64,000 bases of DNA from Branchiostoma floridae (taxonomy: Eukaryota > Chordata > Leptocardii > Amphioxiformes > Branchiostomatidae), in NCBI RefSeq assembly GCF_000003815.2, contig NC_049988.1:3635971-3699970 (forward strand). The letters are read 5' to 3'. The translations under genes were made by a program, and so were the position numbers. Below are positions 1 through 64,000 of the stretch, piece by piece (the stretch's first letter is position 1; each line of letters starts with the position of its first letter). The notes below the pieces were generated by a model. That model was not told where the DNA came from, did not search any database, and saw only the letters and a program-made list of their open reading frames with translations.

Positions 1-1066
1 TTCAACTGTCTTATCAACATGTAATTACGTTAATATTAATACTATGTATGGAGTTATGTATCAGACTTGTGTACTGATATCATTCTGAAACTGTGTTTTG
101 TGATTTATACCAATCAACTTCTAAAATGTTAACGTTTTGTAAACCCGTTTTTTTTGGGGGGGGGGGACGAAATCGCTAAAGGGGGCGAGATAGGGGGGCG
201 AGATCACTAGCCGGGGAGGGCGAGATCGCTAGTGATTTCGCCCCCTGGGGGGCGAGATCACGGGGGGGGGGCGAGATCGCTGTCACACCGGTGTTCTCAC
301 GATCATCTTGCGATTTTTAGGGATCGCCGGCAATTTTCAGGAGTCTTACGACGGTCGCGGTGCAGCGAAACATGTTTTTAACATAAGCGACAAGTCGCAT
401 GAGATCTCTGAGATCGCAGAGCTCGTTACTGAGTCGCAGATCGTGCGTGCAAACCGTGCGTACCTCGCAAGGCTATCGGTCAATGTCTTGCGTCAATCCA
501 ACGATTGAAGACCGATAGGCGAGCACAGACATAGTTATTAATCATCGAGCGCAAATCGGATGGCGAACGCCCGTCAGTTGGGCAACGTTCAGGCGACGTT
601 CGCCCGACTTGAATTTCTGGGAATGTGAGGGTAATTCTAACATTGTGGCCCCTGTGGTAGTATGTAGGCTGGCTTTGTGACACACTTTCCTTTCTTGTGT
701 CATTTCCATTATGCCCGCGCATTCCATTCATTGGTTAAAAAGATTCCGACAACAAAATAAGCAACATTTATTGATCTCTTGACTTTTTTGAGGAACGTTT
801 TGTGTTACCTTGTTCGCGTCATGGGAGGTTCATTATCATAGATTTATTCACCGTCGATCGCACGAGCCTCGCTTATATATGAGGGGGACAGTTTTTGGGC
901 GAAAAATACGCAAGACCATCTTAAGATCTTAAAATCAGCCGACCTTCCTGCGATCGCGAAGTACGTGGGAAGATCGTATATAATGTGAGGGGGATATTAC
1001 TGCGCTCTTCCCAATTTTAGGTCGCAGAGAGAGCGCGGTGAGAGCACCGTCCTAGTGGAGAGGGGG

Positions 1067-1268
1067 TAACGGTAGTTCACCTTTATCCGTGGGGTGACCT
1101 TTATCCGTTGTCTTTAAAGACAGCACATTTAGGAGTATTAAGTCTGCGGACTGCGGTTTCAAATTTGCAATATTTGAAACCACTGTCCGTCGACTTCATA
1201 TCCCTAAATACGCTTGTTTTAGATACAACGGGTATAGGTCACCCTCGGATAAAGGTGAACCAGCGTTA
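1067..1268. mobile_element. MITE-like element, family D copy 1
   Basis: The ends are inverted repeats: TAACGGTAGTTCACCTTTAT at the left matches the complement of GGATAAAGGTGAACCAGCGT at the right. A second copy lies at 11060-11282 with the same ends and the shared core words CCTAAATACGC/TCTAAATACCC and ATATTTGAAACC. It has no coding capacity, so it is probably a non-autonomous DNA transposon. The left end directly abuts a family C arm (about 1010-1066). Confidence 0.6.
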
Positions 1269-1507
1269 TAACTCTTATTCCACTATGGCGGCAACCTCGC
1301 TGCGAACGCGTTGGAACTTAAAATTTGACAGATTGCTCAACGAATTCCATGAATAAAAAATGAGCCTTTTCAGTCTTTTTTTAAGATTTTGCATACGATC
1401 AACGATTACACAAACCTAATTTTCTCTCAGCGAGATCGTAGCGCAATCCCTGTCAAGTAAAGGTGAGCTCATGTTCAGTTCTCGCCAGCGATGCGATTCA
1501 GAGTCAA

Positions 1508-1751
1508 GGTGCACTCTCACTGCACTTGCGTCAAGCTTGCGTCACTGCGGGGTTCGTTCACCGCGTCACTGTTGTGTTACTTTCTCCGATTTTTTCATTA
1601 TCTAGATATTGCGTAATACATAAAAACAGACTTAGAAGACGACAAAATACACGAAAAGTAAGAAAATTCGTTCTTTATCTCTGAAATTCGTTGAGTATCT
1701 GTAGATCCTTGCAGTAACACAAGCTTGACGCAAATGCAGTGAAAGTGTACC
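1508..1751. mobile_element. MITE-like element with 32-bp terminal inverted repeats
   Basis: The 32 bp at 1508-1539 and the complement of 1720-1751 differ at only three positions; both contain TTGCGTCAAGCTTG. The interior (about 1600-1710) carries AAGACGACAAAATACACG and AATTCGTTGAG, which resemble the interior of the family C elements at 6700-6936 and 10549-10765. This suggests related elements with different ends. A piece of the same interior occurs at about 3905-3975. Confidence 0.65.
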
Positions 1752-2439
1752 TTAATTGTCATCGGCTATATGTCTGATACCTTTTTGACATTAGACAGGT
1801 TGAATTACACGGTGTTACAATATGAAGATGGCTTTAAACACAATCTCTTACCTGTCATGAAGACAGTAAGAAGCATCACCGCCACCGCGACCACCATGGT
1901 TGCGCTCTTCTCTAACCCGGGGCAGTCTGGGGAACGTCTGAAGTTCTATGACGCTCTTAAGTTTTAGGCTGGCTAGATATAATGACACAAGTCAATGATC
2001 TAGCCAGCAGGAAATTTGCACACACAAAAACTGTCAGCAAGTTTGTCCAAATTACCTATCAATCAAAGTTGTTTTCGAGGGAATCGCTTCTCCGCCTTGG
2101 GAAAGTAAACAATGTTAAGTAGTTTTACAATGTAGACTCAATTAATCGACAATACCGCCATAATTTTTACTGTCGTGCGCACTTTTGACCAAACGTATTA
2201 ATTTATTGCACATGAGTTTTACCCAAGCTTCTTTGTGTCATAACAACATTGCATAATTTATTGCGTGTCGTAATATCACGGTACATAAATATGTCTAGCT
2301 GACACAATACCAACAAAGCACCCTATTGCCACTTTGCCAATATTAACGTCCTTTTAAGGAACTTCAACAACATGTCAGGGACTATCACTTTTAACAGCCA
2401 CTGCCATTCATGGCAAATATTTGTCATGTAAACTCCTTG

Positions 2440-2566
2440 CACCTGTGGCTATAACAGCGTATTGGTTAGCTGCGTCGTCAAATGTGCGTTGACAATTTTT
2501 GACGAGGAAGACTTCCTTGTGTTTCCAGACCCATAACACTGGATAGCTACATCACTCAAAGCCAAC
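2440..2566 (+). promoter_or_regulatory. Proximal promoter / 5' UTR of the receptor gene
   Basis: Directly upstream of the predicted start codon are an inverted CCAAT box (ATTGG at 2461-2465) and a palindromic pair of ETS-type cores (GGAAGACTTCC, 2506-2516). The start codon at 2567 has a favourable context (CCAACATGG). No TATA box is evident. The transcription start is not determined. The assignment rests on position and motifs only. Confidence 0.35.
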
Positions 2567-2621
2567 ATGGAGCACCGTAGCAAGTGGACGTCGAGTCTAC
2601 TGTGCCTTGCTGCTATAATTG
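2567..2621 (+). CDS. Receptor exon 1: signal peptide
   Basis: It encodes Met, a charged stretch (EHRSKW) and a hydrophobic core (SSLLCLAAII), typical of a secretory signal. The donor is ATTG|GTGAGT with phase 1, so residue 19 is split with exon 2. Cleavage would fall around the exon 1/2 junction, just before the D8C domain. Confidence 0.8.
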
Positions 2622-5600
2622 GTGAGTTCATTTTGTTGTTGTTTACATGAAAGGGTGAAAGACGACTTATTTGATCTGTATTTCAGTCAGTAGAGTACAT
2701 TACAGTCGGTACGCCGTCATTTTGTGAAATTGTGATTGTCCTGCGACACAGTATGCCACGGGAGGTTATCTGTATCGATGAAACGCCACCAGGGTACCAT
2801 CATGACACAACAATGATTCAAATCATCATATTAAAAAATATTACTCAATTCGCTACTCTCGTTGAATATGAACTGGCTATAGACATCACAGGGAACGAAT
2901 TAGGGAAACTTTTTACCATGCGTAAAAAATTGAGATGAAATTGTTCATACTGTGTCCAGTGAAGGGAAAATTCTAGACCTAAAAAAGCCTGAATCCTAAC
3001 ACGAAAGGAAAAGACAAAAATAGTGCGTCGAGAAGGAGATCTTTAACCCCTTTGGCTGTGTTACGGTGTAATGACATTCATGTATTTGTATCTTCTTTGT
3101 TTCAGGTTCCATTTCAAAGGCCTTCAGTATTGACCCCTGTACTGACTACCGCGAGCTAAACCAAGTCAGGCGGAGTTCAGCAGCCGAGATACAGGCCGGG
3201 CACTCTCTCCTGTGCGACAACTCTTTAGCAAGAGACTGGTACCGGTTCATCAGTTATGTCGGCGGTGAGATCCCTACAACCTGTGTGGAGCCGTACCACT
3301 GTGGAACCCAGGTTCCTATATGGATGAACGGAACCCTACCGACAGACAGTACTGTAGTCAACAGAACGGTTTGTCCTAACTATGGTCAACCCGGGAACTG
3401 TTGTCCTTTCCCGTGGAACATCCAGGTCAAACGGTGTGTGGATACACGAGGCGTTTTCTACGTGTACGAGTTGGTGCCAACGACTAGCTGTTCTCAGGCC
3501 TACTGTGCAGGTGGGTCTGTTTGGCCATGTTTGAAATAAATTGTATCTTAGCTAGCACGTCCAATATGTATTTCTTCTTGCATTGCCTATGTTCCATAAT
3601 CATTTTAAGTGGGACCTTTACACCGTGCTCTGTACTGTTCAAAAGACTTTTGAGCGTAGTAAATGCTTTCCATATACCACATTTGCCGGGAAAGGGCTTA
3701 AAGTAATCATCATTCCACAGTCAAACGTAAAGTATCAGGCCTCAGTCTACTCATTCAACCACCGAGGTGGGTGTCTGACCAAGCCAGTTTACCAAGTATA
3801 TGAAACTACTCACTTTTTAGATGTATCGAAGACACATAAGGCCACCATTCCATTCGAAATGGTACAACGACCAAAATTGGATTTGTGAATAGCTTTGATT
3901 TCATAACTTAGATATTTCGTAATACGTAAAAGTATGACTTATAAGACAACAAAGTACACAAAACGTAAGAAGTGGAATGTGGTAATAAGGAATTGAATTA
4001 TATTTACAAATAATCATAACTCAGCGTCACCTAAACAAAAAAGGCAATGATAACGATGGATACCACCATACCCTCAGCTATTGTGTCACAGTATTGTGAG
4101 GCAGTTACATGTACTGTTCGAGTGCAGAACCCGACAGTCTGCTCAGTAGATGCCACAATCATAAGCCATATTTTAGACACTATCTTATTCAGTTGCGAGG
4201 AAGATATGCAAACAATTAAATTTCTGAAGGGGCTAGTTTGACTTGGCATTTTAACGCACGTCTTTGGTCGGTTTTCAAACTACTGAAAGTTTTGGATAGT
4301 ATCGTATTGATCATAACAATGTCGGTACTTTTGCTTCGTTTCTTCGTTTTTGTGAAAACCCGTATAGAAAAGTATTCGAATATTTAACCAGTATTATGCG
4401 AAACTGTCCCAGCCATTGTTAGACTATGGTAGACCGTCATATACACTCCCTGTGTATTTGTATGCATTTAGTAGTTAATTACAGGGGTAATTTTATGTCT
4501 TTTACTCTGGGTAACTTTACTTGAGGGTTAAAGGGATATTTTGTCCACAGGAATACTCCCCATATGTCCAGAGGGAGAGATATACGACCAATACAACGAT
4601 ATTTGTCTGGGTAAGTACATTTCGTTTGGTGAAAATATGTTAGATCGTAGTCCACAAATTCGCCAAAGTGTAGCATTAGTCTATCAACATATGCCAAAGC
4701 TTCTGAATGGACAAAATGATACTATTGTATTTAAATGTATGAAATAGAATGTTGTTTTACACTTCAAGTTGATTTTCATCATTCAAAAGAACCGTAGCTC
4801 CAGCTAAATGTTCAACAATTGCTAACTTGTGCGTATAACAACCGACTTGAAATAACAAAATGTAAAAGACGTAAGTTAGATACTATATAGATCTGCTTTC
4901 AAAACATTTATTTACATCACGGATTAGCTTTTGTCATTCCCCTTGCTCACAAAACATGTGTCCAAAAATTGACACTGTAAGAATATTACTTTCACGGTAA
5001 CCACATGTACAATGTCTGTATGGCGTACTCACATTCATTATTCTGACAATTTAGTAAGGCGCAACTCTAGTAAATGTGCGGGTTTTACAAAAGCTATCGT
5101 GAAATGGCAAGGGTCAAGTCCACTAAAATATAATAATAATAATAATGGTTTATTTGGTAGAAGCATTTCGCAGCCTTTCGGCTGAATTGTACACTCCTTT
5201 CACATGAGAATCCAAAACAGAGTCAAAAACTGACTTTGGAAGTACAATTAATAATACAATTGGGTAAAATGCTATACATGAAATTTACATCCTTAATATT
5301 AAAATACTACTAATTATGATTTACAGCAATAAAATAATCACACCGCTTAAATGCTTCCTAATCGCAAACATTTTACATTGGCTGTCGATACAATACATGA
5401 AAATTTAACTGATTTAAAAAAATTGATGGAATTTTCATTTACATATCAAAGGTTAGAAAACCCTAACACTAATCACACTAAATCCCGTAGCATACTGGAG
5501 ATATTGGAACAGAACTCATAACACGGCAAACAGCGAACTTGTATATATTTGCAATAGTTTGCACGGATACTGTACACTGCAGAGCCCTAGTATGTTTGTC

Positions 5601-8210
5601 GATAAGTTAATCAGTAACAAACACTATGGCCCACTTGACACCTCGAGATTGTGACTGGTGAATCGGCCCCAGGGAAATTGAAAAAGGCCTAAGGGTTTTC
5701 TACCATGCTAAGAACACGAGAAAACCCGGGATTCTTGTTACAGAACCTTAAAAAGCCACTTTAGGGCCCATAATTTGACTATTTCTTAATATTGGTGGAG
5801 TCATGTGGCGTAACTGCGGGGTCTTTTGCCCGGAAGCCAGAGTTTCTGGGTTCAAGTCCTGACATGCTACCGATCTTGTGCTACCGATCTTGTGCTACCG
5901 ATCTTGTGCTACCGATCGTGTGCTACCGATCTTGTGCTACCGATCTTGTGCTACCGATCTTGTGCTACCGATCTTGTGCTACCGATCTTGTGCTACCGAT
6001 CTTGTGCTACCGATCTTGTGCTACCGATCTTGTGCTACCGATCTTGTGCTACCGATCTTGTGCTACCGATCTTGTGCTACAGATCTTGTGCTACCGATCT
6101 TGAGCTACCGATCTTGTGCTACCGATCTTGTGCTACAGATCTTGTGCTACCGATCTTGTGCTACAGATCTTGTGCTACAGATCTTGTGCTACCGATCTTG
6201 TGCTACCGATCTTGTGCTACCGATCTTGTGCTACCAATCTTGTGCCTTCAAGTTGGGAAAGGCACCTCACTCCACACAGATGTGCAAAAGGGTACCTGAC
6301 TTCGGTTGGGAGGTAAAAGGAGTGGAAGGAAAATGATTCGATGGGCTCCGCCTTCTGATACTGTAGTCCTAGACAGAGTGCAACCACCCACTGTCACTAT
6401 ATGGCCCTAAACGTCTTTGGGATTATACCTTTGCCTGCCTACTTTTTGCAACATGTTTAATGATTTAGAATACATTCATCCCATCCCTTGTTGAGATTTG
6501 TTGCTCACGGCCACAGACACAAAGCACACACATGCTGACAGGCCCTAAAACATTGCCTTCTTCACGAAGGTAATTATTTACCAAATACCCAATTTAATTG
6601 CCCCTTTTCACTAGATGGCGATCTCGCTACGCTCTCACTGAGACCTAAAACGGATCTGTGTAACCCTCGATATTATACTGGGTATATAAATTTGAAAGGC
6701 CCTCTTTCCACTAGAAGGCGATCTCGCTGTGCTCTCACTGCGACCTAAATAGGATATGTAAAACCTTCGCTTTCACACAGGGTATATCATACAAAACATA
6801 AAAGTGTATCTGAGAAGACAACAAAACACACAAAGTGTAAAAAGATTCGTTTTTTTCCTATATAATTCGTTGAGCGATCTATCAAATTTCAGGTCGCAGA
6901 CAGAGCGCTGCGAGAGCGCCGTCTTAGTGGAAAGGTGCAACGTTATAGCAAACAAAGCAACCTGCCTTCGTTTTTTTACAGAAACCCGGCACCCTGTACC
7001 CTGTGACTTTGAGGCTATAGGAACGTGTGAGTGGCACCAACAGACAAATGACGAGTTTGACTGGGTGAAACAAACAGCTGGAGAAGTGAACAATCATCTT
7101 CCTGCAGGTGAAAAATATCAACTAAATTTTTACCTTGCGTTGTCCTTGTATTATTTAATTTGATAGTATTTTGAATGTTGTCCAAATTTTTATTCATATT
7201 GTCTCACACAAAATTTATGTAATGATTCATTCTCTGATAACGCATTTCTATGAAACAATATGAGGAGAGCGGAATTCGGCAATGATAAAGACTGAGCAAC
7301 AGTTATTCAGGCACCGACGAAAGGTAGCGGCTGGTATCTGAAACCGTTAATGACTGTTAATTTGGCTATATTAAACCCGGATCTCTAAACTCCATGGACG
7401 TTTAAAGTAAAACACAAGATGACCGAGATGTATAAAATTCTCCTGACACAAAGAAAGTCTCAGCGAAATAAATCTCTCCTGATATCGCAGTATTTTTGTA
7501 TAAATTGTTTGACCTGCTCAAGATTTTTTTTCAAAAATGTTTACTTGCCATGAAAGCTTTGGCTTTATTTTCCAGATGGAGGTCGTTTCCTGTATGTTGG
7601 TAGTGACGCCGGCCAGCAGCCATTGGATACAGCCAGAATCATCGGTCCTGTCATTGTGCCGTCTGTGGTTCGACCGTGTAATGTAAGCCGTTCAAATTGA
7701 TTAGAAATACACTCAACATACAAACTTGGTTCTACCTAAAAGTACCCTCTAATCCTATCAAGTCTTAGGACATTATCGGGACTAAAGAAAACACAAAGAA
7801 AGTTTGATAGTATGGTGCTATTGAATTGAATTTTTCAAAGTGTCTTCAATAGATTCTTATCGTTCAATCGTTCAGCGATTTATCAAATTTGAGGCCGCAG
7901 AGAGAGCGCGGCGAGATCGCCTTCCTAATGTAAATGGGGTATAACTGATTTGAATGTGTTTCTCACCAGATGACATTTAGTTACTACTTCTCTGGACCAG
8001 ACGCCGGAGACTTGGATGTGTTTACCCGTCAGTACTACACAGGAGTGGAGAGACCGGCATGGCAGGAGTCAGCGGGAACTACAGGGGTGTGGTCACAGGT
8101 CACTGTCTCATTTCAGGAGCAGGACCCATTTCAGGTTAGTTCCTTACATGGGGTGTCAACAGTGTAGAGTTAATTTTGTAGCAGTGATAGATTCATCACA
8201 ACGGAATTAT

Positions 8211-8243
<33 letters not shown>

Positions 8244-11200
8244 GAGAGAAAATACGAAACATTGAGCTATAAAAGATTTTCACAAACGTTGAAATTGTCG
8301 TGGTAATCGACCATAAGGACGGGAAATTTTGTTACAAAAATTAACAATGTTTGTAGCCTTTCTGAAGCTAAATCGCATTCGTTTTTCGAGGTTTGTTTGA
8401 TCATAGAGGTTCATTTTTCTGATCCTGGAGATATATTGATGTGTTTTTTTGTTTAATCTAGCCCAACTTTCTGACCCTTTCCATGTTTTGATTAGAATTT
8501 AACTGACTGGACTGACCCATTCGGGCAGGGTGTGAAATCCTGGTGTCATTTCGATCTTCTGCCTGTAACTTGTTGAACCGCCTGAGTTGACCTTCCACTT
8601 TTCAACCAAAACAAATACTGTAAATGCATTTAAGTTCGCGGGGATTTAATTTCACGGTAACAGGAAAAGGGACTTTTTGTGGTGGTTTTAAGTTCGCGGT
8701 GGCACTGTGGAAAAATGTTCGTGGTGGTTTTAAGTTCGCGTTGAAGTGTCCACTGCGAAACGCACGAACATTAAACCACTGCGTAAGTTCCTGCATTTAG
8801 TATGGCAAGCCCAGCTTTACAGTGGTGGTAAACACGTGGGGTATCGAAATGTATCTTAGCGTGAAGGGATTTGAATTGATTGTTTCTGCATGAGCACCAT
8901 AAATGGAAAGTCTATTTGATGACCCTCCACTTAACTTCCGATTTTCATTTCCTTTGAACTGCAGGTAATTATTCAGGGTGTAATCGGATACGGTCGAGAT
9001 GCTAGGATTGCTATTGACGATATCTCCTTCTCATGGGACTGTGTACGAGAAGGTAAGAATTCATTTTGGAAGGTAATAGACTATAGATTTGGCCCAAGAC
9101 CGTGGTGTTGTAACATTTAGAAACCGATCTTATCATCGCTACATTGCAACAGATCGATGAAGTGCTGTCCGATATTACCGACTATAGATGAAGTTTGTTT
9201 ATTTGTCTTTAATAGTTGACGGAAGTGTCCGCCTAGTTGACGGTTCCAGGTTTGACGAAGGCCGTGTGGAGATCTACTACAACCACCGCTGGGGAACCAT
9301 CTGTAACATCGGCTGGACACAGACTAGCGCTGATGTGGTGTGTGCTCAACTGGGGTACAGGGCGTCTGTCTGGACAGATTCTAGGTAAGAACATGGTGAC
9401 GATAGAAAAAAAATTGATAAAACACTCTGGCTGGTCTGTACTGAGACCATATTGATCAAATCAACATGGCTAATGTCAATTGAAGCAATGCTCTTCTGAG
9501 ATTCTTAGTAGCATTTTGTTTTCCTCCATTAATTAAGGTATCCTGCGCCTGATTCAACACCCATCCTACTAGATGACGTCACTTGCGACACCAGGAACAA
9601 GTCTAGAATCTCGGAATGTCGCACGAAGCCGTGGGAAAACTGGAGTCCACTTTGCAACCATGCCAAAGATGTGTCTGTCAGATGTGTAGGTGGGTACAGA
9701 TTTCTTTTTCCTTTTCATATGCGAGAAATATTTTACATGTCACGCCAAACTACATATAGCTGGCAAGTGCAATTAGATATCTCGTTCTCAGTAAAAACAG
9801 AAGTAAGTTTAGGTTCTTATAATAAATTAGCTCATTTGTTTTGGAAGCTTCCTCTATTACCTATGGCCAAAAATTGTCAAACATCCGTAATCGACTTGGA
9901 CTGTGCCTCTACGTCTTGGTAGGTTTGCAATCACTACTGACACCACACCGAACTGTACATTCTTCTGGTTTATTCTCGGAGTCTCTCTTCAGCTATCTTC
10001 TCAGTCTGGAAGGGTCTAACCTTCTGCCAGGCTCTTCTACTCGGCATGCGTGTCACCATGTTAACATGTTAGTCTCTGCTGCTTGCTTAACACCACATGT
10101 TACATCCCCTTTTCTTAAAGCAAGATGTCATTTCAGATCTTATGCGATCATCATTATTTTTCTTTAACGCATTAGTTATGTATTACATGGCAGGCGTAAC
10201 AAACGTTCAAACAGCTACATGTATCTGTTAAGAAAAGAGGTATACTCTTTAAAATAATGATATTTACAGTTTTCTTAAGATAATATAGTTATAATTTATG
10301 GGCAGCCATTTCACTCCATGTTCAGGTTTGGTAATTTTTTATAAACTCTTGACATATCGGTTATGTATACGCCTTTTATTACTCGTAAATTGTGCAACCG
10401 TGATATATTTTGCATGTCTAGGTCAGTGGCATCAATGCAGACCAGACCAGTTTGTATGTGACAACGCTGTCTGTCTGCCTCAAACTGCCCAGTGTGACTT
10501 CACAGACGACTGTGGGGATCGGAGTGATGAAAGTGATTGTGGTAAGGCCACCTTTCCACCAGACAACCTAAATAGAATATGTGTAAATGCTGATGTCATT
10601 CTGGGTACATCATGCAGCATGTAAAAGTATAACTGAGAGGACAGCAAAGCACACAAAGTTTTAAAAAAGTCGTTTCTTTTCTACACAATTCGTTGAGCGT
10701 TCTAAGTGTCAAATTCTAGGTTCAGAGAGCGCGCGGTGAGAGCGTCTTCCTAGTAAAGGGGGTATAAGTGGTTTCCTTTCTGATTAATCAAAATCTATCA
10801 ACTACTTAATCATAGTCCTTTCAGTTCGGGGAAGTGACATTAGTGTTTAGATTTTTGCAGTTAATATAAAATCACCTCTCCAAATTTCCTGAACAGGAAG
10901 CTACCCAGGTAGATGTAACTTCCAGAACGGCTTGTGTAACTGGGTCCAACTGAAAACTGACAGTACTGACTGGACAAGAGGATTCGGCGGGTCTGAAGTA
11001 GGGGCTCCTTTGGTTGACCACGAGGGTCAAACAGGTTAGTGGCATCCCCTGCCGTCTTGTAACGTTAGTTCACCTTTATCCGTAGGGTAACCTATATTCA
11101 TTGCATATAAAAATAGGGTACTTGGGGATCGTTAAGTCGATGGAAGGTAGTTTCACATTGTCATATCTTGAAAGTTTTAATATTTGAAACCCACGTCGTT

Positions 11201-14200
11201 GACCGGAAATCTCTAAATACCCAGTTTTTTAAAAAAAACAACGAATCTAGGTTACCCCACGAATAACGGTGAATTAGCGTTACAGCACAAGCGTTTTGAA
11301 TGTACCATGGATAGAGATGATTTGTCTGAATTGTGCGAAACCTCATAGAAATGAATAAGACTCAATTGAGCCATCACACTATTGACAATATGCATTTTTA
11401 CATCGGCATTTTTTTAAATTCACAGACGGATATTTCCTGTACCTAACTGGCGCCAAGGAAGCAAATGCCAACTTACTACTTCCTACATACTTCATTTCCA
11501 GTGGTAATAATTGTTCAGTAAGTGTGCTTGTTCTTCTTTCTGGCCATTATCTGAATTTAGTTTATGGCAGACGTGTTGGATTTGGATATTATATATGACT
11601 GGTTTATTTCGAAATTCAAAACACTGACATTGGCATGGCAGCCTCATCTCACGACTGAATTGCAAAGTGTCATAACAAACCGTTAACATCATGATATCAA
11701 AGTGGTTAGAATTGAAGATTATAAATCATTGCAAAGACACAGATCTTAAGAATCGTTGCAGACAGACAAATTAAAATAGTATTGGGATAAAACATTTAAA
11801 CTATATTTACTTAGCACAGTAATATCAGTGTATCACTATGTCGGAGAAATATCTAAAATACATAATGCCTTACTACTCGTATTTGATACAAAACAGCAGC
11901 ACACAGGAGATATAGTAACACTGTCACATGCAGAGGAATTATCAGTCTGAGAATGATCAATTTGAGTCTTATTTATTAGATTTTAGCAAATGGTTGTTGG
12001 AAATTTTAATCCGAAATTTTGGTCAATTCTTTTAGTGGTGAGGTCATAACATTATTGAATGCCACTCCTCTAACGTATATATATCTTGTGTCTCCTCCTA
12101 ATAGCTTTTGTTTCACTACTACATGAACGTCGGTGACGCAAGCCTTTCTGTTCGTGTCGCATCAAGGACGGTGGCGAGGCTAGAATGGCAGCAAAGTGTT
12201 TCACAAGGTCCGACCTGGCTCAAACAAGAGGTGCCAATCACGGACAGAACGCCGTTCCAGGTTTGTGTTTCATTCATATTGTTACCAGTTACAGTTTAGT
12301 GTTAGCTTTTAGACTAGAGTAGATATGTATATTCCATACTGTTCTACACTGTTTGTACACTTTCGTGTTGATTTCAATTAGCCCAATTAGACAAGACTTT
12401 GCAATAAACTATCATTAATAATACGCCGATAATTAAACTTTTCTATTTGATATAATCTTAGATAATGTTTGCATCTAATACCAACATTAACGCTTTGTAT
12501 AGCTTCAATATTTCAGCCTTGGATCAATTGATTGTGTCAATTTTATGTACCCTTTACACCTCGATCATTTTGTTCTAGGTCTCCTTCACAGGGTCTATTG
12601 TGATACCGTCTGAGGGGTCGATAGCGATAGATGACATAACGTTAACACCTGGCTGTATCATTGGTAAGGCTTTTTTGTGTTGTCCATGTGTTTGTGTTTA
12701 TACTGTAACACGACTATTGCCAACATAGTTAATAATTGAGTTCTGCAGCATGAAATACTATTCAAACCAAGTAAAGCGTTTAGAAACATACACATGCAAT
12801 GGAAAGGTCTTGACAATGCTATTCATTTTTTGTAATGTATGATCACTTTGGTTTCTTTATTTTAACCTCTGACCTCTGCTTATCATTTTACGCTAAATTA
12901 TCTGCATTTGTTGTTAAGCTGTTTTTCATTTCATGTATTTCATTTTAATCTTATTATGTATGTATGACACCAGGAAGAGTAGTGTCATGATAATGTACAC
13001 TAATGGAGATCGTAATAAAACAAACAAACAAACAATGGTATCTTTTTCGGTACCTCTTTTCTTTTACAGATAATGACGGTTGTACAGCGACATCGTCCAC
13101 CTTTAAATGCGGCAGTGGTGAATGCATTTCATTGGACTATGTATGTGATTATCAAGATAACTGCGTGGATGGAAGCGACGAATCGGACTGCGATAAAGGT
13201 ATTTCAGCTTTACATTGGCATATCAAGAAGGCATGTAAGTGATGGATCTATGATCACCACATTGTCAAAAAATACTTATTTTTTTACGTATTAAGGTATT
13301 TAGGTTGGCTAAATTGGCATTTTGACCTTTATTAGTTAGTTTTATTGCAGTGGTATGTACCAATGTACTGTATTTTGTCATAGAAAAAAATAATATTAGG
13401 GGCAATAAAACCTGACGACGTCATCAATATGGCCCAAAAAATCAGATTTATAATTCCTTTATATTAGAATCATTATTCGTTACGGTTCCATTCTTTCTTA
13501 ATTCATTAATGAGAAAACAATGGAAGGTTAAAATGCCAATTTAGCCAGGTGAAATACCTTAACATTAAATTCACAGGACCAAGACGATGTGATTTCGAAG
13601 AAGACTTGTGTTCCTGGTCAGCTGGTTCAGGTGACATCGGATTCCAACGGGGCAGAGAAACAACAAGTACCAGTGGCACTGGGCCACCGGTGGACCACAC
13701 TCATCAAAATCCACTAGGTACTACCAGTAGCGACTGTGTCAATGTACTTTTAAATGAAACGATCATTTACGAACATTATTTCTTCCGTGCAAAATAAGTG
13801 TGCTTTCTATGTTGAAATGTACTTTCAATGTTCAATATGTCAAGGTACCTAAAAGCATTTTTCAATGTTCCATATTTCAAAGAAACTAGCATGTAAACAA
13901 TATCGATCTTCGATATTCGATACCCCTATTTTCCCCACAGGCTTCTACATATTCATCGACTCGTCAGGCAGCAGTGAAGGGCAGAAAGCTCAACTCGTCA
14001 GTCCCGTCTTTTCGGTTGGCACTCCATGTCAGGTACTGGTGTTAAACAATTACATTTTTGTATCTATATATTTGAGCGTACACTTCGTGCCAACAGCAGA
14101 AGATGCGGGATTGAACGAGCTTTCCTGATCTTTTCTCCTTTACGAACAATGCTAGTGTCCTCCTTTTATATTTTTTTTTACTTTTTGTCCCGTCCAGTTT

Positions 14201-17200
14201 CGATTTTTCTACCACATGCAAGGCCGCAGCATCGGCAGTCTGCATGTTCTGGTAAGGGATGTGAAGAACGGATCAACAGAAGAAGTGTGGAGACGACAGG
14301 GCCAACAGGGGAGGGGCTGGCTGTTTGGTTCGGTCAGCATTGGCACTAACAACAGGAACTATCAGGTACTAAAAAGATAACTAAGGAAACTTTGACAACG
14401 TGAAGTTCACTCACAGATCTTACATTTAAATTTCTTGTGGATAAGTGTACTAAGAAAATTATGACGTTCAATATGATATTTGATGTTTTGATCAAACAAA
14501 GCAAATACGAGTCGTCTGAACATTTTGTAAAATGTCAAGACCCTACGACATAGTATAAAGATCAGAGCAATGCTTGACATGTTCATGACATGTTCATTCT
14601 CCTCATAACCCATGCATATGGTTGGGGTTAACCAAACCATAATCGTACTCCTTATGTAGGTTATTCTAGAAGCCGTGGTGGGAAAGGGAGGCCAGGGTGA
14701 CATAGCTGTGGACGATGTGTCTTTCGCCACATATTGTACGCTGCTCACAGAAGGTACATATATCTCATTTTACAACCTTTTGTAATTTACTTTGTCCTGA
14801 CAATCCCCTAGCTTGTAAGTACTAGATACGTGATATTAGAAAAAAAATACAATTTTATCGATTTATCTATCTGCTTGCCATTGACCACCAGATGGGTTGT
14901 CCTCCACATCAGTCGCAATCATCGCTGTGTCCAGCGTGGCAGTAGTGCTGATAGGCATCGGTCTGTCTGTCTTTATTGTCTATTGGAGACGTGAGAAGAT
15001 AAAGAGAAGGAGGTGAGCTATATCAAGTTAAGTGACCAAAAACTGTACATTCTCAAACCTATTCATATCTTACAGTTTATAACAAATTTGCAGGACACTT
15101 CTTCTTGAAGAGTGAAATCGTTGTATATGTATAACACGCCAGTTACTGTTTTATGGCCATTTTGATTCGATTATATTAAAGCCATCTTCTTGGAACCACA
15201 TCAAAGTTCAGCAAAGTTGCCTTTATCATGAAATCTAAGATATCAGGAAGGTTGAACGAGTGAATAAACACACAGAGCATATACCGAATAATAGACAGTG
15301 TACCGAAATTTGTAGTATACATGTATATCTATCTATTGTAATCATAAAGATGTACAGTATGGTCGAATACATTAAATTCTTATTATTAAATTATAAGATA
15401 ATAAAAACAAGAAATTGTCTTGATATTATCTTGCCCAGATACCGCAACAACAACCAGAATACCGGCCTCCAACTTGGACGTCAGCCAGATCGACCAGAAC
15501 TTGGAGATGGGAACCTCAGAACCTACGAAGACCTAAGAGGAAGTACTACAAGTAAGATACGCAGCAGTGGATAAAAAGGCGAAGAAGGACTAAAAACATA
15601 CATATAACTTTTCTATTTGAAATTTAAAAAAAAAGCTGTATCGGGTCCATTGAAATACCAGCTTCGACCTATCATTGTATTCTCGTTAGGCCTACGTCAC
15701 ATTTCCTACCCGGGGCGCGGTCGGGCTGTTTGAGGAAACAAAAAATTAAATTTCATGCCAATAAATATGCACAAGGCATGCTGTTGACTTATTTTTGGTC
15801 CGTTTTGTGTTTTTGTTGTCTTTCATATCGTACTTTTCGTTCCCCAAAACTGCCCGGCCGGGCCCCTTTGTGGAAATGTTACGTTAGCCTTACTAGTGTC
15901 ATCATAAATCACTTACATTGTTGCAATATGCGACAACCATGTGTAATTTGACATCAAGTAACCTACATTTTGCATCGAGATAATGAGGCAATGTTAACTT
16001 AGAACTTATGAAATTTGAAACGTAAAACTCATTTGATTTTATTCTCGATAAAACCATGCTTAATGATCATGACCTCGATCCATGACAAAATTAACATGAA
16101 CTGAATTATAATACTTGATAAGCAAATACTTTCGGTAGCGCATATTTGCAAGTTATAAAATGTTTAATTGGGTTGGGCAATATGTCGCTAAACAAATCGC
16201 AGAAGCAACGGAAAATAATTTCTTGCTTCTGAAGCGGCTAGGAATGATGACAATCAACATGCGATATTCATGTTTCAAAGAATTACTATTAATGTCTTTT
16301 GTGTTTTCTTTTCCAGACAATTATCAGTCCTTAATTGGTGCAAGACGTGTTGAAAACGGGTCTGTTACAAAGGCAAGACAGGTAATTTATTAGAGAATTA
16401 GTTTACATCAGACGAAACTGAGTACCAAGTTTTCATTGCAACTGGAGCCCACAAGTTTGAGAATCGCCACACCTCGAGTATGGTAAAGAACCCACCACAC
16501 TTATCGAAATAAGTATGGATCTTTCTTGATGTAAGCGGATCAAAGCTAACAGTCCGGTCTTTCATAGCTTGTACCTATTATAAACAATTGGTGTGTTCCA
16601 CCTGTGCTACTGTAACTTGGCAAATATGTCCCGTTCTCATACCGACAGATTGAACCTGACGGAGCATACGCCATTCCTGCATACGCGTCATCTAAAGATC
16701 GGTTCTCAGTGGACAGCAGCAGCCAGGCATCACTGGTGAACAACACCGTCGGTATGGCAACGACTGGGAATTCCAACGTGGCATGCGAGAATGAAAATAA
16801 CTACACAGTGTTAGTTGGTAAGCCTTTGATCGAGAAATTAGGCCATGTTGATTTGATTACATGGATGACATCAGCCCGCGCATCAATTTTCTGTTGTTTC
16901 CGAGGAAAAGTTTTCAACCATACTGTAAATAGAACGAAGCGGCTGCAAAATGGTCAAACATACGCCAAAGATTGAGAATAAAAAAGTATTGGAAAACGTA
17001 TACTAATGTCATAGAATGCCAACTTCATTTCCGCCGCTGCAGTTCCAAAACAACACTCTGACGTCAAAAGCTGTCACTTAGAAATGTCATTTAAGAATGA
17101 AGACTATGGACAAAAGACTTAAACGACAGATTCTCTAAAACATTATGCTAAGTTACTCCTATGTATCATACGTTGTATTTCTGTGTACTTTTTGTCGAAG

Positions 17201-18280
17201 CTACCTGCTATAAAACCGTAAAGAAAGCCTTCGTTGCCTGCCTAACTACCCATAGTCCATTAATCCCATTTCCTTCGTAATGCTGTTTCAAAAATTTAAA
17301 AAAAAAAATACACCCCTGATGTTTCAAGACAAGCTGCAAGGGCCCAAAAGTCTTTGAAAACGTATACCGAAGTCACAGAATGCCAACGTCAATTTGGGGT
17401 TCCTAGAGGAAGACTTCCATATATATAATCAAATCAACATGGCCTTATTTGTAAAAAAAAACGCATCCCGGACAAGTCAAACAGTCACTGGAAAGGAATC
17501 CGTTTTATGCTTTCTAGTTTATTGGTGTTTGGTCGAAGCAATATCAAGCGGGGTATAAATTTGTAACCTTGTTACCGTGTCATGGAGGGTCGCTGTAGTG
17601 TGGAACTTATTTATTCAGACAATGTTTATCATATTCACACGATCGACACATTCGATGACTAATAAATGATGTTAAAATATCAAATACATTTGAACTTATG
17701 TTATCTTGAATATCCTTCATTCCATATTGTTCTGAAAGGTTTACCTCTCTATTTCTCGCTTTCAGATGACAGACTTTGGAACTTCCTGAAGATAAACGGC
17801 TTCGATGACTACATCAATATCATGGCAGAAAATCGGTTCACGTATGAACGTCTTCAGTCATGTAAAGAGGTAGACCTGGTAAACATCGGCATACCTCTTG
17901 CTAAAGCACATGCTATTCTGTCAGCTTTCCGTGAAGATGGGACCTACGAGTACACTAGGTCTAATGAAGTTATTCCCAGCAAGTATATCTGCCCGATAAG
18001 CAACAGTGTAATGAAAGACCCAGTGCGTGCAAGCGATGGTTGCATTTATGACAGGGTAGCCATAACTGCTTGGTATGAAAGGAACGGCTGTACACCAAAC
18101 CTGAAGGCTCATAGACTAGACCTTGAACCAGTAGACGATCTACGTGAAGAGATTGACGAATTTCGCAAAAGGCGTCAGAAACGGGCGAATAAAGAGCTTC
18201 CTGGTCATGATGTAAGACCGGACTCTGCTCAGTCAAATTCATCCAGGTCTGCCACTCCTATGGCAGATGTGGAATGCTAA
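2567..18280 (+). CDS. Multi-module transmembrane receptor with SAM and U-box E3 ligase tail
   Basis: The hand-built model has 24 exons: 2567-2621, 3106-3510, 4551-4610, 6982-7107, 7576-7682, 7970-8134, 8965-9052, 9216-9384, 9538-9689, 10422-10541, 10897-11034, 11426-11517, 12105-12260, 12579-12663, 13070-13198, 13577-13717, 13941-14032, 14198-14365, 14660-14753, 14892-15012, 15439-15551, 16317-16381, 16649-16817, 17766-18280. The total is 3525 nt, giving 1174 residues plus stop; every intron is GT..AG and all phases agree. Domain order: signal peptide (1-19), D8C (19-153), linker (154-173), MAM (174-335), SRCR (336-442), LDLa (443-482), MAM (483-639), LDLa (640-682), MAM (683-847), transmembrane helix (about 855-879), tyrosine-rich tail (880-1003), SAM (1004-1062), U-box (about 1073-1143). 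Inferred role: cell-surface recognition receptor that signals and ubiquitinates through its own tail. I know no named gene with this architecture. Confidence 0.88.
3106..3510 (+). CDS. Receptor exon 2: D8C (uromodulin/GP2-type) domain
   Basis: One phase 1-1 exon encodes about 135 residues with the full D8C signature: DPC..Y..L near the start, LLCDNSL, DWYRF, TTCVEPYHCGT, PIWMNGTLP, a CC pair, a V.RC...FYVYEL stretch and a C...YC end. Ten cysteines are present. D8C domains are known from uromodulin, GP2 and OIT3/LZP, where they lie in the extracellular part. In GP2 and uromodulin this part of the molecule binds bacterial adhesins through glycans. A binding role here is inferred only. Confidence 0.85.
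4551..4610 (+). CDS. Receptor exon 3: 20-residue two-cysteine linker
   Basis: This tiny phase 1-1 exon encodes GILPICPEGEIYDQYNDICL and carries two cysteines. It keeps the frame between the D8C and first MAM exons and has good splice sites (TTGTCCACAG| and |GTAAGT). I do not recognise a domain; it could be a one-disulphide linker or the remnant of an EGF-like repeat. As a 60-nt phase-symmetric exon it could be skipped without a frameshift. Confidence 0.65.
5820..6420 (+). mobile_element. Degenerate tRNA-derived SINE containing a 14-bp minisatellite
   Basis: The head has a tRNA-like B box (GGGTTCAAGTCC, 5848-5859). It is followed by GCTACCGATCTTGTG, the same phrase that follows the tRNA head in the SINE at 46491. 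The tail after 6245 (AAAGGCACCTC, GGTACCTGACTTCGGTTGGG) matches the complement of the SINE at 51640-51885. The copy lies in receptor intron 3. Confidence 0.65.
5865..6245. repeat. Minisatellite, 14-bp unit, about 27 copies
   Basis: The unit is CTACCGATCTTGTG, almost perfectly repeated with a few variant units (ACAGAT, GAGCTA, CCAATC). Because 14 is not a multiple of three, all three frames stay open and produce spurious repetitive reading frames. It has grown from the internal CCGATCTTGTGC word of the enclosing SINE. Confidence 0.95.
6700..6936. mobile_element. MITE-like element, family C, complete copy
   Basis: Terminal inverted repeats of about 40 bp: left CTTTCCACTAGAAGGCGATC..., right GCGAGAGCGCCGTCTTAGTG followed by GAAAGG. 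The interior carries GACAACAAAACACACAAAG and AATTCGTTGAGCGATC. A solo left arm (CCCCTTTTCACTAGATGGCG, about 6600-6660) precedes it. Non-coding. The element sits just upstream of receptor exon 4. Confidence 0.7.
6982..9052 (+). CDS. Receptor exons 4-7: MAM domain 1
   Basis: Four exons (6982-7107, 7576-7682, 7970-8134, 8965-9052) encode residues 174-335. Hallmarks seen are PCDFEAIGTCEWHQQTNDEFDW at the start (CDFE...C.W), GRFLYV, an LxxFxY-like strand (MTFSYYFSG), and RIAIDDISFSWDC at the end. Internal intron phases are 1-0-0-1, identical to the two later MAM modules. MAM domains mediate adhesion and dimerisation on cell surfaces. Intron 6 contains a GA microsatellite and a foldback MITE. Confidence 0.88.
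7780..7940. mobile_element. MITE-like element, family C, degenerate copy
   Basis: The right half is recognisable: ACACAAAGAAAG, TTCAGCGATTTATCAAATTT, GAGGCCGCAGAGAGAGCGCG. The left end is not identified with certainty. It lies between receptor exons 5 and 6. Confidence 0.5.
8213..8251. repeat. (GA)n microsatellite
   Basis: A run of GA dinucleotides with AAAGAGAGAAAG variants, in receptor intron 6. Confidence 0.95.
8616..8802 (+). mobile_element. Foldback MITE, family A copy 1
   Basis: It begins TACTGTAAATGCATTTAAGT and ends with CTGCATTTAGTA. The whole is built from TTCGCGG/CCGCGAA-type words on alternating strands (here some decayed). It is in receptor intron 6. The same family is at 25781, 34910, 39087, 42959 and 45737. 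Confidence 0.7.
9216..9689 (+). CDS. Receptor exons 8-9: SRCR domain, group A
   Basis: Two exons (9216-9384, 9538-9689; phase 2 between them) encode residues 336-442. Seen: VRLVDGS, GRVEIYYNHRWGTIC, a DVVCAQLGY core, ILLDDVTC, SECRTKPW and VSVRCV. There are six cysteines and the domain is split over two exons, which are the defining traits of group A SRCR domains; group B has eight cysteines and one exon. SRCR domains occur in scavenger receptors and bind polyanions, bacteria or proteins. The ligand here is unknown. Confidence 0.9.
10422..10541 (+). CDS. Receptor exon 10: LDL receptor class A repeat 1
   Basis: A single phase 1-1 exon (residues 443-482) has the six-cysteine LDLa pattern C-x6-C-x4-C-x6-C-x5-C-x8-C and the calcium-binding acidic end CGDRSDESDC. 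A family C MITE copy begins only about 7 bp after the donor site. Confidence 0.92.
10549..10765. mobile_element. MITE-like element, family C, copy in receptor intron 10
   Basis: Left end CCACCTTTCCACCAGACAACC; interior GGACAGCAAAGCACACAAAG and ACAATTCGTTGAGCG; right end GCGCGGTGAGAGCGTCTTCC then TAGTAAAGGG. It starts only about 7 bp after the exon 10 donor. Confidence 0.65.
10897..12663 (+). CDS. Receptor exons 11-14: MAM domain 2
   Basis: Exons 10897-11034, 11426-11517, 12105-12260 and 12579-12663 encode residues 483-639. Seen: RCNFQNGLCNWVQ at the start, GYFLYLTG, FHYYMNVGDASLSVRV, the conserved Pro-Thr-W segment before PITDRTPFQ, and SIAIDDITLTPGC at the end. Phase pattern is 1-0-0-1. Intron 11 holds family D element copy 2 (11060-11282). 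Confidence 0.9.
11060..11282. mobile_element. MITE-like element, family D copy 2
   Basis: It starts TAACGTTAGTTCACCTTTAT and ends GGTGAATTAGCGTTA, an imperfect inverted repeat. It shares interior words with the copy at 1067-1268. It starts about 26 bp after the exon 11 donor. Confidence 0.65.
13070..13198 (+). CDS. Receptor exon 15: LDL receptor class A repeat 2
   Basis: A phase 1-1 exon (residues 640-682) with six cysteines, FKCGSGECISLDYVCDY and the calcium-cage end CVDGSDESDC. It separates MAM domains 2 and 3 in the way repeat 1 separates the SRCR and MAM 2. Confidence 0.92.
13577..14753 (+). CDS. Receptor exons 16-19: MAM domain 3
   Basis: Exons 13577-13717, 13941-14032, 14198-14365 and 14660-14753 encode residues 683-847. 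Seen: RCDFEEDLCSWSAG, GFYIFIDSS, QAQLVSPVF-like strand, FRFFYHMQGRSIGSLHVLV, VWRRQGQQG.GW and GDIAVDDVSFATYC at the membrane-proximal end. Phases are again 1-0-0-1. It is the last extracellular module; only about seven residues separate it from the transmembrane helix. Confidence 0.9.
14892..15012 (+). CDS. Receptor exon 20: transmembrane helix and stop-transfer
   Basis: Residues about 855-879 are uninterrupted hydrophobic (VAIIAVSSVAVVLIGIGLSV, then FIVYW), followed by RREKIKRRR, a basic cytoplasmic anchor. This makes the protein type I with the SAM and U-box in the cytosol. Phase 1 in, phase 2 out. Confidence 0.9.
15439..16817 (+). CDS. Receptor exons 21-23: cytoplasmic tail with tyrosine motifs
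   Basis: Exons 15439-15551, 16317-16381 and 16649-16817 encode residues 888-1003, a polar and presumably flexible tail. It carries three YxxL motifs: Y917-EDL, Y928-QSL and Y999-TVL, plus YAIP at 954. The first two have the ITAM spacing (YxxL, seven residues, YxxL) and are encoded by neighbouring exons; acidic residues precede the first. In vertebrate immune receptors such a pair, once phosphorylated, recruits tandem-SH2 kinases of the Syk family. That this tail does so is inferred. Exon 22 is only 65 nt but has clean splice sites. Confidence 0.75.
17766..18280 (+). CDS. Receptor exon 24: SAM and U-box domains, stop codon
   Basis: One 515-nt exon encodes 171 residues. SAM: DRLWNFLKINGFDDYINIM, then a DLVNIGI core and a C-terminal helix with KAHAILSAF. 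U-box: CPIS (1079-1082), MKDPV (1086-1090), SDGCIYDR (1093-1100), W1106, P1114 and a closing helix LREEIDEF. U-boxes are zinc-free RING-like folds that recruit an E2, so this is a predicted E3 ligase; the E2-facing Cys-Pro-Ile and the loop Pro are kept. The same SAM-then-U-box order is known in WDSUB1. The ends after the U-box are basic (RKRRQKR) and then Ser-rich. Confidence 0.88.
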
Positions 18281-18574
18281 AGTACACAACGCCATGTATA
18301 ACATGTCGACCGAAAGTCTGATTTCTTGGACGTTGATGATTAAACACCTTACTAGAAAACTGTGTGCAACATATAGAACACATTATCGACCAAAATGACT
18401 CTTTCTGAGTATTCTCGAAGTTCCACATTCCAAGTGTACACTTGTTGATATTGAGTTATAAGAAGATTTTTGCATGTGCGTAATTTCTATGTTAATATTG
18501 ATAGTCATTTTTTTATTCCGCAATGTCGGTTATTTGAATATGCCAGATCTTTTGCAGGCTTTTATCCTGCGAAT

Positions 18575-18621
<47 letters not shown>

Positions 18622-18800
18622 CTAAAATATTTGATGCAGTCAATGTGTTCTGTGTTGGGAAAACATCTATTGTACGTACGTATGTAATGCGCAGGTAGCA
18701 GGCTAGGAATTATTGTGCGTACTGGGTACTTACGTTCTATGTGTTCTACATATTTGTGTGTACGGGATAATCCATTTCTGTGTGAAAATAAACCCATGTT
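18281..18800 (+). other. 3' UTR of the receptor with (AT)n and polyadenylation signal
   Basis: After the stop codon the sequence is non-coding and AT-rich. It contains an (AT)n microsatellite at about 18577-18617 and AATAAA at 18787-18792, the first canonical polyadenylation signal downstream. The UTR would be about 0.5 kb. Confidence 0.55.
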
Positions 18801-18859
18801 TGATACACAACATTTTTGTTAATTCTTGCCTAGTCCTAATAATCAATCCCCCTGAAACA

Positions 18860-20010
18860 AAATCACAAATTGTTTAATGATTAGTGTGTAAAGTTTAAAC
18901 CAACTGTTCTCTATCATAAAACAGGACTTGTAATTGCCATTGTAGTATCCTCAATTATATAGTACTTGTAATTATCGCATCGCGATACAAGAATAACTTT
19001 ATTCAATTCTTGTTGCACAACAATTGTACAAGGTGCCGCGTTTGCGACATAATTTAATGTTATACGAAATGGATCTACCTTACAAAAAGACTATGTAATA
19101 TGGAATGAGAAGTTTGCTGTAATATTATCAAAAGCGATGTTATCATTACATCAGAATATAGAAGTATCTTGTATGTTTTCTTTTTAACTAAATTATCAAT
19201 CCCACTATCTTGTCTTACGTTTCTTTGTAATGAGTGAAGCTCAATCAAAAATAAGAATCAGAAGATATGAATAATGTATCACTGGTTACGTTTTGTCAAA
19301 TTGCAAACAAAAAATTTCTCTGCAAACGTGTTTTACTAAAAGTCAAAATAGTTTGGTATAAATGGCAAATGTCGTAAGCTAACCTTCTAATTTGCTTCCT
19401 AGCGTTAAGTAAACACCTATTATAACAAACTATTTAAGTGCCTAACTGATTTATTTATTTATAGTTTTGAACATCATGGTTTCTTCAACTGTAACATCTG
19501 TTTTAATAGTAATACCAGGGAAGTTTATGTTCCTTTGGTATGGGCTTGCAATCTCGTATGTGACAAAAAGGAACCAATCCCTATTATAACGATAAGGTAT
19601 CGTAAACATACAGTAAATGTCTTGCTTATCCAGTTGACGCAGGTGATTTAAAATGATACAATTTACAACATACAACAAGACAGTAACAACGCACACAGAT
19701 CTCGCGTGCCAAGTGGTCGCACTAAACGTATTGTTCTCAGTATGAATTAAAATGATGTTTGGCCACAGTGAATGCAGTGTCTGATCTATTGTAACGTTAC
19801 ACTTGAACACATTAACACTTCAATTAGGGCTGTTGTCGATGTGGATAAAGGTTACAACTATACCTATTCAAAAGCGCCACCTTGCGTGTCAACCATCACA
19901 AATAGCAAGGTATGAGACATTGAAACGCCCTGTGAGTGTGACACACTTCTCTTCCCTCGGGTATACTGGGAAAACCTATTGCTCCCTTAGCGCGTGTGCT
20001 TGAAACTTGA
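18860..20010. other. Receptor to cytochrome c intergenic region
   Basis: AT-rich sequence. The one longer reading frame (19451-19810, minus, 119 codons) has no recognisable domain and no supporting splice or start context. 18990-19030 resembles a retroelement 3' end. I see no gene. Confidence 0.4.
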
Positions 20011-20013
20011 AAC

Positions 20014-20019
20014 TTTATT
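20014..20019 (-). terminator. Polyadenylation signal of cytochrome c copy 1
   Basis: TTTATT on the plus strand reads AATAAA on the coding strand, 126 bp past the stop codon. Confidence 0.5.
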
Positions 20020-20144
20020 ACAATCAACTTGTGCGCGCGCAAACAAATACACGTGTACATCGTCTTTAGAGATAGGATACGTAAGAAAACCACTAGGTAA
20101 GTGTAAGAAGCAGTGGCAGAGGAGAAGACGTCTCGGGACCGGCA

Positions 20145-21143
20145 TCAAGAAGCGGTGGACTGCTTCAGGTAGGAGATGAGGTCTGCTCGCTCGCCCTTCT
20201 TCTTCAAGCCAGCGAAGACCATCTTAGTGCCGGGGATGTACTTCTTAGGGTTCTCCAGGTAGACCCAGAGGGTGTCCTCAGCCCATGTAATTCCTGGTAG
20301 GGGAAAAAAGAAGAAATTCTTAAGTTGTAGGTACAGTAAATTCATTCCATTTTCAGCACTTCAAGTTCACAGCCTTGTTCGCAATAGTTTGCAGGGTCTT
20401 TGAGATAGTAGTGGAAACTACGTATACTGGAGCAGGGTTCTAGCTAGTGCATTTTAGCATAAAGGGCCACTACGTACACGCTATAATTTGCAACCAACAC
20501 GCTCAAAAGAAGACGACCACACTATTTTCAATTAGCGTAGTGGTACTTTGCCTTTACTTGTTGAAAAATGTCTAATCATATTTAAAATGATGATATGCCA
20601 TCATAAGCATATGTAAGCAGGCCTGGTACTTGTTCATCAGTTTATAATCATAACGAGTTTGATACCATAGGAAAGGGAATCACACAAGCTTTTAATTGAT
20701 ATATAATACATTGAAATTGATGCAGAAACAAAGTCGATATTCCAAACTTCTTGTGCCGAGTTTAGTATTAAAGAATGTATTTTATGCAAGTTCACGTAGC
20801 ATGTAAGAAATGATAAATGTTTTGACTAGAAATGTTTTCTACTTACTGCCGTATGCAATTCTTGATATACATGTACTTAGAATGTATTGCATGGATCAAT
20901 TGTTTTTAGATGCAATTTTCTTTCAGCGTAACACTAGCACTCATCTTTACACTTACCCTTGTTTTTGTTAGCATCAGTGTAAGAGAAGCCCGCTGCCTGC
21001 CCGGTCTTGCGGCCGAACAGACCGTTCAGGTTGGGCCCGGTCTTGTGCTTGCCTCCCGCCTCTACTGTATGACACTGGGCGCACTTCTGTTTAAACACCT
21101 TCGCTCCTTTCGTCGGGTCGCCTTTTGCAACTGCATCCGCCAT
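20145..21143 (-). CDS. CYCS: Cytochrome c, somatic type, copy 1
   Basis: Two coding exons on the minus strand: 20957-21143 (62 codons plus one base) and 20145-20293, joined by a GT..AG intron in a Gly codon. The product has 111 residues. The haem motif CAQCH is at 21-25. The distal exon supplies the axial Met (87) in [10 protein letters not shown], and the [19 protein letters not shown] block is intact. It carries electrons between complexes III and IV in the mitochondrial intermembrane space and in animals can also act in apoptosome assembly. The ATG is preceded by an acceptor (TTTCAG|GAACAGAGACC), so a non-coding first exon lies further upstream. AATAAA for this strand is at 20014-20019. 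It is a tandem partner of the gene at 25232-26335. Confidence 0.95.
20431..20612. repeat. Interspersed repeat, copy 1
   Basis: CAGGGTTCTAGCTAGTGCAT, GGGCCACTACG, AGCGTAGTGGTACTTTGCC and AAAATGATGATATGCCAT recur in the same order at about 43652-43835. It lies in the intron of cytochrome c copy 1 and is absent from the matching intron of copy 2, so it probably inserted after the duplication or was lost from copy 2. No coding content. Confidence 0.6.
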
Positions 21144-22399
21144 GGTCTCTGTTCCTGAAACAAGAAATGTGACTTTTAGGAGCACGTTGAATACAGTTTA
21201 AAACACAGGGTAAACAGTGTTGGACAAGTTCACTTGTCCTACCGGGCAAGCACAAAAAAATATACTTACCAGAAACAATTTTTCACCTGCCCAAAATTAA
21301 AATGTCACTTTTTATGAATTTTCACTTCCAGAAATGTAATCCTTATTATTGCCTCTAGTTTTTTATGTTGACCATTGCTTGATCTCATGACTATAAAAAG
21401 TAAGAAGTATATTAGAATCTCTATCAATGGAAAACCTTACTTGTGGTTGCCTTATCAGCACTTTTACTTGCCCTGGACAATCGGACTGTCCAAATGCAGA
21501 GTGGTTCAGTTTGATATGAGTCAAACGAATATGATAATTTTATAACTTAGCTTTGATCAAGAAAATTATAGTATCGTTGATGAAGGTTAGACATCAAGGT
21601 AATGATATTCGCCAAATAGCAGAGATCGCAGCTGGATATGATTCAGAAACAGTTTTTGGTAGCATCCTCTAGTTCTTTTCGTGAGCGAGTTAACTATAGT
21701 ATCATTCATCTAATGATTTCAAAATATTGCATTATGAAAACTCATCATCAGAAGGTCATGTCAAAGGATACACACATAAAAATCTCCACACCATAACTTT
21801 GTACAACAGCTATGATCTAAAATAGACCTACCATATATCTGGTGCGAGTGCGTGGACACCACAGGAAGACTTTCATTTGCCAAAGGTACAAACGTAACGA
21901 GAACGGCAGTTCGAAAATGCAATTAAACACCGAAAAATCAATATCCAAAATTGATCATCAAACCAAATCCAAACATCGCGATTTTTCGTAATCGAGTAAC
22001 CCAAACCGTTAAACACAGCATACATAGCTGCATACGTTGTTTGCCAGCCACGCAACCTCTAAAAAGGCTCCCGAAAGTACGAAGGCCCAAAAAATGGGGG
22101 ACGTGCACCAGAGCCTTAGCGCAAACAACCAATCTTCTCTGGGGTTTCGTTCTGAAATGATTCACTCCATGTTTTGAAACACACAAAACAAAGTTCAAAG
22201 AGGTGATTATATTGGACTGTTAAATACAAAATACCAAGTATCTGTTATACTCTCGCCAGAGGTAAGAACTTGCTACACTAACAAACATTTCATTACCTTG
22301 AACAACGATCTTGTTGTTTCCTGGGTGTCGCGCCAAGCGTCGAATGAACAGACTACTCCTGTAGCACTATAATTACTAATTACCATACACCTGTGAATC

Positions 22400-25100
22400 A
22401 CGCCCTGTATGCGTGATCCCACACCTGTGGTACACCTACTTTACTGCAGAAACTCAATTATTACTTCACCTATATCTCTATGTTCCGTTTGCCATATTCG
22501 TATGTGGTTTGGCATGTCGTCTGTACTCAGTTACGAAATGATGCACGTTTCTTTCATTTTGAAATAGCGGTTGTTATAATCGATGTAATAATTTCAGAAA
22601 TCACCCCTACAAAATGTACGTCTCGCGGTGTATTGGTCCAAGTCTGTGTTATCAAGGCCTTGCAGTAATTGGATACTATCAAGCAGATGTTGCGTGATTT
22701 GCGTGTTTTGTGCGCGTCGTATTGTCAGCTGTTCACAGCTGTCGCTATTTACGTTTATAGCTAGGTCACACATGTGTTGTTAGGGCTGCTCAATGGAAAG
22801 CATATTAAAATACATGCAATGAAGGTTTTAAAAAAAGTACTAACCCATATCTTAAGCTTAAAAATCCTTCTCCACCAGAAAGTCACTTGGGTCTAGTTTA
22901 TAACCATTATAACCATTGTTCGGCTCGTTCTAAGAGAAAAGCTCGCTCATTGAAGAAACCTTACCTTTGACCCCAGTTCCTGATTCAACAGACATGTTTG
23001 GTACAGTTTTGGCATTGGTTGATGTTTTTCCTCTTATTTTTGTTAAAGATGTGTTTGTATCTTGTTCAGGCTTTGTGATTTTGTTTGTATGTTTGGAACT
23101 GTCAATATTATGGGCTTGTTAATATTGTCATGTCACATGTCCTTAGTCATTTGTCAATATCACGGCATATTATATACATGTATTGGGCTAGAGCGAGTTG
23201 AGATATTTACTTGACTTGTCGTGTGACAGTCAAATAAAGTCTTAACATTTCTTTTGCATGTCGTCCGCTCGTAATATTTCGCCGCTATATTCTCTGTAAT
23301 TTGGATCATTTGGGTGTCTTTTTGTTCATCGTATTCTATGTTTGGGACTGTCAATATGGGTCTCACTAAATACCGAAAAAACAACTTTCACTAATTACCG
23401 AAAACAACTTGATACAACCAACAGACAATCATTTCAATGGGCTATCATTTAATGATTTTGACTTGATTTAGGACTGGAGTTAGGCTAGGATGGATTTATT
23501 TGTTTGACGACCCATGTTATCAATACTAAATATTAGTAAAGATAAAGTCAACGATCTCCTTTCATCATCATCATCATCTTCACCGCATGTCAGTTCTGGT
23601 CACTGAGGCGGGCCCTCATTGTTCGCCATGCTGCTCTGTCCACTGCTTTGCCTGTTCGAATATATCAATGTTCGAATTCAGATTCACTGATCCTGTCAAG
23701 GGAACTGCTTTGTCAACTCGCAAACTCATCAATGGATATCTATACTACATTTGTACTTGGCATCTATTGTGTAGCTCCAAGCAGAGGTTATGGTATGGAC
23801 GGGTGTACTATTGACCACAAGATATCGCAGTCACTGCTATCCCCCGAAGAAACCTCTGCTTGGAAAATAGGTTTGTTTATTAATTACGGCTGGCAAATTC
23901 TGCTGCCTATTTACCTAAATGACGACTGTGTACTACATATTTTTTTCCATCAACCAAAACAATCTAGTACATTTCTTGCTCAATTATAACGTATTTCCGC
24001 TGCCAAAACAAATATGTTTAAATGGAAAAACCGCAAAGGTGTATTAACACAGAGGCCCCTTATTTTGGATTGAATAAAATGTTTAAAAAAAAGGATTCTG
24101 CTCTATACCATAAAACAGCGTGTGATCGATGGAAAGGTGTTTTCACCGGCTACATCCCCTTTGCCGGAAGAATCCATCATTCAGAATCACCCCATTCTCT
24201 CCCTCATTGTACATTGTATGCATGATCAACAAAAATCTTGTTCCCAATCTTTCTGTGTGAAAAGGATTCAGCAAGGTAGGATATTACCTAAAAGAGACTG
24301 AGTATCCCCACTTGACATTCAACAGTCTTCAGCCAGGTCCTACAAGCAAAATGTTTATTATATTCTTCAGAAGACCAAACTGCACTCTTGAATAGATAAC
24401 ACAGTTCAGAGTATTGTAACACACTACACGGTGAACTATTTGTCAGGGTTGGACTAGGGAAATACATAAGCACTTTTTTCTAGACATCAGTGTCCAACAC
24501 TACTTAAAAAGTGTGCCAGAAAAACTGTAGTGGTGCATCTAATTTTACAGAAATTTTGACCATTTTAATTTTGACCACATAACCCCCCCATTTTTCCCTA
24601 GTCCACCCTTTTAATGTCAAGCCATCTGCTACAACGATTTTCATATTTTTCCTAGTAACTAATTAAACTAATTTAAATCACACGAAATTTACTCCGAAAA
24701 AGAAATTCTTACACAATATCATACTTTCAAAATATCTTAGCGAGTTAAAAACTACGCAGTCTGCTGTAGTATTCAATCAATGAAGACAAATTTGAAGTGA
24801 TTTCCGCACTTCTTATTTCTGTTCAGTACATTTCAGTCCATGATAATGACCCACCTCACAGGAACCTCACTTCAAACTCCAAACTAGGCTCGCCCCTGAG
24901 GCGTCGCCAAAAAGTCTCAAGGAATAAACCAATCACAAAAGGGTGTTGTTAAACTTATAGCTAGCTGCCAATGTGGGTCTAGAAAACAGAAGCATCGCTA
25001 AGTGGCAAGACAATCACTTGTAATTTCTGTACAGCAACAAGCCTGGTAACAAGTAAGAGCAATTACTACAGCCATGGCAATAATTTACTAAAAGGAAGCG
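22400..25100. other. Spacer between the duplicated cytochrome c blocks
   Basis: Apart from the family B element, I see only a TCATCATCATC run near 23568 and degenerate repeats. GGTTGGACTAGGG near 24450 recalls the GTTGGACAA words upstream of both cytochrome c genes. No gene is supported. Confidence 0.35.
23771..23870. mobile_element. Small inverted-repeat element, family B copy 1
   Basis: CTCCAAGCAGAGGTT at the left and AACCTCTGCTTGGAAAATAG at the right form terminal inverted repeats around a 60-bp interior. A second element with the same ends is at 35071-35215. Confidence 0.55.
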
Positions 25101-25231
25101 CATAAGGAAATAGGTTGGCTAATTCCTTTAACACTTTCACATGGATCCGTCTTCAGAGATAGGATACGTAAGAAAACCACTAGGTAAGTGTAAGAAGCAG
25201 TGGCAGAGGAGGAGACGTCTCGGGGCCGGCA

Positions 25232-26335
25232 TCAAGAAGCGGTGGACTGCTTCAGGTAGGAGATGAGGTCTGCTCGCTCGCCCTTCTTCTTCAAGCCAGC
25301 GAAGACCATCTTAGTGCCGGGGATGTACTTCTTAGGGTTCTCCAGGTAGACCCAGAGGGTGTCCTCGGCCCATGTAATTCCTGGTAGGAACAAAGGGAGA
25401 AATTCTTCAGTTGTACATCAAGTAAATCCATTCAATTTTCGGCACTTCAAGTTCACAGCCTTGTTGAAACAATAGTTTGCAGGGTCTTTGAGTTTGTCAC
25501 CAAGAAACAACTGAAGTAACAAACCAAAACTCAAAAGAAAGAGCATTTAGTTACAGAGTGGTAAGTAAAGTCACAGACTTAAAAAACAAGCTACAAATGT
25601 TTCAAAATCTACCGTATAACATTTGTCAGCAAAATGCTAGGGTTTAAGAAAAAAAGTTTACATCGGGGAATCTTTTTTTCTAAAATTTTTGTAAAAAAAT
25701 ACAAGGACTTCAATATATAGAAGACTATACTAGTATGCACATTAATGTTTGATATCATGTATTATATTAATGCTACATAATACTGTTGATGCAGAAACTT
25801 TTGAGAAATTGTGGTGGTTTAAAACTTTAATGTTCGCGGTTTTCGCGGTGGTCGCTTCACCCCAAATTTTAAACCACCGTGAACATTTTTCCATTGCAGT
25901 AAGAGACTGCAGTACATGGTGCTACCGCGAACTTAGAACCATCGCGAAAAGTCCTGACCTTATTCCCGCTACCCCAAAATTAAATCCCCGTGAAATGCAT
26001 TTACAGTATCATATGATTAATGCTAGGACTACAAATGTCTTCCATTTTCTGCCGTATGGAATTCTTGCTATACTTCTTGCATTTCTCATTGTTTTCACAT
26101 GCAATTTTCTTTCAGCATATTAAACACTAGCATTCATATTCCACTTACCCTTGTTTTTGTTAGCGTCGGTGTAAGAGAAGCCTGCAGCCTGTCCAGTCTT
26201 GCGGCCGAACAGACCATTCAGGTTGGGCCCAGTCTTGTGCTTGCCTCCCGCCTCTACTGTATGACACTGGGCACACTTCTGTACAAACACCTTCTTTCCC
26301 TTCTCTGGGTTGCCTTTCGCAACTGCATCCGCCAT
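25232..26335 (-). CDS. CYCS: Cytochrome c, somatic type, copy 2
   Basis: Minus-strand exons 26149-26335 and 25232-25380, same gene structure and 111-residue product as copy 1. Only residues 9, 11, 14 and 18 differ (D/N, T/E, A/K, K/V, copy 1/copy 2); the remaining 93 residues from the haem motif onward are identical. The ATG again follows an acceptor in the 5' UTR. The intron has acquired a foldback MITE (25781-26008). No nonsense or frameshift change is seen, so both copies look functional. No obvious AATAAA is close behind the stop. Confidence 0.95.
25781..26008 (-). mobile_element. Foldback MITE, family A copy 2
   Basis: It reads TACTGTTGATGCAGAAACTT at the left and GAAATGCATTTACAGTA at the right, with GTTCGCGGTTTTCGCGGTGG inside. 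Orientation is opposite to copy 1. It sits in the cytochrome c copy 2 intron and is absent from the copy 1 intron. Confidence 0.75.
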
Positions 26336-27730
26336 GGTCTCTGTTTCTGAAACAAGGAAGGTGACTTTTAGGTTTATGTCCAATACGTTTTAAAACACGA
26401 ACAGGGTAAAGGTGGTTCCAGAATTCTTTTCAGGCGATAGAGGCACTTGGCTGTTTACATTATCTGGACTATGTTTTGGACATGGTATTGGAAGGCAGAG
26501 GCCATTCCTGTCCTTCCATTGCCTTTAACCTCTCCAAGTCAGATACCAGGGTTGGACAATTTTTTTTTAAAAATCACTTGACTTATCGAGCAAGTTCATA
26601 ACAAATCTACTTGCCTGAACCAACTTTTTACTTGCCCGTTCACTTTGCCATTGTTTATTCACTTCCAGCAATAAAATTCTTCTATCTTTGGCTTTCTTTT
26701 TCTGTGTTGACCAATGTTTGATGCCATGACTGTGAAAAGCATGTTTACTAAGTACATGTATATTATTCATGGCAAGATCTTGGTGTAGGGGTAGGACTTG
26801 TGCTTGCCCTATCAACACTTTCACTTTTCCTGGACAATCGGACCATTGGACTTGCCCAACCATGGATAGCCATTTGTATAACTGGGTGGAGTATGCATAC
26901 TTGTGTAAGTTATGTAAGGTACCTTTCCCAAGGGCACAACATCAAGAAATTGAGTCATCAGTCAGTCTAAAAGACTAGGACAGATCTAGCAAGAAAACTT
27001 AATCAAGTTCTGAAACAATACTGTCCAACTTCAGAGTGGTTCAGTGTTCAAGAGTACAATGAGTATGATAATATCAAAGCTTAGGTTTGATCGAGGACAT
27101 TATAGTATCGTTGATGAAGGTTAGATATCAAGGTAATGATATTTGCCAAATAGCAGTAACGCAACTGGATATGATTTTGGAAACTGTCAGACGTTTCCGG
27201 TAGCATCCACTAGTTCCTTTTTGTTAGCGAGTAAACTATAGTATACTTGTTTAATGGTTTCAAAATATTGTTATGTAAACTCATCATCAGAAGGTCATGT
27301 CAAAGAATACACACAAGCTCCACACCATAACTCAGTCCATGTACAGCAGCTATGGTTTAAAATAGACCCTACAATATATCTGTGACTCCCTAATGTGACC
27401 TAAAGGCCAGGACTTTTTCGCCCCTCCCAAGGACATGGTATGGCCCTATTTAGCACCAACTCTCAGGCAGATGTTGTGAAGCAAAATCATCACATATTCC
27501 TTTGCTTCTAACTTCCTTTGTGACAGTCTGTGACAAAAAAAGGCAGCTGAGAAACACTATTTTTACTTCCTAACATCTGCTTGGAGATTGCTACAGACCC
27601 ACAACAGGTCCTGTGCTGGGGTAGTTGTTTCAAATTTTGAATTTTCGACAGATTGGGTATTGGCAACCTATGTTTTGGCAATTGCGATGTGTGAAATTAT
27701 CATTTGCAAATAAAAACGACAACTGGATAT

Positions 27731-27835
27731 CACTGTAATTGCATTCACGTTTGCAGGGATTTTATTTTAAATTTCCCAGAAAGGAGATAATGTCGCTAAC
27801 ACATGACAAACGTGAACACTTTTGCATTTACAGTA
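27731..27835. mobile_element. Foldback MITE, family A, decayed copy
   Basis: CACTGTAATTGCATTCACGT starts it and TTTGCATTTACAGTA ends it. The interior has lost most CpG words, as expected for an old copy. It lies immediately 5' of the LINE remnant. Confidence 0.45.
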
Positions 27836-27877
27836 TACTAGTATTACGAGCTTCCATACATACGGGCCGCCGCGGCA

Positions 27878-28399
27878 ATGGCCAGTCTGGACAGGGTTTG
27901 GACCAGCAGCAAGATCTCTGCGCAGACAAAGATAAGGCTCTACAACAGCCTCGTGCTGTCCATCCTTCTCTACGGGGCAGAGACTTGGACTCTCACTGCT
28001 GCCCAGGAGCGTCGACTCGACGCCTTTGATACTAAGTGCCAAAGAAGAATCCTGGGGATCAGGTGGCATGACTATGTATCCAATGCCACCCTGCGCGAGA
28101 CCACCAGTCAACCCCAACTGTCCAGTAAGGTGCGCCAGGCCCGTCTACGACTGTTTGGTCACATTGCCAGGACGGAGCCACCTCTGGAAACAGCTGCCCT
28201 TCTGAGGGAGCCGACCCCACCCAACTGGTCCCGCCCCAGGGGCCGTCCCAGGCATACCTGGCAAGAACAACTGAAGGACGACCTGAGGGCTGCCGGCCTC
28301 GACCTTACCACCGCCTGGGTGCTGGCCCTCAACAGACCTATGTGGAGATCTGTGTGTGCAGGCGCTACGCTCCATACCGGAGCATGCGGACCTGAGTGA
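27878..28399 (+). pseudogene. 5'-truncated LINE reverse-transcriptase C-terminus
   Basis: A 173-codon frame has the C-terminal signature of non-LTR retrotransposon ORF2 proteins: KIRLYNSLVLSILLYGAETW, ERRLDAFDTKCQRRILGIRW, RQARLRLFGHIAR and RPRGRPRHTWQEQLKDDL. The polymerase and endonuclease domains upstream are missing, as in 5'-truncated insertions. A (TGAG)n tail follows at 28395-28413, which marks the 3' end. GC content and codon use are much higher than in the surroundings. It is not a host gene. Confidence 0.85.
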
Positions 28400-29039
28400 G
28401 TGAGTGAGTGAATACATACGCTTCTTGGTTGGAAATTTTGTGTTATTTCCTTGTCATTTGTGTTCTATCCACTGTCTTCAGGTTTTGAGCTGTCAAAAAC
28501 CGAAAAATATCTGAAGTCTGATAATTGATAAGAAAACGTTAACGGAACACACTGTAAGTCCCATGTAAGTTCATGCGAATTCAACTTCATGGAAGGGAGA
28601 AATGGTAGCCTCCATAGCAGGCTCTCTGGGGCCTTTTTCGGCTCATACATGTAATAAACTTTTGCTGGCCTCTTCTTTTTGTATTGGCGTCACAGTGGCA
28701 ATTAGTGATCCAGTACAAACAGAAATGAACAGCAAAAATGTATTATAAGCCAAAAAAAATGCACCAGAGAGCCTGCTATGGAGTGTAAAACAATATTGGG
28801 GGCAGGCTGACAGAAGACACAACAAGCACTTTCAGTTTCACTGTGATTTTAAATTTTCTGTGAAAAGTTCACCGTAAAAATTTCAGCATGTACAGAAACC
28901 AAAATAAGCCCCAATACCTCCCAAAAGGGAACCCAAGCAGCCTGGTCAGGTGTCAAAGCTATACATGATTAATGCAACAAAACGACAGCAAAGGAGCCAC
29001 ACGCGGAGCCTGCTTTGGAGTTTGGAGCCTAGCTAACAA

Positions 29040-29870
29040 TAAATGCTCACGCGGAACAAGGACGCGCGGAAGAAGTCACGTTGCGCAACCCCCGGCTTAC
29101 GTGTCTGGAAGGTGACTCAACTTCCGGTGACTTGAGCCGGTTCAAACACGTTCTTACATCATAAAAATACCTTTTTTTCACTACACAACTCCATATTTGG
29201 AACTGCATCAGAGAGATATGACTAATTTTAAGTATTTTTGTTAACAAAATAGTGCACTAATTGTTGGAAATGATCGCCTGTTTCTAGGGACATCCCATTA
29301 AAAAAAAAGCCGGTATAGGACGCGTGCTGGTTTACGAAATACCTTTCGTAAGGTATTCCCCTTCGCTTGCGTAACCCAAAACCTTTTCTATCTACGCACA
29401 CTGGTATGTTTTGACCAAGATTTAACACCCAGAAAGACAAAAATCTTGCTTGTAACGAAATAAAGCCCTGAACTTGAGTACCCTTGGCTTTGTCCTCCCG
29501 TGCCCTCCCCCCAAACATGCTTTTACGTGTCCTCGGCGTCCTGAAATATGGCGCCCGCGAAAAAAGAAATGCCGGTCCCAGAATAAAAGCTATAAATTTC
29601 AATATTCTTTACCTCAAAAACTACACCAAAATGTACTCAATGTTGTCTATGGAGTTAAAATGATGACCTAGATGATTTGGGGGACTTACTTTTCGCTGAG
29701 ATTGGAGAAAGTTGAGAGAAACACGCGAACACACCGGTGTCCTGACAGCTCTGTACGGAAACTTCGTGAAGGTCAATCTGACCAAGCGCAGGCGCAGTAG
29801 GAAATACCTTACAAAACGCTCTGACGTCATCCAGACGTCACTTCCGGGGCAATCCCGAATTCAAATGGCG
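29040..29870. promoter_or_regulatory. Promoter-like cluster (NRF-1-like, CRE, ETS motifs)
   Basis: Seen: GCGCAGGCGCA (29786-29796, one mismatch to the NRF-1 palindrome), TGACGTCA (29822-29829, full CRE), a second GACGTCA (29834-29840) touching CTTCCGG (29841-29847), and another CTTCCGGTGA at 29121-29130. NRF-1 and CREB sites are known in mammalian cytochrome c promoters, and the minus-strand cytochrome c copy 2 lies downstream. A gene reading to the right is equally possible. No first exon could be fixed. Confidence 0.3.
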
Positions 29871-30986
29871 CGAAATTCAAACTTTAGGATCTGCTTGGCT
29901 TGATGGGTTTTCTAAGTCTCTACCAGGCTCCACATGTGGCTGAAAAAGCAAACTATGCTCCTACTCTTCGGCTAGGCAACTCCTCCGGCATATGAATCTG
30001 TCTATTTTATTCTTTTGTGGCAAATTTCTACTATTTCCAAGACGAAATGTGCACCCAAAAATAGACTAGGACCCGACTAGGGATGGGCAGAACTACTAGA
30101 ATGCATTGTTTAGCTTTCATAACCGTTTTTGAAGACATCTTTTCCAACTTTTTTTCTGCGAACCCTCACATCAGTTTCGGAGTGCCCAAGGATGCAATCT
30201 AAAGACCTCTAAACAATGAAAGTAGTTTTGCCTTGATTTGATATCATAATTTTAAAAGATCAAGCACTTTGACGTTCACAACATACTTTCACCAACACTT
30301 CTAGCGTTTGTTTGTTTGTTTCATTTAATTTCGCACCAGAGGAGTGAAAAATAACATCAAATACAAACATGAGCTATGATCATGTCTTAATAGACATGTT
30401 GATTTGATTATATGACCTAGCTGCATTTCTCTAGATCTGTATACAGCGGAATAAATGAAATCAAATAAAAATCAACTGGAAACTCCAAAATATAAATAGA
30501 AAAAAATATTTTGACCAAAGAAAGTCGCCTTCATTAGCTCTATGAAATCTAGAAGGTTGAACAAATGATTGAACACATGACATTTGTGATCATTAGTACT
30601 TGTTTCATATTCTTATTCTACGTTACATTTTTGCTGATTTTTCAGCTTCTTCTATTGTACGACTTACAGTATCATGAGTATGAGTGACTGATGTGAAAAC
30701 GTCTTTTTTGGCGACGCCTCAGGGGCGGAGGCATTTTCTACAGTATTACGATCGCTTTGAAAGAATTTAGAAAATTGCACGAATGCATTCCCTTGGGAAT
30801 TGATTTTTGGCTAAACCTCAAGGGTATAGTTCATACAGTGGTAATTGAAGACTATTCTAGCAGTGCATTCTTTGCGTCAGGATTAATGGTTTAAGGGAGC
30901 GGTCTTTTCACATAGCCGGAATGACTGCATATCATAAGCTGCACATACAGATCATTATGATGTTTCGCATGCTTTATGAATGTTGT

Positions 30987-31275
30987 AATGAACACCAATA
31001 TGTCCCAGATTTTTGCCGTTATTTCTTATATAAGCTTGTGCTTTTTACAATACGGAATGGAATGCTGTGAATTTGTTATCGTTTGAAGTTATAGTGAGCC
31101 TGGTTTTGAGTGGTAGAAAAATAGAGTGATTTAAAGAAGACAATGAAGACCAATATAGCACAGCTTTTGCCAATATCTTTCGAGCTTTGCTTTTTACAAG
31201 GTGGGATGATATGCTTTCACGAGGTCAAAAAATAATGAAGACCAATGTGTCACATATTTTTGTCAATATCTTTTT
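30987..31275. repeat. Diverged short tandem repeat
   Basis: AATGAAGACCAATGTGTCAC-like words recur at about 30989, 31142 and 31231, each followed by TTTTTGCCAATATCTTT-like sequence. The spacing is irregular (about 150 and 90 bp). Non-coding. Confidence 0.45.
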
Positions 31276-31809
31276 ATAAAATATGAAGGTGGTTGTCCTT
31301 TGGAATTGAAGCTGGCGTGTTACGCCGAAAGGCTGTTATACCGGCTATATAGATACAGACTAAGTAAAGCCTGATTTTGAAAGGTTAAAAAGTCACATGT
31401 TTCAAACAAGACATGAAACCAATGGATTTCATATTGTTTAGATTCTGCTTTGAAGACTAGGGCAGCTAGTACAGGTAGAATAAAGGAAAAGGAATGACGC
31501 AGAGACAAGGTTTTCCGTACACTGGGCACGGGAGACTGTTGATATAAGGTAATTTGACGTTACTATAATGGTAATGCTGACCTCGCTAACCTCGGTCTTT
31601 CTCTTCTGAACTGTACTCTCTGACCCTCTGTCATACAAATACATTACATCTCGTGTTCAAATTTTGGTGTTTCAAACAGACAGGTCACTCCGCGAAACAA
31701 CGGTTATTTCATCTAATGTCCATTGATATACATATAAAATAAACTACTACAATGTATACACTAAAATACATATTTGTGATATACAAACAGTAAATCAATC
31801 AGCCAATCC

Positions 31810-32180
31810 GTGAATTCTATAACTGGTGTCATGTCAGGTTTTCTATACATGTACAAGTATGATCGAAATCTATCGGCTACACGTCTTGGCTCTGCTACTG
31901 GCCTCTACTTCCCTCATGTTGCCTTCCTTCTGTCGATGGCGCTGTTCTGGATGTTATGTGCCCCCCTCTGTTCAAAATTTTCAAGCCGCACAAACGTTTA
32001 TTCTGGCTCCTCTCAGCGATGGCCACTTCTCGTGAAAGGACTCGACCTACTTCCCTTGTGGCGGTAAGAGTCTCTATGTTGGGTGTGGCGGGAATGTGTC
32101 GTCCTGATGGACATGGTATACGTCTGTCAGGAACACCTCGTCGTCTTCGCTTTTGTCCGGTAGGTTGGCCTGTGCATTAG
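31810..32180. other. Unassigned open region, possible exon
   Basis: GC content rises and long frames stay open on both strands. Plus strand: a Met at 31859 begins a strongly hydrophobic, signal-like stretch (LHVLALLLASTSLMLPSFC) with three more cysteines nearby, ending in a stop at about 32035. Minus strand: about 90 codons are open, rich in Arg, after a possible acceptor near 32172. I recognise no family in either reading and cannot choose between them. Confidence 0.25.
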
Positions 32181-32581
32181 ATCACGAGAGAACACAGTTT
32201 TACCCGTTTAATGTAATAGTTTTATACTATAGTAATATAATAGTGATGCTAGCAATAAGGGATTATTGTAAAATCACCCTCATAAATTTGGTACTATCGC
32301 TGTACGTCTGTTGGTGTGTGTTCTACATGGATTAAGTCTCCACATGGATGGTCGTCACAGTTAGCTAATGTTAATCTCAGGAGCTGATGTACGTAGGGAG
32401 AACGCACGCAAAGAACAAAGGTTAAAATTGAAGTACAAAAACAATTCTCTTCTCTTTCTTGTCAATTCGTAACAACCAGAAAACACTGTAGAAATTGAAA
32501 TTTGTCTTCGGTATTCATGAGTGAGGTAAGCTTATTTATGCCTTGTCAGCCGAAATGTAGTGTACAGATTTTGACTTAGCT

Positions 32582-32926
32582 GCCTTAAGCATGGGGCACA
32601 ACCCGCCGTACGTGCAAATACGTGCTGTCTACGTGCCAAAACGTGGGCAATCTTTTGGTGTCCTTAAGTGGTAAGTACCGTCTCCGTAAGAGCTCGTAGG
32701 GAATCCGACGGATTTTGGATCACGCAGACACGCCGTAGAAATTTAAGTTCATGCAGAACTTTCTCTGCGTTCGGGCTGCGGATTCGCCCACCGTACGTGC
32801 CAGTACGGGCGACGCACCTGCTCTGTACAGCCTCAGCGTTTTCAGGAATACGTGGCGGACGTGGCCTCCACAAAAAAACGTACGGACAAATTGCACGTAC
32901 GGTGGGTTGTGCCCCAGGCTTAAAGT
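32582..32926. mobile_element. MITE-like element with GGGGCACAACCC ends
   Basis: CTTAAGCATGGGGCACAACC at the left matches the complement of GGTTGTGCCCCAGGCTTAAA at the right, and the match continues through CCGTACGTGCA. The interior is rich in TACGTGCC and CGTACG words and is itself partly palindromic. It is about 345 bp and non-coding; reading frames on both strands here are shadows. Confidence 0.7.
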
Positions 32927-32999
32927 TGTGCTAAGTTGAACTCTGGTTACTCGACGCATTGGAACATCGTGCTTACTTACCTTGACGACATACCGAAAG

Positions 33000-34330
33000 A
33001 CGTTGACCCGCAGCTGCTTCGATGATTGACCTACTGGAATCGCCAACGTCTGACGTGATCGTCAAGTACGTATCCCTGCGGCACTGTAACTGCGGATAGG
33101 GACGAAGAGGGAACAGCTGACCGTTACTGGAATATTCAACTGGAGTATATTTGGAAAGGCTGGAAAATCAGCACATTACAATGTTGACGACTACAAAAAT
33201 AGAGGTATAGAATAAGATTTAATATCCTATGAATATGGGCCAGCATAGCATGGATGAGAGAGAACATTTGGAGAGAATATTTGGAGAGGCCGGGAACCCC
33301 GGCGGAACATGAAGGCAGGTGGATGAAACGTTAACCAAATTTTCGGCGTCCTCTTGCACATTGGCAAGATAACAGATATGATAACCGGAAAGAGCAACGT
33401 AAATTGTAAATTTTTCTTAGTAAGTCATTATCATTTTTTTATCACACTTTTACAATTAACAAACTAGTTCGCACAACGAACCAGGATAGACACTTATACT
33501 GATCGAACTCATCAATAAATCTTAAGGGGTGATCAATAAGTTCGATGCTTCACGTAGGAATGTACAGCTCGAATTTCTGGGCATGTAAAACCTTTTATAA
33601 ATGTCAGCCAAACTTCAAACCATTGTGGTTATTACTTTCCAGGCAACACCAAGTAAGCTTAGGCGTCACCCCAAACGCTTTGTTACATAGATTTATCAGG
33701 TTTTATCAAGAAGATTAACATTATTTTAACCTCCTTGGTTTGATTCACACATGACAATGCTATTCAACATGAAGAAATAGTCTAATTGTTGCATTGTTAG
33801 GAAGCATGTGGGCACAAACATCTGGGAAGGAACGGGTGGATGCAATAGTTGAGATATAGGTGTACCGATCTCCTCAAACTGACAACATTAGAAAGTAGAA
33901 AGTTTACGATAAGTCTCGTCTCGGACCACGTTGCCTGCCCGGCCAATCAGAATGCATCACGTTTCCCTACGCTGTGCTACATCTGGAATTCATTTTATAT
34001 AGACTTCTCGGAAATCCGCTGCGACAAATGTAGCTCTACACCATGCGGATTTCTCGCTCACTATACGTCACCAAAACAATCCGAAGAAGACATGTGGCAG
34101 GAAGAAAACTACACAACCGTTTACGTAGTGAACAGATACATAAACATGAACTTGAACATAAACTATGGAAGAACAAAAAAGTTAACGCAAACGTTACGTA
34201 ACTTAAACCTGTTTTCAAAATGGTGGATCGCTGCCCGATATTCAGACTTCCGGGTCACAATCACATAACTAAGTGTCGAAAAATTTAAGACTACAATGAA
34301 GTAAAGTAACGTTAAAGTACACAACAGTAC
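33000..34330. other. No supported gene
   Basis: The 139-codon frame at 33849-34268 has no recognisable domain. GGCCAATCAG at about 33940 is a CCAAT box in isolation. The remaining sequence is AT-rich with no repeat I can define. Confidence 0.35.
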
Positions 34331-34359
34331 AAGACAGGTATCCACAACACGGTCCACCT

Positions 34360-34540
34360 ACCTTTCCTTCTGACGAGTAGTTTGAGATGTCTTTCCCACT
34401 AAGCCCTCCACCGCCCGTACCCGCCGCATCTTGCCTCGCTCCCCGAGTGTCAATACAGTGGTCATGGAAGATTTACTCCGGGCTGGCGTTCTCTTCAGAG
34501 TCAGGGATCGGCAGGCATCTTTATATGTGTTCTTTCTGCC
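34360..34540 (-). promoter_or_regulatory. Possible minus-strand promoter and first exon
   Basis: On the minus strand, CACATATAAAGATGCC (about 34514-34530) looks like a TATA box. About 90 bp downstream an ATG in the context GCAAGATGC opens a short basic frame that reaches a donor-like AAAG|GTAGGT near 34362. No following exon could be assigned, so this may be chance. Confidence 0.2.
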
Positions 34541-34909
34541 TCCCTGCCCCGCGCTTCACCCATCACACTTCACAGGCCCAGTAGCCTTGCCACGTCCTCA
34601 GTTCTCTCGATCTCCCAGTTCCCATCTCTATCTTGGTTGAACTTGCCTCATCTCCACCCCAGCTGCACTACCAGAATGTCACGTGCACGTTCAAATACAG
34701 GTGACAGCCATATAGTTGATAAATTCAACTTCATTCTGTTTATCAGCCCTCAGCTCTAGTACTCTACTCTACTTTACTCTGTCCTCTCCCACGTCGTGTC
34801 CTCTCCTGACTGCCACCGTGGCGTGGCTGTGTGACCCGACCCCTGTCCATATGGTTATCATCACAGGGGAGACCTGGTCCTGACAATCACGATGTTATCT
34901 CGTGACACA

Positions 34910-35071
34910 TACTGTAAATACAGAAATGTTCGCGGTTTTCGCGGTTACCACTTCACCGCAAACTTAAAACCACCGCGAACATTTTTCTATTATAGTATTA
35001 GACTGCAGAAAAGTCATTTTTCCTGCTACCAGAGAATTTTAAATCCCCGCGAACTTAAATGCATTACAGTA
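34910..35071 (-). mobile_element. Foldback MITE, family A copy 3
   Basis: TACTGTAAATACAGAAATGT at the left, CTTAAATGCATTACAGTA at the right, GTTCGCGGTTTTCGCGG inside. The next element (family B) begins at its last base. Confidence 0.75.
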
Positions 35072-35215
35072 TTCTCTAAGCAGAGGTTGGGTCGCGGAGT
35101 AGTCGTATCATGGTAGAAGTCGGAATTTGTACGGGGGGGGGGGGGGGCAAGTAAACTCCCGGTACTCCACAAGATCACAACTATCTCCGCGACCAAACCT
35201 CTACTTGGAGAATAG
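35071..35215. mobile_element. Small inverted-repeat element, family B copy 2, with poly-G core
   Basis: ATTCTCTAAGCAGAGGTTGG plus GTCGCGGAGTAG at the left is the near-complement of CTATCTCCGCGACC plus AAACCTCTACTTGGAGAATA at the right. Between the arms is a run of about 16 G (near 35136). Confidence 0.65.
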
Positions 35216-35219
35216 TAAA

Positions 35220-38200
35220 GCAGACCTTGGAACGAACCCTAAAAGTATGATATAATCTTAAAGGGGCCAAAGAACACACACAAAAAAACATCAAATAAGC
35301 CATGATGAGTTTAGTTTGAGCGTATTCCTTGATAAACAGCTTTACTTTTGTTTCCGGTAATTTCCCGACAGGGCCGGGGGAAATGTGACCGTAGAATAAG
35401 ACATTCTTGATTGTTCTTGGGTAGCTATATTCTCAAGTTCACAGCTACCCGCGCGCCGCAAAATATACTGTGTATTGAAATATAGTTTGCTCGTGTCATT
35501 CTTTTGTAGACTTTTTCGCAAGTTCGCAGGAATCCACAAATGTTCTTTCTCCAAATGTCTTCAATCTAAAATCGGTTGTAGTCGCCTCTTTTGTGTACTG
35601 CAAAATGCCTAATGAAAAGGTGGTCACGTTAAGCTATTCTTTCTTGCTTACTTGCTTGCTTAAGTCGAGTCCATCCGGCCTCGATATTCTTTCAGTCGGT
35701 TATTACTTTGCCGGACACTGGAAAGAAGACACTGAAACGATTTGAAACAGACACTAAGGATAGAACAAATGGCGCATTTTGTATTTGGGTCATATTTGGG
35801 TGTTACCAGGCCCCTAGGCTATTTTAGGAATAGGACATGTGACTTGACCATATTTGGTAGTTCATTTAAATGTGGTATCGACCAATAGCTGGTGAGATGA
35901 GCTATGAGTAATTGGTAGCGCCAAGTTTGAACTGCTCAAACACTGCCGATTCTCTGAGGTTTAATGATATACAGTAGACATGTTGTGTTACTTAGTAACT
36001 GTTTATACTGCTCGTAATTCCGTCTGTCAACAGTGTATCTACAATTTAACTGAGACAAAAGACTTGATTAGACTTACGTAGACTATCGTATAGACTTGGC
36101 TGGTATAGTACATGAAGCGTACAGCATAGATCACAGAATAAACAATTAATGATCAATACGCTCCATTCACTTAAGATTGCCCAGGCCTGCCTTGCCAGAT
36201 AACTCATTTAAATATGATTATTAGGTACTTGAATATTGAAATGAGCCAAGTGCGAGCACATAGCTTGTAAATATGCAGTAGTTTGAGTGATAATTGCCGC
36301 CCAGTGTCCCGCCTTCACTTTGCATCCCAATCAGGCGCTAATCTGTCCTGGTGAGGTAATTGCTCGCACTCAATTTCTAAAATCTGAGGAAGTGCAAAGG
36401 GAAGGACAAGACAGTCTTGTGTTTATGCATACAGAATACTGGTTCATGGCCACTAATGACTTCGGCAAAACAAGAAACAACACACATCTGTGAATCGCTG
36501 AATGGGAATACACGCGCTTTGACTAATCTTCAATCTATTTTCTAATCGTCATTTCTTTATTGATTCATTTTTCTTTAACCATAAATTTGACACTTAAATA
36601 TGACACTTTTGAGTTTGTCAATCACAGCAAACATGGAATCTCCTTGGTTCAATCCTAAATTACAGCAGGGCAGTCATTGTTGTATTTGCCACGGCGTATG
36701 TGTAGTCTGGTCCTTTGTCTCCGTCCGGGTGTGAACGACAGACAAAAATTACCTTCTTCACAACCAGGGAGAACTACAATCTAACCCATACAAAAGATGG
36801 GAAAAATCACAGTCTCATACTCAGATAGATGTTTGAAGTATTTGATATGCTTCTGAAAGTTTTAACAACTCCCGCTGCTCTGTAAACACGGGATTTATCA
36901 AAAATGTTATGCATCATACTTGAAGTGCTTCAGGTAAACTGCAAAAGGAAACAACACAACATAAACACATGAAATAGAAAACACCCTATATATTTCTATA
37001 TAAACTCCTTGCCCTAAATGACCAGACTTTTTTGCTCAATATAACCAACAGCTTGGGAAAGGGCATTTTACCAACACGGGCGTTTCTGATAAGGGAAGCA
37101 TAGGGTTTTAGCTATAAAAAGAAAAGAACATACGAGTTGAATTAGTGTGGCTATTTTCCTTTGTCGGCCTAGATCATATGTATGGTTGTCTGCCTGGACC
37201 AACCTCCAAATAACACGACTTTTGTACAATTGTCTTGGGGGAAATATAGAAGGAGGAGACCAGTGTCCCTTTTTTTACGCTTTTCTACAAATGTTTACAC
37301 ATCGAAGTATACTGTACATGCATTTTGGTTAATTTCAAATTCTCTTCATCATGGGCAATTTAACTCTGACAGCCCTAAGCAAACATTCTAATCAGTAATG
37401 ATAACAAACATGGCGACAGGCCAGAATCATTATGGCTGTAGATTGCATAGTATTCTCTAATGATTTGTTGTTCTCATGGTCAGTTTTATACACTATTTCA
37501 TGCAAACTATAGCAACCCGTGTTATGTTTTACTTCTCAAAGCACACAATTTGGCTCTCTGTTCTATTCTGGTGCGTTCGAAAAAATTGTTGGACCAAAAT
37601 CGCGTCATTTCATACCCCAGTTTGGCAGTATTGAGTCAAGGAGGTTGTAATGTATTGAGCAAGGAGGTTAATATCTGAGCTATATAACTTATCTCCTAGC
37701 AGATCTTGCGGTGGCATAAGATAGTATTAGTGAGGAGTTTCATTAGCCTCCACCTTCCTTCCCAAGCTAATGATGCTATCTTATGCCACGGCAAACTCCC
37801 TTCCTCGGCAAACCAAGCTCCTTGGGCAAAATCCCTTTCCCGGCGCAAGAAAACGTAGATAACGTTGAAAATCGCGAACCAACGCATCTACCCCCCCCCC
37901 CAATAAAAACCAACCCCGTTCGAAGACAGCAACATAGTCCAAGTCGGACTCGTTTTGAGCGTATTTATCTGAGTTTTTGGCGAATAGTACAGTCTCTTGA
38001 CCCCAGGGATTCGTAGCCGTGCTGCGGGGCCAAAATGCCCGGCCCAGTTGTACGGTTTTCTGGATGTGCATTTTGTAGAATCCATCTTCAATGTAATTGA
38101 AATAGAGAGACTTATTCTCTAAGACAGCCTAAAACTTTTGTCGTTCTATGAGCATAATAACAATCTTGCTACAATACAACTGATTATACCAACAAACTAG

Positions 38201-38980
38201 TCTACGCATAACAATAAATCTTGGTTCTTTTGTCAAGGCACAAGTGCAAATTACAGATAATTACTCCCCAATGAGATGCTAATTACACCTGTCAACTTGA
38301 GTGATGGCCAGATTTGCTAAAAACATGGCTTACAGGGTAGAAATTGATAATCCAAACTTCAAACCTTTGTAGAAAACGGTAGCAATGACTTAAAATGATT
38401 GAAAATGAAATTAAATCACTGGAAATGTCCTGTTCTACACTCAGATGTAGTTGAATATATTGTATATGGTCTTTGTTTTGAGTTATAAGGTGATTATAGA
38501 AAAAGGTACCCTAAAATTATATGCATAAATGTGAAAAAATCAATATTTTTCACAGAGCGGGAACATGTTTATCAATAAATCTCACTTGTTCTGAAAGGGA
38601 ACATATGTCAGTATGTACTGAAAAATTTTCATGTAATTTGCGCGTTGGGAATGGTTTTCTAGACTACATTTTGTTGGAAAACATTATACATCATAATAAA
38701 TTGTAATATCTCAAAATGCATAACATGTAACTTCATAAATGACTCATGTTTGCATTTCTATAGTTGTTTTTTTCCGTATACTCCAAATTTCAGGCATTTT
38801 CAAGCTTCTATGACGGAGTTATGACAATTTTCCTACAGGACTTTGAAAGTAGTGCTCATATGCCCTGGGCCATCTTAAGTCTACAGAGCGAGAGAGATCT
38901 AAATGTTTATAATGCCTAGCATTATTCTACCTGTATTGCCGCGCTAGGGTTATAAAGGTAAAGCACTAAAACAAAAAATT
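35220..38980. other. Long non-coding stretch
   Basis: No gene or clear transposon end is seen. 37700-37800 contains a loose inverted repeat (GGTGGCATAAGATAGTATTA against GATGCTATCTTATGCCACGG), possibly a decayed element. A run of C is at about 37890-37902. Confidence 0.4.
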
Positions 38981-39086
38981 GTCAGAGTGCATAGTTGATA
39001 ATTAGCTATCATTTGGATATCTCTTTTGGAGTGGGGGAGTGCCAACAAAGCTTGACACCGAATACATGTACAGAACCCAAGCGTAA

Positions 39087-39233
39087 TACTATAAATGCAG
39101 AAATGTTCGCGGTGGATTTATGTTCGCGGTTTTCGCGTTGGCCATTTCACCGCGAAATTAAAACCACCGCGAAACGTCCTTTTTCCCGCTACCGCGAAAT
39201 TAAATCCCCGCGAACTTAAATGCATTTACAGTA
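39087..39233 (-). mobile_element. Foldback MITE, family A copy 4
   Basis: This well-preserved copy runs from TACTATAAATGCAGAAATGT to CTTAAATGCATTTACAGTA. Inside are GTTCGCGGTTTTCGCG and CCGCGAAATTAAATCCCCGC, which give it very high local CpG density. Confidence 0.8.
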
Positions 39234-39584
39234 CGTTAAAACGTAATATCGTCCATTAAAGGTTATGTGTTCGGTGCCGTTTATCTGCCTGTGTGTCTGT
39301 TTGTAGCCTGCATAAATCGACAAGCAAGGTATGGATTCTAATTATTATTGAATGTGGTAGGGTCGTGAAAATAAAGGTCAAGTTCTAAAATGGTTCCGCC
39401 TATCGGTTTCCCACCGTACTGCAGTGAACTTTCGGTTTCCATATCTAGTGATCTGGCCATGCTATGGTCAAGACTCGCAAGTCTAAGATGAATTTTGTAG
39501 CTTTAGAAAAAATATGTACCGATGAACAAAAGGTGTGAAATGTCATATAAATATTATCTTAGTATGAAAATCTTATCTTATAAA

Positions 39585-39660
39585 TGAATAAATGAATGAA
39601 TGAATGTACTTTATTGCACGACATTTCTACATGGTACAATTGTAAGGCAATGGTGATAAG
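39585..39660 (-). repeat. (TGAA)n and possible retroelement 3' end
   Basis: AATGAATAAATGAATGAATG runs into TACTTTATTGCACGACATTT. A similar (TGAA)n next to a CTTTATTGTAC phrase is at 49037-49070. This is the look of antisense retroelement 3' tails. No coding part is attached. Confidence 0.35.
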
Positions 39661-40929
39661 TCAATCAATACAATGACTCGTCTAAGGTCTATAACTAGAT
39701 ACATGTATAGTATAGGAATGTGAACATAAATGGCGCATTGACATAGTGTAATATGCAAGTTAAACAAGTCGGTCTGTTACTGTACAATAGATTCTCTCTT
39801 TTTTAGAGCATTACATGTGTATTGGCCTAAATACGAAGATATGTAGTCTGGACATGACATAAGTTGATTGAAAGTACATGTGTTGGTAAAGGTGTGTTAG
39901 ATTTACATGTGATCATATCCATTAATTTTTGTCTATCTACGCTATATGTAGGGCATGTCATTAGAAATGATACTCATCTGCAACAGCCTCTGGTTGACTG
40001 CTATATTACGGTACCGACCTTTTTCTATTTCCAAGCAATGTGAACTGGTTCTTAATTTGGTTATGTTAACAGCAAAAGCTTTATTGCGAACTGACGAAAG
40101 GTATTTTTCAAGTTTGAAGTGACTTTTGATTTGGGAATAGGTTTTTAGTTTATTACAACTGCTTATTTCTTAGGAAATAAGGCTGTTGTAGCGTTTCCTC
40201 ATAAATTAGATGTGATGTACCCTGCCGGTTCGAATGATTTATGTTCAATACTTTTCACTTTAGTTTGCATCGTAATGCCTCAAATATAAAATTTCCATCA
40301 TTTACTACTATAGAATTGTAGTATCCTGTCATTAATTATGCAAATGAGGTATCTATTTGCATAATCAATATCCTTAAAAAATCTGTCCTTCTCAGTTACA
40401 TATGTGACAAGTGTCATGGAATGTAGGGATTTATAAAATTTCCCCATTACATTACTTACGCGAATTAGACATTGATTTACATAATAATTATCTTATGACG
40501 TGTGCTCCACTTAGACCTACAAAACCTAAAACAGCATGACGATCCGTCAAAACGTCCTTGATTTATTCTCCTCTAAACTTCGAAACAATTTCCGAAAAAA
40601 AAAAGTGCCAGGGGACCCAAACTTATAGCACTAACTCTCTGTCCCAAGAGCTACCCAACTTTAAGAAAAAATAAGACCGTGACATGTCCAAAATAGGAAA
40701 TATAAAAATGGTAGTTCCGCTGCAGTACCTTAGGAAGTAGATAGGGGATCCATTATCGACTTTGACCTTCGATTTCCTACCAAATACCATTAAAGATCCA
40801 TCCAAGACTTATCAAGTTATGCTGTTCACAGACACACACAGAGATATGTGTATAAGGGGTTCTAAATAGAGAGGGTGTCACCTGGCGACTAAACACGCCC
40901 AAATATAACCTTTTTGGCGAATGTAAATC

Positions 40930-41771
40930 AGTGGAAGCCAGTTAATTGCACCTCGGATAAACGCACACTTCTGGTAATTGCACGGAATCCCAAAATTCCA
41001 AACCGTCTCCTATTCACTCCATTGTTAGTGACTTCGCTTATCTGCACGACAAAAATCACCAACGCCGGATAATTGCACGAAAATTTGTCAAACATCGTCG
41101 ACAAATTGACTGAAAATGCGTGCTAAAAATCGTCAGACAAATAAGCCGATAACGGCCTTTGTGAAGTCGCTATACTGACAACATGTATGAAATTGTTATT
41201 GGGATCAAATGAAAGCGATATTGTGGGATCGGCACCAGGAAGAGACGCCCGCCCGCTAAAGGTTGTCAAAGCCGGCGTTACGACTTGGCAGACAACTTGC
41301 TATGACATACTCAATAACAAATGTTCTCTATCTGTCCATTGTCTAATTACGTAATTAGGGTCGCGGGAAAATACTTATGCAGTGGTTTTATGTTCTTGGC
41401 AGCCAGTTGGAAACAACACAGCGACTCAGGTCCTACAGACGGACATAACACTTGCCTTCGGCGGTGCAATGCTTTAGTTTCGTTATCAGGAAGCTACATA
41501 ACGTATACAGTAACTTACTTTTAGTTTCGATTTCAAGTGCATTGCAGTACGATGTTTCGTGAAAACATGTATATGACGTCCGGAGCACAACAGGTACAGC
41601 ACTACTGTGACACGTAAATAAACTGTGCGTTGTACTACCTCCCATACCACCTCTCGGCCACCTCCGACCGTGGTGATGCGGTCCAAATGACCAACTCCGC
41701 ATTATCGCACACGCCGGATAATTGAACGAAATTCGCTGGCAAATTCGGTGTGCAATTAAGCGGCTTCCACT
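40930..41771. mobile_element. Non-autonomous DNA transposon, possibly pogo/Tigger-like
   Basis: AGTGGAAGCCAGTTAATTGC at the left is the near-complement of GCAATTAAGCGGCTTCCACT at the right. Subterminal words GGATAATTGCACG and GGATAATTGAACG repeat inside both ends. About 840 bp, with no transposase frame. Assignment to pogo/Tigger is by the style of the ends only. Confidence 0.55.
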
Positions 41772-42236
41772 CTACATATGTATAGATTTTCAGAATTTAC
41801 CCAGAATTAGGCAAGCTTGACTTTTTACAGCGTTGAATTGTGTTTGCGAGGCTTCTCCCAAGATAGACTCACTGCATGCGTGCAAGACTGTGTTGTGAGC
41901 ATGGCTAGCAAATAAACCTCTTTTTCATATAAAGACTCTGAAATCCATCAGAAGCCGCGTCGCCAGGGTGTTTTTTTAACACCATTCTTGTGAAGGAAAG
42001 CTTTGCGCGCGGATCATGTACATACATGTCATGCAATCAAATCAACAATCAACAAGTTTGCAGTTAATTACTTTGCGTCTCAACCATGGCTATCGACTTT
42101 AAGTAGATTTCTTCCTACAATAAAATAGCTGTCACCGATTATCGGAAAATGCTATTTTGGCTACATAACATAGCCTCAGTGAGACAGACTCTGATATTGT
42201 AACATTATCCGAAGAACCAGGAGATCACGCGACACG

Positions 42237-42591
42237 CATGTGACCAATCAGCTGGTCAGTTCAAAGATCAACCACGCTGAGTCAGTTCCGAGTTGTGTTT
42301 TTATTGTCCAGAAAGGTTGTTACCAAGTTATTGTGTGTTTAATATCGTTTTATGTAACGCAATTTGGCAGCAAACTTTGTTGTTTGCTTGAGCCCACTCC
42401 TAAAGAGTTCTAGCAAACACCGGAGGCCCAGTTTGCTGTCACAAGCGGTGAAAAAATTTGGGTTTCTGCTTTGAAGTTGATGTTCCGGAAATTCTCGAAA
42501 CATATCTGATCAGAGTGGGAACTTGTACAACGTATTTCGTGGCTCGTGAGAGGGAATTTCTTGCAATTTTGTTGAGGCCAGCTTTATTGAG
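42237..42591 (+). promoter_or_regulatory. Promoter and probable 5' UTR exon of the acid sphingomyelinase gene
   Basis: An E-box-type CATGTGAC (42237-42244) overlaps a CCAAT box (42244-42248). The following 340 bp end in a strong donor, TTGAG|GTAAGT, after 42591. The next acceptor in the gene is just before the start codon (CTTCTAG|GCATGG at 43457/43458), so a spliced leader exon is expected. The E-box resembles sites used by MiT/TFE factors on lysosomal genes, but one half-match is weak evidence. Confidence 0.45.
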
Positions 42592-42958
42592 GTAAGTGTA
42601 TGCACGTTTAACTGGTATTTTGATTTAGATATAGTTTTACGTAACGTTTATAATCACTATAAAACACCCCCTCCCAAGTTTCTGTGCTAACATGTACACC
42701 AAGTAGTGAATAGTTTGTTGGTGTTATATATACTGCTTGTGTCTACAAGCATTACAACTATCTTTCAGTGGGAGAAATGATATTTTACTGTTTTTGTCCA
42801 TACCGTGACATTCAATTTTACAAAGAAGAAAAAACATGTGGATTTAATCAAATTCAGCCTTTTTTTTTTATTTCTGTGACAAAAGAGATCCAACCTACAA
42901 ATTATAGCCTTCTTGTCTGTATGGCTGTCAAATATACCCCTTTCTTGCCATATCTGGA

Positions 42959-43170
42959 TACTGTAAATGCATTTAAGTTCGCGGGGATTTAATTTCGCGG
43001 TAGCGGGAAAAATGACGTTTCGCGGTGGTTTTAATTTCGCGGTAGCACCATGCACTGTAGTCTCTAACTGCCATGGACAAATGTCCGCGGTGGTTTAAAG
43101 TTCACAGTGAAATGGCCACCGCAAAAACCACAAACATTAAACCACCGCGAAAATTTCTGCATTTACAGTA
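42959..43170 (+). mobile_element. Foldback MITE, family A copy 5
   Basis: TACTGTAAATGCATTTAAGT to TTTCTGCATTTACAGTA, with GGATTTAATTTCGCGGTAGC and TTTCGCGGTGGTTTTAATTT inside. It is in sphingomyelinase intron 1 (upstream of the start codon). Confidence 0.8.
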
Positions 43171-43233
43171 TTCCTCAAAATGAGAAAATGAATCTGATTC
43201 TGAACAATGTACCATGTGTGATTTTAAGTGCGT

Positions 43234-43286
43234 GACAGGTGCAGAGATCCAGCCTCATATCATGAGGTTGGATCTGTGCACCTGTC
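43234..43286. repeat. Near-perfect hairpin, 25-bp arms
   Basis: GACAGGTGCAGAGATCCAGC plus CTCAT pairs with ATGAGGTTGGATCTGTGCAC plus CTGTC around a 3-base centre, with two mismatches. It lies in sphingomyelinase intron 1, 64 bp after the foldback MITE. Confidence 0.85.
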
Positions 43287-43459
43287 ACCTGCACCTGTTA
43301 TGAGTCGTAAATAACAATCAACCTTAATGTGTAAAGCCTCCCATACCCAGCTGTATGCAAATTTCAAAAGATAGGCAAAGTCATCATCTCATCCATTCCA
43401 CCTTTATATTAACCCACTGAAGATGTAGATACTGTTCCCTGTTTCCCACACTTCTAGGC

Positions 43460-46400
43460 ATGGCGTATGTTCTGTTCTCGGCGGGATCTGCCCTTTTCTG
43501 TGCGTTCCTCCTTCTAGTTGCCTCTCCGCCAACCTCGCACTCCGACGTCCGCAATGACATGGAGAAACTGGATGCTCTCGGAAGGACCATCCAGGAAGCA
43601 AGGTAACACAGCTGTCTTTTTTAATTATTACTGATAGCTACCAGTATCAGGGTTCTAGCTTGTGCATTTTAGGGTGATGGGCCACTACACTAAAATTTGT
43701 TACCACTACGTTGCTAAAATAAGGGCCATTATGCTAATTTTAAACTAGTGTAGTGGAGCTTTGCTATTAGTTGCTTGTTCAACAATGTCTAATCAATGTC
43801 TGAGCAATGAAAAATGATGATATGCCATTCAAATCTGACCAAAAAATCCTTCAAATTACATGTGATGTAAACAGAGTGCCAACTTTTAACTCTACATTGT
43901 CAAAATCTCAATGTGGAGGGGCCAAGACCCCCTTCCACACCAATCTCCTGATTGGTCGCTTCACTACCATGCCATTCCCACAAGGCTTAAATGAAATTCT
44001 GGTATTTTAAGTAGGTACACTCTCTACATGTTGTATAATACAGCTTTGTACAATTTACTATAAACTCAGGGCTGTCTTCTGGACCTGTCCCTCCGTCCCA
44101 GGACAGAAATTTGCCTGTTGGGATGGGTGGAAAAAATCTGAACATCATAACATGAAATTTGATGAAAAGGCATTTCTGTAAGCTTGTAATGGCAGATCTA
44201 ACAATAAAGATTAACAACATGAGCCCCCAAACAATTCAAATATAAGAGTTTGACAGAAACAAACTTGGAGACAGCTGAGGTATATACTGACCATCATCAT
44301 CTTTTATTACAAGTTCTGTATATCTAACTTCTAAAGGCAATGCTTTGTTATACAGCTTTTGATACAAGCAAAGTGTTACCAAAACAACCTTTGTTTAGCA
44401 AATGCTTCATTTTGCATGGTTGTTCTTCTCTTTAGTGATCTAGTCTTAGCATGTATGATTTTGTTTGTTCTTATGATATGTTGTGGACAAACTTTAAAAA
44501 TATTTAGAAACTCAATTCTGATCAGGTAAAAATGTCTGCTTTGTGCATTATGCTTATAATTCTGTTTCATACTTGCTGGCATATACAAACTGAAGTACTT
44601 TCCCTGGCCATTTCTATGTTAAAGTTGTTCATCTTTGTTCCTCCCTCCCCAGACTGTCAGACCCAGAGTTAGAAGGCAGCTTGAAGTGCAGTCTGTGTGA
44701 GATGGGAATGGAGGTGGTGCAGGGTTTGTTTATCCAAAACAAGTCACAGGTGAGCTTCCATTCTATGATGCACACTCAATGACACACAATACGCCTCGTT
44801 CACACTCAAAAAGAACAACACAAACTTTGACCCAGTGTACCTTGATATACAGCCTCCAACTAGGGGCAAAATCGGAAATTTACATACTTAATAATCTATC
44901 CACGTTGCGTTCACATTTAGTGTGAACGGGTTCTTTATCCTGTGGTTTGCACACTCTGCTACTTCAAATAATAAACACGTTTGCATCCTGGGTACGAGTC
45001 CTTTAACTAGTTTAAGAGGGTGACGTAAAATTTGCGTCCCTGTGTGTCAGTGTATGTGGAAGCTTTAGTTGATAGCTTCAAGTGTCAAATCTCAAGGAAA
45101 GTAGGGGTGCCCAGGCCTGCTTGGCCGCAAACACAAGTCGCAGTGAGGCTGCATTGCACCACTAGCTACTTGTAAAAGCATCTTAATTCATCTCAGTTAA
45201 AGATGACAGCTTTACCATTACCTTATATCTTTTGGATTTTGTTTTTCACGTCAGGGGCAGGGACATTTCTTATACATTAATAGAATAGTTGTGAAATTAT
45301 CTTGATATATTTGCACCCGTGAGGTACACAGTTGTAATCATACAATTATCTGCTTGTGTGTGTTTCTCCACAGGATGAAATAGCCACAGTGGTCACCAAG
45401 CTGTGCATCTTGTTCCATGTAGAAGACAAGACAGTCTGTACCTACATTGTGCAATTGTTCAAGGTAAGGTTGCCTAGTCTGGACACATTCTTCTGTTCTG
45501 GACTTTCACTGTTGCTAATTAATAGTAGGGGATTTTTTTGGCAACCCCTCAGGGATGTAGCCGTTTCATCATACTGGGCTTGGTCAGAAATAGGCTTAAA
45601 TTTTGCTAAAATTCTACCAAAAGTACACAAAAGCAAGCCAATGCATTCTCTGGGAATAAATTTTGACTATGTCTCACAGGGCTGGTTTAGATGCATAGCT
45701 GACAATACTGGCATACAAAGGGGCTATATGCTAGTATACTGTACATTTAAGTTTGTGGGGATTTAATTTCGTGGTAGCGGGAAAAAGGACTTTTCACGGT
45801 GGTTTTAATTTCGCGGTAGCACCATGCGCTGTAGTCTCTTACTGCCATGGAAAAATGTGCGCAGTGTTTTTAAGTCCGCGGTGAAGCGGCCACCGCGAAA
45901 ACCACAAACATTAAACCACTGCGAAAGTTTCTGCATCTACAGTACATGTAATTCAGATTTTGTATGATCTTAATTATTGAACTAGGAGATGAAAATGGAA
46001 GCTTAGCTGCAACAACTTGGCTCTAAAGTTTAACAACAAAAACATTTCTTTCCTTTTTTTCTTGTAGCATGAGATCCTGACAGTGATTGACAAGCTTGCG
46101 CTCAGTCCAAAGGAAGCGTGTGGGCTGATTGTGCACGACTGTGGCAGCCCGTACGACCCAACAAGCTTCTGGAACATCACCCTACCCAACACCCCCAAAC
46201 CACCCGTCACCCCACCCAAGCCTCCTAAGGTAACTATGGTAACAGTAACTATGGTAACAGTAACTATGGTAACAGTAATAGTGGCAATATTGATGTCAGC
46301 ATGGCCTGAGATTTGCATTTTTTCTACCCCTGTAGCCAGGTGCTCCAGTGAGTCGAGTGCTGTTCTTGTCTGATGTCCATGTAGACCTACTGTACAAACC

Positions 46401-49400
46401 TGGTGCAAATGTAGACTGTGGGGAACCTCTTTGTTGCAGGGCCAACAGCCCGGCAGGCAGTAAGTCCATTATATTATTTGTCCATTATTTGTGAGACCGC
46501 GTAGCGCAGCGGCAGCGTGTTCGGCCCATGACTGAGAGGTCGCGGGTTCAAATCCGGTTGCTGTGTTACCGATCTTGTGCCCTTAGGAAAGGCACTTTAC
46601 ACGATTTCCTCACCTTACTCAGGTGAAAATGAGTACCTAGCTTCGGCTAGGGCCGTCCCTCGGATAGGACGTTAAATGGAGGTCCCGTGTCTGGGGAGAG
46701 CCATACCCCATGCACGTTAAAGAACCTGCCACACGTGCGATGCTGCAGTGTGAGTGGTTCAAAACCTACAGTACCTTGGCCGCACCTGGGGCAATTACTG
46801 TCGTACTGAGGTCACCTGAGTGGCGCCGAATGGCAGCTTGCTCCAGACCCTTGTGATTTAGCCCCGCCTATTGTAAGCTCCTCGCAATTCAGCCCCTGGC
46901 TGGAAAGAATGAGTAGTAGGCCCACCCAATAATTAGATGATTTATATTATCATAAATAGCCAGTGAAGGTGAGTGAGCCAGTAGGGATGGGTACCGGTAG
47001 AGATAATTCAGGCACAGGTATGGCTCAGGTCCAGCGGATCAGGTCTAGGTCCAGACATGAACCTGGACTGAATTATCTGTGAAAACTTGTGAATTGGGAG
47101 TACTAAAAACAATAGTCCATTTCGCTACAAAGGATTCTGTTTGGTGGAGTATCTGATGTCCATTGGCATTTCAAAATCCTATCCAAGTCATGTAAACAAC
47201 ACCAACTGTAGAAGCACTCTCAAAGTCAGGACACAATCAAAGCACTCTTGTATATTCAATGTAAAAATCTAATGTGTGTTGTTTCTTATTCTTTACTCCT
47301 ATATTATGCAGGTTTTAGTGTTTATTGACAAAGTTTTGAATGTGTTGTGTTGTTTAGAGGGAGGTCCCAAACCTGCGGGGAAGTGGGGAGACTACAGGTA
47401 CTGTGACACACCACTGTGGACAATGGAAAACCTGCTACAACACCTGGCACAGAAACAGGTAGGACTTGACACAATATACAGAAACATCAGCAGCTGTGTA
47501 AACAGTGTAGCTGTTAGCATGAGAAAGTTGGCTTAACTGTCTCTGTGTTCTCGTAACTATAATGCTTGTGTAGATGGGGAAAAAATTTGGAACTAGAAAA
47601 AAGTGATCGTCTTGAACAGTCGTCTTGTGGACATGGCTGTTGGACCAAATTTTAACTGTATGACATACATTTTATGGTGTCAGGAGGACAATCTGTACAA
47701 AAAAAAACTTGCTGTTTCTGTGGGTTCATTCCAACATGTTGGCATTGTTCTATACCAGTTATAATTAGCATATCATCATTATATAATGTTAAGCCCTATT
47801 TCACAATTCAAGGAATAGAACACACACACACACAAAAGGTCCATCCCTGGCCAAATGTTAGTAGCTGCTGCATTTTTTAGGTTAAATTACTCCAATTAGA
47901 ATATGTATCACCCCCCTCCCCAATTATGGGTAGGTCTGACACAAATCTGTAGACTGAAAGGTAAAATGTAAAAACTCAAATTTGTATTTCCCATACAGTC
48001 ACAGTTCGACTATGCCATCTGGGCAGGCGACATCCCAGCACACGACGTTTGGAACCAGTCGCGTACAGACCAGTTACACGTCCTGAACACCGTGTCAGAC
48101 ATGATGTTAAAGTATCTGAAAATCCCAATCTACCCTGCCCTAGGTAACCATGAGAGCTCACCGGTCGACAGGTGAGTTGTTTCAATGTTTTTTAACGCTC
48201 GTTGGGCACCTCTGTATTCCTGTACGCTTGTAAGTCCTGGTCTCTGACAGCAAAACTGGAGAAAAGAGAAGAAATACTTCCATACAGAATAAAGTGAGTA
48301 AAATATTGGTCCATTCGAAGACCTTCTAATGGTACGGCCAAGTGTCACAGTCATCAGGACTAGCTAGAATTATAAAGCAAGAAACCATACAAGTCAACAT
48401 ACTTTTAATGCATTGATGAATAAAATGTAACAAGACTAGGAAGTCAAGGACTTTCTTCAACTGTTAGTGCCGAAATGTTGAGCATTTGGAGTTTTATTTT
48501 TGTTGCCAGCGTATATATTACACATGTCATTCAATTTGGTTCCTTAATCATAGTCAAACAGTAGTTATTTCATACTTGTTTCAAAACCCAGAAGCTTTCC
48601 ATGTTTGCTGAACTCTCAGAATGACAGTGTGCAAAGTGGTTTAGCATGTGTGTTTTTTCTGGAGCAGAGACATTTTTGCTATTACAATGTGTTATCTTAA
48701 TTTGCTGTTGTTATTGGATGGGCCATTTACTTGTCTTACTTTTGTAGTATTCTGATAAATAAAATAATTTTTTCCTCCCAGTTTCCCACCTCCATTCATC
48801 ACTGGTAAAGACTCCATCTCCTGGCTGTACGATGCCCTGGCTGAAACATGGACACATTGGACACCTGTCAGTACCAAGAGAAACATTGAAAGGTATGTCT
48901 TTGCTAGTGTAAACCTTGTTCATGTAGTAGGAACCTTGAGTGTACTACAAGTGTGTCTTAGTGTGTGTACATGTGCATGTACATTTGTGTGTAATACATG
49001 CATATGTAACTATGTGCATGTGTGTGTGTCCTTGTTAATGAATGAATGAATGAAGACCTTTATTGTACATACATACCCACTTGATTCAGTACAGGTCGTA
49101 ACAAAAGATACATGAACTATATACAATGAATCTACAATCCTATTCTACTGTGTGAATTCGAATTCTTCTTGTTTCTTTGTGATATTGAAAACGTATGCAC
49201 AGATATGCTTAAAGGTTTGTCTAAATTCATAAGGAATATGAATTTGTCTATATTACTTAGTTGTATGAAGTGGGGGAACATGGGTTCTATCAGTCTATAA
49301 AGTTAATGTTCATGACTTTATATTCTCTTATCCCATCACAGAGGTGCTTTTTACTCGATACTAATTCGACCCGGGCTTCGGCTGATCTCCATCAACACTA

Positions 49401-52400
49401 ACTACTGCAACACCAACAACTGGTGGCTGCTGCTGAACACCACCGACCCTGCAGGCCAGCTGCAGTGGCTCACTCAACAGCTGCAGCAGGCTGAGGACAA
49501 AGGGGAAAAGGTCAGAGTTCATTCTCTTTTGATCACTTTGCATGCTACATTGTACTATCAGGAGTCCTTTTGACTGACAGATGAATCCTCTGCTTCCTAC
49601 CTCCACTGGGAGGCACTGTGCTCTTCACCCGCTGTCCAACTCCTTCTGCACCAGACCAGGCATTTTAGAGTTTTTTTTCTCTTGGGCCTCCTCTACCCGT
49701 TCCTCCCATGGTACAGTCAGTTCTAGGAGGATGATTTGCTTTAAGTCTGTGCTGACTTTAGGATGACTGCTTCCCTGATGTTTTCTGGTAGCGCCCCTTG
49801 GCTATGTAGCTAACTTGTGCTTTCTGGTAATGCCTCTATCTCTTTGCTGCTGGCAGACAGTCCTGCCGCTGGAACTAGGTCAGAGCTTGGGGTGGCCGTC
49901 TGATGCTCGCCACTTACATGAAGGTCCTGAGAACTGTGGGTTTCTTCCCATCTCCTAACCTCCTCCGTCTCACCGAGGGTTTTATGCCTCGAGCGTTGTT
50001 CTGGGTTTTGCCTCAGACAACCCATTTTTGCCTGCTGGATCTTGATGAATCCTAAATTTGCACACTTTTCCACATTTACAATGCTACTTGAAAGTGTATT
50101 TGATGCCGGTTGTTCAGCTGGTAGTCGGGGCCGTTGCCAAGTCGTTACCGTGACATCCGTCTTACCGGTGCTCTCTTCTGCCCCCCTCAGAAGCACCTGG
50201 GGGTATTTTTTTGTATTGTAAGATGCAATGTGTTGATTAAATATGTTCTTGTTTTGCCCCACCTCAGGTACACATTATTGGACACATCCCCCCAGGGACT
50301 AACTGTCTAAAGGCATGGAGCTGGAACTACTACAGAATCATTGACAGGTTTGTATGATTATGTAGAACTGCAAATTAAAGAGAACTAGTCAGAACTATCT
50401 TCCAAAACAATGTTTGAACTCACCGGATTTCCCTCTGTTCTTCTTTGAGACAACTGAAAACTCAACTGGTAAGAACATTTCATCTTCTGGAAGTGTGATG
50501 TGAGCAACCGGTCAAAGGTACTTGGTAGCGGCCTCCGTCCCGGTTCAAAGCATGTTCTTGGGTGTACTGTCTGTCTGATGTGTCAGTAAATATAAAAGTT
50601 GTACTAATTATCATGATGGATGATAAATCTGGATGTTCATGTAGATGTCACTTAAATGGTGCAATATTTTAGCCAAGACTGGGCAACATTGCTTTCTTTC
50701 AGAAAATTGATGCACTGTAACTGTTGTCTGCACATCAGAAGTGAGCAGCTAGGGGGAGCTCTTTGCTCTTTCTGGAATGAGCTTGAATCCTTGAAAATCC
50801 CCTGATTCGAATCCTCCCCAAAACATAGCCACTTCAACCTTGCTACAAGGCCTTACCATGGATCAGGAAAGAGAAACTAAAAAATAAGAAGTCAGCCATT
50901 CAACCAATGCAGCTGTAGCATGCCAGTGAGTGTATATTTAGAGTATGTTCTGGCATGCTACACCTGCCAAATTATAGCCTTTTTAGAGAAGTTACATGTA
51001 AATAGCACAGACTGTACAAATCGTTTATATCTTTCCAGGTATGAAAGCACAGTGGCGGCCCAGTTCTTCGGACACACCCACCGCGACCATTTTGAGCTGT
51101 TTTACGACATGAAGAATCGTACAAGGCCCACCAACATCGCGTACATCGGGCCTAGTGTCACGACTTACCAGTATCTGAACCCTGGGTACAAAGTGTATGA
51201 AATAGACGGGAACTATACTGGCAGGTAAGATGGTAACCTCCTTTCCTTTTTTGGCAACACTTCAGGGGTGGAGTCATTTTTTTATACAGAAAGTCTTATT
51301 TGGTGCTCACTGAACATGATTATAATAGTGCCTAAGGCCACACCAATTTAATTTGTTGGTTCTCCAAGATTTCCGAAAAAGTATGCTCAACTGGAAAAAT
51401 GTAATGAAAACAAAGCCAGAGGATCAGGTTATGCCTTGATGCACTAACAGTTTTACCTGGTGAATACAGGCATAGTCAAGTTTTTTGCCTGACCTATGCT
51501 TTTATTATAAGCTACTTGCCATATCTGTATCTTTAGAATTTTAAAAACCAGAGTGAAGTCTAACATGGCCTAGTCTTGCATCATGATATAGTGGCAAGAA
51601 CAGTGTAAAAAGATGCTATAGATACATCTCCCTGTGGTTAAAGTGATAATAGACCTTTTCAGGCCATTGGGGCAGTGGGTTGTTATCCACTGTGTCTAGG
51701 GCACGGTATCAGGAGGTGAAGTCCATCCCTCTCCTTCCAGCACTTTTTACCTCCCCAACCAAAGTCAGGTACCCAATCGGCTTTACACCTGGGAGGAACA
51801 AGGAAAGTCGACTTGGTACCTTTCCCAAGTACATAATGTCTATAACCACAAATGGGAAGATTTGAATCCATGACTAACCTCAATCTTTGATGCTACGCCA
51901 TTCTCAAAAGCATGTTGTCTTTCTCCTGTCCCCAGCTCCATGCTGGTAGTGAACCAGCAGACTTACATCATGAACCTGACAGAAGCCAACCTGACAGACA
52001 AACCAAACTGGCAGCTGGAGTATGACACTAAGGTACACGTGGCTTTGTCTTTTATTATTTGCTAGCATGCATAGTCCAGTGGTTAGAGGCCCTGCCTCTG
52101 GAAATAGAAGCCGTGAGTTTGATTCTGGCTGTGTCGCTCACCCAACATGCATACCAGAAAGGGTTGTTGTCCGGCTTAAGACTGGACGTTAAGCTGTGGT
52201 CCATTGTTTATTACCTTAACCTATCTAGTCTTTTGACCTCCAGGTCATTGTAGGGAAAAGGTAAAAGATGGAGAGTTGTCTCCAGGCTCGTCTTTCCCTT
52301 GCCAGGGTCAGCCCTTCCTTGCCAGGGTCACCTTGCATCTCTTGACTGTTGCTCTGTTTATTGTGCTTGTCAAAAAGAGCCAAAGGGCATTTACAGATAC

Positions 52401-53715
52401 TGAACCTGTTGTAGTATGCCAAATGGCAGTTATACTGGCTGTACAGATACAGATACAGAACACATTCAAAAACAGCAAGAGCCTACATGCCTACATGCCT
52501 ATGTATAGATGTATGTGTCATACCGGTTAATGTATGTAATATTGTATATCTTGATTCTGGTAAAATATAAGTACTAAGAGAATAATAAATCCAACTGTAT
52601 CACTTTAACCCTTCAGGAGGCCTATAACATGTCGTCAATGACTCCTGCAGACTGGGACAAGTTTGTTCAGAGGCTGGAGAAAGACGATAAACTCTTCCAG
52701 ACGTTTTACAAGTGAGTGTTTTCAAAGTTCTTTTAATGCAAGAAAAACAACATCAGTAGGGGGAAGAAGATTGCCACTGATTTGTATGCTTTGTATAAGA
52801 AAACATTACAGAAGTCTTGTATCAATGGCTTGATTTGAATAAACTCTAAAAGATTTGATGTTAGCTGAAGTTTACTTTTGGAAAGTCTAAGTCCTTCTCA
52901 CAATCTGTGGTGAATAGGATGGTACCAATCTCCAACTCTATAGCCTTTGGCCAGAGTTGTGCAAGCACCACAGCAGGGAGTAGTCTACTGGTAGTGGTGT
53001 CTGTTCAACTCTTCCATGTATCTCTTTCCTTAGTGCTGAGTACTAAGTCGTGAATCGCAAAGCTCAGTCATGCAGTAGACACATACTGGGACACTTTTCG
53101 ATAATATTGTGATTCCAATGTATGACTGAAGGAAACACATGTGAAAGACAATGAAAAACATGGCTAATATCCATGACCAATTACTTCACCCACAGAAACA
53201 CAAGGACCTGCCAGCCTGTTGTCTGCTATGCTCTTCTCCTAGAAGTGATTGATTGCCATTGTTAATGAAACTAATGAGAAACACATAGGAATCACAGCCT
53301 CAGAAACCTTTTGGATATGTATCCTCCAAAGCAAACATAAAGAACCCTATGACTAGGAAACAAAGGGGATATATCTCCTCTTCTGCTGGGTGTGTTTCTC
53401 CAGTATTTCCCCTGAGTTTGACTTTTGAACCAAGCTTTGTGAGGGAAATCAGTATGTACCATGTTCGAGTGGGGATCTAACCCACAAAGTAAGGTACTTT
53501 ATGATATTTTCTAGAAACCAAGTGACTGTATGGTTTTATCCTACAGGTATTACTACAAGTCCTACCCAGCTGAAGCCTGTGATCAGAAGTGCAGGACTGC
53601 CCTCATCTGTGACCTGAAGACGGCTCGCAGCGACGACCCCAGCATGTGCACTTTGACCCCCGAGGTCACATGGAGGGACCTGCAGAACTATCGGACAGCC
53701 AACAGACTCTGCTGA
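43460..53715 (+). CDS. SMPD1: Acid sphingomyelinase (sphingomyelin phosphodiesterase)
   Basis: Fourteen coding exons: 43460-43602, 44653-44749, 45374-45463, 46068-46229, 46336-46459, 47358-47458, 47999-48171, 48782-48892, 49342-49510, 50268-50347, 51039-51224, 51936-52032, 52617-52711, 53547-53715; 1797 nt, 598 residues (the human enzyme is near 630). It hydrolyses sphingomyelin to ceramide and phosphocholine in lysosomes or after secretion. Order: signal peptide (about 1-27), saposin B domain (about 55-140), Pro-rich linker ([12 protein letters not shown]), metallophosphatase domain (about 170-440), C-terminal domain. Zinc ligands by motif: D177 and H179, D250, N289, H396, H429 and H431; H254 and H290 match the catalytic histidines. 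Their spacing follows the human enzyme. All introns are GT..AG and in phase; the donor after 49510 (GTCAGA) is weak. Confidence 0.93.
43652..43835. repeat. Interspersed repeat, copy 2
   Basis: Same order of words as 20431-20612: CAGGGTTCTAGCTTGTGCAT, GGGCCACTAC, GTGTAGTGGAGCTTTGC, AAAATGATGATATGCCAT. It lies in the first coding intron of the sphingomyelinase gene. Confidence 0.6.
44653..46229 (+). CDS. SMPD1: Sphingomyelinase exons 2-4 (coding): saposin B domain and Pro-rich linker
   Basis: Exons 44653-44749, 45374-45463 and 46068-46229 encode the built-in lipid-presenting saposin domain: [11 protein letters not shown] at residues 60-70, then paired cysteines in [14 protein letters not shown] and [11 protein letters not shown]. 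The linker after [12 protein letters not shown] is a run of Pro and Thr. A 15-bp tandem repeat (TAACTATGGTAACAG, three copies) starts right at the donor after 46229. Confidence 0.88.
45737..45944 (+). mobile_element. Foldback MITE, family A copy 6
   Basis: TACTGTACATTTAAGTTTGT to GTTTCTGCATCTACAGTA, with TTTCGCGGTAGC and GGCCACCGCGAAAACC inside. It is in a sphingomyelinase intron. Confidence 0.75.
46336..51224 (+). CDS. SMPD1: Sphingomyelinase exons 5-11 (coding): metallophosphatase core
   Basis: Motifs in order: [11 protein letters not shown] (D177, H179), [11 protein letters not shown] (D250, H254), PALGNHES (N289, H290), [23 protein letters not shown] (H396), [15 protein letters not shown] (H429, H431). 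These are the seven bimetal ligands and two catalytic histidines of the acid sphingomyelinase/metallophosphoesterase family. Nothing essential is missing, so an active enzyme is expected. Confidence 0.92.
46491..46950 (+). mobile_element. tRNA-derived SINE
   Basis: The head GTAGCGCAGCGGCAGCGTG (A box) and GGTCGCGGGTTCAAATCC (B box at 46544-46555) resembles tRNA-Met, with CCCATGA in the anticodon-loop position. After it come ACCGATCTTGTGCCCTTAGG and AAAGGCACTTTACACGATTT, then about 350 bp of SINE body (GAACCTGCCACACGTGCGAT). The 3' boundary is approximate. It lies in a sphingomyelinase intron. It is not a working tRNA gene because the acceptor stem is not closed. Confidence 0.8.
51640..51885 (-). 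mobile_element. tRNA-derived SINE fragment, minus strand
   Basis: Read on the minus strand it contains GGATTCAAATCTTCC (decayed B box), TTGGGAAAGGTACC, GGGTACCTGACTTTGGTTGG and TCCTGATACCGTGCCCTAGA. These match the tail of the SINE at 5820-6420. It lies in a sphingomyelinase intron. Confidence 0.65.
52047..52215 (+). mobile_element. Second type of tRNA-derived SINE
   Basis: ATAGTCCAGTGGTTAGAGGC is an A box and GTGAGTTTGATTCTGG a B box in tRNA spacing. The body (GGGTTGTTGTCCGGCTTAAG, CTGGACGTTAAGCTGTGGTC) differs from the other SINE. It lies in a sphingomyelinase intron. Confidence 0.6.
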
Positions 53716-54463
53716 GGTGCAATATTCTCAGGACAAAATTTCTAGTCTCAGAACAAATTTTTTATAGGGTTTCTATTGTAGAATTTCGTCTTCATCGTCT
53801 CCTTTGCTTCAAAGTTCATTGGTCACCGATGATTCTACCAGGTCATTTGCTGCCCTCCACTCTTTATTTTTTTGTGGGGATCCACTTCAGCGTTTTGAGC
53901 AGGGCCTTACAGGATAATATTTTAATGCTTCTACAGTTAAGTGACTGCCTTATATAATAACATATCAGAAAGTTATTACTTGTGACAAAATGCATAGATT
54001 TTTACATCTTTTTATTTTGAATGACAGCTATAGGAACTGTGCAATGGGTTAGTCTTCTCTGTAATGTGACTCACCCCCACCATATTTATGCAATGTACAG
54101 TTACTTACTCTGTTAATTGATTCCAGTATACAATTTTCAAATGAGTTGAGTTGAGGAAAAGGAAATAATTTACTTAATTCAGTAAACTACTCATCTGATC
54201 ATAGGACTCATTACAATTATTTCATATTTGTTACTGATGATGACTCACCATTGTGCAATGAACTATTTCAAAAGCTGCTATTGTTTGACTTGTTGTCTAT
54301 GATTGTTATTGTTATTGTTGTGGAGGAAGGAGTAAGAATTTTGAAATTACTGGCTATCTCAGATTTGGTTTTTAGACATTTCAGAAATCAAACTTCCCAT
54401 GCTTGCATTTTGTACTTTTTATCCCAGGTAGTAATACTCTATCTTTTAAGCTGATAAATGACA

Positions 54464-54469
54464 AATAAA
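54464..54469 (+). terminator. Candidate polyadenylation signal of the sphingomyelinase gene
   Basis: AATAAA about 750 bp past the stop codon, the first canonical one downstream. Further AATAAA words occur near 54960, 55615 and 55730, so alternative ends are possible. Confidence 0.4.
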
Positions 54470-54499
54470 AAAGTTATCATAACATACTTAGTACTATCA

Positions 54500-56160
54500 T
54501 TTTGAATGGCCATATGCTCAAGTTCTATGTGTATTTTTATAACAAGCCATCATTTGTAATGCTCCTGTAGAACTGATTTTTTTAGCAATGCCTCAGGGTG
54601 GAGCCTTATTATTACTGTTTGTTGAGAACCAACACCTTCCAATGTATACAATTACCCTTTAAGTAATAATACATACCTCATTGACACATGCCAATGCTCT
54701 CAGTATGTTTTTAAAAGTGCCTGAAGCACAAGCAACAAAAGGATCATTTGTTTAACTTCTTAAAGCTAAGTATACTTTTTTTTTTGGTACACTCCTGGTA
54801 TTATGTTTTATTCTGAAGTTTTAATGCCTGATGTAACATAAATTGATTGGCAATGTTTGTTTTAAGTGAAATCTACTTGTACACAATTACAATACCTGCA
54901 TCATTAGCAATTTTAGCAGTTGTTTGGTAGACAGTTTATTTTAGAAGAGAATTGAAGCAATAAAACTGAATAGAAGATAGGCCCAAATATACAAGACATG
55001 AGATGCAAATAAGATTAGGTAGCCATCACAACAAGTTAGGTTGAAGATCTCTTGTGTGTCCAAATATGCTGCATGTTCTTATGTTTCTCGTATGATATTC
55101 AATATGGTTCTTAAATCTTGTCTGAGATTTTAATTCAAAGGTACTTATTGTAGGATTTTGGCTCGAAGACTACGAATATTCGGAATCTAAGTCTCCATTG
55201 ATATTTGTGTTCACTAATCATCAACATATTTGCGTCAATTCCTTACATTTTTCCAGTGTAGGGGAACAATGTGAAAGCCATCGGTAAGACGCACCCCTTT
55301 AAGTAATAGTAGTTTTTCCCAGCAGATCTGAAAAGTGCAAAAGATGCATTCATATGTGATAAATATTGCTGTGCAGTGCAACAAGGTAGATCCAAATTAT
55401 GAAGTAGAAAATGACCAAAAACAAAGACTTTGTAACCCCGTCATGTGTAAGCACATTTACCAATGATGATGTTTTAATGTTTTTATCAATTCTACAATAC
55501 CCACCTTTGATTAATGATTGCAGAATTGATTGTACATATTGAGAAAAATCACTTTCACATGTTTTATGAGCTATTTGCATTTTACTGCCATGACTTTTGT
55601 TATTTTTAAAACAGAATAAACTTTATTGTTGTGCACTAACTGTGCCCCATGTAGTTTTTGTTTCAAGTAGCTTTGTTTTACTTTATGATTACAGTGCCAG
55701 TTAGAGTGCTGTTTCATTGATACCTATTTCAAATAAATCTTTGAATTGATTGAATATCTCTATGAATGTAAAACAAAAACTGTTTTTACCGTCGGCAATG
55801 AGGTTATGTTTTCGATGTTGCTTTTAGGTTTGTAGGGGACATATATGGTATAGGGGTAAGTCACCGTAAGTGTCAGAATGAAAGATAAATTTTTCCGTAA
55901 GATTTTTAATAAATTTATATTATAGTAGGTAGAACTTCAATTGTCTCATGCACCTTAGGCTTTTTTTCCGTCATCACCTTAAACTAAAGACGAAGGTTTT
56001 CCAGTCGCATGAGGTTCCCACGTCCTTAGAGTACATTGTAAGGCTAGAAGTGCTTTTAGAAGCCAGGTTCAACTGCTGTCAAATGTACGATGTGACCTTT
56101 CACCCGTCAGTTTCGTTCAGTTCATGTCACCTAGGAGGTGTTACCAAGTAACTTAAAAGC
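54500..56160. other. Intergenic region
   Basis: AT-rich with several AATAAA words. TTTTTAGCAATGCCTCAGGG at about 54580 is a copy of a repeat left end also seen at about 30704, 45530 and 51250. No gene is supported. Confidence 0.4.
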
Positions 56161-56262
56161 GCAATTATGCCCGCTGCGGATCGGCCATCTTGGGGACGTG
56201 CGTGCCTAGCAAGATGTAGTAACTTGTCATTAGGTACAGGACAGAAACTGGCTGGAGTGCAG
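56161..56262 (+). promoter_or_regulatory. Probable first (non-coding) exon of the ankyrin/P-loop gene
   Basis: GGATCGGCCATCTTGG holds a YY1-type CCATCTTGG element typical of TSS-proximal DNA. About 70 bp further is a strong donor, GTGCAG|GTGAGT after 56262. A short ATG frame (56167) runs through it, but neither acceptor choice at 57874 or 57881 keeps it in frame with the ankyrin start codon, so it would be a leader or uORF. Confidence 0.35.
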
Positions 56263-57920
56263 GTGAGTTTTTCTTGTTTATCGCTAGAGATATTTTGTGG
56301 GGATATTTTTCAATTCTTTGTGCAACAGTTGTACTTGAATGAACAATCGTCCCATGGTGCTAAGTATAGTGGTCATGGATATAAACTGTTGTTTGGTAGT
56401 GTTACCTTATATGTTTGGTAATCAATTGCGTTCGTGAGAGGCCGTTTGGAATGAAAAGGCCCAAGGCTTTCGTCAAATTGGCTAAGATATAGGCGCTTTT
56501 ACGGTCATTGAAAACATTCCTTGTCGCCCCATATACATAGCTACTCAAAATCATAGTCTAACTAAACTTAAAGTTACAAGTGATGAAATGCACTTTGTGA
56601 TCGGTACTTTCTCGTAACCAAAACAACCGCTCTGTTAGGACTTGGGCAGGTCAGAGAACGTGTAACGGTGGATTTTCTGACCAGGTAAAGCATATACATG
56701 TATTGTAGTCAGCCCACTAGTGTTAGGCTAAATGCCAATCAAATTGTTCAAACAAGCCATAGTAAAGTGAATTATTTACAGGCTGCAACCCGAGTCTGTT
56801 TACTTAGCGCCAGGCCTTGTAAGCGGTGAAGGATATTGAAGGCCTGTTTCACCGTCGTTCACGCAGACACGCACAGTGTGAAAGTGATCTCGAACGAATA
56901 TTATTAAGTTCAATAGAACTGATTTCAGTTCACTGATCGTGATAGAAAAGGAGGATAGTATGAACAGGTTGAATGTGAAAGGAAAACAGCGCTACTTGAC
57001 ACTAAACACAACCATTGAAGGATTGGGACCCTTAATTTCTAGTAGCTGTTTACACAGCGAGCATATCAGATGAGCTCTGACAATGGTGGGGATAAGTCTA
57101 GTTTGAACAGATATTTGAACTTTCAACCTCTTGAGACAATGAAAGGGTCATTAATCATGAGTGGACTACACACGCTATCCAGCAAAAGTGTAATGTACAT
57201 ATATGCTAAACATATTACTGTGTTACTGATAGTTCAATACGTTAGATTTTAAACTTTATCAACCATTGACAGAGAACAAAATGGTGCATGAAAAGATGAA
57301 TTTACAACTAGAGTTTGGGGAGTAGTCTGTATATTTCTAGCAAAATTCATATTACCTCATTGAATAGGCTACTAAGGTTGTAATTATCATAATCTATGTT
57401 GGGAGTAATTGATTATCTTACTGACCTAACCAAACTTACTCATAGTACGTGTGTGAAAGTTCTATGCTTTGGCAGAATTTGATGTCAGCATTTTATCAAT
57501 AATCATGGAGAAGAATTTTACATAATTAGTGCATTGTGATGTTCCCATTCATCTAAGTTACTAACTTACATATGCCACAAGCATTATATTCCTGATCCCG
57601 TCATTTACCAATTTAAAGAAGTGGAGTGTTTCCGCATTGATTATACAAATATGACATTTTCTTCATGTTCCACTTTACCCCAAATTAAGGTGTCAATACA
57701 TGTAGTAAGGTCCTACTGTGGAAACTTATGTAATTCTAGAATTACCTAATCGATCCTAGTCCTCAACAAATCAACAAGGGCAGACACAAAGAGGCAGACA
57801 GTCAAATTACACGTACCCAATTCAATACCTCTGCTCACAGTGATAAACCGTAGAGCGTACGTTTTTATTTCAGTTTTCAGTGTTTGTGGTGTTGGTGTGA
57901 TAAAAGTAACGACCAGTGTC

Positions 57921-60900
57921 ATGGACGAGGCCAAAATCGAGTTTGAAAGGGCCGTGATCCAGGGAGACGTAGAGGCCGTGAAGAGAGGGCTCGAAGCTGG
58001 TATAGATGCCAATGTGACTTTTCCGTGGCTTTCGGTGAGTACAAAGTTTATTGATTATTGTTTATTCAAAAGATCTCCATTAGTGAGTACAATTCAGAGA
58101 ATGCATCACTAGTCTTCCTGGAGTCATGAGACAAACACTTTACATAATACAACATTAACACAGTACATTAATTATTTTTACTCCGCGTACCGTAGGTACG
58201 CTCGGGAGTAAAAATATTGTTTTCATACTGTTTCTTCTTTCTTTCTTTCTTTCTCCTGTCGCGATCGTTAAAGTGATTCCTCTCCGTCGTTCCTGCACCG
58301 AATGACCTGAAATTTGCCACAAAGGTAGAGTTGGCCAATACCCCCAGACGTTTTTCTCATTTTTTTTTGATAGATACCATTAAAATGATTTTATGGATGT
58401 TTTTAGGTCCATTTCTGACCATGACTGTATATTCTTGCCTCCCGTGCCCAGGTACTCAGTCCAAATGACCTGAAATTTTGCATGATACTGCGTGAGATAG
58501 TTATTAAAGTACCACGTTATCATTATTGGGCAAAAATCACTTCATAATGATTTATAAGCCGGTTTGGCGGGGTATCTACGTGTATTTTTACGCGTTTCAC
58601 GCGTTTCGCGCGTGTCACCATATATGGTCACGTTCTCGCGAGTGACGTAATGTGGTGCAGCTGTGAGTTGTGGCTACTAGTAAATATAATTAACACGTCA
58701 CCAATACGCGCGGCACTTAGCGGAAGCGATGACCTGATTTGGTACAGCCACTGCGAGGAAGTGTACTTTCAAATTAGCAGCTTAATACCATACCAGGAGA
58801 ACATGTCGTCGGGGAAGAAATTTGTTAAAAGTAAGTAAAAAATCGTACTGTTTAACTTACAAATTTGGGCAGCTTGTCGTCGTTATTGTGTAATTTTTGT
58901 ACGTTTAATTAACGCAAGTTTAGAATGTCGGGTTTAGCGATACAGTAGGGCGTACAGAATGGCGCGGTGGTACATGAAACTACACAAAGGAAATACTAAT
59001 TATTGTATTGTATTCTATTTTCTACTGAAGATGATACACCACTAGTTGTGCAGACACATGGGATTGTGCCTTGATAGAAGGTGTCAATTTGACAGTGCTA
59101 AATTTATCATTGGCCGGGTGCTGAAACTTTGGCCTGTAAGAGGGTACAATAGTCAACTGGCTACAAGTGGCACCAACAGACACCAAGAAGAGGATCCGGA
59201 TAGCAAAGTCAAATGCAAGAAGTGTTCCCACATACATTATGAAATTATGACAGAAATACCATCGTTCCTGCACCGAATGACCTGAAATTTGGCACAAAGG
59301 TACAGTGGGCCGATACCCAGACCCGTTTTTTCTGTTTTTTGATAGATACTTTAAAATGATTTTATGAATGTCTTTAGGTGGTGTTCTGACCGAACTGTAT
59401 GATTGTGCCTCCCGTGCCCAGGTATTAAGCCCAAGGGACCCAAAATTTGGTATGATACTGATAGTGCATGATATTTACTAAAAAGACCCCGTTATCATTT
59501 GTGGCACAAAATCACCTAAAAATGATTTATAAGCCGATTTGGCGGAGTTTTTTCGTCTTCGCCGCCTCTGAGCGTGTCACCATATATGGTAAATGACGTA
59601 ATCACCTTGAAATGTGCAGGACCAGGTGGCGGCTGACCGAGGCCGCAGCCATGCACGTGGTCGCTAAATGGATTACTGTAGTCAATAAGACGGCGCGCAA
59701 CATTCAGCATAAGATCGGCAACTCGGCTACAGCCAATGAGGAAGGGTCTTTCAAATTAGCAGGTTATAATGCTGTGCCATGGGTGCAGACCGCGCGCCGA
59801 AGAATATTGTTCCGTCAAAAGTAAGTAAAAAAAAACTGTACTGTTATCTTACAATTGACAAGAATACACAAAAGCTGTAACAAATTCGGGAAGCTTGTCG
59901 TCGTTTGTGGACCGGTAGTTTTTTTATTTGTACGCGACTTTAGGGTGTTGGGTTTAGTGATAGATATGGCGCAAATTTAGATGGGAGGGGGGCTTACGAG
60001 CGCACGCATGCATGTGCAGCAATTTAATCACGATATGGAATATTTTTGCACTGTGCAGTGATTGAGACAGTATTGTATACTGTGAAAAGTGTAGAGTAGT
60101 TCTCTTCCATAGTATATAGTAGAGATTTTCGGGTGTCACCTCCCCGAGGATGAACTGAACTGAACTGTTGGGAATTGTCCATACATGTTGGTTGTATACG
60201 TAATCAGGTGTGACTTTTTTCTAGTGAACAAACAAAAAGGATACTCTGGGTGGCACATGAAATTACACAAAGGAAACAATAATTATTGTATTCTATTCTA
60301 TTTTGTAGCAGATGAAGAGGAGACACCAAGAACGTTGTGCAGACACGTGGGTTTGTGTCTTGATGGAAGTTGTCAGTTTGACAGTGCCATTATTTACCTG
60401 ATGCTGGAACTCCAATGTTACTAAGAAGACTGCCCTAATGCGGCGGCTTTTAGAGGGCACAATAGTCAACCGGCTACAATAATGAAATTGTGACAGAAAC
60501 ACCAGCTTTAAATATGATTAGTCTATTTGGGAAAATACTGTAACTGTGATTATACAATATCAACCATGATGTCAAACATTGCATTTCATGACAGACATGA
60601 ATACATTTTTATGACTTTTCAGACACCACGACATGGTATATGCTGTGTAATTTCATAATGCACTGCACTATAAACTGTTACTCAGCACAATCAAACAATC
60701 ATATACTAATTAGTTTATGTGCAAAATAAATGAGACCGTAAGTTATTACAGACACATGATTACTACATTTAAACAAAAGAATACAAAACATTAAGATATA
60801 CAAAACAGACTTGGTGCAAATATACAGTGACTAATTAGCTTTGTTCATCAATACGTATAATGTATAAGCTAATTATAAGTATAAAAACAGAATGCGATCC

Positions 60901-61764
60901 TTCTTGTCTGAATACAATGAACGACTTGATATGTATTTGTAATAATGTCATTGCAGTGCAGCCATGCTATCCAATTGGATTTTACAAACATACACTTCAC
61001 TGAAAACGGCTGAGTAGGACAGTGCTGAAAAGCATATTTTGGTAAAGAAGTTTGTTTAGTGAGGTCTGTTTGTATGAAGATTGATAATACTTGTGACAAT
61101 CTTGAATATGTACAGTAACTGCCTTGTCTTGTGTACATAAGCAGGAAAACGACGCTATTGTCTGCTGTGGGTATGTAATAACAAAGTTTAGGGTCTCATA
61201 ACGTGCTCATTCTGTAGAGAAAATACGACCGATCCGTTTTTGAAATAAAAACTTTCTTTCTTTAAGAACAACGGTGTCTTCTTTGTTAATGTGTGAATCA
61301 CTAGCAAGCTGTTTGCGTGTTGTAATCAAGAAATAAATTAAAGTGTGATTACTGAACCGTAATTCCGAGTCATTCTCAAATTGGATCTTTTTTTCAAATT
61401 CACTTTTGGAACAGTCCATTTTTGCAAGGAGGGGCGGAGTAAAAATAGCTGAATTTGCTCCTAAGCAAATACCGGCCTTTCTAGTTGACACTATGTATCA
61501 GCGTGGTACCGGCATTAGTACTAAAGGATAGTTTCAACCCTTCACATACATCGTACATGTAGACTTAGCTTTGATATCCACATCGGACATTTTACGCCAA
61601 GAAATTTGTGTATTTGTCACGTCGGCATGCATCACTCGTGTGTTTTTTTTTTTCAATGGGAGCTTTCTCACTATTCAGGGCTACTAGTCGTCACCATGCA
61701 TATGAGTGTGTAGACTATTTGTATGTGTTTGGGTTTGTTTATATAACGTTATGTGTTTGTTGTC

Positions 61765-61809
<45 letters not shown>

Positions 61810-61891
61810 TGTGTGTGTACGTGTGTGTGTATTGTGTGTGTGTGTGTGTGTGTCTGTTTGTGTATGTCTGTGTGTGTGTGCGTGTGTGTGC

Positions 61892-61955
<64 letters not shown>

Positions 61956-61963
61956 ACGCGCGA

Positions 61964-61995
<32 letters not shown>

Positions 61996-63917
61996 TGTGT
62001 TTGCGGAATTGTGCTTTACTGTCTCAGAACTTGTGCTACTGAAAATGCATTTGCTGTCTCTTGTGAATGTTACTTAGCTTTGGAAATAAGAAAGTTTTGA
62101 CGTTATCTAGAAGACATTTGTAGATTTCTTATTTCTCAACCAAGCATAGCATGAAACTTGTCTCGACCCAACATCTTTGGCAAGTGATCTTGTGTCATCA
62201 TAATGTATAATGTCATCATTTCAAGACCCACTTACCAAGTATTAAAACAACCCATCCAGGAATTCTCGAGTTATCGTGTTGACAGATACAGACACACACA
62301 ACGACGACCAGAATATAACCTTCGTGGCGATGGTAATGAGAGTTCTGTGAAATTACAGTACCTCTTAGCAGCAACTCTTTTTGTTCACACAGAATTGCAC
62401 CGCGCTGATTGTGGCAAGCAGGTGCGAGCAGATTGAGGTGATGGAGCTGCTGATAGAATACGGCGCTGATGTCGAAGTGAGGGACAAGGTACGTACAGAT
62501 AATCACCTTGTATATCTAAGATGGGGGGGGGGCTATTTCTAAATGCCTTTTTTCCTTGGATACCTTCTGTCATTTTTGTACCCATTAGGTATATCATACG
62601 AGTCAATTTGAAAGTTTTAAATTCTATCTCTAGGGAAATAACGACTCAAGGAAGTATGGTGTATGAAGTAAATAATCCTACCTTAACCTTAGTTTGCTTC
62701 TATATTAAAAATCTCCATCATGTAAACGTGCATGCACTTACTTATCATTTTGGACTGCTCATCGAATACAATACATACATGCATAAACACATATAATGTA
62801 ATCATGATTTGACTCAACTAATGACAATCTACTATTATCAATGTTGGGCTATATTACATTTTACAAAGGGATACATCACTCTGTTTTGCATAATCAAATC
62901 CAGATTTAACGTTTCTTTCAATTGCCATCGTACACAGGATGGGATGAAACCTACGGATTACGTGAAAAACCAACGCCGTCTTAAGGTAAGTAGATGTCTA
63001 AATCATCTTAATGTCATTTTCTCAAGAAAGTTGAAAAGGAAATTTGGACGTACATTTTCGGCTGAACTGTACAAATCCTCCTATCATGCCTCGATATTGA
63101 AGAATCCAAAACCAAGGGAACCTATTTCTCTACGACATCTCATGCCAAAATCTAAAAAGCTTCCTATAGTGGCGATAAATCAATCTCCGGATCTGATTTC
63201 TCGCATATGCAACACTATAGTCCCATTCGCACCGGTACACGAAGGGGGTGGCTCCGAAGCCACACATTTGTCTGCCGGATACCACGCGCGGTACCTCTCG
63301 GAGTTTTCACGCGAAGATCACAGTGTCAATTTTCGCCGCCTCCCGGGTTAATTTTGATTGCGATTTAAAAAAAGATCCAGGGGGTCCACCGTGCCTCAAA
63401 ATAGTCCAGTACCTGCAAGGTGTCCCAATGAGCCACGTAGGGGACGCCCGAAAGTGCAGAAAACGGCCCGTAACTACCCGCGGAGGGGAGCCTTTTTCAA
63501 AATTATGGCACCGTAGCATTAGTATTATGATTTCTAGGCATACCAGTATATATGACGGTTTGTATATTTGGGCTTATTCGTTTGATACACGAACATGAAC
63601 GAATAGGGTATACTAAGTACATGTACATAGGACAAAACTATAATCTGTCTCTCTCCCTCTCTCTCTCCTCTCTCTGTACATATAATAGTTTTGTGGTTTA
63701 CGTGCGCTAAAATTGCTTTAGTAGTACTTCAGAAAGGCGACACGTTTGAATAAGACAAAATGTGTGTCTTGCATTGGTCATGCAGAACTTGATTACGGAG
63801 GTGTCCTACCACAAACTGATGAAACAGTCCGGTGGGGTGAAAGTCAACAGGTTTAAACTCTGCATCTGCGGACCACAGGAAGCTGGCAAATCTACGCTGA
63901 AGGAAAGTCTTCAAACG
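57921..63917 (+). CDS. Ankyrin-repeat and P-loop (Roco-like) protein, 5' part
   Basis: Coding exons 57921-58034, 62393-62488, 62938-62985 and 63786-63917 all join in phase 0; the gene runs off the window. Exon 1 starts with MDEAKIEFERAVIQGDVEAV and KRGLEAGIDAN, an ankyrin-type helix pair. Exon 2 (TALIVASRCEQIEVMELLIE, then YGADVEVRDK) is a clear ankyrin repeat. Exon 3 (DGMKPTDYVKNQRRLK) starts the next one. Exon 4 leads into RFKLCICGPQEAGKSTLKES, a strand followed by Walker A GxxxxGKST. Ankyrin repeats followed by such a P-loop occur in Roco-type and DAPK-type proteins; which one cannot be told without the rest. No signal peptide, so cytosolic. Further exons could hide in the 4.3-kb first intron. 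Confidence 0.75.
58175..58214. repeat. Palindrome at the edge of the duplicated block
   Basis: TTTTTACTCC.GCGTACC and GGTACGC..GGGAGTAAAAA form a hairpin around GTA. It is followed by a (TTTC)n run and the first unit of the tandem block. Confidence 0.7.
58258..60508. repeat. Tandem duplication, two units of about 1.0-1.2 kb
   Basis: Unit 1 (58258-59262) and unit 2 (59262-60508) share CGTTCCTGCACCGAATGACC, GCCTCCCGTGCCCAGGTA, ATGATTTATAAGCCG, CACCATATATGG, a donor-like AAAA|GTAAGTAAAAAA, GAAGCTTGTCGTCGTT-like text and, near the end, CACAAAGGAAA followed by TGTGCAGACAC. In unit 2 a 70-codon frame (59612-59824) ends at the donor, and a stretch after an acceptor at about 60308 encodes LCRHVGLCLDGSCQFDSAII. 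I recognise no family. It lies in the first coding intron of the ankyrin gene. Confidence 0.6.
61765..62006. repeat. (GT)n microsatellite
   Basis: About 240 bp of nearly pure GT with CGTGTG and TATGTG interruptions. It produces Cys-Val frames on the plus strand and His-Thr frames on the minus strand that are not genes. Confidence 0.98.
63645..63677. repeat. (CT)n microsatellite
   Basis: CTCTCTCCCTCTCTCTCTCC-type run upstream of the P-loop exon. Confidence 0.9.
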
Positions 63918-64000
63918 GTACGATATTTACTTGTAGGTTCGTGAGCTGGCGAGAGGTCTTCACTGGTAGAATTGAATTGACCAATCAATATCATTCAAGA

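Follow-up and report, generated by a model that had tools for sequence, protein, structure and literature searches.

A gene on the forward strand of a 64,000-nucleotide stretch of the Branchiostoma floridae genome (the window) encodes what appears to be a single-pass scavenger-type receptor whose predicted cytosolic tail combines a putative phosphotyrosine motif and a SAM domain with a putatively catalytic U-box, which may ubiquitinate the receptor or a partner. We regard that reading of its function as about evenly balanced between true and false. What can be read from the sequence itself is the order of domains, the fact that a paralog conserves it, and the selection acting on the U-box.

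The continuous 24-exon model that a first-pass annotation had placed at 2567..18280 was reproduced exactly. All 46 splice sites agreed (GT at 23/23 donors and AG at 23/23 acceptors) in a single frame, and the 3525-nt coding sequence, running from a start codon at 2567 to a stop codon at 18278-18280, gave 1174 residues and a stop without internal stops. The encoded order is a signal-like N-terminus, D8C, MAM, SRCR, LDLa, MAM, LDLa, MAM, a transmembrane helix, a linker, SAM and U-box, laid out as follows.

2567..2621, forward strand: exon 1, start codon and signal-like peptide, running on into exon 2 (exon model, sequence features)
3106..3510, forward strand: exon 2, D8C (uromodulin-like) domain (PF23283, 55 bits)
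4551..4610, forward strand: exon 3, short linker with a cysteine (exon model)
6982..9052, forward strand: exons 4-7 (6982-7107, 7576-7682, 7970-8134, 8965-9052), MAM 1 (Pfam)
9216..9689, forward strand: exons 8-9 (9216-9384, 9538-9689), SRCR (Pfam, 79.9 bits)
10422..10541, forward strand: exon 10, LDLa 1 (Pfam)
10897..12663, forward strand: exons 11-14 (10897-11034, 11426-11517, 12105-12260, 12579-12663), MAM 2 (Pfam)
13070..13198, forward strand: exon 15, LDLa 2 (Pfam)
13577..14753, forward strand: exons 16-19 (13577-13717, 13941-14032, 14198-14365, 14660-14753), MAM 3 (Pfam)
14892..15012, forward strand: exon 20, transmembrane helix, then a basic stretch (hydropathy)
15439..16817, forward strand: exons 21-23 (15439-15551, 16317-16381, 16649-16817), cytosolic linker (exon model, paralog)
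15524..16333, forward strand: ITAM-like tyrosine pair at residues 917-931 (YEDL-x7-YQSL), split between exons 21 and 22 (pattern scan, paralog conservation)
17766..17935, forward strand: exon 24, first part, SAM domain (SAM_1 score, sister homology, predicted fold)
17972..18178, forward strand: exon 24, U-box, residues 1073-1141 (Pfam; dN/dS 0.10)
18179..18280, forward strand: exon 24, C-terminal tail and stop (exon model)
18787..18792, forward strand: AATAAA, possible polyadenylation signal (sequence)

Six Pfam families matched the whole protein at E<=0.01, with MAM scoring 319 bits over three stretches, LDLa 62.1 bits over two and D8C_UMOD 55.0 bits; a search of NCBIfam, a prokaryotic library, matched 0 families. 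Hydropathy reached its maximum of 2.62 within residues 857-876, followed by RREKIKRRR, and together with the SRCR match this gives the protein the scavenger-receptor trait of an SRCR ectodomain on a transmembrane protein. The earlier domain list stood for D8C, MAM, SRCR, LDLa, the transmembrane helix and the U-box; its SAM domain was below threshold by sequence and was recovered as a predicted fold.

By sequence, SAM is the weak point of the architecture. No SAM family matched the whole protein at E<=0.01, and exon 24 alone scored 16.0 bits with SAM_1, below the cut-off of 23. A homologous sister exon with 33% identity to the window exon passes with SAM_2 (23.4 against a cut-off of 20.5), and another homologous sister scores 18.4, under that cut-off. 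Modelling predicted a five-helix fold for the region (H2-10, H14-22, H27-30, H35-39, H45-57), with block means of pLDDT of 69-85 across the first 60 residues. When this model was submitted to Foldseek, the first 36 of the best 50 of 201 rows were SAM entries, headed among the matches listed by the SAM domains of Sans and ANKS4B; the best E-value among these 50 was 9.3e-3, none being <0.001, and TM-scores by target were 0.60-0.83 for the single-domain chains among the first 36. The SAM assignment is supported by sister-exon homology and by the predicted fold.

A paralog 3.4 Mb away on the same contig matches the window gene in its 24 exons, its frame and its domain order and is 88% identical. 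It was rejected as a haplotype duplicate because the two copies lie that far apart on one contig, dS is 0.26 and the flanks differ, a third D8C gene adjoining the paralog and cytochrome c the window gene. Between the two genes the U-box has a dN/dS of 0.10 (Fisher p 2.8e-6 for purifying selection), and constraint extends to the linker (p 0.005) and SAM (p 0.046); it was not significant for the C-terminal tail and the transmembrane exon (p 0.12 and 0.52). Contig C9 holds a diverged receptor in which a transmembrane helix is likewise combined with a terminal U-box. Two D8C sisters (C10:1.31-1.33M and C10:12.30M) resemble the window gene in their D8C, MAM pieces and transmembrane exon and in a homologous, phase-matched last exon, but they stop after SAM and a short tail where the window gene has its U-box, and 0/13 U-box stretches were found at their loci. 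Within the last exon the U-box therefore behaves as a module that can be removed, and the basic function of the family evidently needs no U-box. The full-length paralog, the C9 receptor and the SAM-ended sisters bear out the exon joins and receptor architecture first proposed, and conservation in the paralog serves here as a stand-in for transcript support of the gene model.

The U-box itself scored 41.6 bits (cut-off 21.4) in the whole protein and 45.3 in exon 24 alone. A profile built from four U-boxes (window, paralog, C9 receptor and WDSUB1) matched solved U-box ligases, namely LubX (E-value 1.2e-20), plant PUB12 (4.3e-18), CHIP (4e-11) and E4B (7.5e-9). In 19 columns all four agree, among them those of the loop-1 CP, the W in the central helix and the P in loop 2. 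The fold predicted from the single sequence was poor (mean pLDDT 56.6).

Three other explanations were weighed. That exons 1-20 and exon 24 come from different genes, wrongly joined by prediction, is suggested by the 948 bases of intron 23 and by the existence elsewhere in the genome of a separate SAM/U-box gene, WDSUB1. However, the same exon chain recurs at an independent locus with its splice sites and frame conserved, so that doubt over where exon 24 belongs is largely removed. The C9 receptor also joins a transmembrane helix to a U-box, in the SAM-ended sisters a last exon of matching phase follows a transmembrane exon, and the next gene found downstream of the window gene is on the minus strand; we consider such an artefact very improbable. 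A non-catalytic U-box in a genuine receptor, its fold kept as a scaffold for an E2-like or chaperone partner or for tail assembly, is unlikely on present evidence. Loop 2 of the window and paralog U-boxes is shorter by two residues than that of the C9 receptor and by three than that of WDSUB1, and PV replaces the conserved PN that follows, so that E2 activation could be weak; two sisters, moreover, manage without a U-box. Against a pure scaffold stand the strong purifying selection and the retention of CPI in loop 1, the central W and the P of loop 2, positions that we take, from work on CHIP and E4B, to be the E2 contacts (loop-1 hydrophobic residue, central helix and loop-2 Pro). The C9 receptor keeps a longer loop 2, although its loop 1 reads CPF.

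Alternatively, the protein might be an ITAM-type signalling receptor with kinase recruitment as its main output, SAM and U-box only setting receptor lifetime and the ligase acting as a brake. The predicted cytosolic tail contains the Yxx[LI]-x6-8-Yxx[LI] pattern of ITAM receptors, and a YxxL pair is present in the tails of the window protein, the paralog and the C9 receptor. Such a pair arose in 119/20000 shuffles of the window linker and 198/20000 of the C9 tail, but ten patterns were scanned for, of which this was one. Passages of a published paper describe a tyrosine-phosphorylated amphioxus LRR receptor bearing an ITIM and working with Lck (PMC8211107). Telling against signalling as the main role, the SAM-ended sister at C10:1.32M has no YxxL pair in the stretch examined, and no literature combining amphioxus, ITAM, receptor and SRCR was found. 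We think this account quite unlikely.

If the tail does carry a catalytic U-box, multivalent ligand binding by the D8C, MAM, SRCR and LDLa modules would cluster the receptor, SAM-SAM contacts and tyrosine phosphorylation would assemble the tails, and the clustered U-boxes would engage E2-ubiquitin. Ubiquitination of the receptor itself, or of a neighbouring membrane or adaptor protein, might then lead to endocytosis or switch off the signal. The net effect would be a receptor bearing its own built-in Cbl-like ligase, and we infer that the protein may amount to a one-protein recognition-to-ubiquitination pathway.

U-box proteins are typically cytosolic. The first-pass annotation knew of no described protein with this domain order, and no transmembrane U-box receptor was found among the literature matches listed (titles, abstract openings and passages), though a published table of SRCR domain combinations (PMC2575513, Additional data file 3) may include SRCR with U-box; the word "transmembrane" is absent from a 2010 survey of animal U-box genes. 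That claim must be softened, since passages of a cnidarian survey name MAM, fibronectin, UBOX and SRCRs among the domains of DMBT-like predicted SRCR/CUB/MAM proteins (PMC5119243), and the combination is thus not wholly unheard of. Those proteins differ in being CUB-based, and the passages mention no SAM and give neither order, transmembrane topology nor which domains share one protein. In passages of two papers that deal with RING by design (one being PMC4021871), the membrane-anchored ligases are RING types. The PA-TM-RING ligases (GRAIL/RNF128, RNF13, RNF167) resemble the window protein in combining ectodomain, transmembrane helix and E3 domain on one chain, most with a signal peptide, but passages of that paper describe a zinc RING and a PA ectodomain and mention no SAM or tyrosine pair (PMC4021871). 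Neither a PA ectodomain nor RING-H2 was among the six Pfam families at E<=0.01 in the window protein, and the likeness would be one of working only.

It is possible, if somewhat doubtful, that these genes represent a cephalochordate receptor-ligase class in which a single membrane protein recognises extracellular patterns, signals through phosphotyrosine and acts as a ligase by means of a U-box derived from WDSUB1. Gain or loss of this U-box in the last exon would then convert a SAM receptor from a signalling to a self-ubiquitinating form or back. A receptor under selection, duplicated and equipped with a U-box of its own, would point to capture of a WDSUB1-like module by a surface receptor, and would offer a compact system for asking how ligand clustering activates a ligase. 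WDSUB1, a WD40-SAM-U-box ligase, likewise has SAM directly before the U-box, but with WD40 repeats in place of the ectodomain and transmembrane helix; WD40 was not among the six Pfam families at E<=0.01, and the window protein was not classed as WDSUB1. Passages of one study report that WDSUB1 increases USH2A ubiquitination with WHRN as scaffold, a precedent for action on a membrane protein (PMC10238197). In a tree of nine rows WDSUB1 provided the nearest U-box outside the receptors (support 93/92), with 42% identity over 48 residues to the window U-box and 46% to that of the C9 receptor. This kinship, the ITAM-like tyrosine pair and the gain or loss of the U-box within the last exon are additions to the first-pass annotation. 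C9:12.53M holds a WDSUB1 copy that has WD40-like and SAM frames, its SAM and U-box in separate open frames >1 kb apart.

The exon chain of the window receptor gene, rebuilt by hand from the sequence, reads in a single frame of 1174 residues through 24 exons with GT-AG at all 23 introns, and this rebuild arrived at the same number that the first-pass annotation had given for its 24-exon protein. By Pfam the protein contains D8C, MAM (three), SRCR, LDLa (two), and U-box domains; it has a signal-like N-terminus and one strong transmembrane (TM) helix followed by basic residues. The weak spot of that annotation had been how the TM exon connects to exon 24, the last exon, which encodes the SAM domain, the U-box, and the C-terminal tail. 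A search of the genome (513 Mb, 431 contigs; window at C10:3635971-3699970) with exon 24 DNA found one further copy, C10:250879-251393, 89% identical across all 515 bases, in a region where the exons of the window gene are present in the same order. Projected by alignment onto this paralog, the 24 exons keep every AG and GT (46 of 46) and encode 1164 residues in one frame, and the two proteins are identical at 1028 of 1163 aligned residues. The frame and splice sites of the doubtful link are kept at the paralog locus, and since an artefactual join would hardly keep its frame at a second locus, we regard an artefact at the exon 24 join as very unlikely; in our judgement the protein is very probably real.

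Between window gene and paralog, dN/dS is 0.23 overall and, part by part, 0.10 in the U-box, 0.36 in the cytosolic linker (exons 21 to 23), 0.39 in the SAM domain, 0.44 in the C-tail, and 0.61 in the TM exon. The U-box (p 2.8e-6) and linker (p 0.005) are significantly constrained, the SAM marginally so (p 0.046); this comparison gives no significant constraint on the TM exon (p 0.52) or C-tail (p 0.12). The protein may be an active, ligand-regulated ligase.

The exon 24 SAM sequence scores 16.0 bits, under the cut-off of 23. A four-row SAM profile has seven PDB matches at E<=1, led by the ANKS4B SAM (0.0057), RBM20 (0.012; to our knowledge not a SAM protein), and the Sans SAM (0.019), with tankyrase and SHANK chains below them. 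When AlphaFold2 is run on exon 24 as a single sequence, five helices are modelled in the first 60 residues (pLDDT block means 69-85), the remainder being poor. The model's top Foldseek match in the PDB is the Sans SAM (E 9.3e-3, TM-score by target 0.69); among the best 50 of 201 matches the first 36 are SAM entries, and RadA accounts for four of the others. None of the 201 falls under E 0.001, which probably reflects the low confidence of two thirds of the model.

Searching the genome with the exon 24 protein led to six places: the window gene, the paralog, a U-box at C9:20.99M, WDSUB1 at C9:12.53M, and two SAM-only exons on C10. With boundaries chosen by eye, the gene at C9:20.99M reads through 16 exons with AG at 16 of 16 acceptors and, at its 15 internal donors, 14 GT and one GC. 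Its order is MAM end, SRCR, LDLa, MAM, LDLa, MAM, stalk, TM, a YxxL pair, and a U-box of 64 bits (Pfam). A full SAM is absent from this receptor, a short stretch aligning with the SAM end; further pieces of MAM 1 lie upstream, outside the 16-exon reading, and no 5' end or signal peptide was found at the locus. The two C10 SAM-only exons have D8C exons upstream of them (identities of 77% and 59%), separated from them by MAM and TM exons; these putative sister genes, linked by strand, distance (<=18 kb), and intermediate exons, have last exons whose starting phase matches that of exon 24 and a stop codon shortly past the SAM, which is above the Pfam cut-off in one and below it in the other. Of the six places matched by the linker, five belong to the window gene or the paralog and one to the C10:1.32M sister. 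Searched against the genome, the C9 tail matches its own locus, WDSUB1, the window gene, the paralog, and one place at E 0.98, hence no fourth U-box receptor.

The genome holds 13 U-box stretches, three of them in TM receptors. The other ten, named by eye from their frames, we take to be WDSUB1 (one), UBE4 (one), UBOX5 (one), CHIP (six, two copies), and PRPF19 (one); of the six CHIP stretches, on C13, two N-terminal ones were recognised and the rest assigned by place. In a nine-row U-box tree, receptor U-boxes group with WDSUB1 at 93/92 and with each other at 81/74. Firm support is limited to the window-paralog pair, and with several short or long-branched rows in the tree the grouping of the receptors is a lead. 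The most economical account is a single capture, by a MAM/SRCR receptor, of a U-box or SAM-U-box like that of WDSUB1, with the U-box or SAM lost in some descendants; different receptors may instead have gained the U-box separately.

YEDL-x7-YQSL (residues 917-931) in the window protein fits ITAM spacing, and the C10:1.32M sister has TYENT at the position of the first tyrosine motif. Shuffling gave ITAM-like matches in 119 of 20000 trials for the window linker, 429 of 20000 for the whole window tail, and 198 of 20000 for the C9 tail, odds uncorrected for the ten patterns scanned. A second match in the window tail (residues 1019-1033) lies inside the SAM fold and was set aside. The C-terminal ends of the window gene and its relatives are VEC, VDC, VDI, VHV, and ISV, which resemble class II PDZ ligands. 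The two top SAM fold matches are SAM-plus-PDZ-ligand tails in complex with harmonin.

In the parts of the animal U-box survey drawn on here (Marin 2010, PMC3087547), the main animal U-box genes number seven, WDSUB1 is WD40-SAM-U-box, a few SAM-plus-U-box sequences have no detected WD40, and the word transmembrane does not occur. From excerpts of other papers, UBOX is among the domains of DMBT-like predicted proteins in a cnidarian scavenger-receptor survey (PMC5119243), amphioxus SRCR domains are said to have more diverse partner domains than elsewhere (PMC2575513), and lancelet SRCR genes, with high domain recombination, are likened to lancelet TLRs in evolutionary pattern, the excerpt making no mention of ubiquitin (PMC4284660). 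Membrane RING ligases are treated in PMC4971459 and PMC4021871, WDSUB1 is described as acting on USH2A (PMC10238197), and PMC8211107 deals with Lck of amphioxus and an LRR receptor that bears an ITIM. The window protein, which is neither a PA-TM-RING member nor a WDSUB1 member, would work like a transmembrane E3 receptor.

The D8C repertoire of the genome is large: 84 stretches resemble D8C at E<=0.01, and several of them are clustered (e.g., C2, C4, C5, C9, C10, C17, and C235). Adjoining the paralog is a third receptor (C10:247514-241859, minus strand) with D8C, MAM, SRCR, and LDLa followed by a TM-like frame; no tail was found for it beside the paralog. SRCR exon 8 of this third D8C gene (C10:244451-244278) and window 9216-9384 are 100% identical in protein and, along 175 bases of DNA, 97.1% identical, exons 9 and 10 being only 83% and 79% alike, a pattern suggestive of gene conversion or an exchange of exons.

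Other features in the window are as follows.
About 21143-20148, minus strand: two open frames, cytochrome c-like by eye, downstream of the receptor.
27878-28396: open reading frame with DUF6451, by eye similar to a non-LTR retrotransposon end.
46495-46566: weak tRNA match just above the gathering score, for which ARAGORN makes no call; possibly a tRNA-derived repeat.

Intron 3 of the receptor gene carries a tandem repeat (window 5865-6245) of 27 copies of the 14-base unit TGCTACCGATCTTG.
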